Assembly: GCA_905221615.1 (NCBI GenBank)
Contig: CAJNDT010004557.1
Coordinates: forward strand, 248,001 to 312,000
Length of the DNA stretch: 64,000 nucleotides
Source: Symbiodinium sp. CCMP2592
Taxonomy: Eukaryota > Sar > Dinophyceae > Suessiales > Symbiodiniaceae
Direction: 5' to 3'
In this document: one piece after another, positions 1 to 64,000 of the stretch
Layout: the number at the start of each line of letters is the position of its first letter
Numbering within the stretch: position 1 is the first letter of the stretch
Notes under the pieces: model-generated
Seen by the model: only the letters and a program-made list of their open reading frames with translations
What the model was told of the DNA's origin: nothing
The model's database searches: none
Made by a program: the position numbers and the translations under genes

Positions 1-21
1 AAGCGCAATGGCGACAGTGAT

Positions 22-185
22 TCATGCTGAAAGGGCAGCGGTGGCGGCCTTGCATGCTTCTTTGCGGAAAGCGTCCCACACTAGAATATTACCCGGAAGA
101 TTGTCCGTGTCATTCTGATGATTCGGATCGAATATTTCGGGCTCTTGCATAGAATTCCGAGCTTGCTGGATGCCCCAACCAGCCC
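22..185 (-). CDS. C-terminal exon of an unknown protein
   Basis: An open minus-strand reading frame of about 55 codons ends in TGA at 24-22. It has clear coding character: mixed composition, G/C-rich third positions, and acidic and polar stretches including 'LPGNILVWDAFRKEAC'. I do not recognise the family. An ATG lies at 192-190, but the sequence there also reads ...ATGACAG|GGGCT, a typical AG|G acceptor, so I prefer an internal 3' splice site at 186/185. Upstream on the same strand, separated by a family A palindrome (222-321), is a second coding-like piece (344 to about 390, '...GADAELAAR'). A GA-AG intron of 158 bp (343 to 186) would join the two in frame. The joining is inference; the exon itself is more secure. 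Confidence 0.45.
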
Positions 186-221
186 CTGTCATTGTAAACT
201 TAAGGCTTCTGATAAACCCTA

Positions 222-321
222 CTGTTGATGATATAAACCCTGCATTACCTCAAGGACCCTAAACTATGAGAATTATGGTACATTCCTTATTATGTGTAAT
301 GCAGGATTTATATCATCAACC
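222..321. repeat. Family A palindromic element (MITE-like)
   Basis: Arms read GTTGATGATATAAACCCTGC and, inverted, GCAGGATTTATATCATCAAC. Other copies of the family lie at 3586-3652, 36834-37040 (with an insertion), 51792-51890, 59901-59995, 61183-61282 and 62081-62188. The centre of full copies is also conserved (TTAAGGACCCTAAACTATGG, then GGTATATTCCTTATTATGGG). This copy sits between two coding-like pieces on the minus strand and may lie in an intron. Confidence 0.85.
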
Positions 322-1023
322 GCATTATAGCCCACCCAACATCAGCGAGCGGCCAGTTCGGCGTCAGCACCTCGTGGATTTCTAGGTTCGTTCAAGGGTG
401 TTGGGTTTTTTGGTGAGGTTGGAGCAGAGACTCAAGATTGGTGCCAGGATCAGGTCTTACTTTACCTAAAAGGCATGGAGCTGATAACGATGGGGCAACT
501 GTCTGGCTGCAGCTTTAAACGAACCATTGCTAACCGTAGACCCTAAACCCTAAATCCCATGCCGATACCCTTTACTTTGCTGTTTACCATTGCTGAGCCT
601 TTCATGCTCACCACTGTGCGACCAGAGCCCACTTCTTTCGTAACTACCCTATAAACAAGCAGAATAAGGCCTCTGTGCCCCACACTCTTGGCCTTAAATG
701 TTGTACGTACTTGAACTCTTGACCAGGCACCTGCCCTGAAGCCAAAGTCCTGGATTCCCAAACCCTCTAATATAGGGGCTTTAATACTTGCAAGAGGGTT
801 GTGGGACCCGTTATACTATAATTATAAGAAGGGACCCCAAAAATAGTATACATCCTTATAATCGCCCATATAGGAGCCCTTATAGTAGCCTGTATAGCAA
901 CCCCTTTAAACGCACCAAACACTGAAGCACCGAGCCTTGAGCCCACTCAAACCCTCCAACGTCCATGCCACAAACGCAGAACTCCGAATCCCTCAGGGCA
1001 GAATTTCCGTGATCTCAAAATCA
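322..1023. other. Mostly non-coding, family H element inside
   Basis: The first 70 bases may hold a minus-strand exon end (see the entry at 22-185). A family H palindrome covers about 771-860, with arms starting AGGGGCTTTAATACTTG and a centre GGGACCCGTTATACTATAAT. The rest shows no coding-like frame and no other recognisable signal. Confidence 0.4.
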
Positions 1024-1135
1024 CTAGACCTAAGAGTAACCTAGGAATAAAAAGGGTGCCCTTTTTGGTGTAAAGGGGGTTTATAAGGGAACCTAAGCCT
1101 CAAAAAAGGGAATTATGGCCTACTCTGGGTCCTAG
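1024..1135. repeat. Family I element with 4-bp target duplication
   Basis: The element runs from CTAGACCTAAGAGTAACC to TACTCTGGGTCCTAG, an imperfect inverted repeat. It is flanked by the direct repeat ATCA at 1020-1023 and 1136-1139. Sister copies are at 22938-23049 (flanked by ACTC) and about 29044-29149. The CTAG termini and 4-bp duplication match the elements that form introns in the ankyrin gene at 46 kb. Confidence 0.8.
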
Positions 1136-1469
1136 ATCAAGAAACAGCGTGAGATCTTAGGGTTCTAGGGGTTCTCCAGGATTTTGTAAAGGTCCCGTAA
1201 TTTCCGTTACCTCACTGGCCCAAAACCCAAGGAAATAAAAGTTGAAACTTTCAGAATCGACTACCTTATAAGAACCCCAAAAGTTGAAAAGTTGAGTTTA
1301 CAGCCAATTAGTTACTAAAGGAACTTTAGGGGAGGCTACCCGGAAAGCAAAAGCAACAAAGGATCCTGAGTAGAAGGGCCCTCATTTAGGGGACCTCTTC
1401 TGGGTAAGTTTAAGGATCCCACCGCCCCGTCTCAACGACTAGACCCTAAACCCTAAACCCTAAACCCCT
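1136..1469. other. No gene seen; mixed repeat debris
   Basis: Short, degenerate palindromic pieces and one CCCTAAA tract (1441-1470). No coding-like frame. Confidence 0.3.
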
Positions 1470-1544
1470 AGCACCTGCTTCGCAGAGAATGCGGACGCCC
1501 TGGACCGTGTTGGAGATCATGGCCCAGTGCCTCAGATACGGTGA
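1470..1544 (-). CDS. Ankyrin-type exon fragment
   Basis: A 25-codon minus-strand frame reads '...RHWAMISNTVQGVRILCEAGA'. The end matches the second half of an ankyrin repeat (hydrophobic pair, then Leu, Ala-Gly-Ala). It is too short to be more than one exon or a relic, and no splice borders are certain. It lies on the same strand as the fragment at 2241-2317, so the two could belong to one broken ankyrin gene. Confidence 0.3.
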
Positions 1545-1548
1545 GGAC

Positions 1549-1730
1549 GGTTTAAGGTTAACATAAATCCTTAAACCGGAATACCCTACCTTTCTAAGGA
1601 CTTATATAAGGAGATCATCGTAAGGAGCCCTAAAGAGAACGGTTTAGGGTTTACCTTAAACCGGAATAACCTACCCTTTTAAGGACATATGTAAGGAGAT
1701 CATAATAAGGAGCCCTAAAGAGGACGGTTT
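1549..1730. repeat. Family G element, tandem pair
   Basis: Two similar units follow each other: AACCGGAATACCCTACC... with AAGGACTTATATAAGGAGATCAT, then AACCGGAATAACCTACCC... with AAGGACATATGTAAGGAGATCAT. Each is followed by AAGGAGCCCTAAAGAG. Related copies are near 32070-32150, 44225-44310 and 50267-50390. Confidence 0.6.
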
Positions 1731-2240
1731 AGGGTTTAGGATGGGTTTAGGGCTTAGGGTTTAGGGGGTTTAGGGTTTAGATTTTGGGTCATTGCACTTT
1801 GGGTCAAAAGTTGAGGGTTCTAGAAGCCTAAATAATTACCAACATTTTTCCTTAGGGTTCCCTATTACAATTATAGCATACTGGCCCCCCAAACTCTAGT
1901 CTAATTGTCAAGGCCCCTACATGACACCCTCAAGGCCGAATATCCAGGAAAAACAAAACCATCGGCACAGGGACCAGAATCCCCACCCTTCAAGTCAAAC
2001 GGTTTAGGGTCTAGGGTTTGGAGTCTAGGGTTTAGGGATTTAGGGTTTAGGGTTTAGGGTCTGACGCCCAAACCGTAAGCCCTAATGTAGGAACCTGGTT
2101 AAGAAACTTTGGGCCTTTATGAGGGATCCTTCTATGAAGCCTACTATTTTGGGGTTATAGGCCCAGGGCTGCTTAATCAGGTTCCTACATTAAACGCTGA
2201 CACCCAAACCCCAACCGCAAACCGAACAGACAGAGGAACA

Positions 2241-2317
2241 AGGCCGTCGCACCACGGCAGTCGGTGTCGTTGACTGCGGCGCGGGCCGAAAGAAGCAGCT
2301 TCATGACATCGCAGTTC
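2241..2317 (-). CDS. Ankyrin-repeat exon fragment
   Basis: The minus-strand frame reads 'NCDVMKLLLSARAAVN', then 'D-x-D-C-R-G-A-T-A-L-F'. This is the core of an ankyrin repeat (LL-x-A-x-A-x-V-N-x-x-D-x-x-G-x-T-A-L). The acceptor is AAG|GAAC, an AG|G border. The donor side is unclear because the frame runs on into repeat DNA. Ankyrin modules are protein-protein interaction scaffolds; nothing more can be said of function. It may be a relic. Confidence 0.4.
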
Positions 2318-2408
2318 CTTACTAAGCTCAGGGGTGCGTTTCTGTTCCCGACGAGAGAGGGGGGTAAACTTGGGGAGCAGGGCGCAATGGGCATTCAGAT
2401 CTTTGGTG

Positions 2409-2511
2409 TCTCTACCTTAAGGCTCCATAGTAATTCCTTTTGGGGTTGACATTTTTTCAATCCTATAGGGTTCTCCCAAAAAGGAACTACTATGGAGCCT
2501 CTGGGTAGAGC
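2409..2511. repeat. Family J palindrome
   Basis: Arms read GGCTCCATAGTAATTCCTTT and AAAGGAACTACTATGGAGCC. Other copies are at 40347-40440 and 40808-40908. A truncated copy at about 60998-61050 is cut off by a family B element. Confidence 0.8.
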
Positions 2512-3430
2512 TTCGAGTTTTTGTTGCAGGGCGTCAGTTCCTGTCTCTCAGAGGTTTCGCCACTGTGGACGGCTCTGGAGTTTCGGGTTCGGATTGGCGC
2601 GTTTGGGTTTGGAGTTTAAGGATTTGGGTTCATGTTTTAGGCTTCATACGTAGGGTTCAGGGTTAAGGGTTCGGGCACCCTGCCGTATATGACTACTGCG
2701 CGGGGGGCCTTAATCATTTGAACAGGGTTTTGAGCATGCTGTAAACTTCAGGAACCCTAATGAATAATGTTCCAAAGAGTTGAAGCCAAAACCCTGTGGC
2801 TGCATGAATCTACAGGCTCATAATTACCATCCCTCCAGACCGTACCCAGAGAGTTTAGGACTTAAGGGTCTAAGGTTTAGGGTTTAAGTAAAAACCCATT
2901 ATAGGAACTTAGGACCTTTCCAGGTAGCAACAACGATAACTGAGGACCACTTGGAACCTTAGGGTAACAATAACCCTCACTACACCAAACCCGTACAATA
3001 ACTGTTGTAGCTGGTTGATGTAAGTTCAAAGACTGGTAGTAACATCCCTTTCAGAAAGGGCGATAGTCTTATCGTGCAAAGCGTGCCACCCAAAACCCTA
3101 TTCTAGCCACAAAGTCCCCCAAACCAAACCCTTCTAGCAACTCTTGTATATAGTAACCGTTTCAGGAACCGTATTCTAATGTTTAAGGCCGCCATATGAT
3201 CGCTTTGGTGCTTCACGGAATTACTATGGTTAACATAACCCAGAACCCGGTTCTAAATACTAGCAACCCCTAAACCATCCTAAACCCTACGCTCTAAACT
3301 AAACCCCGAACCCTAAACCCTGCACCCTATACACCCTTAACCCTAAACTCTAAACCCCAAAAGCCATCAACGCTAAACCCTCAACTCTAAACCCTAAACC
3401 CATAACCCTAAACCCGAAGAGCCCTACTAG
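2512..3430. other. No gene seen; telomere-like tracts
   Basis: This stretch holds scattered TTTAGGG/CCCTAAA heptamers, densest at 3290-3420, where many units are degenerate (CTCTAAA, CCATAAA). Nothing coding-like is visible. Confidence 0.4.
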
Positions 3431-3431
3431 C

Positions 3432-3590
3432 CTAGAACCCCCAATAATCAGGTACGTGGATTTAGGATAGTAGTTATGTAGGTTACCATTTGGGAGAGTA
3501 CATGATTATTAGGTACTTGTACCCTTAGGGTAAGTGCTTCTGTACATGATTATTAGGTACTTGGACCCTTAGGATAAGTGCTTCCGGTTG
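3432..3590. repeat. Family K element
   Basis: It carries AATAATCAGGTACGTGGATT, a central GTAGTTATGTAGGTTACCAT, and two tandem copies of TGATTATTAGGTACTTG. A reverse-oriented copy is at about 32795-32895 and a shorter one at about 8498-8600. Confidence 0.6.
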
Positions 3591-3652
3591 ATGATATAAA
3601 CCCTGCATTACCCTTTAGGGTCCTTAAGGTAATGCAGGATTTATACCATCAA
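3586..3652. repeat. Family A palindrome, short copy
   Basis: Both family A arms are present but the central 30 bp are missing, leaving a near-continuous hairpin. It abuts the family K element. Confidence 0.8.
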
Positions 3653-3660
3653 ATGTTCTG

Positions 3661-3741
3661 GCCAGGAATCCGACAGTAGGCGCTGAGCTGCAGCGCTGGC
3701 ATGCCCTTCTGAATTTGACACTCCGGCCGGCCCTGCCGTTC
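3661..3741 (-). CDS. Possible ankyrin-type exon fragment
   Basis: The minus-strand frame includes 'QKGMPALQLSAYCR', similar to the G-x-T-A-L-x-L-A-A core of an ankyrin repeat. The flanks are a family A hairpin and a telomere-like satellite, so this may be a relic. Confidence 0.22.
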
Positions 3742-3744
3742 AGG

Positions 3745-4070
3745 GCTTGGGGGTTTGGGGCTTTAGGGTTTAGGGTTGAGGGTTTAGGAGTTTGGGGCTT
3801 TAGGGTTTAGGGTTGCGGGTTTAGAAGTTTGGGGCTTTAGGGTTTTGGGTTGAGGGTTTAGGAGTTTGGGGCTTTAGGGTTTAGGGTTGAGGGTTTAGGA
3901 GTTTGGGGCTTTAGGGTTTTGGGTTGAGGGTTTAGGAGTTTGGGGCTTTAGGGTTTAGGGTTGAGGGTTTAGAGTTTGGGGCTTTAGGGTTTTGGGTTGA
4001 GGGTTTAGGAGTTTGGGGCTTTAGGGTTTAGGGTTGAGGGTTTAGAAGTTTGGGGCTTAGGGCTTTGAGA
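3745..4070. repeat. 37-bp telomere-derived satellite
   Basis: About eight tandem units of roughly 37 bp. Each contains GTTTGGGGCTTTAGGGTTTA followed by GGGTTGAGGGTTTAGGA. The unit is built from TTTAGGG-like heptamers with fixed variants, so a higher-order repeat has grown from telomere-type sequence. Unit differences (TTTTGGG against TTTAGGG) alternate along the array. Confidence 0.85.
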
Positions 4071-4187
4071 GTTTGGGTGGGGAAATTAGGGTCCAGGGTT
4101 CCGCGTTAGTGGGTTTTGAAATGTAGGGTTTAGGGCTTAGGGGTTTGAAATGGGGAATGGGGTTCAGGTAGTTTTTAGGGTTCTTAA

Positions 4188-4298
4188 CCCAGAGGGTCCA
4201 TATACACTACCATTAAGGAATTAGGTCCGAAAAGACCATCCCTATGATGGTTTTGGGGACCTACTTCCATAATGGTAGTGTATATGGACCCTCTGGGT
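4188..4298. repeat. Family N palindrome, single copy
   Basis: Arms read CCCAGAGGGTCCATATACAC and GTGTATATGGACCCTCTGGG, with an inner repeat ACTACCATTA/TAATGGTAGT. I saw only this copy in the window. Confidence 0.8.
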
Positions 4299-4793
4299 AA
4301 GGTTTGCTGCTTCGGCTTAGGCTTCGGGTTTAGGGTTTGGGGCTTAGGGTTTCGGGTTTGGGGGTTTGGGTTTTTTTTGGGGTTTCGTCGTTGGGGCCTT
4401 GGGGTTTCAGCGCAGGAATGTGCCGTTGAGGACTTTAGGGCCTGCAGCTGCATAGGAGCTCTATGCTTCTGTTACCCTAGGGATCTAAGGACTCATGTAT
4501 TAAGGCCTTTGGGCCCATAGACCATACTATATAAGGCTTTTGGGCTATTTTGATCCCTACGGTTATCGGGGCTTCCATAAGGGTTTCACACTTGCGAAGG
4601 TTTTCTATAAGCGTTTTACCAGGGTTCTACAGGGTTGCTTCGGTGAGCCGTGGCAGACGCAGCGTAACTTTGGTAGAGGGCCAGGCTGCGTTGCAGGGGC
4701 TTCTAAGGGGCTCAGTGTTCAAGTTGAAACCCTGCTATAGGGGCCTTACTAAGTAGAATAGGGTTTAAGGCCATTATGCCGTAATTATAATTA

Positions 4794-7700
4794 CAGAAAA
4801 TAAGACATTACGGGCCCCATATTTACAGCATTACTGTTTTTCATGTTTTTGGTTTGCTTCAGATTTGAAGCAACATCACTCGTGCACACGATATGGTTAT
4901 CCTCATATGCATATTCTTAAATAGGATACATGTACGTATACCCATACATGTGCACAAACAACAATGGTTATCACATGTCCAAAGTTTTTGTTTCAACTGT
5001 CGACATGACTATAGAGCAAGAAGTTTGACTCACTTCTTGGCTGGTTCAGGCCCTAAGGGCGAGAACACTGCTACTAAGGGGATGGCGGGGGGGGGAGAGG
5101 GGGGGGGCAAAAAAAAACAAAATATGGAGGGGGGGGCAGCGCAAAAATAAAAAAAACATCGAAAATCAAAAACTCCCCCTCCCCGGGGACAGCAAGCGAC
5201 AGCCAACGCCATAGTGCGCCATACTGCAGGAGCGGACACCAACCAAGAGCCACATGATTCAATAAACCTGGTGTCCTTAGCCCATGCAAGCCTCACTACA
5301 AGTGAGTAGATACTGTATGCCGAATATTAAGATCAATAAGATTACATACTAACCAGATAAACATCTATAGAATCTATAAAAGACCTCAGAGACTTACTGC
5401 GTATAGAAAATTAGATATCGGAGATTACAGCTCACAAAGATGACAAACTATTTATGACTGGCACAACATCATATGACGAGGAGACCTTGCATTAACATAC
5501 ATTCGACGGATGCGAACTCACGACACAACCACCTCCTGAGCAATGCCAGGTGGACAACCTGTTGAAGGGTCTGTCGTAGTCAAGCGATAACAACAATGTT
5601 TGACGTCGCATATGATGTGGTAGCATATGCGAGGACATATGGTCGGTATATATGTCGGATGTCAGATACATGTATGAGCAGTCTCCTCGATAACATATAC
5701 AACAAACACTGTCTTCGCCTTTCATTGGCAGGTTGCGATGTAAGGGATCCGAATCCAACTATCTTATAGGTGCATGAAAACGGGAGTTTGAATATTCCAC
5801 TTGTGCGATGTTCGAGCAACATGGTGGGCTCTGTCGGGGAGTTTACAACTGGAAATCCTTATTGATTTATGTTCCCGTGATCAGGATCGGCTACTCGCAG
5901 GAATCTGTATATCATTATTCCAAAACTGGCTAGATATGGAAACAATATATCTCATGAGCACGTCATGGTGAAGTATCAATCTTCACGTGAACCATGTGCA
6001 TCATAGTATGATATGGCGTAACACACCGTAAACATGTAACATGAGGTGCTACGGAGATGCCATACAAGCTTGGCAAGCTCACGGGATGCAGAAGGACATC
6101 TAAGTCAAATCTCATAGAGAAGATATGTGTGATGAGATGCTGCCTGCATCTTGCAACCTATTCATTCCTAGCTGTGACTGTTATAACTTCATGCCAGATT
6201 GGGTTTATGTGTGAGAATAGGTCTCCGGGCTTTTAGAAAGGTCTACCGAGCGGTTTAACCAATATGTGGTGCAATCCCGCTTGCCCGCGCGGCCGGAAGA
6301 CGTAAATGGGGAAGCCCGAACGATGCGGGCATCTTATAAGAACACCTACTGCGATGGTCTATACGGATGGCTCAATATCATAATGATATGTTGAAGAGAT
6401 TTCCTGGTGCTCTATGATGATATGGCCATATTCAACACATAACATGCCTTTTACATTGAAGGAATGCGGCGAATATCCTGTTCAACTGCCCGTTGGGTGC
6501 CTCATTATGACGGCTCCATTACTCTTGCCAAAACTGGCATGCAGCTGCCAATATAATCTGCCATGTTTGCTTCCACCACAAGAGATACTTGACTTCTTGA
6601 TCATGTCACATTTTAAAAAGTTGGTTTTAGGGCATAGTATAGTTCTTATACTTCTTCCTGGGTAACAGGATTTAGTTTACGGAGATATCCATAAGACACA
6701 CGATGAACTGCGTCATGGGCTTTAACAAGACCATATTAGAATGGTTGCGGCATACAGGTGTATTGCCTGCAGCATAGATATAACAAGCGGTTTTGTTTAC
6801 AGCTGATGACAATCGTATGTGCGTGTCGCTGTATGTTTATGTGTTTTCACGGCAGTCAACCTATGACTAGATGGTATGAGCAACAAGACAGCGAAAATGA
6901 TTAATATCGCAGGTGGATCTCCATATGTCTGCATATACAATAATGATAGCAAAGCACCATCTCCTTGAAAAGTATATTAACTCAATTATATCCTTATCCT
7001 TTGGGGGCTTGTGGGCTTCAGCCGCAATGATCACTAATCTGGATAAGCCAGCATTGTAGCTGTCAGGATGTATACAGCAACATCCGTGCGATGATTGTCT
7101 TTGAAGGTCGTAGGTTTTCAGTTATCTGGGTTGGCTTCTATGAGAAGCTGTTGCAATTGACATACACAATTCCGCACACACAGCTCCAAATACTGGACAA
7201 ATTATTGGACTGGGAGCTCCGAAACAAGGACAACCAATGCAATAATAATCGCAAACAGTAAATACGCCTTTGAAGGAGGTTGCACCAAACAAGCTAGCAT
7301 TCATACGAAAAACAGTATCGAAACTGAATGTAGCAAAGACATATATGTACATACATGTATATATGTACATATGCAAATGGATCCAGTAACACGATCCAGT
7401 TGATCACCTGCATGTATATATCTTGAGACGGTGGGAACTGTTTGAGCAACCTGCCTGTGTGATGCCAAACCCAACTTGTCATGCTACAGTATATGCTGGA
7501 CGTCTATATCCAAAATCATATGCTACCATGCACATGATGAGGCCTGCAAAAAACGGTGGGACATGTAAGCGATTCTTGACGTCGATATGCAAAAGTTATA
7601 TAGGTTGACCGGTCTTGTACATCATTCAAGGGTGGAGAAATGCACGGTTTCGCAGACGCATTATACTTCATTTATCTGCAAGATTATACTATGAGACACA

Positions 7701-7957
7701 AAGAACAACCACAAGATTGATGTGGCATTGATTTATCGGATAGTCTTCATGAGAATCCACAATGAAAGGTAATCACAAGTGCATCCCATGCTGATTGGGA
7801 AAGGACTTCCCATATCAGGCATCAAGAGCAACAGGGTTAAGTAAGCTGGAAAACCACTAGTATGCAAACTATAACGATTGCAAGTTTTTGTAATGAAAAC
7901 TCATAGAAAACAGCATTTTGACTGGAAAATATGGGGCCCGTAATGTCTTACACTCTC
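4794..7957. mobile_element. 3.16-kb DNA-transposon-like element with perfect inverted repeats
   Basis: A 24-base inverted repeat is perfect between 4801-4824 (TAAGACATTACGGGCCCCAT...) and 7927-7950. The ends outside it are less matched (CAGAAAA left, CACTCTC right). TATAATTA flanks it directly at 4786-4793 and 7958-7965. The flanks are the two halves of a family H palindrome (about 4738-4793 and 7958-8000), so a known element was split by this insertion. Eight-base duplications and CAG-type ends suggest the hAT superfamily. Inside there is no CCCTAAA tract, base composition is AT-richer than the neighbourhood, a G-run lies at 5084-5137, and no frame is longer than about 90 codons. I see no transposase, so it is probably non-autonomous or carries a decayed, intron-split gene. 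Confidence 0.6.
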
Positions 7958-7965
7958 TATAATTA

Positions 7966-8500
7966 GCAACCTCCAAAACTGTGTAGGTAATAAATAAGGC
8001 CCCTAACCCTAAGCCCTGAACCCTAAAACCTTAAAGCCCCAGAACGGTTTAGGGCTCTGGGCTCGAAAAACCACGACGGCGGAGGTAACCTCAATAGAGC
8101 TCTGATGGCCGGTAAGCATGCCATCATAGAGGCTTGGTTTAGGGTTTGGGGTTTAGGGTTTCGGTGTAGGGGTTTAGGGTTTAAGGGTTTAGGGTTTAGG
8201 GGTTTTAGGGTTTAGGGGTTTAGGGTTTACGGGTTTTAGGGTTTAGGGGTTTAGGGTTTAGGGGTTTTAGGGTTTAGGGGGGCGCTCTATGTCGGGGATG
8301 AGGGGTGTGGGTTCAGAGTTTGGTGCTTCGGGAGGGTACGAAGTCTCAGTTTCGCTGAAACTTCAAGGCTGTGCATGGCTCCAGAATACATAGAGCGAGG
8401 TGGTTTAGGGCTTAGGGCTTGAGGTCCTCTCATTTAGCAGCCCCCCCCATTGCAACAGCATGAGCCGTGGAATAAACATAATCAGCAGCATTTACCCTAC
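7966..8500. repeat. Telomere-like tract and a small inverted-repeat unit
   Basis: The right half of the split family H element is followed by TTTAGGG-rich DNA, dense at 8135-8280. A separate 115-bp unit at 8283-8397 is bounded by CGCTCTATGT and ACATAGAGCG. No coding-like frame. Confidence 0.6.
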
Positions 8501-9140
8501 GGGCCCAAAGGACCCCAAATTTCCGTACTCGGAATTAGGATAATGGCTATGTCGGCTAGTATTTCGGAGAGTATGACTATCAGGTACTTGGACCCTTAGA
8601 CGTGATGATGCATGGAAGAGCTGCGGCCGCGAGCTACTCTGCTGCATCACTTCGCGACCCTAAGGAACGAAACCCCGGACCCGGAACCCTAAGCCCCTAA
8701 AACCTAAACCCCAAACTCTAAACCCCTATAGATCCCCTTAAAGGAACCCTTCAAGAATCCCTTAAAGCAACCCTAAACCCACCTTGAACCTTACACCCTT
8801 AAACCCCCACATCCCTAAACCCTGCAACCCCAAAACCCAAAAACCCTAAACCCTGAACCCTAAACCCTAAACCCTAAACTGGAGCCTAAACCCTAAACCT
8901 TGCAACCCCAAACTCCGCAAATGCTTAAGGCAAAGCCTCGCTGGCCCTACAACCTTGCAACCCCAAACTCCCCAAATGCTTAAGGCAAAGCCTCGCTGGC
9001 CCTACACTCCCAATCCCAAGCTCCAAAGGCGCGAAGGTCGTACCGAAAGAAATGCCCCAAACGCGTCCTAGGGTTTAGGGTTTAGGGGTTTAGGGTTTAG
9101 GGTTTAGGACCCTAAACCCTAAACTTCCATCCCTGAATGC
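8501..9140. repeat. Telomere-like DNA with a 55-bp tandem duplication
   Basis: CCCTAAA tracts lie at 8695-8880 and 9066-9125. Between them a unit of about 55 bp, containing TGCTTAAGGCAAAGCCTCGC, is repeated twice at about 8897-9005. Confidence 0.7.
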
Positions 9141-9245
9141 TACCTTCAGCTGCAAAAACCTACTTTCTTGCAGGTTCCTATTGTCAGCCCCAATATGGAA
9201 CTTGTAGGGACCCTACACAAAAGTAGGTTTTGGTAGGCTAAGGTA
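9141..9245. repeat. Family F palindrome
   Basis: The ends read TACCTTCAGCTGCAAAAACC and TTTTGGTAGGCTAAGGTA. Sister copies are at about 11223-11306 (partial), 45887-45992 (inside an ankyrin-gene intron) and 59355-59460. Confidence 0.75.
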
Positions 9246-9479
9246 TAAAATCCACAAGACCCGAGCCCCCGAATTCTGCAGGGTTTGGGGTCTTATCCAC
9301 TGCAGGCCAAGCCGCCCACCAAACCAAAACAAGCAAGAACGGGTTTAGGGTTTAGGTTTTAGGGTTTAGAGTTTCGAACCTGACCGTAGATGAAGAACCC
9401 TCAACCCAAAACTCAACTCGACACTGACCCTAAACCCAAACCTGAAAACCTGACCCACTATAAACCCAAAGCTCACACC

Positions 9480-9620
9480 CTCACCACCAGCCCCCCTAAA
9501 ACCCCTAAACCCTAAAACCCCTAAACCCTAAACCCTAAACCCTAAAACCCCTAAACCTAAACCCCTAAACCCTAAGTCCTAAACCCTAAACCCTAAACCC
9601 TAAGTCCTAAACCCTAAAAA
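9480..9620. repeat. Interstitial CCCTAAA tract
   Basis: A dense run of CCCTAAA, CCCCTAAA and CCTAAGT variants, not at a chromosome end within this window. Confidence 0.8.
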
Positions 9621-9628
9621 AACAAAAA

Positions 9629-9710
9629 AGCAAACGCAGCCTTCGTGATCCGATCGTTGGCATCAGCACAGGCCGAAAGGAGCGCCGACACCAACAGAGG
9701 ATCACCATTC
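9629..9710 (-). CDS. Ankyrin-like exon fragment
   Basis: The minus-strand frame reads 'NGDPLLVSALLSACADAND', matching the helix-2 and loop part of an ankyrin repeat (V-x-x-LL-x-A-x-A-D-x-N). The acceptor is AAAG|GAATGG, an AG|G border. The downstream end fades into telomere-like DNA, so it may be a relic. Confidence 0.33.
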
Positions 9711-9752
9711 CTTTAAGGGGTCCTTTAAGGGTTTCTTTAAGGGGCTTCTATA

Positions 9753-9792
<40 letters not shown>

Positions 9793-10480
9793 GACTCTAT
9801 AAGGGTTCCTTTAAGGGGCCTGTATTGGTCCTTTAAGGGTTTCTTCTAGGGTTCCTTTAAGGGGTCCTTTAAAGGGCCCTTTAAGGGTTTCATGTTGGGC
9901 TCCTTTAAGGGGTCCTTTAGGGCTTTCTTTTATAAGGATCCTTTAGGGTTTTGGGTTTTGGGTTCAGGGGGTTTATAAGGGTTTCTTTCAGGGATCCTTT
10001 AAGGGATCTATAAGGGTTCCGCTCAGGGTTGGGTCTATAAGGGTTCCTTTTTCGGGTTCCGTTAAGGGAGGTTCTTTATAAGGGTTCTTTTAGGGTTCCT
10101 GTACAGTGTCATAAGGGTCCTTGCAGGTTCATGGGCTTCAGTTAAACCCCAAACCACAGACTCTATCGTTCTGTTTTCAGGGTTAGGGTTTTAGGGCTCC
10201 GCAAACCTCAAACCCTTGCACTCTAAACCCAGAGAGCTAATTAAGAGTGAGGACCTGTGGCTTTTACTTTTAATTCAAGGCCAAGGAGTCCAGGGGTTTC
10301 GGGTTCAGGGGTTCAGGGTTGTGGGTGAAGGGCTTACTCCTTCCGAGTTTTTCTTGAGCTGAGAATTAGGGATTCTGCTTTTGGCTTCGAGCTCGAACGA
10401 GAGCCTTTGTAAACAGCCTTAAGCCCGAAGTCCGTATAGAACTTGTTGAAGAAACCTTTCGAGAACCCTTCAACCCCTGC
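9711..10480. other. CTTTAAGGG-rich degenerate repeat field with AT microsatellite
   Basis: Many copies of TCCTTTAAGGGG and TATAAGGGTTCCTTT occur. An (AT)n run at 9749-9790 forms a palindrome with its flanks. No gene is evident. Confidence 0.5.
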
Positions 10481-11222
10481 AGGAGCTCCAAATTGCGAAG
10501 GCGAGGTTCATTGCGGCATAGCATAGTGGGGACCAACCAGCCGCATCACGTTCCTCGAAGGCTTGTAGGGTTTAGGGCGCATCAAGAGGTTTCGGGAGAG
10601 GGTCCCCTTGATGGTGTGTGGCTTGTTCAGGCCTCCGATTCTTCTTCTGTGCTGAATGCAAGGTTAAAACATCAAGGGCCCACAGGGTTCCAGCTGTAGG
10701 TTTTCATGACTTTGGAGTTTCAGGCTATACATGAAACGAGCACAAGAATGCCTACTTACTTGCAAACTCAAATGCCCTTGAAACTTGTTGCGTACAGGGC
10801 CAGAAACCCAAACCTACCCAAACACCAAAATGCTGCCATGCACATACACCATAATCACTAATGCGCAGGTAACTGAACACAGATACGCATACGCATCTAC
10901 ACATGTATGTATGTATGTATGTATGTAGCTAGCGAGCTAGCTAGGTAGGTAGGTAGGTAGATGTGTACAACATATAAACATGGATATAGATATACGTCTG
11001 TAATTACTCTATTGTAAAACCTGGAAACGAAACTCTGAAAAACCGACAGAGCTCTCTAAGCCGAGCCCACGATTCTTGCTAACCTAAACCCTAAACGCTC
11101 TTCAGAGAGGCTCTGACGCATCCTGCGAAATTCCCCGCGCCCTTCAGCCTGGAAGACTTGTAGAAACCCAGCAATAAGAACCGAGAGACTCTAAAACTGA
11201 GGGTGTGGGTTTCGGTTTGGTA
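10481..11222. other. Weak coding-like frames and tetranucleotide repeats
   Basis: A plus-strand frame of 68 codons at 10493-10699 has no recognisable domain. At 10905-10958 a (GTAT)n run passes into (GTAG)n. A short plus-strand frame at 11099-11166 ('FREALTHPAKFPAPFSLEDL', then stop) looks exon-like. All are low confidence. Confidence 0.22.
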
Positions 11223-11589
11223 AACACCTTATAAACCAAAACCTACTTTTTTGTAGGGTCCCTATAAATTCCATATTAAGGTTTTTCATAGGAACCTACA
11301 AAGTAAACCCCAAACCCTAAACCCTAAACCCTAGTTTAAGGCAAAGAAACAAAACCCCAGGGGGTAGAGGGGGCCTTGCACTCGCATCCCCTGAAGAATA
11401 GCACCGTACTTGGCGGACGGGACTCGGCAAGTAGAGTAAAGCGGTTTAGGGTTTGGGGTTTAGGGTTTTGGGTTTAGGGTTTTGGGTTTAAAGGTTTAGG
11501 GCTTGAGGGTTTCGGGTTGTAAGTAGGATAGATATTCTGAATTGGGGCACATATAACCTACTTGCTAGGTCGTATGAGCCTTTAAGTAC

Positions 11590-11673
11590 CCCAGCAACAG
11601 TTGCCCAGGGTCGGTCGCATGTGTGAAGCTGTTCTCGTTCAGAAACCTAAGCAGCTCTTGTGGGCGTTCAAAG
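11590..11673 (-). CDS. Unknown exon-like fragment
   Basis: The minus-strand frame reads 'PQELLRFLNENSFTHATDPG' with good codon character. No family is recognised. It lies between repeat tracts, so its borders are approximate. Confidence 0.3.
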
Positions 11674-13799
11674 GGGGGTTGGGGCTTGGGTCTTGAGGGC
11701 TTTAGGACTAAAGGGTCAGGACATGCGCCGACGCTACGATCCAGTTTCCTAATTACGGTCCTACCGTAAGTGTCGATGCATCATATAGTACTAGTATAGA
11801 CTTTGGGCTTAGAGTAGTCCCTGTATGTAGGTACTCTGGGGCCCAAGTACAATATATATCTCGGTACACGGACCATTCAACCCTGAAGCCATAAAGCCCG
11901 TCCAGAAGCCTCATAGGAACCCTCAAAAGTAGGTCGCCCTTAGGGATATCACAGACAGTCCCAAGACAGGGCTCTCGCGCCGAAGAGCTTAGACCAGGCG
12001 AAGGTGTAAGGTTCTTAGTGCTCCCTTTCAAAGGGACCTTCTATAGGGGCGCCATAAGCGGGGCTCTTGGATAGTTGTTTAGTTTGTGCACTTCTTCGGC
12101 TATGGTTACCTTTAGAAGGATCTCCCCCGAAAAAAGGAATCTCTTGCTTGCCTCCCAACCCGGGATGTCAGGAGATGGCAAGCCCTAAAACCTGAACCCG
12201 AAAACTTGAAATTAGATTCCAATACCCAAAATACCTAACAGCTGTAGTAGAGTTATAGAGGCACTCAATCGGTCGATTATTGTGACGTATTGAGGCCCCT
12301 GTGTTAGAAGATGCAGTAGCTTCCCCGTCATCGTCTGGGCCTATGACTCCCACACCCCAAAAAATCGTGCTCGTGAGCAACCCCGGCGACTGTAGCACGG
12401 GGATCCGCATACTTAGTAATAGTGGTCCTAGGGTTACAATATGCCTGGCCATGTGGATGCCACGGCACAGAGCTGTCAACAACAGCATTACTAAACTCCC
12501 AGGCCCCGCATGGCAAGTTTCGGTATTCCGATTCCCTAAACCCCGTAAACTCTAAACCCCTGAACCCTAGACACCGAAAGGCTGAAACCTACAATCCTGA
12601 ACCGTAAACCGTTTCGGTATTCCGATTTCGCTGCTCGGGGTCTCTGGTTTGTCGGAACTGCTCGGCTTAAGTTTGGGGGATGTTGTCTCAGATCTGTGAG
12701 GGCCTACCCTAAACCCTAAACCCTAAAATGAGCCTCGTTTTTTTTTTCAGCTTCTTTTCTGCGAAGCCATTACTGGTCTCGAGAGGCAAAAACTCCCAGG
12801 AGCAGGTTGCCGATCCTTGCAGGAGCCTCAAAAGCATCCCAAATGAGCCTCGGTTTAACTAGCCGGGCTTGCTTCTAACAATGGTGAAACCCAAGAAGTT
12901 TTGAGGGGCCATGGCAGTAGAGTCCCAGAACTCCGGAGCGCGAAACCCCATATACAACCTAAATCGTCAGACCCGAAACGGCCTAAACCGCCCTAAACCC
13001 TACCTGGACCCGAAAAACCTACCTTTTTAGGCTGCCCTAATATGATGTCTTTTTGACATACGCCCTGAAACAGGTAGATTATTCTTCTACAATTTCATCA
13101 CGAACCGTCGAAAACCACATGCGCACCTGGCCAGAACAGCAGCTTCCTTCTCGTCTTCCCCGAACTTCTCCTCTCAACGGGTTCTATAGGGCTCCATAAC
13201 TTGCTTTAGGATGCAGAGCTGATATTGGGGGTGTACAGTACGGGAGCTCTAGGGAAGTGGGGGGGGGGGCCTCCTTCTAATGATGCGCCGTCTACTCCGT
13301 AAAACACTTCAGGAAACCCCCAACCAGAAACCCGCAAGCCCCCCTGAACCACAAAAACCAGTCACCAAAGCATTGTAAAAGCTGGTCTAGCCAATGCCTG
13401 GACCTTCTGAAACCTACCTTTTGGTGCTCCTTCATATGAGTTCCTTGTATAATATAAGGCCTTGTATTTGGATTATTAAAGTATACAGTGGTACTGCAGT
13501 CTATTGTAGCAGATTCTAGCTTGTTAAAGTAGGCTTGTTAACGTTACTATAGCAAGATTGCCGACATGACGTCGAGCACAAATTAGAAAGCCGTGGATTT
13601 CGAACCGAAATCTTACACCCTGGCCCCTATACCATAAAGCCTTGAACCCCTGATCTAAACCCTACCTGTAGACCTAAAAACTTACCCTCTCAGGAAACAT
13701 GCAAGGAAGGTATGGTACGGAACACTGGCAAGCTTTTTGGGCCCTTGAGGTGTTTTAGCATCTGCGGATGTCGGGACCTGGACTGAAAATACCTGCGGC
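11674..13799. other. No secure gene; degenerate repeats
   Basis: There are scattered CCCTAAA units and family G/H remnants (for example 13015-13090 and 13410-13460). Frames of up to 106 codons occur at 12168-12488 (minus) and 11753-12031 (minus), but their composition looks random and they run through repeat pieces. I do not call them. Confidence 0.35.
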
Positions 13800-13870
13800 C
13801 TAAAAAACCTGCGGCCTCGATGCCCTTTGTGTCGAAGCGCATCTGCTGCTGGTTCCTTGGCTTCAAGCCC
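13800..13870 (-). CDS. Exon-like fragment, copy 1 of a dispersed pair
   Basis: The minus-strand frame reads 'KEPAADALRHKGHRGRRFF'. A related piece at about 18170-18245 reads 'KEPAKDALQRLRHSRQRG'. The nucleotide match (GGAACCAGCA, then GATGCGCTTC) is shared, so they are copies of one sequence, either a coding exon or a dispersed repeat. Another frame is also open in both copies. Confidence 0.25.
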
Positions 13871-13899
13871 TGAGACCCACAAGAAACATCTCATTGTCA

Positions 13900-14904
13900 A
13901 CAAGCCGTTCCTGAAACTTGAAAACCATAGCCGTAACAAGGAACCCCTAGTGCCAAATATGTAAATGTTTCAAGTTTTATACTTTCGTAACGGATCCGGA
14001 AGTTCATCACGAATAACAAACAAAAAACCAGGTGGCACAAGGTTGCGGGTTTTCTGATGGCTCTGGAAGTTGCAGATTCTGAGACCTGGGGATTTACGGT
14101 AAAGTTTCGGGTTTTGAAACCGTAAAAAGTAAAACCCAAAGCACCTCAGGCTAAAACCCCAAACCCCAAAGCCCTTGTAGTACCCTTACGGTACCCTTAT
14201 GGTATCCCGGAAAGGAACCCTTTAAAGGAAGCCCCAATACTGAAGCCCACGCAGAGCTGCTCGCCCCTCAGAGGATCAGGGGCTGAGTAAGCAGGTTTCA
14301 GGTGACTCAACTTCTTTAGGAGAAACCACCAGAGACTCCAATGACAATTAGAATAGGGTTTCGGTGCCCATTATACTATAGCGATAATAAGGAACACCCA
14401 AAATGATGTAGGTCATGATTTAGGCCCCGATATTATACCCCAAACCCTAAATCCTAAACGGTAGGCTTCCGAACTTAGGGTTATGCCTCGAGATTGAGCT
14501 GCCAGTCCTGGGGCGCGACATCAAACCCATGTTTTCGCTAGTACTTCGGGGTTGCCTAGCACAGGGTCATACCCTACCCCCTTTTGTGGGGTATCTACAT
14601 TTCCATATATAACCGGTCCTAACCATAATGGCCCTTTTAGGTAGGAAGGCTTACTGAGATTATGCCATACGCTAAATAAGAAGCCACTCCCAAGGAATAC
14701 CCAGTTACTTAACACCGCCGGACGTATTAATATAGGTATAGTAAGTACAATTGGGTTTTGGCGCCCTTTATACCATAATTGTAAAAAGGAACCCCCAAAA
14801 CGGTGTTGGAAATTATTTTAAGCCCCTTATAATATCCCTTATAGCACCCTTTGCAGGAACCCTGTGTAGGCCCCTTTTATAGGCAAGCATTGAGCTCCCT
14901 GTAG
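13900..14904. other. Two family H elements, no gene
   Basis: Family H palindromes are at about 14345-14440 and 14740-14850. Their arms are of the type GAATAGGGTTT / AAATAGTATAGG and the centre is CCATTATACTATAA. The frame at 14521-14715 has no support. Confidence 0.45.
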
Positions 14905-15195
14905 TACCAAACTAGTGTCCTTGTCCTTCAGGTTCTCGATGGAGATCTCCGGCAGCTCGGCCTTCATCGCCTGGTCGGTGTCTCGGCCCGGCGCTGAACA
15001 GTCAGAACGCTAAAAGCCGACCACGCGAGGGGACTCCTTGCCGAAGGGAGCCGGCTTGTGCCTCGAATTGCAGGGTGGCTTCGAGAACCGTGGGTCTCTC
15101 GGGACCGCTTCCACCGTCCGGTCGAAGTCCAGAGGTGGCGCCTTCGTCTTGCTCTTTGCAGCTGGCTTCTGCTTCTCCCCACCCGGAGTTTTCAA
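14905..15195 (-). CDS. Lys/Pro-rich coding-like segment(s), unknown protein
   Basis: Two minus-strand pieces have strongly GC-biased third positions. The first (15195-15011) is open, begins with a basic stretch (EKQKPAAKSKTKAPP), continues 'LDFDRTVEAVPRDPRFSK', and ends 'ESPRVVGF' with TAG. The second (about 15000-14905) reads 'AELPEISIENLKDKD' in another frame. The first looks like the basic tail of a nuclear or cytoskeletal protein, but I recognise no family. The stop may be a true end, or the pieces may be joined by splicing that I could not resolve. Confidence 0.38.
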
Positions 15196-16240
15196 AGGCT
15201 ATACTAGATTACCCTTACAGCTCCCTTATAGTAGCCCCTATAGACCCTTTACAAAGGAAGCCTTTGTTATTCCAAATAGTTCTGGTAACTAGTAAGGCCC
15301 TTCGAAGACCAAAATTGCTCCTAGGATTTAGCTTCAGCTGCTCCAGATCCTGTGCCCGATATGGCAGGAAAGGGTTCCCCTTCTCAGGTTTAGGGGCTAA
15401 GGGTTTGGGGGTTTAGGGTTTACGGTTTAGGGTTTGGGGGTTCAGGCTTTAAGGCTTTAAGGGTTTAGGGGTTTAGGCTATAAGGGTTTAAGGGTTTAGG
15501 GCATAGAGCTCTTTGTCGCGACGGCTTGTTCGGGTTTAGGCTTTAAGGGTTTAGGGTTTAGAGCTCTTAGTCACAGATGGTGATTATGCAGGCCTCGTTC
15601 TGGTAAACCTCAAATCCCAAATCCGACAACCAGATGCTTCTGCAACCGCGGCTAGGACAAGGTCACTATTGGCGCCTATAGAGTTTACAGTGTTGGGTTT
15701 TGGGCCCGGGTTTTGCACTTAAGGGTTAAAGTCTTTCGGGGTTAAGCTACGGTTTAGGGAATAAATTTTTTAACAATATCACTTGGTGATGTACCGTTAA
15801 GACCTATATGTTCAGGGGCTGCAAACCCTTAACGACACCCTGCACTAGGATCCAATGCCAAAGGCTCAACCAGAAGCGGTAGGCAACCGAGTCTTCCTGC
15901 AAGGGCCGCTGGTGTGGGGTTTAGGGTCGAGGATCCAGGGGGTTTAGGGTTTAGGGTGTGGAACTTTGCTTGGCTTGCAAAGACCTAAGCAGCTTTCCAA
16001 TGCCAGCAGGTCATGCAGAGATGGCTTTCAGGTAAGAGACAGCAACAATTGAGCATAATTGGGTTTGCGGGGTGTCTCATCGTATACATAACTGCAAGAA
16101 GGAACCTTCAGAAGCAATGTTGGTACATACTTCGCCCTTGATTCTTCTTCTCGGCGGGTTGCAGTCCGGTGGACTTTGAGGTCAAAGGCTTGGCGTGTCG
16201 GCTGCTGGGTTTAAGTTTCCAGGCTCCAGGTGAATAGCAT
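15196..16240. other. Repeat debris with two short coding-like islands
   Basis: A telomere-like block lies at 15385-15560. Two low-confidence minus-strand islands are about 15615-15680 ('GANSDLVLAAVAEASG', AG|G acceptor) and 15845-15900 ('AGRLGCLPLLVEPLALDPS'). The latter has a copy at about 19205-19262 ('AGGPIFVPLLAEPLASDPS'). Near 16125-16205 a basic minus frame reads 'AKPLTSKSTGLQPAEKKNQG'. Confidence 0.28.
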
Positions 16241-16244
16241 ATAA

Positions 16245-16329
16245 CTTAGGGTACCATATTTTGGGGTCCTTATAGTAAGGATCCTACTATTTAGGGTACT
16301 ATATTGGGGTCCCCTAGTTTCGGAAATCC
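16245..16329. repeat. Family D element, truncated left arm
   Basis: It shares TTTTGGGGTCCTTATAGTAA and GGATCCTACTATTTAGGGTA with full family D copies. The right arm ends GTTTCGGAAATCCA, and the left arm lacks TGGGAGTTTCCG. Confidence 0.65.
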
Positions 16330-16621
16330 ATCATTTTTGCCATCAGCGGTAGTATCCCTTAACGAGCCCGAAGCTCCTCCATAAGAGGTTTCCTTGGGGG
16401 CCCTTCAGGTATACAGAAAGGTTTAGAGAAACCCTTCAGGTCCTGAAGGGTGTAGGAACTAGGGTTTGCATAGGGTTCAGGGTTTAGGTTCTAGGCTTCA
16501 GAATCAGGGCTTGCAATGTTCGGCTCTTGCATTCACTCTGCCTCTAATTCTCAATCCCTATGAGACCCCACATATTCCAGACCCTGACGCCTGCAACCCC
16601 AAAGAACTACCCACAAAACAT

Positions 16622-16702
16622 GTCAACACATCCCAATCGCAGCTCCTGCTCCTGGCACTGGACAAGCTTGGCAGCAATCAGCCGCTTCAACACGGCGGCG
16701 AC
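16622..16702 (-). CDS. Exon of unknown protein, paralogous to 21066-21139
   Basis: After a CATAG|GTCGCC acceptor the frame reads 'VAAVLKRLIAAKLVQCQEQE'. The segment at 21139-21066 also starts at an AG|G acceptor (CGCAG|GTCGCA) and reads 'VAAILKQLFAAKLFDCLAKE'. Conserved frame, conserved acceptor position and mainly conservative changes indicate two exons from paralogous genes. The sequence is predicted to be an amphipathic helix. No family is recognised. Confidence 0.45.
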
Positions 16703-16884
16703 CTATGATGGAAGACACTAAATCCTGAACCCCAACCACACAAGGGGTCTCCAGAGACTGCAAGACCCCTTAACAGTCGTAAGAATACGGTTCCAAGCAG
16801 GGTTCCATGGAGGATTCATTAAAGGGCTCTCGGAGGGTTGATGTAAGTATGTAGAGATAAGCTTTAGACTGCCTTACAATTAGC

Positions 16885-16894
<10 letters not shown>

Positions 16895-16943
<49 letters not shown>

Positions 16944-16944
16944 A
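16895..16944. repeat. AT microsatellite
   Basis: A (CT)n run passes into (AT)n with a central ACAT. Similar AT runs are at 9749, 18470, 18825, 33730, 44248, 52095, 54005 and 60815. Confidence 0.9.
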
Positions 16945-17071
16945 GTATACACATGAACTGCCAAAACTGAACTCGGAGCCAACCAAAAGCCTTGAGAGCA
17001 TCCCTGCAACTCGGACGCTACCCTATGACGATTCAAGAAATATCCCGGCAGATCATCGGCCCCAGCAACAA

Positions 17072-17168
17072 TGGGAGTTTCCGACAATTCGGGGTACCCA
17101 TACGTGATAAGGATCCTACTATTTAGGGTACTATATTAGGGTCCCCTACTATTTTCGGAAACTCCCAA
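17072..17168. repeat. Family D palindrome
   Basis: Arms read TGGGAGTTTCCGACAATTC and ATTTTCGGAAACTCCCA. The centre keeps GATAAGGATCCTACTATTTA. Confidence 0.8.
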
Positions 17169-17311
17169 ATAGACATCCTGTCTGATCGGATTTCTATTGC
17201 AAATATAGCATACGACGCCCCAAAACCCTCATTATGCTAGTTGCAAGGGCACCTATGTCATGGAACCCGGCCTGATCACATAGATTTGGGGTTTGAGTTG
17301 TAGTACGACAC

Positions 17312-17495
17312 TTTACGCAGCCTTGACGACGACGATGCTGCCGCAGAAGAGCATTGCGAAGCGGAAGTGGGCGACGAATGAACAGATGAAGGTTGGGCCA
17401 GTCATGTAGTTTAAGATAAAGACAACAATGAAGATGTACAGGAATATCGGCTGGTGTGATGAAAAACCCCCAGTGGTACGATGCACATGCTTTCA
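17312..17495 (-). CDS. C-terminal exon of a probable membrane protein
   Basis: The minus-strand frame ends in TAA at 17314-17312 and includes 'LYIFIVVFILNYMTGPTFIC', then 'AHFRFAMLFCGSIVVVKAA'. These are two hydrophobic stretches separated by a short polar turn, as expected for paired transmembrane helices. Codons are rich in NNC/NNT (TTC, ATC, GTC), which favours this frame over the other two open minus-strand frames. The same frame continues upstream (17596-17500, '...FDVPGELWENRDLQRC') but is broken by one TGA at about 17497. That break may be an intron border or a mutation. No family is assigned. Confidence 0.42.
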
Positions 17496-17604
17496 GACGG
17501 CCGGTGAAGCGGGGCACCGCTGCAAATCGCGATTTTCCCACAACTCGCCAGGGACGTCGAATCCATGGTGAAATACATTGCTTTGGCGCACCACAAAGAC
17601 TAAA

Positions 17605-17708
17605 TGGGAGGTTCTGAAAATAGGGGACCCCAATATAGTCCCCTAAACAGTAGGATCTTTATCACAAGGACCCAAAATATGGTACCCCTAATTTTTCGGA
17701 AACTCCCA
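17605..17708. repeat. Family D palindrome, inverted orientation
   Basis: It reads TGGGAGGTTCTGAAAATAGG to TTTTCGGAAACTCCCA, with GTAGGATCTTTATCA in the centre. With the copy at 17072-17168 it brackets the membrane-protein exon. Confidence 0.8.
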
Positions 17709-17768
17709 AACGACAAAACATTCGATCGAGGGTCAAAGTTTTGGATGCAATGGTTCGGTATTGGGGCT

Positions 17769-17843
17769 ATACCTGGACCCCAAAAGTATGTACTTTTATA
17801 GGTTTTGGGCCATAATTTTAGCTACTTTTTTGGGGGTCTAGGT
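17769..17843. repeat. Family W palindrome
   Basis: Ends are ACCTGGACCCCAAAAGTA and TTGGGGGTCTAGGT. Related copies are at 35843-35925 and 37117-37187. Confidence 0.7.
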
Positions 17844-17950
17844 AGTTGTCAATATTATGGTCCCTTTTTGGGTACTGAGTATAATGCTTCACCGAATATG
17901 TAGGGTATCCAACAAGGGGCGAAAAGGGGCCATGATTTTGACGACTACCC
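17842..17950. repeat. Family E palindrome, divergent copy
   Basis: Arms are GTAGTTGTCAATATTATGG and CCATGATTTTGACGACTAC. Better copies are at 18493-18598, 20945-21050, 22596-22700, 25185-25294 and 53789-53893. Confidence 0.75.
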
Positions 17951-18492
17951 ATTGGGTGCTGGGTTCTGGTAGGAAGAACCCTTACACATTCAAAAGTAGC
18001 GACGAGGGGCTGCACCCTATGGAACTAAGCACTAGACGGAACTCCCCAAACCTTGAAGCCCTCAGCACCGTAAATTAGACTAAATCTTCAACCCTAAACC
18101 CTAAACCTTAACTCCAAACCCTAAAACCTTAAACCCTAATTACACCTGAACCCTACATTGCATTCAAAAACCGAAGGCCTCGCTGTCGGGAATGTCGAAG
18201 CCGCTGAAGCGCATCCTTTGCTGGTTCCTTAGTGTCGCAAGATTTCCAGGACGGCACAGGGTTTAGGGCGTAGGGTTTAAGGTTCAGGGTTTAAGGTTTA
18301 GACGGCTCAGGGTTTAGGGCGTGGGGATCTAGGTTCAGGGTTTAAGGTTTAAGTTTAGGGTTTAGGGTGGCTCAGAAAAACACACAGACACACACACACA
18401 CACACACACGTAGGGTTAAGGGGAGACCCTAGCACGACTTTAATGAGGTCTCTCGGCATAACGACTGATATATATATATATATATATATATA
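17951..18492. other. Telomere-like tracts, exon-like fragment, dinucleotide runs
   Basis: CCCTAAA units lie at 18085-18150, and about 18170-18245 holds the second copy of the KEPA exon-like pair. TTTAGGG units are at 18258-18370, a (CA)n run at 18380-18408 and an (AT)n run at 18467-18492. Confidence 0.4.
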
Positions 18493-18598
18493 TGGGTGGT
18501 TGTCAAAATTAGGGTCCCGCTTTGGGTCCGTATTATAATACGGAACCCAATATTGAGGGTACCCAATTTAAGGGACCCTAATTTTGACAACCACCCAT
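18493..18598. repeat. Family E palindrome, near-perfect
   Basis: Arms TGGGTGGTTGTCAAAATTAG and CTAATTTTGACAACCACCCA are perfect complements, and the centre ATTATAATACGGAACCCAAT is conserved. Confidence 0.9.
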
Positions 18599-18659
18599 AT
18601 AGCTTCGGGCTGCAGGCCCTCAAGAGATGCTCAGACTTCGCAAACCCCCAGACAACATG

Positions 18660-18823
18660 CCCCTGAATTACGGAATATACCTCAAATCATGTTAGGGATC
18701 TTACTATAATATGCGTTAATTCAGGAATATACCTCACACCATACTAGGGATCTTACTATAATACGGCTTAGTTAAGGAATATACCTTCAATCATACTGGG
18801 GATCTTACTATACATATATCTAC

Positions 18824-18866
<43 letters not shown>

Positions 18867-19168
18867 GATATGCCTTAATTAAGGAGTATACCTCTAATCA
18901 TGTTAGGGATCTTTATCTTTTGTGCCTTAATTAAGGAATATACCTCACACCATACTAGGGATCTTATTATAATATGCCTTAATTAAGGAATATACCTTCA
19001 ATCTCACTAGGGATCTTACTATAACATGCCAAAAATTAAGGAATATGCCTTAAATCATGTTAGGGATCTTACTATAGTATGCCTTAATTAAGGAATATAC
19101 CTTCAAGCATATTAGGGATCTTCCTATAACTTAAGGTATATTCCTGAATTAAAGGATATTGGAGTCTC
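18660..19168. repeat. Satellite grown from the interior of a family C element
   Basis: Roughly eight or nine tandem units of about 60 bp carry TTAATTAAGGAATATACC and TAGGGATCTTACTATAATAT. The right end finishes with GGATATTGGAGTCTCTGGG, the terminal arm of family C. No matching left arm is seen. One unit is interrupted by an (AT)n block at 18815-18866. The interior of a MITE has therefore been amplified in tandem while one terminus remains. Confidence 0.8.
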
Positions 19169-19199
19169 TGGGAACCCTGGAAAGACATGCAAAGGTTTT

Positions 19200-20669
19200 A
19201 CGCTCGGATCCGATGCCAAAGGCTCAGCCAGAAGCGGTACGAAGATAGGTCCTCCTGCAACCGTCACAAGTGCAGAATACTGAAAGTAAACTGGGAAGGG
19301 CTAAAGCTCCCACAGGGGCCTAAATAATTACCTATTTTGGGGGGAGGGTCCTTAATATGACCATGCATCATGGGCCCCAAAACCCCGTTCTAATTATTAA
19401 GCCCCTTATACTAACTACTTCGAGTAGGGTTTGGCTCGAGGAAACCCTAAACCATGTACCTCCAATCCGAAACGGGAAGGATCCTCTAATTCCAGGCCCT
19501 AGACCCTGCAGTTTACTTGCAAAACTACAGCTATTGTGCTCCTTCTTACGATTTGCTCATACGAGTTCAGGGTGTGGGGTTTAGGGTTTCTAAAACAAGG
19601 TAGGAGGCAATATGGGGGCTTGAATAGCTCCTACAAGAATCATCCCTCAGTGTGTCCCTATGTACCTAGAGTGTCATACAGCAAAAAACGAGTCTGTGGA
19701 CTACCGCCCCTGTGGTAGGATAAGTCGCTGGTACTTAGTCACTGCTCTACGTCCCCCCTTCGGATGGTCCGGATCAGTCTTCTTTCCGACGTTTGGGTTT
19801 AGTTCGAACATAAGGTTCGATCAGTGTTGACTGGGGTTCATGCATAATGCTTGTTGCTGTGAACGGGAGTGTCACATGTCTACACTATGGCCGGTGCATG
19901 TGCGTTCGGCTTCAACTATCGCTTTTCTCCATGTTCTGTCGCAACCAGAGCCCAGGGGGCTCACCGTTTGGGGTTCCGGGTGTGCCTGAACCCCGAAGAA
20001 CCTAAGCAAACAGGTAGGTTCTTTAGGGTCCAGGTGGGGGGGCAGGGTTTAGGTTCAAGGCTGGGGGAGGAATTAAGTCGCTGAATATGCAGGTGTTGTT
20101 TCGGTGAACCCCTAAACCCTCAACCGTTAACCTTATATTAAACCCGAAACCTGTCCATTGCCCTAGACCTGGTGATGGCTCTAGTTAGGTGTCCCCAGAC
20201 CCACCGAACCAATTATACGGCACTCGGAAACGGTTTCCTAAATCCTAAACCCCTAAACCCCAAGCCCTAAATACCCCCTAACCCTAAACCCTAAACCCTA
20301 AATCCCTAAACCCCAAACCCTGAATATCCCCTAACCCTAAATCCTAAACCCTGAATCCCTAAACCCCAAGCCCTAAATACCCCCTGAAGCCCCACAACAG
20401 GCTCTATGCCCTCCCCTAAACCCTAAATAAAGCCATAGACCCCTGAACCCTAAATAGGCCCTCAACCTCTAAACTGCCATATCGGGCTGCTTCAAAATAA
20501 GACCTCAGAGGGAGGCTTAAGGTTCAAGGTTAGGCTGAAAAGTGCGGATAGGAGTTTGGGCTTAATCGGGAAACCGAGTACACCACCTTAAGAAGAACGA
20601 TAAGCTGCGACATCCCAGAATCTCCTCCTTCAGGAAGCCAATGTGGTTGGGCTATCCCACCGAAAATCG
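19200..20669. other. Repeat debris; telomere-like block at 20230-20450
   Basis: A family H element lies at about 19315-19415. An exon-like piece at about 19205-19262 is the partner of 15845-15900. A plus-strand frame at 19869-20084 (71 codons) has no support. CCCTAAA and CCCTAAATA units are dense at 20230-20450. Confidence 0.35.
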
Positions 20670-20671
20670 AA

Positions 20672-20776
20672 TGAGACTTTCCGAAAATCGGGGACCCTCA
20701 TTTTGTACCCTAAATAGTAGGATCCTTAGTATAAGGGCCCCAAATCCAGGTATCCCTGAATTTCGGAAACTCCCAA
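20672..20776. repeat. Family D palindrome
   Basis: Arms are ACTTTCCGAAAATCGGGG and CTGAATTTCGGAAACTCCC. The centre carries AGTAGGATCCTTAGTATAAG. Confidence 0.8.
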
Positions 20777-20944
20777 ACCCTTGCAAATCTCTTATAGAAT
20801 AGGGGTTACTTTAAAGGGTTCCTTTAAGGGATACTGTACTATAAGGGTACTATAAGGGTAGTATAATATAGGAGCCTTAATAATCACAATAAGGCTATAC
20901 CATAATTTTCATAAGGAGCCTGCTAAAATAGGATAAGTAATTAT

Positions 20945-21050
20945 ATGGGTGGCTGTCAAAATTAGGGTCCCTTTTTGGGTCCTTATTATAATACGGCACC
21001 TAATATTTAGGGTACACAAAAAGGGACCATAATTTTGACAACCACCCATA
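20945..21050. repeat. Family E palindrome
   Basis: Arms are ATGGGTGGCTGTCAAAATTA and TAATTTTGACAACCACCCAT. Confidence 0.88.
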
Positions 21051-21065
21051 TAGGTCCCTGTAGTA

Positions 21066-21139
21066 AGCAACGGGCCCTGCTCCTTCGCAAGGCAATCGAA
21101 CAGCTTGGCAGCAAAGAGCTGCTTTAAAATGGCTGCGAC
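21066..21139 (-). CDS. Exon of unknown protein, paralogous to 16622-16702
   Basis: The acceptor CGCAG|GTCGCA opens a frame reading 'VAAILKQLFAAKLFDCLAKE'. It is about 50% identical to the exon at 16702-16622 with the same start phase. Family E lies immediately downstream (20945-21050) and family D upstream (21190-21297). Function is unknown. Confidence 0.45.
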
Positions 21140-21189
21140 CTGCGAGGGACGGGCTTCCAGTGGCTTCTAGGTCAAAAGCCCGAATTTGG

Positions 21190-21297
21190 GAGCTTCCCAA
21201 AAAAAAAGGTACCTTATTTTGGGGTTCTTATTCTTATAATGAGGATCCTACTATTTAGGGTACCATATTAGAGTCCCCTAGTTTTCGGAAACCCCTA
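21190..21297. repeat. Family D palindrome
   Basis: It has TTTTGGGGTTCTTATTCTTA and ATGAGGATCCTACTATTTAG, with the right arm TAGTTTTCGGAAACCCC. Confidence 0.75.
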
Positions 21298-21507
21298 ATT
21301 TGGCCTGCGCTTTCAAGGACTTGTGATCACGCAGGGTGTGCTCTACATCGAAGCCCAATCCCTTCTTAGGAACCCTCTAAGGCCTTCACTGCAAGGTGCA
21401 CTGTGTCTGAGGGTACTCCTACAAAGGGCAGTCCGAAGCTTAAGCTCCTATACAACTAAAGCCTGGAGAATCGCTGTAGAGCCGCTCAAGAACCTTCTGC
21501 CCTTCCC

Positions 21508-21608
21508 CGAGACTCCAATATCCCTTAATTAAGGAATATTCCCTAAATATGGAGGAGCCTACTATAATTTAAGGTATATTCCTTAATCAGGGGATATTGG
21601 AGTCTCAG
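21508..21608. repeat. Family C palindrome
   Basis: Arms are GAGACTCCAATATCCCTTAA and GGGGATATTGGAGTCTC. Other copies are at 31498-31668, 35540-35647, 41027-41221 (split) and 58528-58634, plus the satellite at 18660-19168. Confidence 0.85.
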
Positions 21609-21794
21609 GGTACCCTACAAGGACCCCTTATAGAAGTGCTGCAGCTGGGTCGTGTAGAGTGCCGCCAGGTCTGCCCAGATACTCCAAACTCTGATCCAGA
21701 AACCCGTTGCTGAACGAATTATCTGAAACCAGCATAGGAACCGACTACACCAAAAGGAATACTTCTTGATTCAGTATACGTCCTGATTAACCTA

Positions 21795-21828
<34 letters not shown>

Positions 21829-21829
<1 letters not shown>

Positions 21830-21930
21830 CTCTGCTGCCACTGTTGCTGCATGACCGCCTCCTGCTGACGCATCTGCTGGAGGAAATGCGCCGCTTCTGC
21901 CGGCTGCTGCTGCTGCGGCGGGTCCAGCAA
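21829..21930 (-). CDS. Glutamine-rich coding exon
   Basis: The minus-strand frame includes 'DPPQQQQPAEAAHFLQQMRQ' and 'QEAVMQQQWQQRA'. The frame is well formed, with CAG/CAA-coded glutamines in a predicted helix, unlike the surrounding repeats. Its 3' end runs into a (GA)n tract at 21801-21828, which would encode Ser-Leu repeats. On its 5' side a family D element (21933-22033) separates it from another coding-like piece (22125-22040, 'SRLAAEELVSASADPALVFYG'). No AG|G acceptor lies directly at the element border, so I do not call that element an intron. Q-rich helices occur in transcription and RNA-binding proteins, but no assignment is made. Confidence 0.42.
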
Positions 21931-21932
21931 TA

Positions 21933-22033
21933 TGGGAGTTTCCGAAATTTAAGGATACCTTACTTTGGGGTCCTTATAATAAGGATCCTACTAATTAGGG
22001 TACCTTTATTTCCCTTAATTTCGAAAACTCCCA
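21933..22033. repeat. Family D palindrome between two coding-like pieces
   Basis: Arms are TGGGAGTTTCCGAAATTTA and TTAATTTCGAAAACTCCCA. Confidence 0.85.
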
Positions 22034-22039
22034 TATAGG

Positions 22040-22125
22040 GCATCTCTCGTGGCCATAGAAAACCAAGGCGGGGTCCGCAGAGGCTGAAACAAGTTCTTCA
22101 GCTGCCAAACGACTCCGCTTGTCTG
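22040..22125 (-). CDS. Coding-like piece upstream of the Q-rich exon
   Basis: The minus-strand frame reads 'KRSRLAAEELVSASADPALV', then 'FYGHERCP', with GC-biased third positions. It may be the exon preceding 21930-21829. Splice sites are not resolved. Confidence 0.33.
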
Positions 22126-22595
22126 TACCTGGGGATCCAAAAACCTACTGTTTTAGGGGTTAGACCCTATAATTAAGGGGTCATAACCCACTATTTTGTA
22201 GGGTTTGGGGATACAGGTACCCTCGCAGGATGGACATATGAACAACGGAGAACCAACCACCCTAATCCGTAAGCCCCAGACCTTAAACCCTAAACTCAAA
22301 ACCCTAAACCTTAAACCCTGAACTCTAAGCTCTAAAGGCCTTGAGCCCGAAACCCTGGCCTGGAGAAGACAAAGGCTAAACTCCCAAAGCACCAAAACAG
22401 CGTTTCTAGAACCCGTCTAGAGCCCTCACTAAACTGCTAACACCCTGCCTGAAGCATGCACCCAAAGGGTCCAAAGTACCGATATGGTAGAATGTAGGGT
22501 TTCTATATTAGGACTTACTATTATGATTTGGGGAAGTAGTCCCCATAACAGTACATCGGACCCTTTGGGGCAAGTTGCGAATCCTGACCACCCAA
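22126..22595. other. No gene seen
   Basis: It holds a small palindromic unit at 22140-22205 (AACCTACTGTTTTAGGGG / CCCACTATTTTGTAGGG) and degenerate CCCTAAA units at 22280-22330. Confidence 0.35.
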
Positions 22596-22700
22596 ATGGG
22601 TGGTTCTCAAGATTAGGGTCCCTTTTTGGGTACTCTGTGGGTTAGGTGCCGTACTGTAATAGGGACCCAACAAAGGACCATAATTTTGACAACCATCCAA
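22596..22700. repeat. Family E palindrome
   Basis: Arms are ATGGGTGGTTCTCAAGATTA and TAATTTTGACAACCATCC. The centre is partly deleted. Confidence 0.8.
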
Positions 22701-22937
22701 ATTCAAACCCTAAACTGCTACACAAAAAAGACCGGGAGAAGAACAGCACCAAAACACTTCTGCAACCATAAGGAAATTCCGGGAACACGTTGCAACAAAA
22801 TGCAAGATACCAAGATGGACTTCAGAAAGCTTCACAGAAATCATAAACCCTCAACTTACCCAAACCACGTGATACCCCAAATAAACAACCTAAACGTTAA
22901 GCTTCCCAAAACAACCCTTGAGAAAACAGTGCAACTC

Positions 22938-23049
22938 CTGGGCCCAAGAGTAACCTAGGAATAAACAGGGTACCTTTTTGGGTTTAAAGGAGTTTACAAG
23001 GGAACCTGAACCCTAACGAAAGGGAATAACGGCCTACTCTCGGTCCTAG
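22938..23049. repeat. Family I element with 4-bp target duplication
   Basis: CTGGGCCCAAGAGTAACC to TACTCTCGGTCCTAG, flanked by ACTC at 22934-22937 and 23050-23053. Confidence 0.82.
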
Positions 23050-23433
23050 ACTCCAAAGGTTGGAAACGTTGCCTTGACTCGATCTCCTTGAGAAGAGAAC
23101 CGCCCCTCGCCCGGTGGGAAGAAGGCAGCCTGCACGCTTTTCGAGGTTTAGGGTTTAGGGGGGCTTGGGGTTCTGCATGAGTGGTTCGATCTTACTATTA
23201 CAACTTAACTTATAGCTTTAGCCTACTATGCTTGTGGGGTTGCGGGCAAGACTTAAGGATCGTTCTTGCATTTTCCTGCTTCCGTGCGACATGGTGACGT
23301 TGCTTCTTTTTTTGGAGGGGAGGGGGGTGGCCCGGTTAAAGCTTGTCGTATGAAGCATCTGGTTGTCCAGACCCTGCAGAGCTTGTGTCGTGGAAGGTCT
23401 CGTTAATTCAGTATCTTGAAGGGGTTGCTGGCT
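23050..23433. other. No secure gene
   Basis: GC-rich segment 23075-23140 has short open frames on both strands but nothing recognisable. One TTTAGGG unit lies at 23146. Confidence 0.25.
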
Positions 23434-23528
23434 GATAAGACTAGCAGACTAGCAAAGATTATAATTTCAGAGGTTTCTTAGGGATTATAATAACCAAAAA
23501 TTAAAAACTATTTCTAAGTACCCCTAAG
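23434..23528. repeat. Family T element, copy outside any recognised gene
   Basis: It carries TTTCTTAGGGATTATAATAA, CCAAAAATTAAAAACTATTT and CTAAGTACCCCTAAG. It matches introns 2 and 3 of the ankyrin gene (46553-46451 and 46392-46289) over nearly its whole length. Here it lies in DNA with no coding-like frame. Confidence 0.75.
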
Positions 23529-24860
23529 AAGAGTTCAGTTTCTTTTGGAGTTAAGGCCTCACTCAATCCCGGTCTCCTGCCCTGCCCATAAGCCATCCTT
23601 TCAAGAACTTACACCAGGAAATCCTGATCAGAGCCCTAGACAGGTAGGTTGTTGAGTGTTCCCTTAACCCTAGACCCTGCTAAACCCTAAACCCTAAACC
23701 CTAGACTCTAGACCCTGTGTACCCTAAACCCAATCCCTAAACCCTAAACCCTGGCCTGCCATGCCGGCTCATACGTCTGAAGCGACGGGCTCTCGATGGA
23801 GATCCTTGGCTTTCTCTCTCTGGCTCAAGGGTTTAGGATCTAGGGTCTAAGGCAATTTCTTAGGGGTTAGGATTTGTTTTTTTTCTGGACGGCCTTTTTT
23901 GGACTAGGGTTTAGGATCTATAGGGTCTAAGGCAATTTATTTGGGTTTAGTTCTTGTTTTTGAACGGCCCTTTTTCGACTAGGGTTTAGGGTCTATAGGG
24001 TCTGGGGCATGTTGGGGGGGGGGGGTTGGGGTTTAGGGTTTGGGGATTTAAGGTTTAGGGAACATACTCTCTTCCCCGAATAAGCTGCCGACATGAAAGA
24101 CTAAAGGTTTCTGATTACTACGAAACTATAATAACCGAAAGAAAATTAAATCTTTCATTCAAACCCTAAACCCTAATCCCAAAACCCTAAACCCTGGCTG
24201 GGGCTAAAGCTCGCGGTTTGGGATGTCGGAGTTTTGGGGCTTAGGGTTTAGGGCTCAGTGGCGCCTTCCAACTGAAGCGGCTGAAACGCTCAAGCCTACA
24301 TCGAAAGCGACAACCCAAACCAGGGACTTAAGTTCAACTAGGAGGTGCTTTCTAAAGCCTTTGATTAGTAGGTAAGATCCTCTTAAACCCAATAGGAGCA
24401 AATATGTCATGTCCCGAAGCCCTACCTAGTCTACCCAATAAGACCCTGCCGAAGAGCTAAGAAACAGTACTGCTAGTTAGTAATCCATCACGATAGGCGG
24501 CTCAGCAAGGTATCATGACATCTTCGCCACAGGCATAAGGCCTGAACTGCAAACCGCACAGACACACACACACACACAGACAGAACTCCCCTGAAGAATC
24601 CCTGGTGCTTAGTAGGGAATTCAGGAATGGATCCTTATAGTAGTCCCCATAAAAACCCCCCAATAATAGTCCCCATAACCTATTCCCCCATTCCCAGCTA
24701 CAAGCTCCGAGCCAGAAAGCTCCAAGTCATAAATTCTACACCCTCACACCCTGGCCCCAAGGACCCAGACCGAACCAACTTACAAGCCACAACCCTGTAT
24801 ACTAAACCGAAATCCATAAATAAGGACATGAAAGTCATGAAAGAATCACCTACAATAGAA
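23529..24860. other. Telomere-like fragments, no gene
   Basis: CCCTAAA units lie at 23680-23760, and related GGATCTAGGGTCTAAGGCAA units are repeated at about 23828 and 23914. A (CA)n tract is at 24559-24580. The plus-strand frame 24627-24926 (99 codons) ends inside a family L element and is not convincing. Confidence 0.35.
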
Positions 24861-24946
24861 GCCAGAAAGTTGGAATATCATTATCGTAACCCCTTCAAAG
24901 TAAAGTATAGGGGATCCTACCATTAATCCATATTCCAACTTTCTGG
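24861..24946. repeat. Family L palindrome
   Basis: Arms are GCCAGAAAGTTGGAATATCA and CATATTCCAACTTTCTGG. Other copies are at 44667-44752, 47250-47334, 59219-59302 and 61829-61908, with a degenerate one at about 63310-63405. Confidence 0.85.
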
Positions 24947-25184
24947 AGTTCCCTTTAACCCTGGGCGCCTGAATTCTGAACAGAACCTAGAATGAAGACT
25001 ACACCCCGGATACCCTGACTCTGCAGCTTAACCATGAAACCTGCTACGCAACGAAGCCGAGAAACTGTGAACATGAACGTGCGGGGTGCGAGTTGCGGGC
25101 CTTATAAAAATCGTTACCGTCTGCGAGCCAAGTCTCATGTTGCTGTTGCCGGAGGAGAGTTCCCGTGCCATGCGTTCCTTCACA

Positions 25185-25294
25185 CGGGTGGTTGTCAAAA
25201 TTATGGTCCCTTCTGGGGCCCTTAATGTAATACCGAACCTGGGCACCTAGTATTTAGGGCACCCAAGCAGGGACCATAGTTGTGGCAACTACCC
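25185..25294. repeat. Family E palindrome, older copy
   Basis: Arms are CGGGTGGTTGTCAAAATTAT and ATAGTTGTGGCAACTACCCG, more diverged than other copies. Confidence 0.78.
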
Positions 25295-26175
25295 GCACGA
25301 GCCAATGAATTTTAGGGATTACGCCCCTGGACTGGTAAATGGTGGAGAGGTCGAGGATTAATGAATTAATCACGTACTTTATTACACAATTAACTGTTCG
25401 CACTGCCGGTCCGAGTTGTATAGCTTTCTGTCCTTGGAAATAAAGAAACCATAAGACGAGGAAAATTAATAATAGCAATGGCAACCGTAAAGTTGACAAG
25501 GTCAATAGTCGCAATACCTATCATGCGAATAGTCGTAGGTGGTTTCCTTAATCAATCATATCTCATACTCGCACTGACAATGAGAGTGCGATTTTGTGGT
25601 AAGTATACTCTTGCCAAGGTAGGAACTTCTTCTGGTGTCAGGGGTAAGGGTCGTATGCGAATTTGGGCCTCTGGGGGGGGATCCTGAAGGGATATTCTGA
25701 GTGAACCTACTGATTTAGGGTCCTCTGCCATGTTCAGCAACTCCAGTAGGACAAAGTGAGCAACTCCATCAACACGGGCCGGGTCAAAAGGAGGCCTGAA
25801 TAGGCCGATAAGAAGATTCCTACAAAGGCACTTATATCCCTTTTTTGCATGGCCCGAAAACCCCAACTCTTGACTGTAGCTCATGCGGATATACTATTTT
25901 GGGGGTTCCTTACTATACTTATAGTATAACATCCCCCAAAACCCTATTCTAATTATGAAGGTCCCTAAAGTATGTTTCGGTTGCACTTCCAGATGTGTGT
26001 GGTCCAAACTCATAAACCTTTCCAAACTTCGACTTGGATCCCCGAAACACCTCAAAGCATGAGCCAACAATATGCCATAACTTGGCCAAAATCCTAGACC
26101 CTCAACCCCAAAAGCTTTCCATCATTATATCATAGTGCATGCTACTATTGCATATTGTGTCAAACTTACTGTACG
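25295..26175. other. Unique-looking DNA, one family H element
   Basis: Segment 25300-25880 lacks telomere-like units. Its open frames (up to 110 codons at 25884-25552, minus) show no domain I recognise. Family H remnants are at 25880-25970. Confidence 0.3.
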
Positions 26176-26409
26176 TCATACACTATATTCCACAGAAACC
26201 CCGAAACCTTGCACCCAAAACGGCCCTAAAGCCCAAACTCGAAATCCGTAAATCCGTAAATCCCTAAACCATTGGCCGCCCGCGCCCGGCGGCGGCCGGT
26301 ACCACTGAACGCTACCGCTTCGAGATCTGCTTGCTTGGCCAAGCAGATCGAGTCTACCAGACCTGATTTGGCACTGCGAGCCATGGGGCACAATAGTAAA
26401 ATTGGGTAC

Positions 26410-27650
26410 CCTTATCTCCCAGCGCGAGAACCCTGGCGGGGACGGGACCTGGTAGAAAGAGCTTGACGAGCGACCCTGGCGGGTATGGCGGGCGACTCTG
26501 GCGGGGACGGCTGACGACCCTGGCGGGGACTTGGTGGACGGACGACTTTGGCGGGGACGGCGCGCGACCCTGGCGGGGGGCCTGGCGGGACGGCGGACGA
26601 CTCTGCTGTGACAGCAAAAGGGCCAAAAACAGCTTGGCAGACGACTCTGGAGGGGGACGGCGGACGACCCTGGCGGGGACGGCGGGCGACCTGGCGGGGA
26701 CGGCGGACGACTCTGGCGACTTGGCGACTCTGACAGGGACTGAAAAAGCCAAAAACAGCTTGGCAGACTCTGGAGGGGATGGCGCCTTATCTCCCAGCGC
26801 GAGAACCCTGGCGGGGACGGGACCTGGTGGAAAGAGCTTGACGAACGACCCTGGCGGGGATGGCGAGCCCCTGGCGGGGACGACCCTGGCGGGGACTTGG
26901 TGGACGGACGTTTGTGCGACCCTGGCGAGGACAACGGCCAACCCTGGCGGGGACGGCGGACGACTCTGCTGTGACAGCAATTAAAAAGGCCAAAAACAGC
27001 TTGGCAGACGACTCTGGAGGGGGACGGCGGACGACCCTGGCGGGGACGGCGGGCGACCCTGGAGGACTCTGGCGGGGAATTGGCGACTCTGACAAGGACT
27101 GAAAAAGCAGCTTGGCAGACGACTCTGGAGGGATGGCGGACGGGACGGCGGGTGACCCTGCGGGGACGGCGGACAACTCTGGTGGGGACTTGGCGATGAC
27201 TTTGACAGGCACGAAAAGGCCAAAAACAGTTTGGCAGACGGACGGCCCTGGCGCGGACGGCGGGCAACCCTAACGGGGACGGCGGACACTCTGGCGGGCA
27301 CTTGGCTTTGACAGCAACTAAAAAGGCCAAAAACAGCTTGGCAGACGATTCTGGAGGACGGCGGACGACCCCTGGCGGGGACGGCGGGCGAGGCGGAAAT
27401 GTCCGTTTCACGTCTCTGGCGGCTGACGACTATAGTTTGACGGGGACGGGACGTCCTGCGGCAAAGCTGGACAATTCTGGCACGGACTGCCGGGCGAACT
27501 GGCGGCCGACTGGATGATCAGCACTCTTGGCCGGACTGGCACGGACAGCGGACGGCTGCAGACCACTTCTGGAGGCCTGGCACTGGGCCCTGACGGACGA
27601 CTCTGACGACGGCTGACGGACGACTCTGGCGGCCGGAGAGGACGAGCGAG
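26410..27650. repeat. GC-rich minisatellite field with higher-order structure
   Basis: Hundreds of bases are built from GACGGCGG, GACCCTGGCGGG and GACGACTCTGG motifs. A second motif, GCCAAAAACAGCTTGGCAGA, recurs near 26622, 26741, 26989, 27217 and 27326. A 60-base block starting TTATCTCCCAGCGCGAGAAC recurs at about 26419 and 26788, a spacing of about 370 bp. Because the units lack stop codons, several frames on both strands are open for 140-411 codons (minus 27411-26176 is longest, Pro/Arg/Ser-rich). These frames are a property of the satellite, not evidence of a gene. Confidence 0.8.
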
Positions 27651-27869
27651 GGCGTCGCTGCTATTTTGTGACTACATCACTCGGATGTCCCTTTGACGTT
27701 CCGCAACATTGCAACGTCTTTTCGGCTAGTGCAGCACTCGAATAAGAAGAAGCAGAACACAAAACCCGTTCTAGTCCTGCTTCGGGTGGTTGTGGGTGGG
27801 TTCCACGTTACGAAGACGGCGCGACCCACGACCACTCCATGGGTGGGGCGCGCCGTGGCACTGTGACAC

Positions 27870-28240
27870 ACCCTAAACCCTAATCGCTAAACGCTAAACC
27901 CTACACCCTCATCCCGAGACCCTAAACCCTAATCCCTAAACCCTAATCCCCAAAGGCTCCATGTACCTTTATAGTAGATACTTAGGCCTTAAAGGGGTCC
28001 CTATATGGGTACTTTAAGGCCTAAGTATATACTATATGGGTACATGGAGCCTTAGGGATCCCTAAACCCTAAACCCTAATCCCTAAACTCTAAACCCTAA
28101 ACTCTAAACCCTAAACCCTAATCCCTAATCCCTAAACCCTAATCCCTAAACCCTAATCCCTAAACCCTAATCCCTAATCCCTAAACCCTAAACTCTAAAC
28201 CCTAAACTGTAAACCCTAAACCCTAAACCCTAAACGAAAC
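27870..28240. repeat. Longest CCCTAAA block, split by a hairpin element
   Basis: CCCTAAA and CCCTAATC units dominate, interrupted at 27954-28052 by a family M palindrome. CCCTAATC variants cluster in runs, which suggests local tandem spreading. Confidence 0.85.
27954..28052. repeat. Family M palindrome inside telomere-like DNA
   Basis: Arms are AGGCTCCATGTACCTTTATA and TATGGGTACATGGAGCCT. The inner arms TACTTAGGCCTTAAAG and CTTTAAGGCCTAAGTA are also paired. The other copy is at 54537-54632. Confidence 0.88.
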
Positions 28241-28255
28241 CCCTGGACCGGCCAA

Positions 28256-28330
28256 GGGGCCATGCGGCACCAGCCGCGCTCAGACCAGGTTGACAAATCC
28301 GTGCCGAGTGCCCTGGCGAGATTCGAACGT
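28256..28330 (+). CDS. Exon-like island between telomere-like blocks
   Basis: The plus-strand frame reads 'AMRHQPRSDQVDKSVPSALA' with good codon pattern. Both sides are TTTAGGG/CCCTAAA DNA. No family is recognised. It may be an exon whose introns are telomere-like, or a relic. Confidence 0.28.
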
Positions 28331-28967
28331 TTGGGTTTAGGGTTTAGGGTTTAGGGGTTTAGGATTTATGGGTTTAGGGTTTAGGGTTTGGGGTTTAGGA
28401 TTTATGGGTTTAGGTTTTAGGGTTTAGGGTATTGGGGTTCAGGCTCAAGCGTTTAGAGCTTGGGAATATTTGGGGTCTAGGGTTTGGGGGTTCGAGGAAC
28501 ATCAGAATCCTCATGCCCTTGATGGTGGTGCATGCGGAATCCTAGAACCAATCATCCCAGACCCATGTTCCCTTTTGTTCTGGGGTTCACTTACGGGTTT
28601 CGAGAATGCCGGTGTCTACCGCTTAGAGAGGTTACGGGGCTTGATTGAGGACATTAAGGTTCGGATTCGAGCTTCTTTGACATCTACTCTATGCGTAGCT
28701 CTCTCTGATTATTGATGGGAGCCACGTCGTTAGAGCTGGAGCGGTTTGCGATTCCGGGTGCATGATTCAGTTTTCAGCATTCGAGGGGCTGCAGGTCCGT
28801 GTAGGTCGCAGTGTTCAAGGCGTTCGAAGTGTAGAGCTCGAGGATTTAGGCCCAGACGGTCTTGAAAGTTTGGGGTGTAGGGTTTAGGGCTTGGGGTTGA
28901 AGGTTCTAGGGTTCGAGGGTTTTGGGGTTTTGGTTTTAGGGTCTTAGGGTTTTAGGGTTAAGGGGGG

Positions 28968-29046
28968 AGGAGATTCAGCATAACGTGGCAAACAACAACA
29001 TCCTCATGCAATGGGGCAGGATGAGAGAACCCAGGGACGTGAAAAG
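28968..29046 (+). CDS. Coding-like piece before a family I element
   Basis: The plus-strand frame reads 'EIQHNVANNNILMQWGRMRE', followed by 'PRDVKRE' and a stop formed at the family I border. It may be the exon preceding 29150-29290. Confidence 0.33.
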
Positions 29047-29149
29047 GGAGTAACCTAGGAATAAAAAGGGCACCTTTCTGGTTTAAAGGGGCGTATAAGG
29101 GAACCTGAACCCTAGCGAAAGGGAATAAGGGCCTACTCTAGGTCCTAGG
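29044..29149. repeat. Family I element between two coding-like pieces
   Basis: It runs from GAGTAACCTAGGAATAAA to CTACTCTAGGTCCTAG. On the plus strand its right end gives CCTAG|GCAT, an AG|G acceptor identical in form to those of the ankyrin-gene introners. The left terminus is altered, and I cannot find the matching GCAT duplication. Confidence 0.6.
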
Positions 29150-29290
29150 CATCATGGCTCGGCACATGGACTTGCGAACGTCTGGACGGCCTCCGAGAAG
29201 CCACAGTCGCAGCATATGTTGAGGCTTGAGAAGTGGATGAGGACTACAGGCGGTGTTTGGACGGACGACTCTGTTGCGCAACATCTCTAG
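29150..29290 (+). CDS. Coding-like piece after a family I element
   Basis: The frame reads 'HHGSAHGLANVWTASEKPQS', continues 'QHMLRLEKWMRTTGGVWTDD', and ends in TAG after 46 codons. Its composition is clearly protein-like. A further open piece follows at 29295-29419 ('VIRWIKGAFRVRLTLVVGVG') in another frame, starting just after CTCTAG. No family is recognised. Together these suggest a small plus-strand gene or its remains at 28.97-29.42 kb. Confidence 0.36.
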   Translation, partial: HHGSAHGLANVWTASEKPQSQHMLRLEKWMRTTGGVWTDDSVAQHL

Positions 29291-29856
29291 AACCGCACCT
29301 GACCGGGTGCCTGTGATACGTTGGATAAAGGGCGCTTTCCGTGTGAGGCTTACCCTTGTGGTCGGGGTCGGCTCAGCTGCAGAAACGTCGAGACCGGTCT
29401 TCTTGACTCCGCGTCGATGAAACCATCCAACAAAGAGTGTATAGTTAAAGGTTAAAGGTTTAGGCTCTTACGTTTTAACTAGGGTTCTAGACTCAAAGAT
29501 GTGGGAGCTGGCACTGCTGGAACTGCGGGGGTTGAAACAGAAGCAGAGTGGCCATAAGCCTTGAGCTACAGGGTTCTGGATTTAGCCTCCCAAGCCTTAA
29601 GCCCCGAGCCCAAAGCTACACCCTCCTAAATCCTGATGCATAAATCCGAAAGCACCCCAACCCTTGAAGCCTGAATCTTAGGCCTAACCCTACGTCTCCC
29701 TCCGAGCACCTGTCTGCATGCTCCATTTCAGGGCACAGGATTACGAAGAGCTCACAGCGAGAGATGTACGTCGGTATGCTGTCCTTGGCTTCAGATAGAT
29801 GCAACTTCAATCACGATTAACCACTACTCTCATCAGACTTGTTGCTGTCGCTGTTG

Positions 29857-30015
29857 TGGTTGTGGTGGTGGCGGTGGTGGTGGTGGTGGCGGTGGTGGTG
29901 GTGGTGGTGGTGGTGGTGGTGGTGGTGGTGGTGGTGGTGTCGGTGGTGGTGGTGTCGGTGTCGTTGTGGGTGTCGGCGTCGGTGTTGTGTTGGTTGCTGG
30001 TGTTTCTGGTTGTGG

Positions 30016-30098
<83 letters not shown>

Positions 30099-30102
30099 AT
30101 TA
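29857..30102. repeat. (GGT)n to (GTT)n triplet array
   Basis: (GGT)n runs dominate 29857-29965 and (GTT)n runs 30016-30096. The open frames here (248 codons plus, 131 codons minus) are homopolymer-like (Val, Trp, Asn, His) and are artefacts of the array. Confidence 0.92.
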
Positions 30103-30736
30103 TTCATCTTGCTGCTGCTGTGATAGCCGTGGCGGTGGCAGCAGCATCGGTGGTGGCAGTTGCTGTGGTCGTATCGATGTTGCAGGAATGGTACAAGTGC
30201 CGGTGTGACCACGACCTAGTACCACCTAGTCCTCTCGCACTTGCAGCCGTAGGACGATCGAGGCATGGCAGCAAGAGTGGTCGTAGTAACAGTTCAAGAA
30301 CAAGAAGAAAGACAGGTGTCGATGGCAACAAAGGTCAAGAAGATTACAATGAGCTACATCACTGCTGGATGATAGAATGTCTAGCCTGCTCTTTACACTC
30401 AGGCCCCCCTAGTCTTCATGCCAGGTTAGGGGTTATTGCAGCGTCTGGGTTGGCATGGGAAAAACCCCAGAACAGCCCACCACGCCGGGCTGCAATTGCA
30501 AGCTTCGCATCGGCCGCCATCGACTTCTGTGGGCAGCAGAAATAGTCGTACCAAAGGAACAAGCGCCTCGTCGCAATCAGAGCCCCTGCTTGGAACCTCG
30601 TTTTTGACTTCCTAAGTCACGCAAGCATACTTGACATAGTGCACCAAAAAGCCCGACAGCCGCTGCAAAAACATTCCAAAGCCGTAGGGTCCGCAGTGTA
30701 CTATGGATGCACGGGCTACAGCTATGCTGCTGGTTT
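30103..30736. other. Unique DNA between triplet arrays
   Basis: It lacks telomere-like units. The plus frame continuing from the array to 30545 includes 'GRSRHGSKSGRSNSSRTRRK' (basic, Ser-rich) and could be coding, but its only start is within the array. Not called. Confidence 0.25.
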
Positions 30737-31072
<336 letters not shown>

Positions 31073-31354
31073 GCCAGTGGAAAACAGTAGTTATCATTGC
31101 CAGCAGTGGTCGCAGCAGCAGCAGCAGTAGCAATCATCACCATGGTCTATGAGTACGTCTCTGCAGCTGCCCAGCACACTGAATGCACACCCTCATGCCG
31201 ATGTGTGGGCTGCGCTCAAAATTGACCCTGGAAGACAAACCCGTACCGTACTGAACACAGGTTTCTGGTTTAGAACTTCTCAATGCGCAGGGCGGCCCAG
31301 GTTTGAGTGAGATTTGATTCGAGTAGTGAAACTGACCTTTGAACCTCCTCCGAA

Positions 31355-31435
31355 TACTCTCATACCCGGTTTAGGGGTTTAGGGTTTACGGTTTAGGGTT
31401 TACGGGTTTAGGGTTTGGGGTTTAGGGGTACCCCA
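31355..31435. repeat. TTTAGGG tract
   Basis: TTTAGGG units with TTTACGG variants. Confidence 0.7.
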
Positions 31436-31497
31436 GCCTCAAGGTTTCCTTGGTATGGTGGGGTCTCTGGGTATGAGAGGGTCAGCAGCTTAGGCCT

Positions 31498-31668
31498 CCC
31501 AGAGACTCGAATATCCCTTAATTAAGGAATATACCTTAAATCATATAAAGGATCCTACCATAATTTAAGGAATATCCCTTAATTAAGGAATATACCTTAA
31601 ATCATATAAAGGATCCTACCATAATTTAAGGAATATTCCTTAATGAAGGGATATTGGAGTCTCTGGGC
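31498..31668. repeat. Family C palindrome with duplicated interior
   Basis: Ends are CCCAGAGACTCGAATATCCC and GGGATATTGGAGTCTCTGGG. The interior AATTAAGGAATATACCTTAA plus ATCATATAAAGGATCCTACC is present twice in tandem (about 31519-31576 and 31577-31634). This is the first step of the process seen at full length at 18660-19168. Confidence 0.88.
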
Positions 31669-32175
31669 TTCCTAAACCTTGCAAGCGAAGGTTCACATAG
31701 AGGAGACTAGGGTTCCTTTCAAAGGGTTCCTTAACGGGATACTGTAAGGGTTACTATTCGGGTACTATAAGGGGAGTATAAATACAAGGGGCCTTCATAA
31801 ATAGAATAGGATTTTGGGCCCCATTATACTATAACTACAACAAGGGAACCCTCAAAATAGTATTGGTAACTATTTATAGGCCCCTCTACTACATCCTTAT
31901 AATAGCCCTTGTGGTAGCCCTTGTAGATGGAACCCAAAAACCTAGTAGGCCTCTATTGCAGGACCCCCAACTCAGAGCGCAAACAAAAGCGCCGATCCGA
32001 GATGCAACATGCATCCTGCAAAGAAGCTCGGCCAACTTCCATGAAAACCCCCTACCCCCCAAAATTCACCTACCTTTTTAGGGTTCCTTACTATGATTTT
32101 ATTTAGATAAGTCCTTAAACCGGTAGGATATTCCGGGTTAAGACCCTAGACCTTAAACCCTACCAAGAAAGCTCA
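31669..32175. other. Family H and G elements, no gene
   Basis: Family H is at about 31787-31885 (GGGGCCTTCATAAATAGAAT / TTGGTAACTATTTATAGG) and family G at about 32065-32150. Confidence 0.5.
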
Positions 32176-32250
32176 CAAAGAGGTGCCTCTCCGTGAACGT
32201 CGTTTTGGAATCCTTCTTCGGATGTCCTTGCTCCAGCTCCTCCCAAGTCC
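32176..32250 (-). CDS. Exon-like island, unknown
   Basis: After GGGAG|GAGCTG the minus frame reads 'EELEQGHPKKDSKTTFTERH', a charged segment with coding-like codons. No family is recognised. Confidence 0.3.
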
Positions 32251-32355
32251 CTAAACTCTAAACCCTAAACCCTAAACCCTAAACTCTAAACCCTAAACCC
32301 TAAACCCTAAACCCTAAACCCTAAACCCTAAACCCTAAACCCAAAACTCTAAACG
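32251..32355. repeat. CCCTAAA tract, regular
   Basis: About fourteen nearly uninterrupted CCCTAAA units, one of the cleanest in the window. Confidence 0.88.
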
Positions 32356-32459
32356 CAAAAGACTTCGGGTCCTGTAAACGTCTTCAGGCTCAGGTCTCTC
32401 AACTTTAGGGTCCTTAAGGCTGGGTTCCCCCCATAAACCATACTGCATCCCTAAACTCA

Positions 32460-32900
32460 TAAGGACCCTTAGGGGGGTAGGGAGAGGGGGGAGGGGGGGT
32501 AAGGGGTCTTAATACCCATAATACGGACTTAATATGGCCTATTTACGGAAATATAGTAAACTGTACATCCTAACCCTGAAGCCCAAGAGCCTTAAGCCCT
32601 CAAACCCAAGCCCCCAATCCAGGAATACGAAGATAAAGATTATGTACTCATATAGTGGGCTATCCTAAATGTCAGGATCTGCAGGGTTTTGAGTTATCCT
32701 AAAATTTAGGGTTTAGGACGCTTAGGATTTATGCCGTGGACATCATGATGGCTTAGAGAGCTTAGGGAGTCGGATATATAGAGCTTACCCTACAGGGTCC
32801 AAGTACCTAATCATCATATACTCTCCCAAATAGTAACCTACATAACTACTATCCTAAACCCAAGTACCTGATTATTGGGTCCTTTGGACCCTTGGGGTTA
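32460..32900. repeat. Family V and reverse family K elements
   Basis: Family V (32470-32570) is a G-rich arm followed by AATACCCATAATACGGACTT and is shared with 56690-56790. Family K (32795-32895) is in reverse orientation to 3432-3590. Confidence 0.55.
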
Positions 32901-33049
32901 TATGCTAGGAGGGCCCTTCGGGTTTAGGGATATGGGCTTGGGGTTTAGAGTTGAGGGTTTAGCATTGTTGGCTCTTGGGGGGTTAGAGTTTAGGGTTAAG
33001 GGTTTATAGGATTATTGGGTCCTTTGCAACCTCGGGGTTAGCCAAGGCC

Positions 33050-33140
33050 GACCTGCTCGGGTCTTTGCCTAAGACACCAGCCACAAGCCTCCACACCGGG
33101 CGTCCCTCCCCGAGACCTGCTGGCTTCCAACAGCTGTTGG
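33050..33140 (+). CDS. Exon-like island, unknown
   Basis: After GGTTAG the plus frame reads 'AKADLLGSLPKTPATSLHTG', then 'RPSPRPAGFQQLL'. It may belong with the next island. Confidence 0.28.
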
Positions 33141-33240
33141 TTCAGGGTTTAGGGGTTCAGGGGTTTAGGGTTTAGGGGTTTAGGGGTTTGGGGTTTAGGG
33201 GTTTAGGGATTTAGGGTTTAGGGGTTTAGGGTTTAGGGTT
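33141..33240. repeat. TTTAGGG tract
   Basis: TTTAGGGG-type units. Confidence 0.8.
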
Positions 33241-33339
33241 GTTGGTCACCAGCCGTACCTTTGGTTTGTAGGGAACGGAAGACTGGTAGTAATGGTAGTT
33301 ATGATTGTACCTCATTCCTCCATTCCCTACTAACCAAGG

Positions 33340-33605
33340 TAAGCAGCTGCGCCTTGTTTGCCGCTCGACAAATAGTCGCAAACGATCTCACGGACATGTG
33401 CCACTCTTCGAGTGGGCGAAGGCGGGAGATGCCACTAGCCTCCAGAGCTTGAGCCAAGCCCTGGATGACCTGCAACGCCAGGTGCGACTCCTCGAAGGAC
33501 CGCAGGCTGGGGGATCACCTGCTGTGCAGGCTGTTGCACCCTCGTGCAACGGCGAGAATGTTGGCAACAGGTCCCGGGAGATTGACTCCCGCTGCCTGCC
33601 CCTAC
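33340..33605 (+). CDS. Coding-like segment with short coiled coil, unknown protein
   Basis: The plus frame reads 'SRKRSHGHVPLFEWAKAGDA', then 'TSLQSLSQALDDLQRQVRLL', a heptad-like helix. It is followed by a Gly/Pro/Ala linker (EGPQAGGSPAVQAVAP). It runs out into CCCTAAA DNA. The lack of a stop before repeats suggests an internal exon. Upstream, AACCAAGGTAAG could be a donor of a previous exon. Confidence 0.4.
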
Positions 33606-33726
33606 ACCCTAAACCCTAAACCGAAAATCCTAAACCCTAAATCCTGATACCTAAACCCTACACCCCTATATAAACCCTAAACCCTCATCACCAAACCTCG
33701 AGCTGCGAGGCATTGGGCCATGAGTA

Positions 33727-33729
33727 CGA

Positions 33730-33766
<37 letters not shown>

Positions 33767-34384
33767 CACATATATATATATATATATATATATCACCATT
33801 TATGAAGCTCTTGGGGCTTAAAGTTTAGGGGTTTGGGGTTTAGGGGTTTTAGGGTTTGGGGTTTAGGGCTTCGGGGTTTCGGGTTTAGGGGTTTTGGGGT
33901 TTGGGGTTTCGGGGTTTAGGGTTTGGGTTTCGACAATGTTCCTAAGGAGCCCGAATACAGAAGCCTGACGAATTAATTTAGGGGCCTTAATACTTAGAAT
34001 ACTGTTTTGGGGTCTACTATACTATAGTTTACAATAAGGAATCCCCAAAACAGTATTGGTTATTATCTCCATCCCTATATCACCAACATTACCCACAGGG
34101 TTCCTCACTTGTATAGACTGTGACTATGCCCCAGAACCCTCTTCCAATTATCAAGACCCCTATCTCATAGAACCCTTGTATTGTATTGGCCCGTACAGAA
34201 CCCTTTAAGGAAGCCGCCATGGAACCCTGAACGGAACTCTGTTGTTTTCATTAAGGCCCCTATACTATACTAGAACCTGTAAACCCTACCAACCTGAAAC
34301 CATCCGAACACCCTACATAAGCCATTCATTCCCAAGCAAGCAGGGCAACCTCTTGAAACCAGAAGCTCCCCCCGAAACCATAAA
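33727..34384. other. AT microsatellite, telomere-like tract, family H element
   Basis: (AT)n at 33732-33793, TTTAGGG/TTTGGGG units at 33820-33930 and a family H element at about 33980-34075. No gene. Confidence 0.5.
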
Positions 34385-34650
34385 CCCAAAGCCCTAAACC
34401 CTAAACCCAAGCCCAAAACCCCAAACCCGAAGCCCAAAACCCTAAACCCAAGCCCAAAACCCGAAACCCCAAACCCGAAGCCCTGAACACTAAACCCAAA
34501 GCCCTAAACCCTAAATCCAAGGCCCAAAACCCTAAACCCGAAGCCCTAAACCTAAAGCCTTAAACACGAAACCCTAAACCCAAGGCCCCCTTAAGCCCTT
34601 AACCCTAAACCCAAGGCCCTAACCCTAAACCCTAAGCCCTAAACCCATCT
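34385..34650. repeat. Mixed CCCTAAA / CCCAAAG block
   Basis: CCCTAAAC alternates with CCAAGCCCAAAAC and CCGAAGCC variants. It is a degenerate higher-order telomere-like array. Confidence 0.75.
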
Positions 34651-34654
34651 CCTC

Positions 34655-34740
34655 CCCCACGGAGGCCGAGATCCGACTTTTGCCCGAGAGGATGTTCGCA
34701 CAGGCTTCCTTCAAGACCTGGATCTGCTGGCCTCTCATGA
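34655..34740 (-). CDS. Exon-like island, unknown
   Basis: After ATGAGAG|GCCAGC the minus frame reads 'QQIQVLKEACANILSGKSRI', then 'SASVGEEM'. Part of its 5' border sequence (GCTGGCCTCTCATGACATGG) is duplicated at about 34910-34931, and GCTGGCCTCT again at 35318. Confidence 0.33.
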
Positions 34741-35539
34741 CATGGCTTTAGGCTCCTTTAAAAGGATCTATAAGGGTTCCTTTTTAAGGGGTTTCCAGCC
34801 CAGAGACTCCCCCATGTCCCTTCATTAAGGAATATACCATATAGGGTTCTTCAAAGGGATCTATAAGGGGTTCTATAAGGGAATTCAGGAAAATATTCGA
34901 TAAGGGATTTGCTGGCCTCTCATGACATGGCTTTAGGGCTTATAGGGCTTGAGGTTTAGGAGTTCCTTTAAAGGGATCTATAAGGGTTCCTTTTAAAGGG
35001 GTCCAAGAAGGGATCTATGGGGTTTAGGGTTTGGGAGTTTCTGAAAATGAAGGATACCTTATTTTGGGGTCCTTATAATAAATATCCTGCTATTTAGGAT
35101 ACAATTTTTAGGGTTTCAGGTTTAGGGTTGAGGTTTAAGGCATTTAAGGCATTTAGGGCTTTTAGGGCTTTTAGGGTTTAGGGGGTTCAGGGTTTAAGGT
35201 TTCTAAGATGTTTTCTTGTTTTTAAGGTTGGGACTCTGTCGTTTCTTGGCAGAGATGTACAGCGGTCTTGCGGGGTTTTTTGGGTCTGTATACGGGCTTT
35301 AATTAAAACCCTGATCTGCTGGCCTCTGAAGATTTGGGAGTTTCTGAAAATTAAGGATACCTTATATTGGGTTCCTTATGATAGGGATCCTACTATTTAG
35401 GGTGCTATTTTAAGGGTCCCCTATTTTCGGAAACTCCCGCTTGGCTGCTGGATGTCTAGAGCTTCGGGTTTGCCGTGTGGGATCGGGGCTTCTGAAAGGA
35501 CTTACAAGCTGTGGGACCAAGTAGTAGAGACACAATAGT
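34741..35539. other. Degenerate repeats, family D copies
   Basis: Family D is partial at 35029-35105 and full at 35335-35438. A family C left arm lies at 34800-34845. TTTAGGG units lie at 35105-35200. No gene. Confidence 0.45.
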
Positions 35540-35647
35540 CCAGAGAGCCCAATACCCCGTAATTAAGGAATATGGCTTAAATTATATAGGGCTTCATATT
35601 ACGATTTAAGCTATATTCCTTAATTAAGGGGTATTGGGCTCTCTGGG
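35540..35647. repeat. Family C palindrome, CCCAATACCCC subtype
   Basis: Arms are CCAGAGAGCCCAATACCCCG and GGGGTATTGGGCTCTCTGG. The same subtype is at 58528-58634. Confidence 0.87.
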
Positions 35648-35669
35648 AGGAACCACCCCCCTCACGTCT

Positions 35670-36240
35670 ACCCTAAACCCTAAACCTTAAACCTAAAACG
35701 CTAAACCCTAAAACTTGAAACCGTGAACCCTATAAACCCTAAACCCTAAAACCCTAAACCGTAAAAACCTGAAAACCCAAAACCACTAAACCCTAAAGCC
35801 CTATTACTAACACCCTCAACCCTAAACCCCTATAAAAACCCTTACCTGGACCCCCTAAAATGTGTAGAATAAACGCCTGGTATAAGTTTTGGGCCATTAT
35901 TTTACTTAAGGTCAGGGTGTAAAAACCTGAAAACCCTAAGCCACTCAACCCCTAAAGCCCTATTACTAAAACCCTAAAACCCCAAACCCTAAAACCCTAT
36001 CAAATTTAACCCTAAACCCTAAAACCCTAAACCCTGAAACCCTGAACCCTAAAGCCCTTTTAAAACGCGAAAACACTGTATAAACCCTTAAGAAACCCTG
36101 AATAAACCCTTAATAAACCCTACAAGCCCTTAAGAAACCCTTAAGAAACCCTAAACCCCTATTACTAAAACCCTAAACCCTAAAACCCCAAACCCTATAT
36201 AAGCCCTAAACCCTAAACCCCAAAAACCCTTAAGCGCAAT
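35670..36240. repeat. CCCTAAA block with family W element
   Basis: Long telomere-like region with AAACCCTTAAGAAACCCT variants. A family W palindrome sits at 35843-35925. Confidence 0.7.
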
Positions 36241-36272
36241 ATAAACCCTTAAAAGCGCAAGAGAAAACCGGC

Positions 36273-36335
36273 CTTTGGGGTCAGGATGGGACCACCCCAG
36301 CCATTGGTGCGACACGAACAGGGCCCTGCCCATGC
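36273..36335 (-). CDS. Exon with SHQW...HPDP motif
   Basis: After CGGAG|GCATGG the frame reads 'MGRALFVSHQWLGWSHPDPK'. This signature (F-V-S-H-Q-W followed by H-P-D-P) recurs in large dinoflagellate protein families of unknown function. The 3' border reads CCAAAG|GCC, a plausible GC donor, so exon length would be 63 bp. On the same strand, 2 kb upstream, 38373-38288 has the 'MYTLPL...PHE' type sequence that I recall lying N-terminal to this motif in that family. I therefore infer one gene with exons spread over 36.3-38.4 kb. Biochemical function is unknown. Confidence 0.45.
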
Positions 36336-36519
36336 CTCCGAAAGAAAAAGAGCGCGTTAGTGTTTAGGGGATTAGGGGTTTAGGGTTTAGGGGTTTAAGG
36401 GTTAGGGGTTTAGGGGTTAGGGGTTTAGGGGTTGAGGGTTTAGGGTTGAAACGTTGAGGGTTTAGGGTTTATAGGGGCTTAGGGTTTAGGGTTGGGCTCA
36501 GGGTTTTGAAGGAATATCA

Positions 36520-36640
36520 GTTAAGAGGCTGCGCGTACAAGGCGTCTACAGCAGTTAGGGTTTCGGGGCTTTCGGGAAAGGGCTGCTGAAAGCGGCATGT
36601 AGATGGTGGAGAATCCTGCCCCCGCAAGCGCAAGATGTTT
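36520..36640 (-). CDS. Coding-like segment, unknown
   Basis: The minus frame reads 'GQDSPPSTCRFQQPFPESPE', then 'TLTAVDALYAQPLN' and TGA. It lies upstream of the SHQW exon on the same strand but ends in a stop, so it is either another gene or not coding. Confidence 0.27.
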
Positions 36641-36833
36641 CGTCCCCTACTTGTCAAAGCTTTCTGCTTCATGTTCGGAAAGGCAGATTTCACCCTAAAC
36701 CCCAACTCCTAAAACCGGAACAGATTATAGGAACCCTGGACCCTAAACCCTAAACCCCTAAATCCTACACCCAAAGCCTACACCAGAACAGTTTACAGGT
36801 TGCATCGAAACCTTCGCGAGTTTGCAGCTTCGC

Positions 36834-37040
36834 CTGATGATGTAAATCCTGCGTGACCCATAATAAGGAATATGTAAGAAGGGGCCCCCACCCTGTAATA
36901 GTGGTATAATAGGAATATAATAGGGCCTAATATAACCCATATAGTCACTATTACAGGGTGGGGGCAGCTCCTAAGGAATATACCATAATTCCCATAGTTT
37001 AGGGTCCTTAAGGTAATGCAGGATTTATATCATCAACCGT
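36834..37040. repeat. Family A palindrome carrying a nested element
   Basis: The outer arms are GATGATGTAAATCCTGCGTG and CAGGATTTATATCATCAACC. The interior is split by a 98-bp palindrome (36874-36971). Confidence 0.85.
36874..36971. mobile_element. 98-bp palindromic element with 10-bp target duplication
   Basis: The arms are GGCCCCCACCCTGTAATAGT and ACTATTACAGGGTGGGGGC. It is flanked by TAAGGAATAT at 36864-36873 and 36972-36981. Intact family A copies have this sequence once (TAAGGAATATACC), so the duplication is real. A 9-11 bp duplication with long inverted arms is typical of Mutator-like elements. Confidence 0.8.
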
Positions 37041-37116
37041 TCGGCTAGACCGGAGACCAGGTCTGCGGGCCGATTTGGTACGGTGCAGGGTGCAAGGTTT
37101 GGGGTGTTGGGCTTGC

Positions 37117-37187
37117 CTAGACCCCGAAAAGTAGGTAAAATAATGGCCCAAAACTATTATTCTAATATTTTTGGGGTCCAGGTAAGG
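37117..37187. repeat. Family W palindrome
   Basis: Ends GCCTAGACCCCGAAAAGTAG and TTTTTGGGGTCCAGGT. Confidence 0.75.
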
Positions 37188-37262
37188 TGTATGTAGATCT
37201 AGGCTTTAGGGTGTAAGTTGGAGGGTTTATAGGTTTAGGAACCTAAACTTTGGGGAGTAGGA

Positions 37263-37391
37263 TTAATTGGGACATGAAGTTTTGCCGATAACATGCAAGA
37301 TGCTCTGCTCGAACTCAACGACGAAGCCCGCATCACGTAGTTCCTCGCCGGCTGAGAGAACATGTAGGACGATCCAGAGAAGACGTGACAT
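37263..37391 (-). CDS. Small ORF with signal-peptide-like start
   Basis: A 42-codon frame runs from ATG (37391) to TAA. It begins 'MSRLLWIVLHVLSAGEELRD', a basic residue, a hydrophobic core and a small-residue cleavage-like site, then 'AGFVVEFEQSILHVIG'. It could be the first exon of a secreted protein. No family is recognised. Confidence 0.3.
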   Translation of the reverse strand: MSRLLWIVLHVLSAGEELRDAGFVVEFEQSILHVIGKTSCPN

Positions 37392-38093
37392 GGATAAAAT
37401 GCTACTAACCTTCACTCGCGGTACGATACTGTGTCAAGATCACTGAACACAGATCACTGGAAGTGCTGTCATTATCAACAGTGTTGCTGGTTGTGCCCAT
37501 GGCAGGTTTGCTTCAGCTATCATTATGTTTGCGACACTTCTGATGACAATGGGCGTGTCAGTATGACAGCGCTATCCAGGCGTTGCTAATGAGCACCCGG
37601 GCTGGTGTGTTTAGGCTTCTGCGTTGAGTGCCGACGTTATCCTCGTGGTAGTGAACCTTCTGTCAAGTCTCGGGGGGCTTACTGACGCGGGTGATGTTGG
37701 TACCTACGCCATGCACACTAGACTACAAAGATGGAGCAAGGCGGGGTCAACCTCGATACTGCCAATTCTATGTTGCTTCTGCCGCGGTGCCGACCCTCAA
37801 CCCTAAACCACCAACGAATCAGGAACCCCAATCATAGCCTAGGGCTTTTTGGTTTAACTCGTAGGAGCCTCAGCATTCATACACGGAACCCGGATCGGAG
37901 CCCATAAATTTCTGAGCCCACGTATCAAAGTTGCATTATCATTCGGATGGCGATGACGGTGCTGACGACTTAAGCCCCTCTGTTACATTACATTCTTCAC
38001 TTGGTTGATCCAAAAAGCCGCTTCAATGAACCTATCTCCAAGAGAGGTTCAAGTGAAGGAGTTCGACAAGCTTAGAATGCTCGTGCACCAGTT
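37392..38093. other. Unique DNA without telomere-like units; weak frames
   Basis: The plus frame 37980-38103 reads 'TWLIQKAASMNLSPREVQVK', then 'EFDKLRMLVHQFYM' and stop. It overlaps the end of the minus-strand segment that follows by ten bases, so at most one of the two is likely real. Confidence 0.28.
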
Positions 38094-38196
38094 TTACATG
38101 TAAGATGTGTGGTTCATCGCTTTGTAGGGCTGGAGCTTCACAGTGAAATCCCGAGCTCGGAAAGTCATCAACTCAAAGCCGACGATTTTCTCCACC
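38094..38196 (-). CDS. Coding-like C-terminal segment, unknown
   Basis: The minus frame reads 'EKIVGFELMTFRARDFTVKL', 'QPYKAMNHTSYM' and TAA. It lies about 100 bp downstream of 38373-38288 on the same strand, so it could be the next exon of that gene. This conflicts with joining 38.3 kb to the SHQW exon at 36.3 kb unless alternative ends are used. Confidence 0.3.
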
Positions 38197-38287
38197 CCAA
38201 ATCCCGAGATATATTAAACCCCTCATTACGTTTACCACCGCCTGCAAGTTAAAAACCTATCTTAAACCAATCAAACATATCAAACCT

Positions 38288-38373
38288 CCGACTGCCTCGT
38301 GCGGGCTCACTCTGGTCATGTCCATCAGGATCTGAAGGGGCAGCGTGTACATCGGGTACAGCATTGGCCACGC
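38288..38373 (-). CDS. Exon resembling the N-terminal part of SHQW-family proteins
   Basis: After ATCGCAG|GCGTGG the frame reads 'AWPMLYPMYTLPLQILMDMT', then 'RVSPHEAVGG'. The P-M-Y-x-L...P-H-E pattern is what I remember upstream of F-V-S-H-Q-W in dinoflagellate proteins; this is recall, not a search. Exon and acceptor quality are good. Its downstream partner is uncertain (36335-36273 or 38196-38094). Confidence 0.42.
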
Positions 38374-38659
38374 CTGCGATCTTGTGCTTTAGGGGGTTTG
38401 GGGTTGTGTAAGGGCTTGAAGGGAAACCCTAAACCCTAAGCCCCAAAACGCTAAACCCTAAAACCCCAAAACCTTTAACCCTAAACCCATGAAGGAGCTT
38501 TACAGGGCTTCTACGGGGTTCAGGTTTTCGGTTTTGAGGTTTCGGAGCGATTGGCATTTTCGGGGGCCAGGGTTTTTGTTACGGCTTTAGGGCAGTAGGG
38601 TTCGTCGGTTTTGGGTTAACGGCTTTAGAGTACCGGGCTTGGGGCATCAGACACGCACT

Positions 38660-39060
38660 GCTATTGTTGCTGCTGCGGCTGTTGGTGTTGGTGTCGTTGT
38701 TGTCGGTGGTGGTGTTGCCGTTGTCGCTGCCGCTGCTGTTGCCGTCGCCGTTGCTTTTGCCGTCGCCGTCGCCGTTGCTGTTGCCGTTGCCGTTGCTGAT
38801 GTTGCAGTTGCTTGTTGTTGGTGGTGTTGGTGCTGTTGGTGGTGTTGGTGGTGTTGGTGTTGGTGGTGTTGGTGGTGTTGGTGGTGTTGGTGGTGTTGGT
38901 GGTGTTGGTGGTGTTGGTGGTGTTGGTGGTGTTGGTGGTGTTGGTGGTGTTGGTGGTGTTGGTGGTGTTGGTGGTGTTGGTGGTGTTGGTGGTGTTGGTG
39001 GTGTTGGTGGTGGTGGTGGTGGTGGTGGTGGTGGCGGCGGCGGCGGCGGTGGTGGTGCGG
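38660..39060. repeat. GTT/GCC/GGT triplet array with 9-bp higher-order unit
   Basis: It begins with mixed GTTGCC/GTCGCC triplets, then (GGTGTTGGT)n from 38818 to about 39008, then (GGT)n and (GGC)n. Three plus-strand frames stay open for 113-178 codons and encode only Gly/Val, Leu/Val or Cys/Trp repeats. These are not called as genes. Confidence 0.92.
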
Positions 39061-39584
39061 TTGTCGTTGTGGTTGTGGCTAGTAGCTGTGGATGTGGTTT
39101 TGGACGTGGTCGTTGTTGTGATGTTATATATAGGGTGTTTCAGAGAACACTAGCACGACTCTTTCAGATCCTTATGTTCTATGAGCACGGATGGGCATAG
39201 GCACACTGGACCATGGACATCGTCATGTGAGGGCCTGGATTTGGGACTGCTCCACGCGTCCTTGAGAGTGAACTCCGAAGACTAAACCTCGACCCCAACG
39301 CAAATAAAAAATATGCGTCTTACACACCCTAGCAACCCCAAACATCTCTATGAAATCCAAACACTCCTGAACCACAAACCCTAAACCCACTAGGAAACCC
39401 CGCCTCATCTTCAGCATTCGCCCGGTCATGCTTTTCTGTAAGAGCTTTCGAAAGATAAGGGGGAAGTGGACGCCTTCAGGACAGGATTTTAGGTTCCGGG
39501 TTTTCTGAACTTCTCAATCATGGGCTTAGGGATTTAAACTTTTACGAAGGTTCGAATTAAATAGAAATTTTTGGACTAGTCATG
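39061..39584. other. No secure gene
   Basis: Unique DNA. The minus frame 39429-39223 has no recognisable domain. Confidence 0.3.
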
Positions 39585-39632
39585 TGGGAGTTTCCGAAAA
39601 TAGGGGGACCCTATAATTTTCGGAAACTCCCA
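39585..39632. repeat. Family D minimal hairpin
   Basis: Only the two arms remain (TGGGAGTTTCCGAAAATAGG / ATAATTTTCGGAAACTCCCA). They form an almost continuous 48-base hairpin. Confidence 0.88.
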
Positions 39633-39947
39633 TGCGTGATTCCTTTCTTTGCTTAGGGTTTAGGGCTTCTGCGGCTCCGTGGCGAGACTTCATCAGACAG
39701 GCGGTCGTTCTGGGTGTTGAGTGTGGGATGCGGGCTCAGGTTAGGGGGCCCCTTAAGGGGTTTAGGGTTGCTTAAAGGGATCTATAAGGGGTTTATAGGG
39801 TTTAAGGTTTAAGGTTTGGGGTAAATTGCGGTCTGCTGAAGGAAGGAAGGCAGGGAAGAAGGACGCAAGCAAAGAAGGAAGGAAGGGGCAAAGAGAGATA
39901 TCGGATGAATTCATATTGACAAGTCACTGGTTCGCCAATCAAACCCA

Positions 39948-40075
39948 AGGGTAAAAGGAGGGACCCTTAATAAGGACCCCTAGGTATATACCCTTAAGAA
40001 AAAAGCTAATATATACCCATTATATAGCCCATTATAGGGTAGGGGTCCCCATTAAGGGTCCTTCCTTTTCCCTTT
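39948..40075. repeat. Palindromic element, single copy
   Basis: AAGGGTAAAAGGAGGGACCC pairs with GGGTCCTTCCTTTTCCCTT. The inner CCTAGGTATATACCC and GGGTAGGGGTCC are partly paired. Confidence 0.75.
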
Positions 40076-41026
40076 TGATGAAAGTACAAGAATCCGCAAG
40101 TATCATCCAGCTGCAACCCGTCCTGCCACTGGGCTGTGAATACATTGTTACGCGTATCCTGAGCCCTAAAACGGGCTTTGCGCGATGTTCTAGTCTAAAG
40201 ATATTGGGGAACCCAACAGAAAACCGTACGAACCCTAAAACCCTAAACAAGCCGCTGTGTTAAGTTGTTGCAGCAACCTCGAGACGAACTGTGGTGCTCC
40301 TACCGACCGGACTTTTCCACCCCAAACATCTTAAGCCGGAAGGTTGGATTACCTTAAGGCCCCATAGTAGGTCCGTTTTAGGATTAAGTTATAGGATTCT
40401 AAATATGAACCACAAAAAGGAACTCCGATGGGGCCTTCTGACTAGTGCAGCTTCAAATTACCATGGAACCATCGTAGGAAAAAGCCTGAAGTTAGTCCCC
40501 TGCTTCGGTCTCAACTGTCGGACTCGGATGCCTCAACTGGGCTTTCAAGTAGCCAGGGGGAAAAAGTCGCATAATCTTGCGTATTTCAGAACGGTTCCTT
40601 CAAGAACAAAGCATTACAGTATGGTACTCCGAAGCCCAGTTAACACTACGCCCAGGATCGGCCCCAGAGCCGGGACGAGCCCAAGCCCCGAAGAATCCTT
40701 CGCCCCTCAGAGACCCCAGAGCCCCCAAAACCTGAGGGCTCGAGGTTTCAGGGGTTTAGGGTTTAGGGTTCAGGGTTCAGTCTCTTGGGGTTTCTGGGCA
40801 GTTTTCAAGCTTACCCTCAGACTCCATAGTAGTTCCTTTTTGGGGGGGTTCCCATTTTAGCATCCTATTCGGCAATCCCACAAAGGAACTACTATGGAGC
40901 CCCTGGGTGGGGCAATACACCAATCAACCACTCCTAGAGCCGCAAATGCACCTCAAGGCCTCGACAGAAGCCCGATGCCCTCAACAAGCAAGAAAAGCGT
41001 CCACCTTAAACCCTTTCAGAGACTCC
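40076..41026. other. Two family J palindromes; no convincing gene
   Basis: Family J is at 40347-40440 and 40808-40908. The 189-codon plus frame 40291-40860 runs through both palindromes and a TTTAGGG tract, so I treat it as chance. Confidence 0.5.
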
Positions 41027-41221
41027 ACTATCCCTTAACCAGGGAAAGTCCTTAAATCATAGTATCCCTAATTATAGTCTCCATTGTAGTTCCTTTTTGG
41101 GGTTACCTTGTAGGGTCCTAATTATATATTTGGTTAAACCAAAAAAAGGAACTACAATGGAGTCTAGAGGAAGTATGATTGAAGGTGTATTTCTTGACTA
41201 AGGGATGTTGGAGTCTCTGGG
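41027..41221. repeat. Family C palindrome with a family B element nested inside
   Basis: Outer arms are CAGAGACTCCACTATCCCTT and AGGGATGTTGGAGTCTCTG. The inner family B copy is at about 41075-41165 (CATTGTAGTTCCTTTTTGG / AAAAAGGAACTACAATGGAG). Confidence 0.83.
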
Positions 41222-41263
41222 CTGAGCCCGGCTTGAACTTTGAGTTTAGGGTTTACCTGTTGT

Positions 41264-41360
41264 ATCCATTGTAGTTCCTTTTCTTGGTTTAACCAACTAT
41301 GTATTAACGATACTATAAGGTAACCCAAAAAAGGACCTACAATGGAGACTATAGGTAGTG
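41264..41360. repeat. Family B palindrome
   Basis: Arms are CATTGTAGTTCCTTTTCTTG and AAAAAAGGACCTACAATGGA. Other copies are at 48404-48510, 54336-54449, 55367-55472, 56219-56310 (truncated), 57334-57453 and 61069-61177. Confidence 0.85.
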
Positions 41361-42500
41361 TTAAGGGACCCTACCTAAGCCCTAAACCAGGAAACCTCAC
41401 ACTCTTGAAAAACAAACCGAAACAGCCCAGCCGTGCCTCATGTAATGACCCTCGCTTGGCGGCCGGTGCATGGCGAAATCTTTTGAACAAAGGGTCCTTT
41501 GACTGATGAGCCGAAGTGCTTGTTAAGGGTTGACCATGGGGCTTGAATGCAGGGTTAGTGCAGCTCCCCAGCGAGACCCGGACATGAATCCTTCAACCAA
41601 AAATCCTGAAAACAAACGTTAGACCTGAACCCTAAAGCCTAAACGGCTAAAGCTTAGGGATTCGAAGTTAGGATGTTCACAGAACTTCAAGTCCTGCAAG
41701 CCCAACCCGATGGGTTCTCCATGCATTGGGCCCAAATCCGCGGCAATGCTTGCTCTTGGGGTTGAGGGTTGAGGGCATGTCGGGCCAAAGCTTAGGGCCA
41801 AGGGTGGGCAGCGGCTTAGGATTTAAGGGTGATGCACTTGGGGTTCAGAGGGTTCGTTCAGGAAGGGCAGCGTGCGACGGCGCAGTTTATCGTGGGCTGG
41901 CGTGTACTGAATGTTTAATGATTTAATCAATTAGAGTAGGGTGTTGGGGTGGATGCGGGCGAAAGCCTGTCGAGCGAAACGAAGGACGACATGTGCATCC
42001 TCAGAGAATGCGTATATTCACGTGTCACGACGCAGTCTAAAACTTGCTGCACATAAGTTGCAGGAGTCGAAGCAGTGCTCCGTATTTCTTGGGACCGGGA
42101 GTCTAAAATCTTCACAGGGAAGTTTATCGGTGTAGGGCATCTGCGGGTAAGCTTGCGCGGTTCGCTAGAATAACTGATCAGCTGATTGCATGAGGCACAT
42201 CTTTCAGTCTGTGCCCAAGTTGGTTCAAGTATGTGCGTGCGGCAATCATTGTCAAGAATCTGGTTACCTCAGCACCTTTCGAGAGCAGCCTAAGATTTAG
42301 TTGTTCTGCTGACGGCCGCATTGAACCGTTTAAGCGGTCCTGGCCGAGCGGGTAAGGCACTACGAATTTCTTGTGCTTCCAAAGAACTGCACGTGTCAAG
42401 TGGCAGCTGAGTAGCACGTGTAGAATTGATGTCAGCTGAGCTGCGATTGGCTTTCATTGACTAGAGCAACCCAAGGCGGCGGCCTGCCTTTAGTACACAA
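41361..42500. other. Unique DNA with ambiguous frames
   Basis: At 41940-42054 a plus frame ('ESLSSETKDDMCILRECVYS') and the minus frame ('RMHMSSFVSLDRLSPASTPT') both look protein-like. I cannot choose. An isolated class II tRNA-like D-arm (CTGGCCGAGCGGGTAAGGC) lies at 42340 without the rest of a tRNA. Confidence 0.25.
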
Positions 42501-42504
42501 GTGT

Positions 42505-43327
42505 GGTAAAGCTCAGTTTTCGAAAATAGTGTTTTGAGGTGTAATATACTATAACTACAAGATGGAAACCCCCTAAAATAGTATAGGTATTTACTAAGAA
42601 CTGCAGCTTTTCGGGTCTACCCTGCAATCTCCAATAACAGATAACAAGGTAAAGAAAACCAGCTACCACAATCAAAACTCTGCATCCTAAGTTCTCGCAT
42701 GTGGTTTCGGGTTCCCGGATGCAGGGTTTGCGGATTCGGGCTTGCTTGGGGTTTAGGGTTTAGGGTTTAGGACGATCTCTGGTTCAGGGAGTTTAGGGCT
42801 TGCGTGCTGCACTCTAGGATATGGGCTCCTCTTTCTCTCACCGGTGTCTCGGTGCAGAACAACTAGTTGCCGCTGGGTCCACTGCCAGCAGGTGCATGAC
42901 AGGCATTTCTGAATTCAGTGTCAGCAGTCACCCCTAGAATCCCAGTTACATATGTGAAAAGAAGTGTGCGTGTGTGTATATATATATATATGTATATATT
43001 TGTATGTGCATATATACACATGTATTCATTTGTTTACACACACGCATGTACATACAGATATATAGCAGGTAGCTGTCTTCTTTGGACCCTGTATATAGAA
43101 GCCCCTTCATAACCATAGTACCGGAGCTCATTTCATCGTGCCTCCATGCATCGCCATGGATTCAATAGGGCATGTCTTGCACCCCTCCCCAGAGGCTTCA
43201 TGTACCTGTACGGCATATACGTAATATAGGGTCCTTAATAAGAAGAATATAGGGTTTCGGGGCCCATTATACTGTAATCATAACAAGGAACCCCCCAAAT
43301 AGTGGAGGCAACTATGAGGGCCCATAT
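42505..43327. other. Family H elements and AT/GT microsatellites
   Basis: Family H is at about 42505-42600 and 43228-43325. (GT)n and (AT)n runs lie at 42966-43020. TTTAGGG units are at 42750-42800. No gene. Confidence 0.5.
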
Positions 43328-43417
43328 AGTAGGCCTTGAAGGGGTGCATGTACACTCTCACGAAGTCGTCGCACAATTCGTCCTCAGGTTCGGCTGCACC
43401 GATGCCTGTGCGCTGAA
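43328..43417 (-). CDS. Acidic exon-like island
   Basis: The minus frame reads 'IQRTGIGAAEPEDELCDDFV', then 'RVYMHPFKA'. It borders a family H element on its 3' side. No family is recognised. Confidence 0.3.
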
Positions 43418-44666
43418 TGGCTACATGTTCCAAGCCTCTGTCTGTGGCTTCAGGGTTTAGGGTTTAAGGATGTTGGAAGTCTGTGCGGGGGACCTATACT
43501 CTAGCCATAGCCGAAGCGCGGGGAATGGTTTAGCAAAAACTCAAGCCCCATATTCGGAGTTCCCAAATTCCAAACTCTAAACCCTAAAATCTGGTACCGA
43601 GGGGTGCTTGAGGTCAGGCAGAGACTCCTTCCAAGACTGTCTCGGTTGTTTCCTATTCGTTGAGGATGGAAGGAGGCCTGGGGGGGTTTTGGGTACCCCA
43701 GTTGGCATTGTTTGTATAATACTGAAAATGAGAAGACAGAAAATCTGTGCTTATGACTGTACTGAGAAGCCAGGGCTGTCCGCAAACTACGGCTAGCTAG
43801 GTTGTTCAAAATCGGTATGCATACACCGGTAGGCTGGGAGCTTTCAGGAGTACAGCCTAAACCCTAAACCCTAAACCGTAAACCCTAAACCCCACATCCG
43901 GAGCCCCAGAAATCACTCAGTAATCGCTGCCGGTCACACGGGCAGCTCAATTTGTTGAATAAGCTTCGGGCGGTATATAATGCCATAACTATAGAGGGGC
44001 TATAACTTATAGCCCCTCTGTAGCTCTGATGGCAAACCCTAAACACTAAACCCACGTTACGGTTATGATGCTAATGTGGGGGCCTTAATAATTGGAATAG
44101 GGTCTCGGAGCCTATTACACTATAGTTATAATAAGGAGCCCCCAAAATAGCATAGGTGATTATTCAGGCCCCTATGTTACCTGTTTTGTCAGGCTTTTGT
44201 ATAACCTCAAACCCTATCCCCAAGCAACCTACCTTTTTAAGGACTTATATATATATATATATATATATATAAGAAATCATATTAGGGAGCCCTAAAGAAG
44301 GCAGGTTCATTAGGGTCCAGGTATGGTGTTGTGGCAACCTCCGGGATCGGTGGTCCTCACTTTGTCCCTCGGTGTAGGGTTTAGGGTTTAGGGTAAAATT
44401 TGAAGGTTTTGGGCTTTAGGGTTCTAGGATTCTAGCAAAAACATAGGCTTGCCTTTCTTTCTCTAGGGCTTCAGGGTATTGAGGTTTCGGCAAAAGGTTG
44501 GGGTTGTCGGTTTCGGGCTTTAGGGCCTAAACCCTAAACCCTAATTAGGTCTTTACAGGGTTTGAGGCATGATGAGTCCGTGAGCGGGATCACAGGCAGC
44601 TAGCCTCGAAGAAGCGCAGCGAGTCGTGGCAGCAAGCGATGTCAGCATCAAGCCTTTAGGGTAACT
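43418..44666. other. Repeat mosaic, no gene
   Basis: CCCTAAA is at 43855-43895. A perfect small hairpin AGAGGGGCTATAA/TTATAGCCCCTCT lies at 43994-44023. Family H is at 44078-44173 and family G with an (AT)n core at 44225-44310. Confidence 0.5.
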
Positions 44667-44752
44667 GCCAGGAAGTTGGAATATGATTATCCTAACCCTT
44701 CTATGGTAAGTTATAGTGTATCCTACCATGAAACCATATTCCAACTTTCTGG
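44667..44752. repeat. Family L palindrome
   Basis: GCCAGGAAGTTGGAATATGA and CATATTCCAACTTTCTGG. Confidence 0.85.
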
Positions 44753-45146
44753 AGTTCCCTGTAGAGTGTAGGGTTCGGGTTTAGGGTTCAGGGTTTTCCA
44801 ACTCGTCAGCACTGGCTCCCCAGACCCTTAGCCCCAAAAAGCTGAAACCTACACCACGGTTTAAGGGTTTAGGGTTCAGGGTTTAGGGTTAGGGTTTAGG
44901 GTTTAGGGTTTAGGGTTTAGGGTTTAGGGTAAACCTACGCCCTAAAACTCGAGCTGAGGACCTGTTGGCTTGGGGAACTCCACACCACGAACTACCAAAT
45001 GAACTCAAACACCCAGACAACGTACCCTAGCTTCGAAAAAACTCAAGCCCTCAAACCGGCGAAAAAAGCCACACTTCTGCAGCACCCAATTCCTCACACT
45101 TCGTGCACTATCTTTGATGGGTTTAACTCTTGAGATTCTCTGGATT

Positions 45147-45186
<40 letters not shown>

Positions 45187-45709
45187 GAGTTTACTGTAAG
45201 AGTATCTAGGTTTTAAGCCTAATAAGCCTTTAGGCTGTACGGGACTGCGCTATGGCTAGCGCTGGTGGCCAGAAGGGAGGGTGACGGACTGGAGTCACCG
45301 GGGGGCCAGTTTTTCCGAGGTCTGCGAGGCTCCCTTTTGTCGTCGTTGACTCCATCACTTAGCTCAGATTTGCGGGGGACCTTTTTCCGCCCACTCCTGA
45401 TGAGGTTTGTTTAGGAAGTTAAGGATTTAATTCGGGATTACGGTTTAGGATTTAGGGTTGAGAGGGTTTTCGGTTTAAGTCCTTACCTTCTAGGCGATTT
45501 GGCTGCCGCTCCAACTTGCACACTCTGTTTCAGCGATGCACGCGGAAGTGTGCTTTGTGAGTCAGGCACCAGATGCTACAAGGAGGCCTCCCTGCGCTGG
45601 CAAATCTCCACTCCAGCCCCTTTAACACTCTATTGACAGTAAATTGACTATATATAATTGACTACTAGTGTACTATTTTATATAAACTTTTCATAGTATA
45701 TATGATGGG
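44753..45709. other. Downstream flank of the ankyrin gene
   Basis: TTTAGGG units lie at 44868-44935, (GA)n at 45149-45182 and AT-rich DNA at 45640-45705. I see no recognisable poly(A) signal; dinoflagellate transcripts often lack AATAAA. Confidence 0.4.
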
Positions 45710-47240
45710 TTAGGCATGGGTTGCGGCATCCTCGTCTTCAACCTGGGCCCCGGCTTTCACCAACGCCCCGACCACCCGCGCGTGGCCTGCCCTCGTAGCA
45801 TAGGTGAGGGCTGTGTTACCGTCCTCATCGCGGGCCTCCAGGGATCCTTAAAGGGGTCTATAAGGATTACCATCAGGGATATGACATACCTTAACCTACC
45901 AAACCCTGCTAAAAAGTAGGGTCCCTATAAATTCCATATTAAGGTTCATAATTAAGAACCTACAAAAAAGTAGGGTTTGGTAGGCTAAGGTATGGGGGTT
46001 TAGTGCAGGGGCCTTAAGAATTATAGTATGGCGGGCCTCCAGCTGGGCTCTAGCCTTCACCAATGCCTTGGCCACCTTCAGGTGGCCCTTGTTTGCGGCG
46101 AAAATGAGGGCCGTGAAGCCATTCCTAGTTCAATGTTGGGATAGGGTTAAAAATATACATTTTTATTCCTTATTGGGTTCAAGTACCCATAAAAATGCAA
46201 AAGGTTACCCAACTATGACAAAGATTCTCACTGCGGGCCTCTAGCTGGGCTCTGGCCTGCAGCAATGTCTCGACCAGCTTCCAGTCGCCTATACTGAACT
46301 TAGAACCCTGGCAAAAATTACACTTTCAGCTGTTTCTTAGGGATCATCATAACCAAAAATTGAAAAATTAGTTCTAAGTACCCCTAAGTCGCCTTTGTTT
46401 GCAGCGAAGGTGAGGGCTGTGAAGCCATTCGCACTGTGGGCATCCAGCTCCTACACTGAACTTAGAACCCTAGCAAAAATTATAATTTTAGCTGTTTCTT
46501 AAGGATTATAATAACCAAAGATTAAAAATTATTTCTATTTACCCCTAAGGCTCTGCTCCAGCCTTACGAAGCGCCTCGATGATCGCCAGATGGCCGTTGG
46601 CCGCGGCATAGATGAATGCCTAGGATAGGGCTTAGTATAGGAGCCCGAATATAATTACCATAGAGGTTTCGTAGGTTCCTTTAAAGGGGTCTATAAGGAA
46701 TACTATACTAGGATACCCAGTAACCTAAGAATAAAAAGGCCTCTCTTTTTGGTATTGGGTAACTAAATAAGGAACCTAAGACTACAAAAAGGGAATAAGG
46801 GTACTACTGGGCATCCTAGATGCTGTGGTGCCTAAATCATTGCGGGCCTCCAGCTGGGCCCCTGCCTTCAGCAAGGGCTCAACCAACTCCAGGTGTCCTT
46901 CGATTGCAGCGCCGATGAGGGCTGTGTTGCCGTGCCTGTCCGGAGCGTTCGGATCAGCATTCTGGTGGAGCAGGTGCTCCACTCGACGCAGCCTGGCTTG
47001 GACGTGGAGCTTCGGAACCGCATGCTCCGCTTTGCGTAGGTCTGCCAGGTCCTCCATGTGCAGAGACAAGTAGAAGTCTTTCAGCTCTTGGGCCTTTCTC
47101 CTGGTCTCCGGATTGTTCCAGAGCCTCCCCATCAGCTTGTGGGCAGCAGTCAGTTCCTCCCAGTAGTTTAACCCTTCCTCTTCTGCGACTGCCAGGAGAG
47201 GGCTCGCGACCTCGCAGGGAATGGGTGAGGCCAGGGCCAT
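45710..47240 (-). CDS. Ankyrin-repeat protein, six exons, 271 aa
   Basis: Six exons join in one frame: 47240-46824, 46619-46554, 46450-46393, 46288-46228, 46124-46037 and 45835-45710 (816 nt including TAA). Residues 1-100 are helical and charged. Residues 101-265 are five exact 33-residue ankyrin repeats, each with the G-x-T-A-L/F and GH/GD-x-x-x-V-x-x-L core and ending Q/E-L-E-A-R-like. A short acidic tail follows. Ankyrin repeats bind partner proteins; the partner is unknown. The start is the first ATG, 10 bp downstream of a family L palindrome (47250-47334). The frame stays open through that element to 47327, so an upstream exon is not excluded. Introns interrupt the repeats at different positions (phases 0, 0, 1, 2, 0), which rules out intron spread by repeat duplication. 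All acceptors are AG|G and donors are GC or GA. Confidence 0.82.
45836..46036 (-). mobile_element. Ankyrin-gene intron 5, GC-AG, contains a family F element
   Basis: The donor is GGAG|GCCCGCC and the acceptor TGGAG|GCCC. The sequence CTGGAGGCCCGC (12 bp) stands at both borders, much longer than the 4-bp duplications of introns 1-4. A complete family F palindrome (45887-45992, TACCTTAACCTACC / GGTAGGCTAAGGTA) lies inside, beside family H-like and U-like remnants. It is a composite whose origin may differ from the others. Confidence 0.75.
46125..46227 (-). mobile_element. Ankyrin-gene intron 4, introner of family S, GA-AG
   Basis: On the coding strand: AGTGA|GAAT-CTTTGTCATAGTTGGG ... TTGAACTAG|GAATGG. 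GAAT is duplicated, and the element between is 99 bp. A near full-length family member outside any recognised gene is at 58639-58739. Confidence 0.85.
46289..46392 (-). mobile_element. Ankyrin-gene intron 3, introner of family T, GC-AG
   Basis: On the coding strand: AAAG|GCGA-CTTAGGGGTACTTAG ... TTCAGTATAG|GCGACTGG. GCGA is duplicated. It is about 80% identical to intron 2 over about 100 bp. Confidence 0.87.
46451..46553 (-). mobile_element. Ankyrin-gene intron 2, introner of family T, GA-AG
   Basis: On the coding strand: GGAGCA|GAGC-CTTAGGGGTAAATAG ... TTCAGTGTAG|GAGCTGG. GAGC is duplicated. It is the same family as intron 3 but inserted at a different position of the ankyrin unit. Confidence 0.87.
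46620..46823 (-). mobile_element. Ankyrin-gene intron 1, introner I' with nested element U, GC-AG
   Basis: On the coding strand: ACCACA|GCAT-CTAGGATGCCCAG ... CCCTATCCTAG|GCATTC. GCAT is duplicated. The I' palindrome is 46708-46819; complete copies lie at 48204-48315 (flanked by CTAC) and 59547-59658 (flanked by TTTG). Element U (about 46629-46707) lies within it, bordered on both sides by CTAGGATA, an 8-bp repeat, so U probably inserted later. U also occurs at about 56369-56450. Confidence 0.85.
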
Positions 47241-47249
47241 AAAGTAAAA

Positions 47250-47334
47250 GCCAGAAAGTTGGAATATTATTATCCGAAGCCCTGAATGGTAAATTATAAG
47301 GTATCCTACCCTGAAACCATATTCCAACTTTCTG
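47250..47334. repeat. Family L palindrome just upstream of the ankyrin start codon
   Basis: GCCAGAAAGTTGGAATATTA and CATATTCCAACTTTCTGG. If transcribed it would put a long hairpin in the 5' leader or an upstream intron. Confidence 0.85.
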
Positions 47335-47532
47335 GAGTTCCCTTTAGAGCTTTACCAGCTAGGGCTTGCGGCGTTTTCGGGCCCAGGATTGCTGTCATGT
47401 ACTGCAACGGATACGATGCATGTAAGCCCAAAACCCTAAACACTGAAACCTGACCCCTAAACCCAAAGCCCTGAAACCTGACCCCTAAACCCTAAACCCT
47501 ATGAGGACGTTTTGTCTTAAGGGTCTGTTTGT

Positions 47533-47612
47533 CTAGCTCCTGCCAGGGTCCGCCTGTCGGAGCTCCCGGTCCTTCCGGTCCTGCTCATCCTTGGCCTCCG
47601 GTGGCAATAGTA
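47533..47612 (-). CDS. C-terminal exon-like island, charged
   Basis: After TTTGTATTGCAG the minus frame reads 'LLPPEAKDEQDRKDRELRQA', then 'DPGRS' and TAG. It lies between the two main genes on their strand. It could be an alternative last exon of the upstream gene or part of a separate one. An (AAT)n array (47640-47690) precedes it. Confidence 0.33.
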
Positions 47613-48203
47613 CTGCAATACAAATCACAATAATAACAATGGTAATAATAATAATAATCATAATAATAATAATAATAATAATAATAATAGTAATACGACG
47701 AAAACTAATATAACAGTTTTTCGCTGTATCGGTATCGAAGCCCTCTCCCTCTCGCTCTCCCCCTCTCCGCCTCTCTCCCTCTTTAAGGTTGATCACCGAA
47801 ACCGAAAGCCCGCGACCACAAGTGCAAGTGTGTGATATAAGGGGCCTTTATCTTTAGACTGGGGTTTGGGGACCCACTATACTCTAACTATAATAAGGAA
47901 CCTGCATAGGTCATTATCTGAAAATTTAGGCCCCTGTACTACTGAAACGCGTGAACGACGTTCCTTTCTCAAACGTTCCCCTTCCCAAGATGATGGGAGG
48001 CCAAAAGGGGGGGTTTAAGGTTCTTGGGGTAGGGATTCCTTCATATGAACCCTAGTATGGGAACCCTAATCCCTACTAAACCCCATTGGCTAAAACCCCT
48101 TTTGGCCGCCTATGACAAGAGCTCTCTCAGCCAGGAGCGGCCGTGGAAACTTAAGACATCATGCACGGCCCGTGGAACTGCAGGCTGCAAGAGACATACC
48201 TAC
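47613..48203. other. AAT microsatellite and family H element
   Basis: (AAT)n at 47640-47690, family H at about 47838-47935, and a hairpin-like unit at 48030-48110. No gene. Confidence 0.5.
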
Positions 48204-48315
48204 CTAGGATACCCAGTAACCTAAGAATAAAAAGGCCTCTCTTTTTGGTATTGGGTAACTTTATAAGGAGCCTAGGACCACAAAAAGGGAATAAGGGTAC
48301 TACCGGGCATCCTAG
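48204..48315. repeat. Family I' palindrome with CTAC duplication
   Basis: CTAGGATACCCAGTAACC to CTACCGGGCATCCTAG, flanked by CTAC at 48200-48203 and 48316-48319. It is the complete form of the element in ankyrin intron 1. Confidence 0.88.
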
Positions 48316-48328
48316 CTACAGTTTCCAT

Positions 48329-48510
48329 TGTCGTTCCGCTACCTAGCAAGACGGCAGACATCCACTAAACTGTAGACAGGGCTTTGGAGTCCCATACTTT
48401 ACTTACAGTTTCCATTGTAGTTCCTGTTTTGGGGTTAACCACTTTTATGGTTAGGATGCTATAGTAGAGATTTTGGCTAACAAAAAAAGGAACTACAATG
48501 GAGACTATAG
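48329..48510. repeat. Family B palindrome plus 75-bp conserved flank
   Basis: Family B proper is 48404-48510. The preceding block (AGCAAGACGGCAGACATCCA ... GGGCTTTGGAGTCCCATAC) recurs in reverse orientation at about 54432-54512, also next to a family B copy. The mobile unit may therefore be larger than the hairpin. Confidence 0.78.
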
Positions 48511-48702
48511 AGGGACGTTGGGCGGCAAGGGCAGAGCTGCAGGAACATAGGGTGCAGGGACTGCCAGGGGGACTGGAGGCTGCAGCAACCGCAACGCAGG
48601 ACTGCAGGGCTTGTGGCCTGCCAAACTTGACAAAGCTGGTTAGGCATACAGTACGGAGGAATAGGAAGCTTGACCAAATGGCCCCGTAATACTTAACATT
48701 TT

Positions 48703-49977
48703 TCATTGAAAATAAGATTGACAGTAATTGCGAGTAGTTGGGAGCGTTTCACAACAAGGAAGGAATTGCGACTGATTCAGGCCAGCATAGTTAGTCAGCA
48801 CGGGACAGATTGCGCGCAGCTTAGGGTGTCTTTTACCACAGAGGGCCTTGACCAGCTGCTGCACGTGCTCCGCCAAGTCCTCATCCAGGCTGCAAGCACC
48901 CGAGCAATCGATGCACTGCCACTGGAGCCGTGACCTCTTTGCGAATGCTGCTGGGCTCCAGTTCGTCATCGACTTCGCCCAAAGTCGCAGGCGGGCGAAA
49001 AGCTGCTTCTGCAGAATTGGGCTTGTTTTGTAGCACGTACCCATAAGGTCCAGGAGAATCACTTTCGGAGACCAGAACCCGAGGCCCCAGGCTGCGAGCC
49101 CCACTGTGGGGATTTCATGAGTGGACAGCACGGACTCTGACAAGTTACGCTCGCCCGTGATCTGCTTGTTGACCAGCGCGATGACCGTCCCCTGTGCCTT
49201 GTCGCGCATCCCTAGAACGAAGCTCATGCTTGCAATGGACCACATGTTTTCTGCGAGTGTGTTGGTCGTGGCCTGCTTGTAGCAGGCGTCGAGGTCCTGG
49301 CTCGCCTCGATTGCTTGGCCTAGGAAAGTGTTCGGGTGCATGGTCGAGTGTTCCGTCGCTCTGGCAAAGTTGGAGAGCTTCGCCTGTGTCGCGCGATTCT
49401 GGGGATCACCATCCCAGAACCCCGCCCAAAGCAGCGCCTGATCATCAGTCCGAGTGAGATTCACAAGCCAGTTTCTCAAAAAGGAAAGCGCTTGATATCG
49501 ACGGAGTGTCCTGTCGTCTACATCCAAAGAGGCTATCGCATTTCTGGAGATACGGAGGGTCTCGACCAGGTCGTCTCCCAATGCGAAAATGTCGCCGATG
49601 CTTTCGGCACAGGTCTTGTTCGGGAGGACAGGGACGTAGTAGTCGAGAAGCCAGTCGGCGTTGGGCCGCAATCCTTGGCATGCAAGACTGAAGTTGTTCA
49701 TCACCTTCCCGAGCTGCTGATGGCAAGTGCTTGCACTGGTGCTCCGCCAGTTTTCCCGGATGTTTGCAACCACCTCTCTGAGCATGGGGTGCTGTGCCTC
49801 AACATCCCCGGCCTCTTCCGTCGCCTCAGCCGTGGTCTCTGCCAGCATCGTGGCCAGGAGCCTCTGAACCTCATCGCTTGAGCTGACGGGATGCTCCTCC
49901 CACGGCCAGTCGACACGATTCTTGGCCCGGATTCCAGCTCCCACTACGATCCACAGGAAACCCAACCAGCGCACCAT
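48703..49977 (-). CDS. ADP-ribosyl cyclase / CD38-like protein, secreted or membrane-anchored
   Basis: This single open frame of 424 codons is by far the longest non-repetitive one here. Residues 1-18 (MVRWLGFLWIVVGAGIRA) form a signal peptide or anchor. Residues about 170-330 follow the order of family motifs: LLWAG (W184, like CD38 Trp125), T217-x-x-G220 (the TLEDT-x-x-G region), W246-x-x-A-S (like Trp189), G263-x-V followed by LVN, E288 in HEIP (at the catalytic Glu226 position), VILL and C315. A Cys-rich tail follows. This family makes cyclic ADP-ribose or hydrolyses NAD+, giving Ca2+-mobilising messengers. The conserved Glu of TLEDT is not evident (HPNT instead), and LNGS is LVNKQ, so activity may be altered. 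The protein is longer than animal members (about 280-300 aa) owing to an N-terminal helical region. The assignment is from motif order by eye. Confidence 0.6.
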   Translation of the reverse strand: MVRWLGFLWIVVGAGIRAKNRVDWPWEEHPVSSSDEVQRLLATMLAETTAEATEEAGDVEAQHPMLREVVANIRENWRSTSASTCHQQLGKVMNNFSLACQGLRPNADWLLDYYVPVLPNKTCAESIGDIFALGDDLVETLRISRNAIASLDVDDRTLRRYQALSFLRNWLVNLTRTDDQALLWAGFWDGDPQNRATQAKLSNFARATEHSTMHPNTFLGQAIEASQDLDACYKQATTNTLAENMWSIASMSFVLGMRDKAQGTVIALVNKQITGERNLSESVLSTHEIPTVGLAAWGLGFWSPKVILLDLMGTCYKTSPILQKQLFARLRLWAKSMTNWSPAAFAKRSRLQWQCIDCSGACSLDEDLAEHVQQLVKALCGKRHPKLRAICPVLTNYAGLNQSQFLPCCETLPTTRNYCQSYFQ

Positions 49978-50018
49978 GCCTCTAGAAGGATCCTACAGGA
50001 AGCTATCCATAGATAGAT

Positions 50019-50249
50019 GTGACAAACAGGGAATCACTGGAGACAACAGCTCGCGGCTCCACGAGATATGCAGCCGGACGCAAGCGGTGCTTGCACGCTC
50101 CTGCAAATGGTCCTACTAGCCCTGCCGCCCTCGTCGACACGCTGAAACACTGCAAGATACCTAGACCATGCCTGAACCTCGAAGGCCGCCTGTTTGTGAC
50201 TTTCTTGTATAAGTCCCGAAAAATTGCAGAATATTTGGCATTAAGGTGA
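50019..50249 (+). CDS. Possible small divergent ORF
   Basis: The 76-codon plus frame includes 'PAALVDTLKHCKIPRPCLNL', then 'EGRLFVTFLYKSRKIAEYLA', with protein-like composition. It is head to head with the CD38-like gene, so it may simply be that gene's upstream region. No family is recognised. Confidence 0.25.
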   Translation: MTNRESLETTARGSTRYAAGRKRCLHAPANGPTSPAALVDTLKHCKIPRPCLNLEGRLFVTFLYKSRKIAEYLALR

Positions 50250-50266
50250 AAGTTAAACCCTGCCTT

Positions 50267-50575
50267 AACCCTGAATAACCTACCTTTTCAGGGCTCCTTA
50301 CTATAATTTCTTTATATAAATCCTTAAAGAAGCATAATTCTATATATAAGACCTTTAAAAAGTAGGTTCTTTGGGGTTAAGGTGGAGCCTGGGCCATTCC
50401 TCGTGTCCATTCACGAGCCATTCCCACAGCTGTTCCCGGGATCAACTATACTTGGAGGGTCGGGGGACTTAGTAAGTAGGTAGTAAGTAGACATATAAGT
50501 ACCCTAAAAGGGACCCTAATTGGGGTTATGGTACTTACAAGTCCCTAGATACTAAGTCCCCCGACCCTCCAAGTA
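50267..50575. repeat. Family G element, then family P palindrome
   Basis: Family G is at 50267-50390. Family P at 50450-50574 has perfect outer arms ACTTGGAGGGTCGGGGGACT and AGTCCCCCGACCCTCCAAGT, single copy. Confidence 0.82.
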
Positions 50576-51106
50576 GATAATGCAGGGACTCTGAGTAGCT
50601 TTAGTGGTTAATTAGGCAATATATCGCACAAGCATTTTAAGGCCTATGTGGGGACACTTATATCACATGTTCATATGCAGGTGAGGTCGCTGTTGCCCCT
50701 GTATACATTGCCGCTTTAGTTTCAATAGCACAGCGAACACACACGCGCACACAAACACACAAACAAAGCTCAGCAGAAGGAACAAGTTGAGCAAAACAAA
50801 CACATGTCTGCTCTCGTTATTCATTCAGACACGCTGAAGTCTGAGCAAGTTAGTCACCAGAGGGTGGCCGATCTCACTTGACTCCTCGAGAAAATCTTGG
50901 CTTGAAGTGATTCGTGGTGCAGCAGGCATCAGAACGAAACACCACAATAATGCAGTCGCCGGCATCTAATGGTCAAACCAAGTACATCTCAAGGATACAA
51001 TATGCAACTAGTGCACCATAGTATCAACTACAATGCAGAACTCGTTTCTACGGCAATGATGTAGCATCTCGCAGTCGCTGCGAATCCTAAACCCACAGCC
51101 TCAAGC
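50576..51106. other. Unique DNA, no gene recognised
   Basis: No telomere-like units, no long frame. A CACACACGCGCACAC run lies at about 50740. Confidence 0.35.
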
Positions 51107-51295
51107 GGGACCTTGCAAACGGCTCCCTGGTCGCCGTAGAGGGACGGGGAGTACCTGTCTGGGACGGCGTTTCCAAGTTAGGGCTTGGGATTGCAAGGAA
51201 GCGGGACCTTGTTGCAAACGGCTCCCTGGTCGCCGTAGAGGGACGGGGAGTACCTGTCTGGGACGTCGTTTCCAAGTTAGGGCTTGGGATTGCGA
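51107..51295. repeat. 95-bp tandem duplication
   Basis: The block GCAAACGGCTCCCTGGTCGC ... AAGTTAGGGCTTGGGATTGC is present twice with few differences (TTGTTGC against TTGC, GTCGTTT against GCGTTT). The minus frame is open through both copies (LETTSQTGTPRPSTATREPF repeated), but I cannot show that it is coding. Confidence 0.85.
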
Positions 51296-51325
51296 GGCCT
51301 GCAGGGCTTAGGACTCTAATGTAGG

Positions 51326-51422
51326 GGCCTTCATAATTCGAAGAGGGTTTTGGGTGTTCCTTATCATAGTTATAGTATAATATCCCCCAAACTCCGATTA
51401 AAATTGCAATTTTAAGGCCCAT
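51326..51422. repeat. Family H palindrome
   Basis: GTAGGGGCCTTCATAATTCG with AAATTGCAATTTTAAGGCCC. The centre TTATCATAGTTATAGTATAA is conserved. Confidence 0.7.
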
Positions 51423-51791
51423 ACATTCGAGCTCTTAGGGCTTAGGGTTTAAGACCTGGGGACGCAGAGGGATGGAAATTCCGAGGTTTTAGGGACCGGG
51501 TTTGGGGTTGCAAGGCGCTTCAAGGCCTTGAGTGGGCGAAGCCCCCACTCAGGGGCTGAGTGCCCTGGCCCAAAAAACAAGGTTAAGGGTTTAGGGTTTA
51601 GGGTTTAGAGTTTAGAGTTTAGGGTTTAGGGTTTAGAGTTTAGGGCTTGGTTTGAGTATGGTAGAATTATGCAAGACCTGAAGGGTTAACGGTTGCCTAC
51701 TCGGCCCCTAAGCCCATCAGGCGGAGAGTTCGGGGGCCGCTTAAGGCAAGACGTGCCCGTTTAGTGAAAGATCCCAGTAAACACGGTCATA

Positions 51792-51890
51792 CGGTTGATG
51801 ATACAAATCCTGCATTACCTTAAGGACCTAAACTATGGGAATTCTGGTATATTCCTTACTATGGGTCATGCAGGATTCATATCATCAACC
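51792..51890. repeat. Family A palindrome, full length
   Basis: Arms are CGGTTGATGATACAAATCCT and GGATTCATATCATCAACCG, with the complete centre. Confidence 0.9.
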
Positions 51891-52093
51891 GTAATTCGAT
51901 CCAATTCTGTGATTCTGTGTCTTCCTTCACACGAAACAAGTTGCTGGAGTTGCTGCTGGGATGGGGCTCCCTAGGAGCGTCAAACCCAAAGAGCAATGAC
52001 CATGCACCGGCTTTCCGTCGCATGCTGCTGCGCTCGCAGGCACAGGCAATTACATACCATAGCATGTACAGATACATATATGTACATGTATGT

Positions 52094-52126
<33 letters not shown>

Positions 52127-53788
52127 ACACGTGTATATACACAGATGTGCATACATACATACATATGGACATGCACTTACACATGAGCATACACATGCAG
52201 CTGTACGTGAACATACACACACACACACAGTTACACAATATACTTGCACATACCGACCTACTCAGCGCCTCTTTGATAAAAGCAGTCGCAGTGCACAGCA
52301 TGCTGCGTGAAGACATGCTTTCAAATTCAGGTTGAGCAACATTGCGCACAATAGTTAAACTGTGTATACAGATACATCAGTATGACACTCATGCCGCCAT
52401 GTTTCATTACACAGCTGCGAAGGGCAGGAACACACCAGCGCATGACGATCAATCTTGCTCCAACTGCAACATATTTGGTGCCACTACACTGCATAATATA
52501 GTAAACCCCAACAAGTTCGAAACCGGGTTAAGGCCAAACAGTGCTGGGATTCCATATACATTAAACTATTGGGTTTCCAACTTGTGGGCTTCTACTGTAC
52601 AAAGACTTGGCACAGTGTGCTCTTGCAGCACACATCGGGACTCTTAAGGATTCTGTGTGGGAGTACATTTGCATTGTTACTACTACTGCATGTGGTTGCA
52701 TGTTACTGCCTAGGTGGCTACATACCAAAACCACACCATGCTACATGCCTTTACATGTGATGGCATAGGACCACATGTTATCACTTACCGTTGCGCATCA
52801 AGTGCGGACTCTTGGATAGTTTACGCTTGTCGGCTCCTCCATCTCTAAACCGTCTTAAAGTCTCGTGCAGAGCACGAGACTTGGCAATATCAGCTTCCAC
52901 AGTTTTGGTTTCTCGTACTCAAACTCTCACACGCGAGTGCCATCTACATATTGCAAAGCGTGCTTTAGCATACTTCTGCTGCCTCCTCCTGCATGCCGTC
53001 ACAAACCGTTGCACGTGAACCGTTGAAACGTGCGACTGAGTCTGATTTTAAATATCATTACGGTGCGCACATATGGTCACAACTTTGCATATCACTGTAT
53101 CACTATCGCGCGCTTGTTCAACTTAAGCGCCAGTTCCTGCATCACAAACCATCAAGTGTCAAATTCTTGAGTACAACAAGGTACTTAGAAGGCACGTACA
53201 GATTTGCTGCTGGGCAGCACATGTTATTAAGGCTAATGCACATGACTACCTGTTCTTGCACGCCCCTGTCCTTTATTGCATGTCATGACGGAATGCTTTT
53301 GTTCTTGCATATCCCTGCATGTTGCCGTATGTTGATGGAAAGTGCTATGGCATCTGGTGCATTTGACGCTACTGATTGTCGCTAGATCCTTTAGGTCTGG
53401 GCTACACGTCCAATGAAACTGAGGCAGCGTCACCTCCAGTTTCATCTCGCTACATGCCACCAGATGGTATGACTGCACCACATGTTTGTACAACTGTGCG
53501 ACTTGCAGTGTGGCTTATTTTCAGCATTAAGCTTTAGGCCTGTATAACCATAAGTGTACATGCACAATCATGCACATGTGCCTGCGGACATACCTTTGTA
53601 CATACATATGTACATCCACAACTGTATGTTTACATGCATACAGCTTGCATACATATAGACAGACAGACAGACAGACATATATACGTGGTTTGGTGCATAC
53701 ACACAGACGCACAAATACACAAAGATACACACATACATGCAGCATATAGGTCGTCATACATACATGCTGCATACATATGTACAGACAG
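51891..53788. other. 1.9-kb unique block, AT/CA-rich, no recognised gene
   Basis: It lacks telomere-like units and MITEs. It has (AT)n and (CA)n runs (52070-52240) and many TGCATG/CATGTA steps. Plus frames at 52993-53385 (130 codons, ends TAG) and 52342-52647 (101 codons) have no domain I know. A perfect 10-bp hairpin AGTCTCGTGC-AGA-GCACGAGACT lies at 52859-52881. (CAGA)n is at 53660-53678. Confidence 0.35.
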
Positions 53789-53893
53789 ATGGGTGGTTGT
53801 CAAAATTATGGTCCCTTTCTGGGCCCCCATTCTAGTACGGCACCTAATATTTAGGGTACCCAAAAACGGACCCTAATTTTGACAACCACCCAG
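53789..53893. repeat. Family E palindrome
   Basis: ATGGGTGGTTGTCAAAATTA and TAATTTTGACAACCACCCA. Confidence 0.88.
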
Positions 53894-54210
53894 ATAGACA
53901 AACACAGACAGACAGACAGCCAGCCAGCCAGCCAGGCATGTGCCTGGCTCTGGGTGCATAGGCATGTGTCTGGAGTTACATTGAACCACATTCTTTGGTG
54001 TTGTGTATATATATATATACACATAAACATATATATATATATACATATACATATGTATATGTATATGTATATATATATATATATTATAAAGAGGGAGACA
54101 GCAGCAAAAAAAGGCAGAAAGAGAGGTAGACACAGATCGAGCGAGGGAGGGAAGGAGAGAGCGAGAGAGGGCGAGAGAGAGAAAGAGGGAAAGAGGGACA
54201 GATAGCGAGA
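53894..54210. repeat. Simple-sequence cluster
   Basis: (CAGA)n and (CCAG)n at 53900-53940, (AT)n at 54004-54085, (GA)-rich at 54100-54210. Confidence 0.85.
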
Positions 54211-54335
54211 GGCAGGGCTTTTTGTCCGGGATCTAAGACTAGGCCTTGAAATAACCAGGAAGCAACAACTAGTTATAGACTTTTATTTCATGATGCTCCC
54301 CTTTAAGTACCAGTGGGTCCCAAAAAAGAGTAGTG

Positions 54336-54512
54336 CCTATAGCCTCCATTGTAGTTCCTTTTCTGTGGTTAACCAAAATCTCTATTACAGGATCCTAACC
54401 ATAAAACTGGTTAACCAAAGAAAGGAACTACAATGGAACCTGTAAGTAAAGTATGGAACTCCAAAGCCCGATCTACCGTTTTGTGGATGTCTGCCGTCTT
54501 GCTAGGACAGCG
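54336..54512. repeat. Family B palindrome plus conserved flank
   Basis: Hairpin 54336-54449, then the 75-bp flank shared in reverse with 48329-48405. Confidence 0.78.
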
Positions 54513-54536
54513 GACTTAGGCCGAGCTTCCCCTAAA

Positions 54537-54632
54537 GGCTCCATGTGCCCATATGGCAGGTACTTAGCCCTCAAAGGTGTCCCTATATAAGTACTTTCAG
54601 GCCTAAGTTCCTACTACATGGGTACATGGAGC
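54537..54632. repeat. Family M palindrome
   Basis: GGCTCCATGTGCCCATATGG and CATGGGTACATGGAGCC. Confidence 0.85.
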
Positions 54633-55033
54633 CCGTGTGTCCGAAGTTTGCAAAGGCAACTGCGCTTCTTATCGCCAGCACGTCGGTCGGCGCAGGTGCC
54701 ACGCTTTTAAATCATGGCAACAGCCGCAAAAGCGATGCTGGTAGAAAAGAAATGAATGACCGCATAACCTGCGCATCACTGCGCCGCGGTGTTTGCCTTC
54801 TTGCAGCCCTGATTCGCCACAGCATCACCTGCACAGGCAGATCAGTTTCAAGGGCACCCCAGTTCAGGGGTGTACTTCCAAGTAGTGCAGTGCGAAGCTC
54901 CTCTTCCCCCTCGACTCAGACGAGGCTTTCGGAGTTCAGGGTTCAGGTTTTTGGGGATTTCTGGTCTGAGTTAGGGGTTCAGGGTATAGCGGCTACCTGG
55001 TACTCACGGATTCTCCGGTCGTGCGAGAGCTGA
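54633..55033 (+). CDS. Open segment of uncertain coding status
   Basis: The plus frame stays open from the family M element to TGA at 55033. It includes 'FAKATALLIASTSVGAGATL' and 'RRGVCLLAALIRHSITCTGR'. Its only upstream ATG lies inside the hairpin element. Two mildly hydrophobic segments could be membrane-associated. No family is recognised. Confidence 0.27.
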
Positions 55034-55366
55034 AGTGGTGATGCAATGCAAGATAATCAGTTCGGCTGAAACCGGTAATCGCCATGCATGCCATCTAGAA
55101 TCTAGAATCAAACCCTACACCCTAAACCCTGAGCGTGCTAACTCAAACAGCAAGCCTTGCGTGGAAGGCGCAGAATCCAAAGCAACTTGGACCCTCTCTC
55201 CATCTACCCTCCAACTACCTTCAAGGGCAGTATGCCCTTACGTAAAGGGTACGGAAAGGGCTTCGGAATAAAAATCAACGATATAAGGAATCCGAGGCAG
55301 GGGAAACCTCCCACCCAGAAGCCCGACCCGGCTCTTGCAAAGCACCACAAACACCCCTAAACTCTA

Positions 55367-55472
55367 CCCATAGTGTCCATTGTAGCTCCTTTTTTTGTTA
55401 ACCAGTTTTATGGCTAGATCCTATAACAGAGGTTTTGGTTAACCAAAAAAAGGAACTAGAATGGAGACTACA
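55367..55472. repeat. Family B palindrome
   Basis: GTCCATTGTAGCTCCTTTTT and AAAAAAAGGAACTAGAATGG. Confidence 0.85.
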
Positions 55473-55602
55473 GGTAAACCCCAAATCCTAAACCATCAAC
55501 CCCGAGGATGTCCTATAGCAAGACTAGGAGCCCTTTCGGCCCACAGCGAAACGACAATGTGGGGGCCTCCGCAAGTCCTGCTCAAATTTGCAAGGCCCCT
55601 AA

Positions 55603-55860
55603 ATGAGTGATGTTGAAAAAAACCTCTTCCCTATGTACCATAACAGAAACGAAGATCTCAAGGAACACCCAGAAGGGATCGTTGATGTGCGGACGGGACG
55701 CTGTAGCTCTCCTCCAGACGCTGCACGGCTTCGCTTAGGATTTCGGTGTCCGGGGCCTGCAGCCCGGCGACCGAGAATCGGTGCCACAACAGGCCTCAGC
55801 TTTTTCGTGTTTTTTGTTTTTAATGGGCTCTTTTCCGTTTTCGGCGGGTTTAGGGTTTAG
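55603..55860 (+). CDS. Possible ORF, unknown protein
   Basis: An ATG-started 85-codon plus frame, 'MSDVEKNLFPMYHNRNEDLK', then 'EHPEGIVDVRTGRCSSPPDA', ends by running into a TTTAGGG tract. The first 65 residues look protein-like. A minus-strand frame is also open over this stretch, so coding strand is not settled. Confidence 0.3.
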   Translation: MSDVEKNLFPMYHNRNEDLKEHPEGIVDVRTGRCSSPPDAARLRLGFRCPGPAARRPRIGATTGLSFFVFFVFNGLFSVFGGFRV

Positions 55861-56004
55861 GGGCTTAAAGAGTTCATAGGGTTTAGGGCTTGCTGCCTGT
55901 AAACTGATCCGTATGACCACTCTCATACTAGAACTTACTGTGATTGACAAGTCGCGCTACCTACTAGCATCACATGCATGATTGTCATCAGAGTCGTTGG
56001 GGGT

Positions 56005-56215
56005 TTGCTTCAAGGAACGCTAATCTGATCACTCAGAAGAGGGTCTTCGAAAACACTCTCCGCGTGTTAAAACAATCTTGTTTAAAAGAACACCTCTTCT
56101 GGTTTGCTTCAAGGAACGCTATTCTGATCATTCATAAGAGGGTTCTTTAAAGACACTCCTCCGCTTGCTAAAACAATCTTACTTTAAACGCACCTCTTCT
56201 GGTTTGCTTCAAGGA
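56005..56215. repeat. 100-bp tandem repeat, two copies and a partial third
   Basis: Each unit begins GGTTTGCTTCAAGGAACGCT and ends ACACCTCTTCT. The third start is cut by a family B element at 56219. Confidence 0.88.
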
Positions 56216-56218
56216 ACA

Positions 56219-56450
56219 CTACCTATAGTCTCTCTTGTAGTTCCTTTGTTTGGTTAACCTCTATGATAGGATCCTAACCATAAAACTGGTTAACCAAAAA
56301 AATTCAGGCCCCTGTAACGGCTGTTGCTCTTGCTGCTGGAGCCCGCCGCCCTCAGAGCCTTAACCTTGTAGGGCTTAGTATAGGAGCCTGAATATAATTA
56401 CCATAGAGGTTTCGTAGGTTCCTTTAAAGGGGTCTATAAGGAATACTATA
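56219..56450. repeat. Truncated family B and a U element
   Basis: Family B lacks its right arm after GGTTAACCAAAAAAATTC. U (56369-56450, GGGCTTAGTATAGGAGCC to GGAATACTATA) matches the insert nested in ankyrin intron 1. Confidence 0.7.
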
Positions 56451-56977
56451 GTATAATGGCGCCCCCAAGCCCTATTCTAAATATTAACTAAGTCCCCTAT
56501 ATTACTCCACACCAAGACTTGACATGTTCATGCCCCCCTGTATTAGGGCTTGGGGTTTAGAGTTTGCGAACACCTTATACCGGGCTCCTCGCATGAAGGG
56601 CTCCGTTAAGGGCTTTATCAAGGCTTCGGGCCGTGGGTTTTACGGTTTGCGAACCCAGAGCTGATCATAGAGATCCTTCTGGGGTGTCGGGGGTCGGGGG
56701 GAGGGGGGTAGGGGCCTTTATACCCATAGTAAGGACTTAACAAGGCCTATTAAAGGAAGTATAGTCCTCTACCAACCTCACCCCCACCCCCCGAAGAACC
56801 CCTATGGGCTTATCACATCTCAGCGGCGCATCCCGGAGATGGCGAGGCGAGCCTGGTTCCTGGGCAGCACCGGGCTCGTGTGTAATATCGGGGGGATTAC
56901 TTGGAGGTTCGTGGGTAGGTATAAGTAGGGTTATACGTTGAATAACTATAGTAATAACCAATATATTAGTGGACTTA
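56451..56977. other. Family V element, no gene
   Basis: G-rich arm at 56680-56712 and matching C-rich arm at 56763-56785 around AATACCCATAGT-like DNA, related to 32470-32570. A family Q-like half lies at 56890-56935. Confidence 0.45.
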
Positions 56978-57187
56978 TTATGGGGGCATTAGTTGGGTAC
57001 TGCCCCCCATACAGTAACAGTCTATAATAGGGCTACTATAAAGGTCGGAATATATCTATATTATGAATTAGTTGGGTACTGCCCAAACTCAGTAACAGTT
57101 GAAGAATATTCAGAATATAGATATATTAGGACCTTAATAGTAGCCCTGAAATAGACTGTTACTGTATGGGGGCAGTACCCAAGTTAG
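56978..57187. repeat. Family O, 210-bp long palindrome with inner palindrome
   Basis: GTTGGGTACTGCCCCCCATA pairs with TATGGGGGCAGTACCCAA. AGTAACAGTCTATAATAGGG and the AATATATCTATATT/AATATAGATATATT steps pair inside. A second GTTGGGTACTGCCC unit at 57071 makes the centre complex. Only copy seen. Confidence 0.82.
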
Positions 57188-57333
57188 ATAATAATTGGAG
57201 TAGGGTTCCATTAACCGGTTTCTACATGGGTTACCTTTACGGGTTAAGTACACGGGCCTTTAACAGTTAACACTGGGCTTCGGGTCAATATAGGAGAACT
57301 ATACGGGAGACCCCAAGGGAATACTGTCACATG

Positions 57334-57453
57334 TACCTATAGGTTCCATTACAGTTCCTTTTTTTGGTTAACCAGATTTATGGTTAGGATCCTATAATAG
57401 CGATTTTTGTTCACCAGAAAAGGAACTACAATGGAGACTATAGGTAGTGTATA
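57334..57453. repeat. Family B palindrome, full length
   Basis: ACCTATAGGTTCCATTACAG and ACAATGGAGACTATAGGT. Confidence 0.87.
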
Positions 57454-57776
57454 TAACACTGTTAGACTCGTCACACCTCGCAAGATCCTGGTCGCAAGGA
57501 CTCCAGGGATTCCCCAAGTTGGAAAGGCCTAAGCATTCTAAGAACTAGGGCTCAGGGTTGCTCCAAAACCTTGAACCTCTACACCCTAAAACTCATTCAA
57601 CGCAAACTCCGTAGTGTCAAGATTCCAAGACCCCTAGCATCCGAAAGCCATAAAGTTTAGCCCTAAAGCACTAAACCCTTTGATCCGTAAACCCCTGTAA
57701 ACCCCTGTAGACCCCAAACTCTGAGCCCTAAAGCCCGCTTAAACCCTGAACCCTTGGTTCGATCCTGGTCTGTTTC

Positions 57777-57839
57777 GCCAGAGATGAAGTGCAGCCCTCC
57801 TTCTCCAAGAAGGTGTTGAAAGCGTCACCTTGCGTCTAG
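57777..57839 (+). CDS. Short exon-like island with stop
   Basis: The plus frame reads 'ARDEVQPSFSKKVLKASPCV' then TAG. The flanks are degenerate telomere-like DNA. Confidence 0.25.
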   Translation, partial: ARDEVQPSFSKKVLKASPCV

Positions 57840-58527
57840 GTTTCGGGGTTAGGGTTTAGGGTTTAGAGTTCGGGGTTAGGGTTTAGAGTTTAGGGTTTAG
57901 TGTCTGCATAATGAAAGTAAGGTACTTTGCAGGTGTCCGTTTCGGCTTCTTCAAGCGGGCTTCTAGAAGCGTTACGTTAAGGGATTGCTTCATCAATCGA
58001 AGAATGTTTGGGGCTAGACTGCACTATACATGTTACAGGCTAGACTACACTATAATCATGTTGTAGAACCCTTAGAAATCTGAAACGCAGGTATACAAGT
58101 CTGCGGAATTGATACTCTGCTGACTACTACCGAGTCTGCAGACTTCTATACCTGCCCTAACGGGTTGAGGGTTTTGGGGCGCATGGCTTCGGGTTTACCT
58201 TGTAAAGTTAACGGCACAGTCGATGTTCAGAACATCTCGTGCTACTCACGAGACTCCTAGTGTGCTCTCACCTCATCAGCCTTTTGGTCCAATGACTCTC
58301 TGACTCCAGCACTGGAGCTAAACTCACCATTGATTAGTTGGGAATGGAGGAATGGGTTACAACTATAACCACTATTACCACCATTCTTCCATGCCCTAAA
58401 CCCTAAACCCTAAACCCTAAACCCTACTAACCAAAGCTAAGTACCACCTGTCCAGGAACCGGCACTGAGCCTGCGCGCCAATCCCCAAGCGCTCAACTCC
58501 CGATGCCTCTGCTCGAAAGCCCGAAGT
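57840..58527. other. Telomere-like tract and hairpins, no gene
   Basis: TTTAGGG at 57846-57902. A stem-loop at 58088-58154 has arms CAGGTATACAAGTCTGC and GCAGACTTCTATACCTG. CCCTAAA is at 58394-58425. Confidence 0.5.
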
Positions 58528-58860
58528 CAGAGAGCCCAATACCCCTTAATTAAGGAATATACCTTCAATTATAAGGGGATTCATATTATGATTTAAGCTA
58601 TATTCCTTCATTAAGGAGTATTGGGCTCTCTGGGAAGTCTAGTTCACTGCTGGGATGAGATTAAACATGTACATTTTAACTCCTTATTGGGTTTAAGTAC
58701 GCATAAAAATGTATCAAATGTTACCCAACTATGACAAAGGAATTCTACTTGGAGGTTCATGGGTAGCTATAAATGGGGTTATAAGTCCACTAATAGGGGT
58801 TATAACTATAGTTGCCCTAATTATAACCCCACTTATAACTACCCATGAACTCGAAGTAGA
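58528..58860. repeat. Three elements in a row: families C, S and Q
   Basis: Family C is 58528-58634. Family S is 58639-58739, the counterpart of ankyrin intron 4 outside any recognised gene (CTAGTTCACTGCTGGG to CAACTATGACAAAG). Family Q is 58745-58860 (CTACTTGGAGGTTCATGGGT / ACCCATGAACTCGAAGTAG). They are separated by only a few bases. Confidence 0.85.
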
Positions 58861-59218
58861 CCCTAAACCCTATACCCTCATAGAGTCCATATAGAATGCC
58901 TTTAAAGGGACCCTTAAGAGGAACCCTTATAACTACCCATGAACCACCAAGTAACCCCTAATTATAACTGGAAGAAGTAAGGATTCAAGAGGCACAGACC
59001 TTCCGAAATCTCGGCGTCAGGCGCAGAAGCATGACCCTAAGGGTCCAAGTAGTTCCGATTTATGGTTCTTGGTACCTAAAAAATCAGATTTATGGTTTGC
59101 ATGCCTAAAGAATCAGATTTATGGTTTTTGGCACCTAAAAAGGCCCTAAAGTCCTACAAAAAGGGAGTACCTGGACCATCTGCATGACCGGACGAGACTC
59201 CAATGCCCTAAGGTAAAA

Positions 59219-59302
59219 GCCAGAAAGTTGGAATCTGGTTTCATGGTAGGATCCCATATAAACCATGAAGGGTTTAGGATAATCATATTCCAACTTTCTG
59301 GC
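59219..59302. repeat. Family L palindrome
   Basis: GCCAGAAAGTTGGAATCTGG and CATATTCCAACTTTCTGGC. Confidence 0.85.
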
Positions 59303-59354
59303 TTCTACTGTTACCATCACCACCAGCACCGACGACAGCCGGCACGACAACGGT

Positions 59355-59460
59355 TACCTTAACCTACCAAAACCTACTTTTTTTGGTAGGGTCCCTATAA
59401 ATTCCATATTAGGGTTTACAATAGGAACCTACAAAAAGTAGGGTTTGGTAGTTTAAGGTA
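59355..59460. repeat. Family F palindrome, full length
   Basis: TACCTTAACCTACCAAAACC and GGGTTTGGTAGTTTAAGGTA. It is the same family as the insert in ankyrin intron 5. Confidence 0.87.
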
Positions 59461-59546
59461 AATCTCACCATCGAACCTGAAGTTGAGCTCAGCCGCTGTC
59501 GGCCAGCGTAGAGGCAAGCTCACCGACCAAGTTGCTGCCTCATTTG
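59461..59546. other. Coding-like island between two elements, strand unclear
   Basis: On minus 'NEAATWSVSLPLRWPTAAEL', on plus 'LKLSSAAVGQRRGKLTDQVA'. Both frames are open and both look plausible. It is bordered by families F and I'. Confidence 0.3.
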
Positions 59547-59658
59547 CTAGGATACCCAGTAACCTGAGAATAAAAAGGCCTCTCTTTTTGGTATTGGGTA
59601 ACTTTCTAAGGAACCTAGGACTACAAAAAGGGAATAAGGGTACAACTGGGCATCCTAG
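59547..59658. repeat. Family I' palindrome with TTTG duplication
   Basis: CTAGGATACCCAGTAACC to CAACTGGGCATCCTAG, flanked by TTTG on both sides (59543-59546 and 59659-59662). Confidence 0.88.
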
Positions 59659-59673
59659 TTTGTCAGACTTGGG

Positions 59674-59778
59674 GCTTTCCGCAAATAAGGGGGTACTGTA
59701 TTTTGGGATCCTTATAGCAAGGATCCTACTATTTCGGGTAATTGCAATATTGGGGTCCCCCATTTTCGAAAACCTCCA
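59674..59778. repeat. Family D palindrome
   Basis: GGGCTTTCCGCAAATAAGGG and CATTTTCGAAAACCTCC. Confidence 0.75.
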
Positions 59779-59900
59779 CTTCTTAACTGTAACAAGTTCA
59801 AAAAGACTCTAAACCCTAAACCCCTAAACCGCTATGACGCCTATGACGATCCTGAGCTCGACAAGGAGCCTTACGACCGCGTCTACCAACTGGTGCTACT

Positions 59901-59995
59901 GCTGATGATGCAAATCCTGCATTACCTTAAGGACCCTAAACCTTGGGAATTATGGATTCCTTATTTTGGGTAATGCAGGATCTATATCATCAACC
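59901..59995. repeat. Family A palindrome
   Basis: Left arm worn (CTGATGATGCAAATCCTGC), right arm intact. It directly abuts the triplet array. Confidence 0.87.
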
Positions 59996-60013
59996 GTAGT
60001 ACCAGTACTAGTA

Positions 60014-60194
60014 GCACCTACTGCTACTGCTACTACTGCTACTGCTACTGCTACTGCTACTGCTACTGCTACTGCTACTACTACTACTACTACTGCTACT
60101 GCTACTGCTACTGCTACTGCTACTACTACTACTACTACTACTACTACTGCTACTACTACTACTACTACTGCTACTACTACTACTACTGCTGCTG

Positions 60195-60228
<34 letters not shown>
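60014..60228. repeat. (CTG/CTA) triplet array
   Basis: Mixed CTGCTA and CTA triplets, the reverse complement of the CAG/TAG array at 30737-31072. The 125-codon poly-Thr frame is an artefact. Confidence 0.92.
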
Positions 60229-60230
<2 letters not shown>

Positions 60231-60499
60231 CTGGCTACCGCTACTCTTGCTCGAAAACCCCCTTGGTACTCCTACTCCTCCCACGCCTCTTGCAAATCTT
60301 ACTCTGCCCCTTGCTCTTACTCGCACTGATACTCGCGCTGTGAAGCTCCTCAGTGCCCCTCTAAATTCGGGTGCATCCTGTTTCCTATCTATTCGAATCC
60401 AGCCCTAAGAAGGCCTAGAGCAGCAAAATAGCCCAAGAACCTCTAAACCCGAAGCCAAACCCAAATCCCTGAACCCAAGATCTCCAAGAGTCTCCTAGG

Positions 60500-60617
60500 G
60501 ACCCCCAAAGACGAGCCCAAGAGGCACTGACGCCAGGTGTTCTTCAGGAGCCGATGGGTCCGGCCGGACACGCGCATCGTGGCTTTGTAGGTGGCCAGGA
60601 GCTCCGGATAGCCTGAT
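60500..60617 (-). CDS. Exon of an unknown basic protein
   Basis: After AGATCAG|GCTATC the minus frame reads 'GYPELLATYKATMRVSGRTH', then 'RLLKNTWRQCLLGSSLG', with strongly GC-biased third positions. The helix-forming basic segment could be a nucleic-acid or membrane contact. No family is recognised. This is one of the better exon candidates in the repeat-rich part. Confidence 0.42.
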
Positions 60618-60807
60618 CTTGGTGCCTTAATGGTTCCTTTGAGGGTTCTAGAAAGGGTTCTCAAAGGGGGGGGGGGGTTATCAGAAGGTCTTTGATGTAG
60701 GTGCCTCATTGACTGGAACAGGGCTTTGTTGGAAGTTTACTGGGATTTGTTCGGGTTTGAAAACTGTAGCGGTATATACATACATACATACATACATACA
60801 TAAAAAA

Positions 60808-60839
<32 letters not shown>

Positions 60840-61068
60840 ATGAATACATAGCTCTTTCGCTATTAATATTTATACTTATATACATACAATTCTCAGCATA
60901 CATGGACCTCCAAACATTGCTGTTGCTAATTAGCCGTAAGCCTTTAACATACCCTGCCAACACCTTGTAGAGGCCCTATTCAGGGTATATATTCCTACCC
61001 TAAGGCCGCATAGTAGTTCCTTTGTGGAGTTCATATTTAGAACCTTATGAGGATCTATTTGGCTTAGC
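60618..61068. other. No gene; microsatellites and partial family J
   Basis: G-run at 60666-60677, (CATA)n and (AT)n at 60777-60842, family J fragment at 60998-61050. Confidence 0.5.
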
Positions 61069-61282
61069 CATAGTCTCCATTGTAGTTCCGTTTCTTGTTA
61101 GCCAGTTTTATGGTTAGGATCCTAGACTAGAGATCTTGGGTAACCAAAAAAGGAACTCTAATGGAGACTGTAGGTATTCCTACGGTTGATGATATAAATC
61201 CTGCATTACCTTCAGGACCCTAGACTATGGGAACTATGGTATATTCCTTATTATGGTTAATGCAGGATTTATATCATCGACC
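61069..61282. repeat. Family B and family A palindromes side by side
   Basis: Family B 61069-61177 interrupts a family J copy. Family A 61183-61282 is full length. Confidence 0.87.
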
Positions 61283-61469
61283 GTAGTCTGATCAAACCTT
61301 CATACTGTGGAGCTGCAGCTGCACTGGATCGATGCTACGGCTGGGGGTTTGGGCTCCGGATTTGGGTTCAAGGCTTCGGGTTTAAGATTCGTGCTTCGGG
61401 GTGGACGGTTTAGCTTGGTTGCGGCTATATCTATCGGGGTTTCGAATTTCGGGTTTGGGGGGGGCTTAA

Positions 61470-61651
61470 GGTTACAGAAGGGTACGCGCCACGCAAACGC
61501 AAGCTCCTGCTTTGGAGCTATTAACCTTGAAAACCGACAAAAAGGAGGCCCCACAGACCGCTGTCTTCTAAGGTTAATGGCGCATGGGTGCAAGCTTCGG
61601 CCCCGGCTAGAGCACTACGTGAAGCTACGCCCAAATCCGAGCAAATCTTGA
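61470..61651 (+). CDS. Possible coding segment, unknown
   Basis: The plus frame reads 'KGTRHANASSCFGAINLENR', then 'LMAHGCKLRPRLEHYVKLRP' and TGA. Codon use is plausible. The upstream part of the frame is low-complexity G-rich sequence. No family is recognised. Confidence 0.3.
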
Positions 61652-61828
61652 CAAGGCAGTGTTCCCTCGGTTATCATTATTACTATCATTACTGACTGTT
61701 CTTACTGGTTTTTTCGACCCTAATTTGGCATTGGCTGGCTGTCACAACCCTGTCTCGCTGGCCCGGGATGAAACCAGTCGACGTTGAAAAGGACATGTGC
61801 AACCCTCAACCCCCAAACCTGCAGAGGA

Positions 61829-61908
61829 AGCCAGAAAGTTGGAACACCACTGTCCTCGTGCCCTCGAGGTAAAGTATAGGGAATCAATCAATGTTCCAAC
61901 TTTCTGGG
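61829..61908. repeat. Family L palindrome, diverged centre
   Basis: GCCAGAAAGTTGGAACACCA and ATGTTCCAACTTTCTGG. Confidence 0.82.
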
Positions 61909-62080
61909 GTTCACCAGCATCAGGATAATGCACCCAAAACCGGTATTTAATTGCTAAGACCCCCAGTTCAATCCCTGAACCGAACACTTCGAAACAGCCT
62001 CTTGGAGCTAGCCATGACCTGCCTGAATGGCACTGCTGGTAGTCCTGCATCTTCGCCAATGCCTTCCTGAAGCCGTAAAC

Positions 62081-62188
62081 GGTTGATGATATAAATCCTG
62101 CATTACCTTAAGGCCTTGAGGCCCCTAAACTATGGGAATTATGGTATATTCCTTATTATGGGTAATGCACGATTTATATCATCAACCG
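62081..62188. repeat. Family A palindrome with 8-bp internal duplication
   Basis: Full arms. The centre carries an extra AAGGCCTTGAGGCCC compared with other copies. Confidence 0.88.
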
Positions 62189-62448
62189 GAAGCTCTCTAA
62201 ATCAGGCTGGCAGGTAGGGTTTAGGGTTCAGGGTCCTTCTTACAGGAGTGGGCCGCTGCTTACGCTAAACCGGACAAAAAATTGGGGAAGACCCCAGCAA
62301 CAAGAGCGCTTCAACCCAAACGCTTAGACTCTTACGTAGACCTGTGTCAGCTAAACTCCACAAGCTTACGGTCAAAACGACTCATGCCCGAAAGCTCTAA
62401 TTCCTGGGCCCTAGGCCCCACACCATGGGATATTGATCTGCTTAGCTG

Positions 62449-62637
62449 TTAGCCCGAGGAATGATTGTCCCATTCCGTCTGAGCAAGCATCTCAACTTGA
62501 ACTAAGCGCATCAGGTTCGAAGAAGTCGAAACTGACTGATGCCACAGCACTTCGGTCAGTGATTTGCTGTTGCAGATCATGATTATGGCGGGCACACACT
62601 CTTGCACAACTTTTCGTAGAACCTTCACAAACCTTGC
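62449..62637 (-). CDS. Exon of an unknown protein, with stop
   Basis: After CTGCAG|GCAAGG the minus frame reads 'ARFVKVLRKVVQECVPAIIM', continues 'ICNSKSLTEVLWHQSVSTSS' and 'NLMRLVQVEMLAQTEWD', and ends in a stop at 62449. Amphipathic helices and normal composition make coding likely. An ATG at 62649 lies upstream of the acceptor. No family is recognised. Confidence 0.45.
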   Translation of the reverse strand, partial: ARFVKVLRKVVQECVPAIIMICNSKSLTEVLWHQSVSTSSNLMRLVQVEMLAQTEWDNHSSG

Positions 62638-63201
62638 CTGCAGTAGCACTGCAACATCACAAAGACAGCGCGTACGGAGTTCCCCCGAGAGATCCTAAAC
62701 CCTGAACCTGTCACTGCAAAGCCCGAAGGTACTATAGCCAGTGGGAGTACTGTTAGCTTGCCTACTGAGTCGCCTGATGCTCAAACTAGAGCCCCACAGT
62801 TTAGGGTTTAGGGTTTAAGGTTCACGGTTTAGGGTTTACCGCCTGAACTTTTGGCGGCAGTGTTGTGTTTAGCATTTCGGAGCTCACGTGCCCACCGAAG
62901 AGGTTCCTGGAGACTCCAAAGAACCCTTTGGTTGGCTAGCACACATACCGAAACAAAGGCTTTATGGGCTAGTCGGGTTTCATGCAGATCTAGGTTAAGG
63001 CTGATATACCACGTAGATGCCACAGGAAATCTGACATTGGTCAGTGTTCAGGTCCCTACAGATTTCGTAAACGCCTAAGCCCTCAACCCCAAAACCGAAA
63101 ACCCGTAAACTGTAACCCGAAAACCTGAACCCCTAAACCCAATGCCATAATAGCTCATCCCGGAAAACCTGAACCCCTAAACCCCTGAACCGAACACCGT
63201 A
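62638..63201. other. Ambiguous frames, CCCTAAA-like tail
   Basis: At 62829-63023 a minus frame ('HKAFVSVCVLANQRVLWSLQ') and at 62851-63078 a plus frame are both open. I cannot choose. Degenerate CCCTAAA units lie at 63085-63185. Confidence 0.25.
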
Positions 63202-63288
63202 TCAGCTCATCCCAAGGCGCTGGAAGCTTTGGACCTCCTCGTCAGCCGCATCGAAGTACCTGGCCCCCCAAAGGATCCTCCACTTAGC
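63202..63288 (-). CDS. C-terminal exon of an unknown protein
   Basis: The minus frame reads 'AKWRILWGARYFDAADEEVQ', then 'SFQRLGMS' and TGA. The acidic and aromatic composition and GC-rich third positions are typical of a real exon end. A degenerate family L element lies just upstream (63310-63405). The gene cannot be extended with confidence. Confidence 0.42.
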   Translation of the reverse strand, partial: AKWRILWGARYFDAADEEVQSFQRLGMS

Positions 63289-64000
63289 GTTGGGTAGCAC
63301 AGAAGAAGCCTAAAAGTTCGAAACCCCATAGCCTCAATCCTTAAGAGTAATGTATAGGGAATCCCAGCACTATTTGTCCTTAATCCGGTTTCCAACTTCT
63401 GGGGGTTTACTATAGGGAATGGAGGAATGGAGTATAATTATAACTATACTTATTACTACCATACTACTACCATATTACTACCATAATACGATCATACTAC
63501 TAACCGACGGTAAGTCTATACTCGGAGCATGTCAGGACTTAGCACTCGGTTCCTGAGAAGCCCCATTCTAACAAGGGCACCCTTGTTCCTACTATCCTTT
63601 TTTAGTAAGGGGACCCTAGAATAAAAAGCGCAGAAGGGTACTACTAACTCAGGAACCTTGAGGAGGTAGGCTCGGGGAGAGGGGTCTAGTCTAGTGGTTT
63701 AGGGATTAGGGTAGGTTGTCAATAGAATTACAAGCAGCGTAACCCCAAACAGGGTACTGACAACTCTGCTCTACTCTGCTCAAATGCCTACAGTTAGTCC
63801 CCCATGTGCTGCAATTCAATTATTGACTCAGGCTACACTAGAATGTTTGGTTTAGGGTTTAGGGTTTAGGATTAGGGTTTGTCAGGGGTGCCATCGCTTC
63901 TCACACCAGCAATGCGAAGGTATAGGCAAGGTGCAAGACAAGGCGACGAGAGAGAAACGGGCAAGACGTGCGGAGGCGTTAGCGCCCCAAAGCAGAACGT
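63289..64000. other. Repeat remnants to window end
   Basis: Degenerate family L at 63310-63405. A TACTACCAT-rich piece at 63430-63500 resembles 33275-33320 and 58340-58395 (GGAATGGAGGAATGG). An I'-like palindrome lies at 63550-63650 and TTTAGGG at 63850-63885. No gene is seen, though the GC-rich last 100 bases could begin an exon. Confidence 0.35.

Follow-up and report, generated by a model that had tools for sequence, protein, structure and literature searches.

As read from the nucleotide sequence, introns 1 to 4 of an ankyrin-repeat gene of Symbiodinium sp. CCMP2592 (S. tridacnidorum according to Table 1 of PMC8045281) are very probably introners, that is, insertions into exons in which the duplicated target provides the donor, the element provides the acceptor, and a survival filter would determine which insertions persist in coding DNA. 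The gene occupies positions 45710-49977 on the minus strand of the 64-kb stretch of DNA analysed here, which is referred to as the window.

Joining of eight exons, all on the minus strand, yields a single open frame of 652 aa, and translation of the joined exons predicts a protein with an N-terminal region and C-terminal ankyrin repeats. Exon A (48847-49977; 377 aa) is followed by intron A (47596-48846; 1251 bp), the 14-aa mini-exon B AKDEQDRKDRELRQ (47554-47595), intron B (47211-47553; 343 bp), and exon C (46824-47210), in which the ankyrin region begins. The remaining exons are exon 2 (46554-46619), exon 3 (46393-46450), exon 4 (46228-46288), exon 5 (46037-46124), and exon 6 (45710-45835), which includes the stop codon. 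In the first-pass annotation, a gene of six exons had been proposed to start with an ATG at 47240, from where a 271-aa open frame with ankyrin repeats extends to 45710 once five segments are removed. This model had missed the two upstream exons, A and B. A 429-codon open frame on the minus strand (48703-49992) matched Symbiodinium proteins in a protein search, several of them with ankyrin domains, and a deposited protein from Symbiodinium sp. CCMP2592 labelled ANKRD27 (P0122) equals the window translation through exon A, the mini-exon, exon C, the junction of intron 1, and exon 2. By this identity the window belongs to that strain or to one almost the same. Introns A, B, and 1 are spliced in the deposited P0122 just as the model predicts, and the ATG at 47240 is ruled out by P0122 as start codon, its position falling inside intron B. 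When ten long frames were compared with Pfam, exon A among them, no domain above its cut-offs was obtained, and literature searches gave no title on this gene among the matches listed.

All seven introns of the corrected gene have a GC or GA donor and an AG acceptor followed by G (AG/G). AT content is higher in introns (GC 0.28-0.42) than in exons (0.57-0.66). Introns 1, 2, 3, and 4 each begin with a 4-bp sequence, GCAT, GAGC, GCGA, and GAAT, respectively, that is followed by an element starting with CT and ending with AG, and the same four bases follow the intron, flush with the exon ends set by frame and homology. In 4 of 4 cases the duplication is exact and flush with the element ends. Intron 1 (46620-46823; 204 bp, GC-AG/G) holds a composite element (46620-46819), intron 2 (46451-46553; GA-AG/G) an S-family element of 99 bp (46451-46549), intron 3 (46289-46392; GC-AG/G) an S-family element of 100 bp (46289-46388), and intron 4 (46125-46227; GA-AG/G) a T-family element of 99 bp (46125-46223). 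The earlier proposal that these introns consist of a 4-bp duplication plus a CT...AG element is therefore upheld by family ends, frame, and homology. That each of them contains one short element is correct for introns 2 to 4 and has to be amended for intron 1, which is composed of two elements. Introns 1 to 5 have phases 0, 0, 1, 2, and 0, and retention of each would bring 5, 5, 2, 3, and 2 stops, respectively, into the frame of the preceding exon.

At least three unrelated families (A/B, S, and T), as had been claimed, occur under one layout in this gene, and in the window 6 copies of A, 3 of S, and 2 of T were found. Alignment of the S elements from introns 2 and 3 over 100 columns shows 87% identity, with similarity that begins after the duplication. 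The T element of intron 4 is 85% identical to a copy at 58639-58739, which has CT...AG ends and no exact duplication (ATTC/ACTT), and a third S copy of 88 bp with a variant right end is located at 23441-23528 (duplication TCTT). Element A constitutes the first 112 bp of intron 1 after the duplication and is represented in the window by five others, of which two are 95% and three 70-75% identical to it. Besides copy A2 within intron A (48204-48315; GTAG) and a copy at 59547-59658 (CAAA), there are A-related copies at 22938-23049 (GAGT), 1024-1135 (TGAT), and 29048-29148, the last with one diverged end, no duplication identified, and left out of the duplication test. In 9 of the 10 A, S, and T copies tested (out of 11, excluding 29048-29148), an exact 4-bp duplication and CT...AG ends were present. 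In intron 1, A is joined to the right part of a second element, B, which is 98% identical over 85 bp to a partial copy at 56369-56453. The right end of B in intron 1, TATCCTAG, duplicates the end of A, suggesting shared mobilisation of A and B, and the ends of the chimera are alike, as A starts with CTAGGAT, B finishes with ATCCTAG, and one intact duplication surrounds both. All these copies lie on the minus strand. The 11 of 11 A, S, and T copies in the orientation of the gene, 7 of them outside introns 1 to 4, indicate that the window is perhaps one minus-strand gene cluster; copies of a further family, U, are of mixed orientation. The copy at 22938-23049, with its GAGT duplication, was considered as another intron; by eye no convincing coding frame surrounds it and it was treated as non-genic.

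The deposited P0122 is identical to the model until intron 2 and then ends with the residues EP, which correspond to intron 2 read as GAG CCT TAG (46553-46545). As the translation of P0122 continues into intron 2 and terminates there, it is concluded that the annotators' pipeline did not splice this intron and that P0122 is probably an annotation truncated at a GA-AG introner, two codons into intron 2. Other gene models of this genus may likewise be cut short at GA-AG introners. The same ending of P0122 could also be explained by a dead or truncated gene: some of the miniature transposons would escape splicing, the transcript would terminate within intron 2, and what follows would be decaying exon remnants. 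We consider this improbable, as intron 1 is spliced in P0122 itself and as the exons downstream of intron 2 are still open and in frame. Identity of the ankyrin part to a protein from Symbiodinium sp. CCMP2456 (P0123) is 65/80 before intron 2 versus 77/98 after it, and these similar values on either side give no indication that the sequence decays beyond intron 2. For a protein from S. necroappetens (P0182), 65/80 residues are identical before and 65/98 after intron 2; the low value for P0182 is mostly due to the last exon (16/41), in which P0182 also departs from P0123 (20/40). In P0123 no gap occurs within 8 residues of the junctions of introns 1 to 5, and in P0182 these five junctions are gapless, with one extra residue four positions after that of intron 2. 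Also, all four exonic insertions start with GA or GC; as 19% of coding positions offer such sites, 0.0013 (0.19 to the fourth power) is expected by chance, an estimate based on the 816-nt coding sequence of the first-pass model, the first 30 nt of which are now seen as intronic.

Within each duplication of introns 1 to 4, a G(C/A) donor together with AG/G is obtained at one cut position only, the one originally chosen. A cut elsewhere within the duplicated bases has in its favor that every offset leads to an identical mRNA and that intron 2 cut at offset 3, for example, would be a CC-AG intron. For this same reason cDNA is blind to the position of the donor, and it is the AG acceptor rule alone that places it. 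At offset 0, and at no other, all introns follow G(C/A)...AG/G, in agreement with donors published for dinoflagellates (PMC11453091), and a shifted cut is therefore highly unlikely. This analysis of the possible cuts bears out the claim that the duplicated target supplies the GC or GA donor and the element the AG/G acceptor. In introns 1, 2, and 3 the motif CTAAG occurs 15-16 nt before the acceptor (46620-46641, 46451-46471, and 46289-46309, respectively), and it is missing from that place in introns 4, 5, A, and B. The motif, located in the element end, is a possible branch point of introns 1 to 3; it was noticed post hoc, against a background of 147 out of 8,653 AGs with CTAAG 7-25 nt upstream.

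Of the five introns in the ankyrin region, four have boundaries that match those of an element with its duplication, which is not the case for introns 5, A, and B. Intron 5 (45836-46036; GC-AG/G) has no clean 4-bp duplication; on either side of it lies a 12-bp repeat made up of recurring LEAR codons, and it is not a clean introner. It contains a U element at about 45886-45992. Copies of this element were observed at 59355-59460, 9141-9246, and 11235-11302, and other repeat-like pieces are also present in intron 5. Introns A and B (both GC-AG/G) have junction repeats of 5 and 3 bp, respectively, which start with the AG common to exon end and intron end; an exon AG is not found directly before introns 1, 2, and 4. 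Intron A is itself no introner and only holds copy A2. The presence of elements inside introns 5, A, and B might suggest that old, ordinary introns were invaded later by transposons and that the element is not the maker of the intron. For introns 1 to 4 this is very hard to sustain, as the duplication meets the exon on both sides with no other intron sequence remaining and as these introns are missing from one relative (P0001).

P0001 contains the entire ankyrin domain uninterrupted, with introns 1 to 5 absent, which provides the comparison with a relative lacking the introns that had been suggested, in the form of one relative that is an unspliced frame with an identity of at most 47% and of unproven orthology. 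That the protein collection contains unspliced frames is evident from P0137, which runs from exon A via an intron-like stretch directly into KEEQDRKD. By eye, the N-terminus of P0001, HRRRPRSSRSGRTKSS, resembles a frame-shifted reading of the mini-exon (HRRPRMSRTGRTGSS in the window), and the sequence preceding this match, SRLKLELCKESL, resembles the tail of intron A as read through in P0137, SRLNLEFCKESL. After the mini-exon match, again by eye, P0001 continues with an intron-B-like tail (LALVAPCQ compared with MALASPIPCE) and then with the ankyrin domain. To judge from these similarities, introns A and B, the older two, seem to be retained in P0001, and gain of introns 1 to 5 in the Symbiodinium gene would be the simpler reading, because a retrocopy would have dropped introns A and B too. 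Individual intron losses in P0001 are possible, and P0001 may be a paralogue. In P0123, the final 20 residues of exon A and everything from there into part of exon C are missing, and for that reason it provides no test of introns A and B.

In the first-pass annotation, G(C/A)NN had been described as part of a rule that the families follow. Copies outside these exons have exact duplications of GTAG (in intron A), CAAA, TGAT, GAGT, and TCTT, 3 of 5 of which have no initial G on the strand matching the orientation of the gene. The duplication starts with G(A/C/T) in 4/4 exonic insertions versus 2/10 at the five other sites when both strands are counted (Fisher P = 0.015). With outside copies at CAAA, TGAT, and TCTT, a preference of insertion for G(C/A)NN appears unlikely. 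The simplest reading, drawn from few cases, is that insertion is broad and that insertions in coding DNA would last only if the duplicated bases are usable as a donor. The outside copies thereby hint that targeting follows no such rule, G(A/C) reflecting survival instead. Spread of the element as RNA via reverse splicing rather than as DNA, which has been proposed for fungal introners (PMC9860276), would not be expected to make copies with 4-bp duplications at the donor-less targets CAAA, TGAT, and TCTT and is scarcely credible here.

The bare pattern of G(A/C)NN-CT...AG followed by the same four bases was found 81 times in the window on both strands (45 and 36 pairs), compared with 9-37 pairs (mean 23) in 20 shuffled versions of one strand that preserved mononucleotide composition. 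In the pre-mRNA of 4,268 nt there are 6 such pairs. Four of them are introns 1 to 4, coinciding with repeat-family ends and junctions that are gapless to a relative; of the other two, one is within an exon and one ends at the acceptor of intron 5. Being common in window and gene, the bare pattern alone is not suitable for predicting introns. Terminal inverted repeats of the A copies at 48204 and 59547 are clear, with 13/16 positions paired in each; for introns 2, 3, and 4 the ends pair imperfectly, at 9, 12, and 14 of 24 positions, respectively, and at 12/24 in the composite intron 1. Blind scanning for 4-bp duplications around inverted repeats (12 or more of 16 positions paired) did not list introns 1 to 4. 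The terminal dinucleotides of its matches were CT in 5 cases (three of the A family and one TA-rich), AA in 8, CC in 6, TT in 6, and GG in 16, with seven TTAA among the 12 of 16 GG matches listed. The CT...AG ends do not stand out in the blind scan, and it is the family-based evidence that counts. Pattern scans of a viral contig collection (with A, S, and one other repeat family) and of a genome contig collection (with A) gave no match, nor did searches for Rfam families, tRNAs, and spliced leaders across the window.

Another repeat family in the window, with GGGTGG...CCACCC-like ends, was observed at 17841-17925, 18474-18602, 20933-21055, 22590-22702, 25181-25294, and 53771-53897, and by eye 4 of its 6 copies have 4-bp duplications (ATAT twice, ATTT, and AGAT). 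As it has no CT...AG ends, it should be unable to splice by the CT...AG rule. Telomere-like TTTAGGG/CCCTAAA runs are scattered across the 64 kb.

Taken as introners, introns 1 to 4 would have arisen when short, non-autonomous DNA transposons of the MITE type, belonging to at least three unrelated families and presumably moved by a transposase, inserted into exons of the ankyrin gene, every insertion copying 4 bp of exon. Because the families end with CT on the left and AG on the right, the right end would present an AG acceptor in either orientation, and the elements of introns 1 to 4 and copy A2 do have CT starts and AG ends in both orientations. The first target copy would form the 5' end of the intron and, when starting with GC or GA, serve as donor for the dinoflagellate spliceosome, for which GT should also be suitable, and the second copy would restore the codons exactly. 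Insertion would not be limited to such sites, and in coding DNA it would survive only at targets starting with G(A/C/T). A bolder idea, which we hold to be possible and rather doubtful, is that selection has driven unrelated families to converge toward the same splice-ready layout, with CT ends giving AG both ways, a 4-bp duplication, and sometimes a branch-point-like CTAAG, in the presence of a spliceosome tolerating any GC, GA, or GT donor. If this were true, an insertion into coding DNA at G(A/C/T)NN would in most cases be silent at birth. As introners, the four insertions, which represent three families and every codon phase in a stretch of about 700 bp, offer a compact worked example of intron birth.

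The mechanism is already known in Symbiodinium, and the locus is a clear new example of it. For introners of Symbiodinium microadriaticum, 4-bp duplications and inverted ends are described in the legend of Figure 2B of Gozashti et al. (2022; PMC9860276), with the 3' splice site coming from the element and the 5' site from the duplication. Genus and described layout are the same as here, and the present locus adds several families inside one small domain. In Symbiodiniaceae, GC or GA donors account for 25-74% of introns, and for Polarella 12,253 introner introns and 15 families with at least 100 introns each are given (both in PMC11453091, the latter citing Roy et al., 2023). Polarella glacialis thus likewise represents recent intron gain by many families in a dinoflagellate, in a different genus. 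The occurrence of several families, which the first-pass annotation had regarded as striking, is real for the three families of this gene, yet it matches reports for related genomes, the layout being published for S. microadriaticum (PMC9860276) and multi-family invasion for Polarella (PMC11453091). Introner elements in dinoflagellates are also reported in PMC10666404 and PMC10522408. In Amoebophrya, introner elements have direct repeats of 3-5 nt at the exon ends and inverted repeats (Farhat et al., 2021; PMC7789003); no clear splice dinucleotide is described there, whereas 7/7 introns here have GC or GA donors with AG/G. The introners of Micromonas and Aureococcus, as presented by Huff et al. 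in 2016, are said to be introns made of DNA transposons, with duplications and inverted repeats. Those of Aureococcus have canonical splice motifs (PMC7789003). Duplications are common to the Micromonas and Aureococcus introners and to those of the present gene, and the organisms are unrelated.
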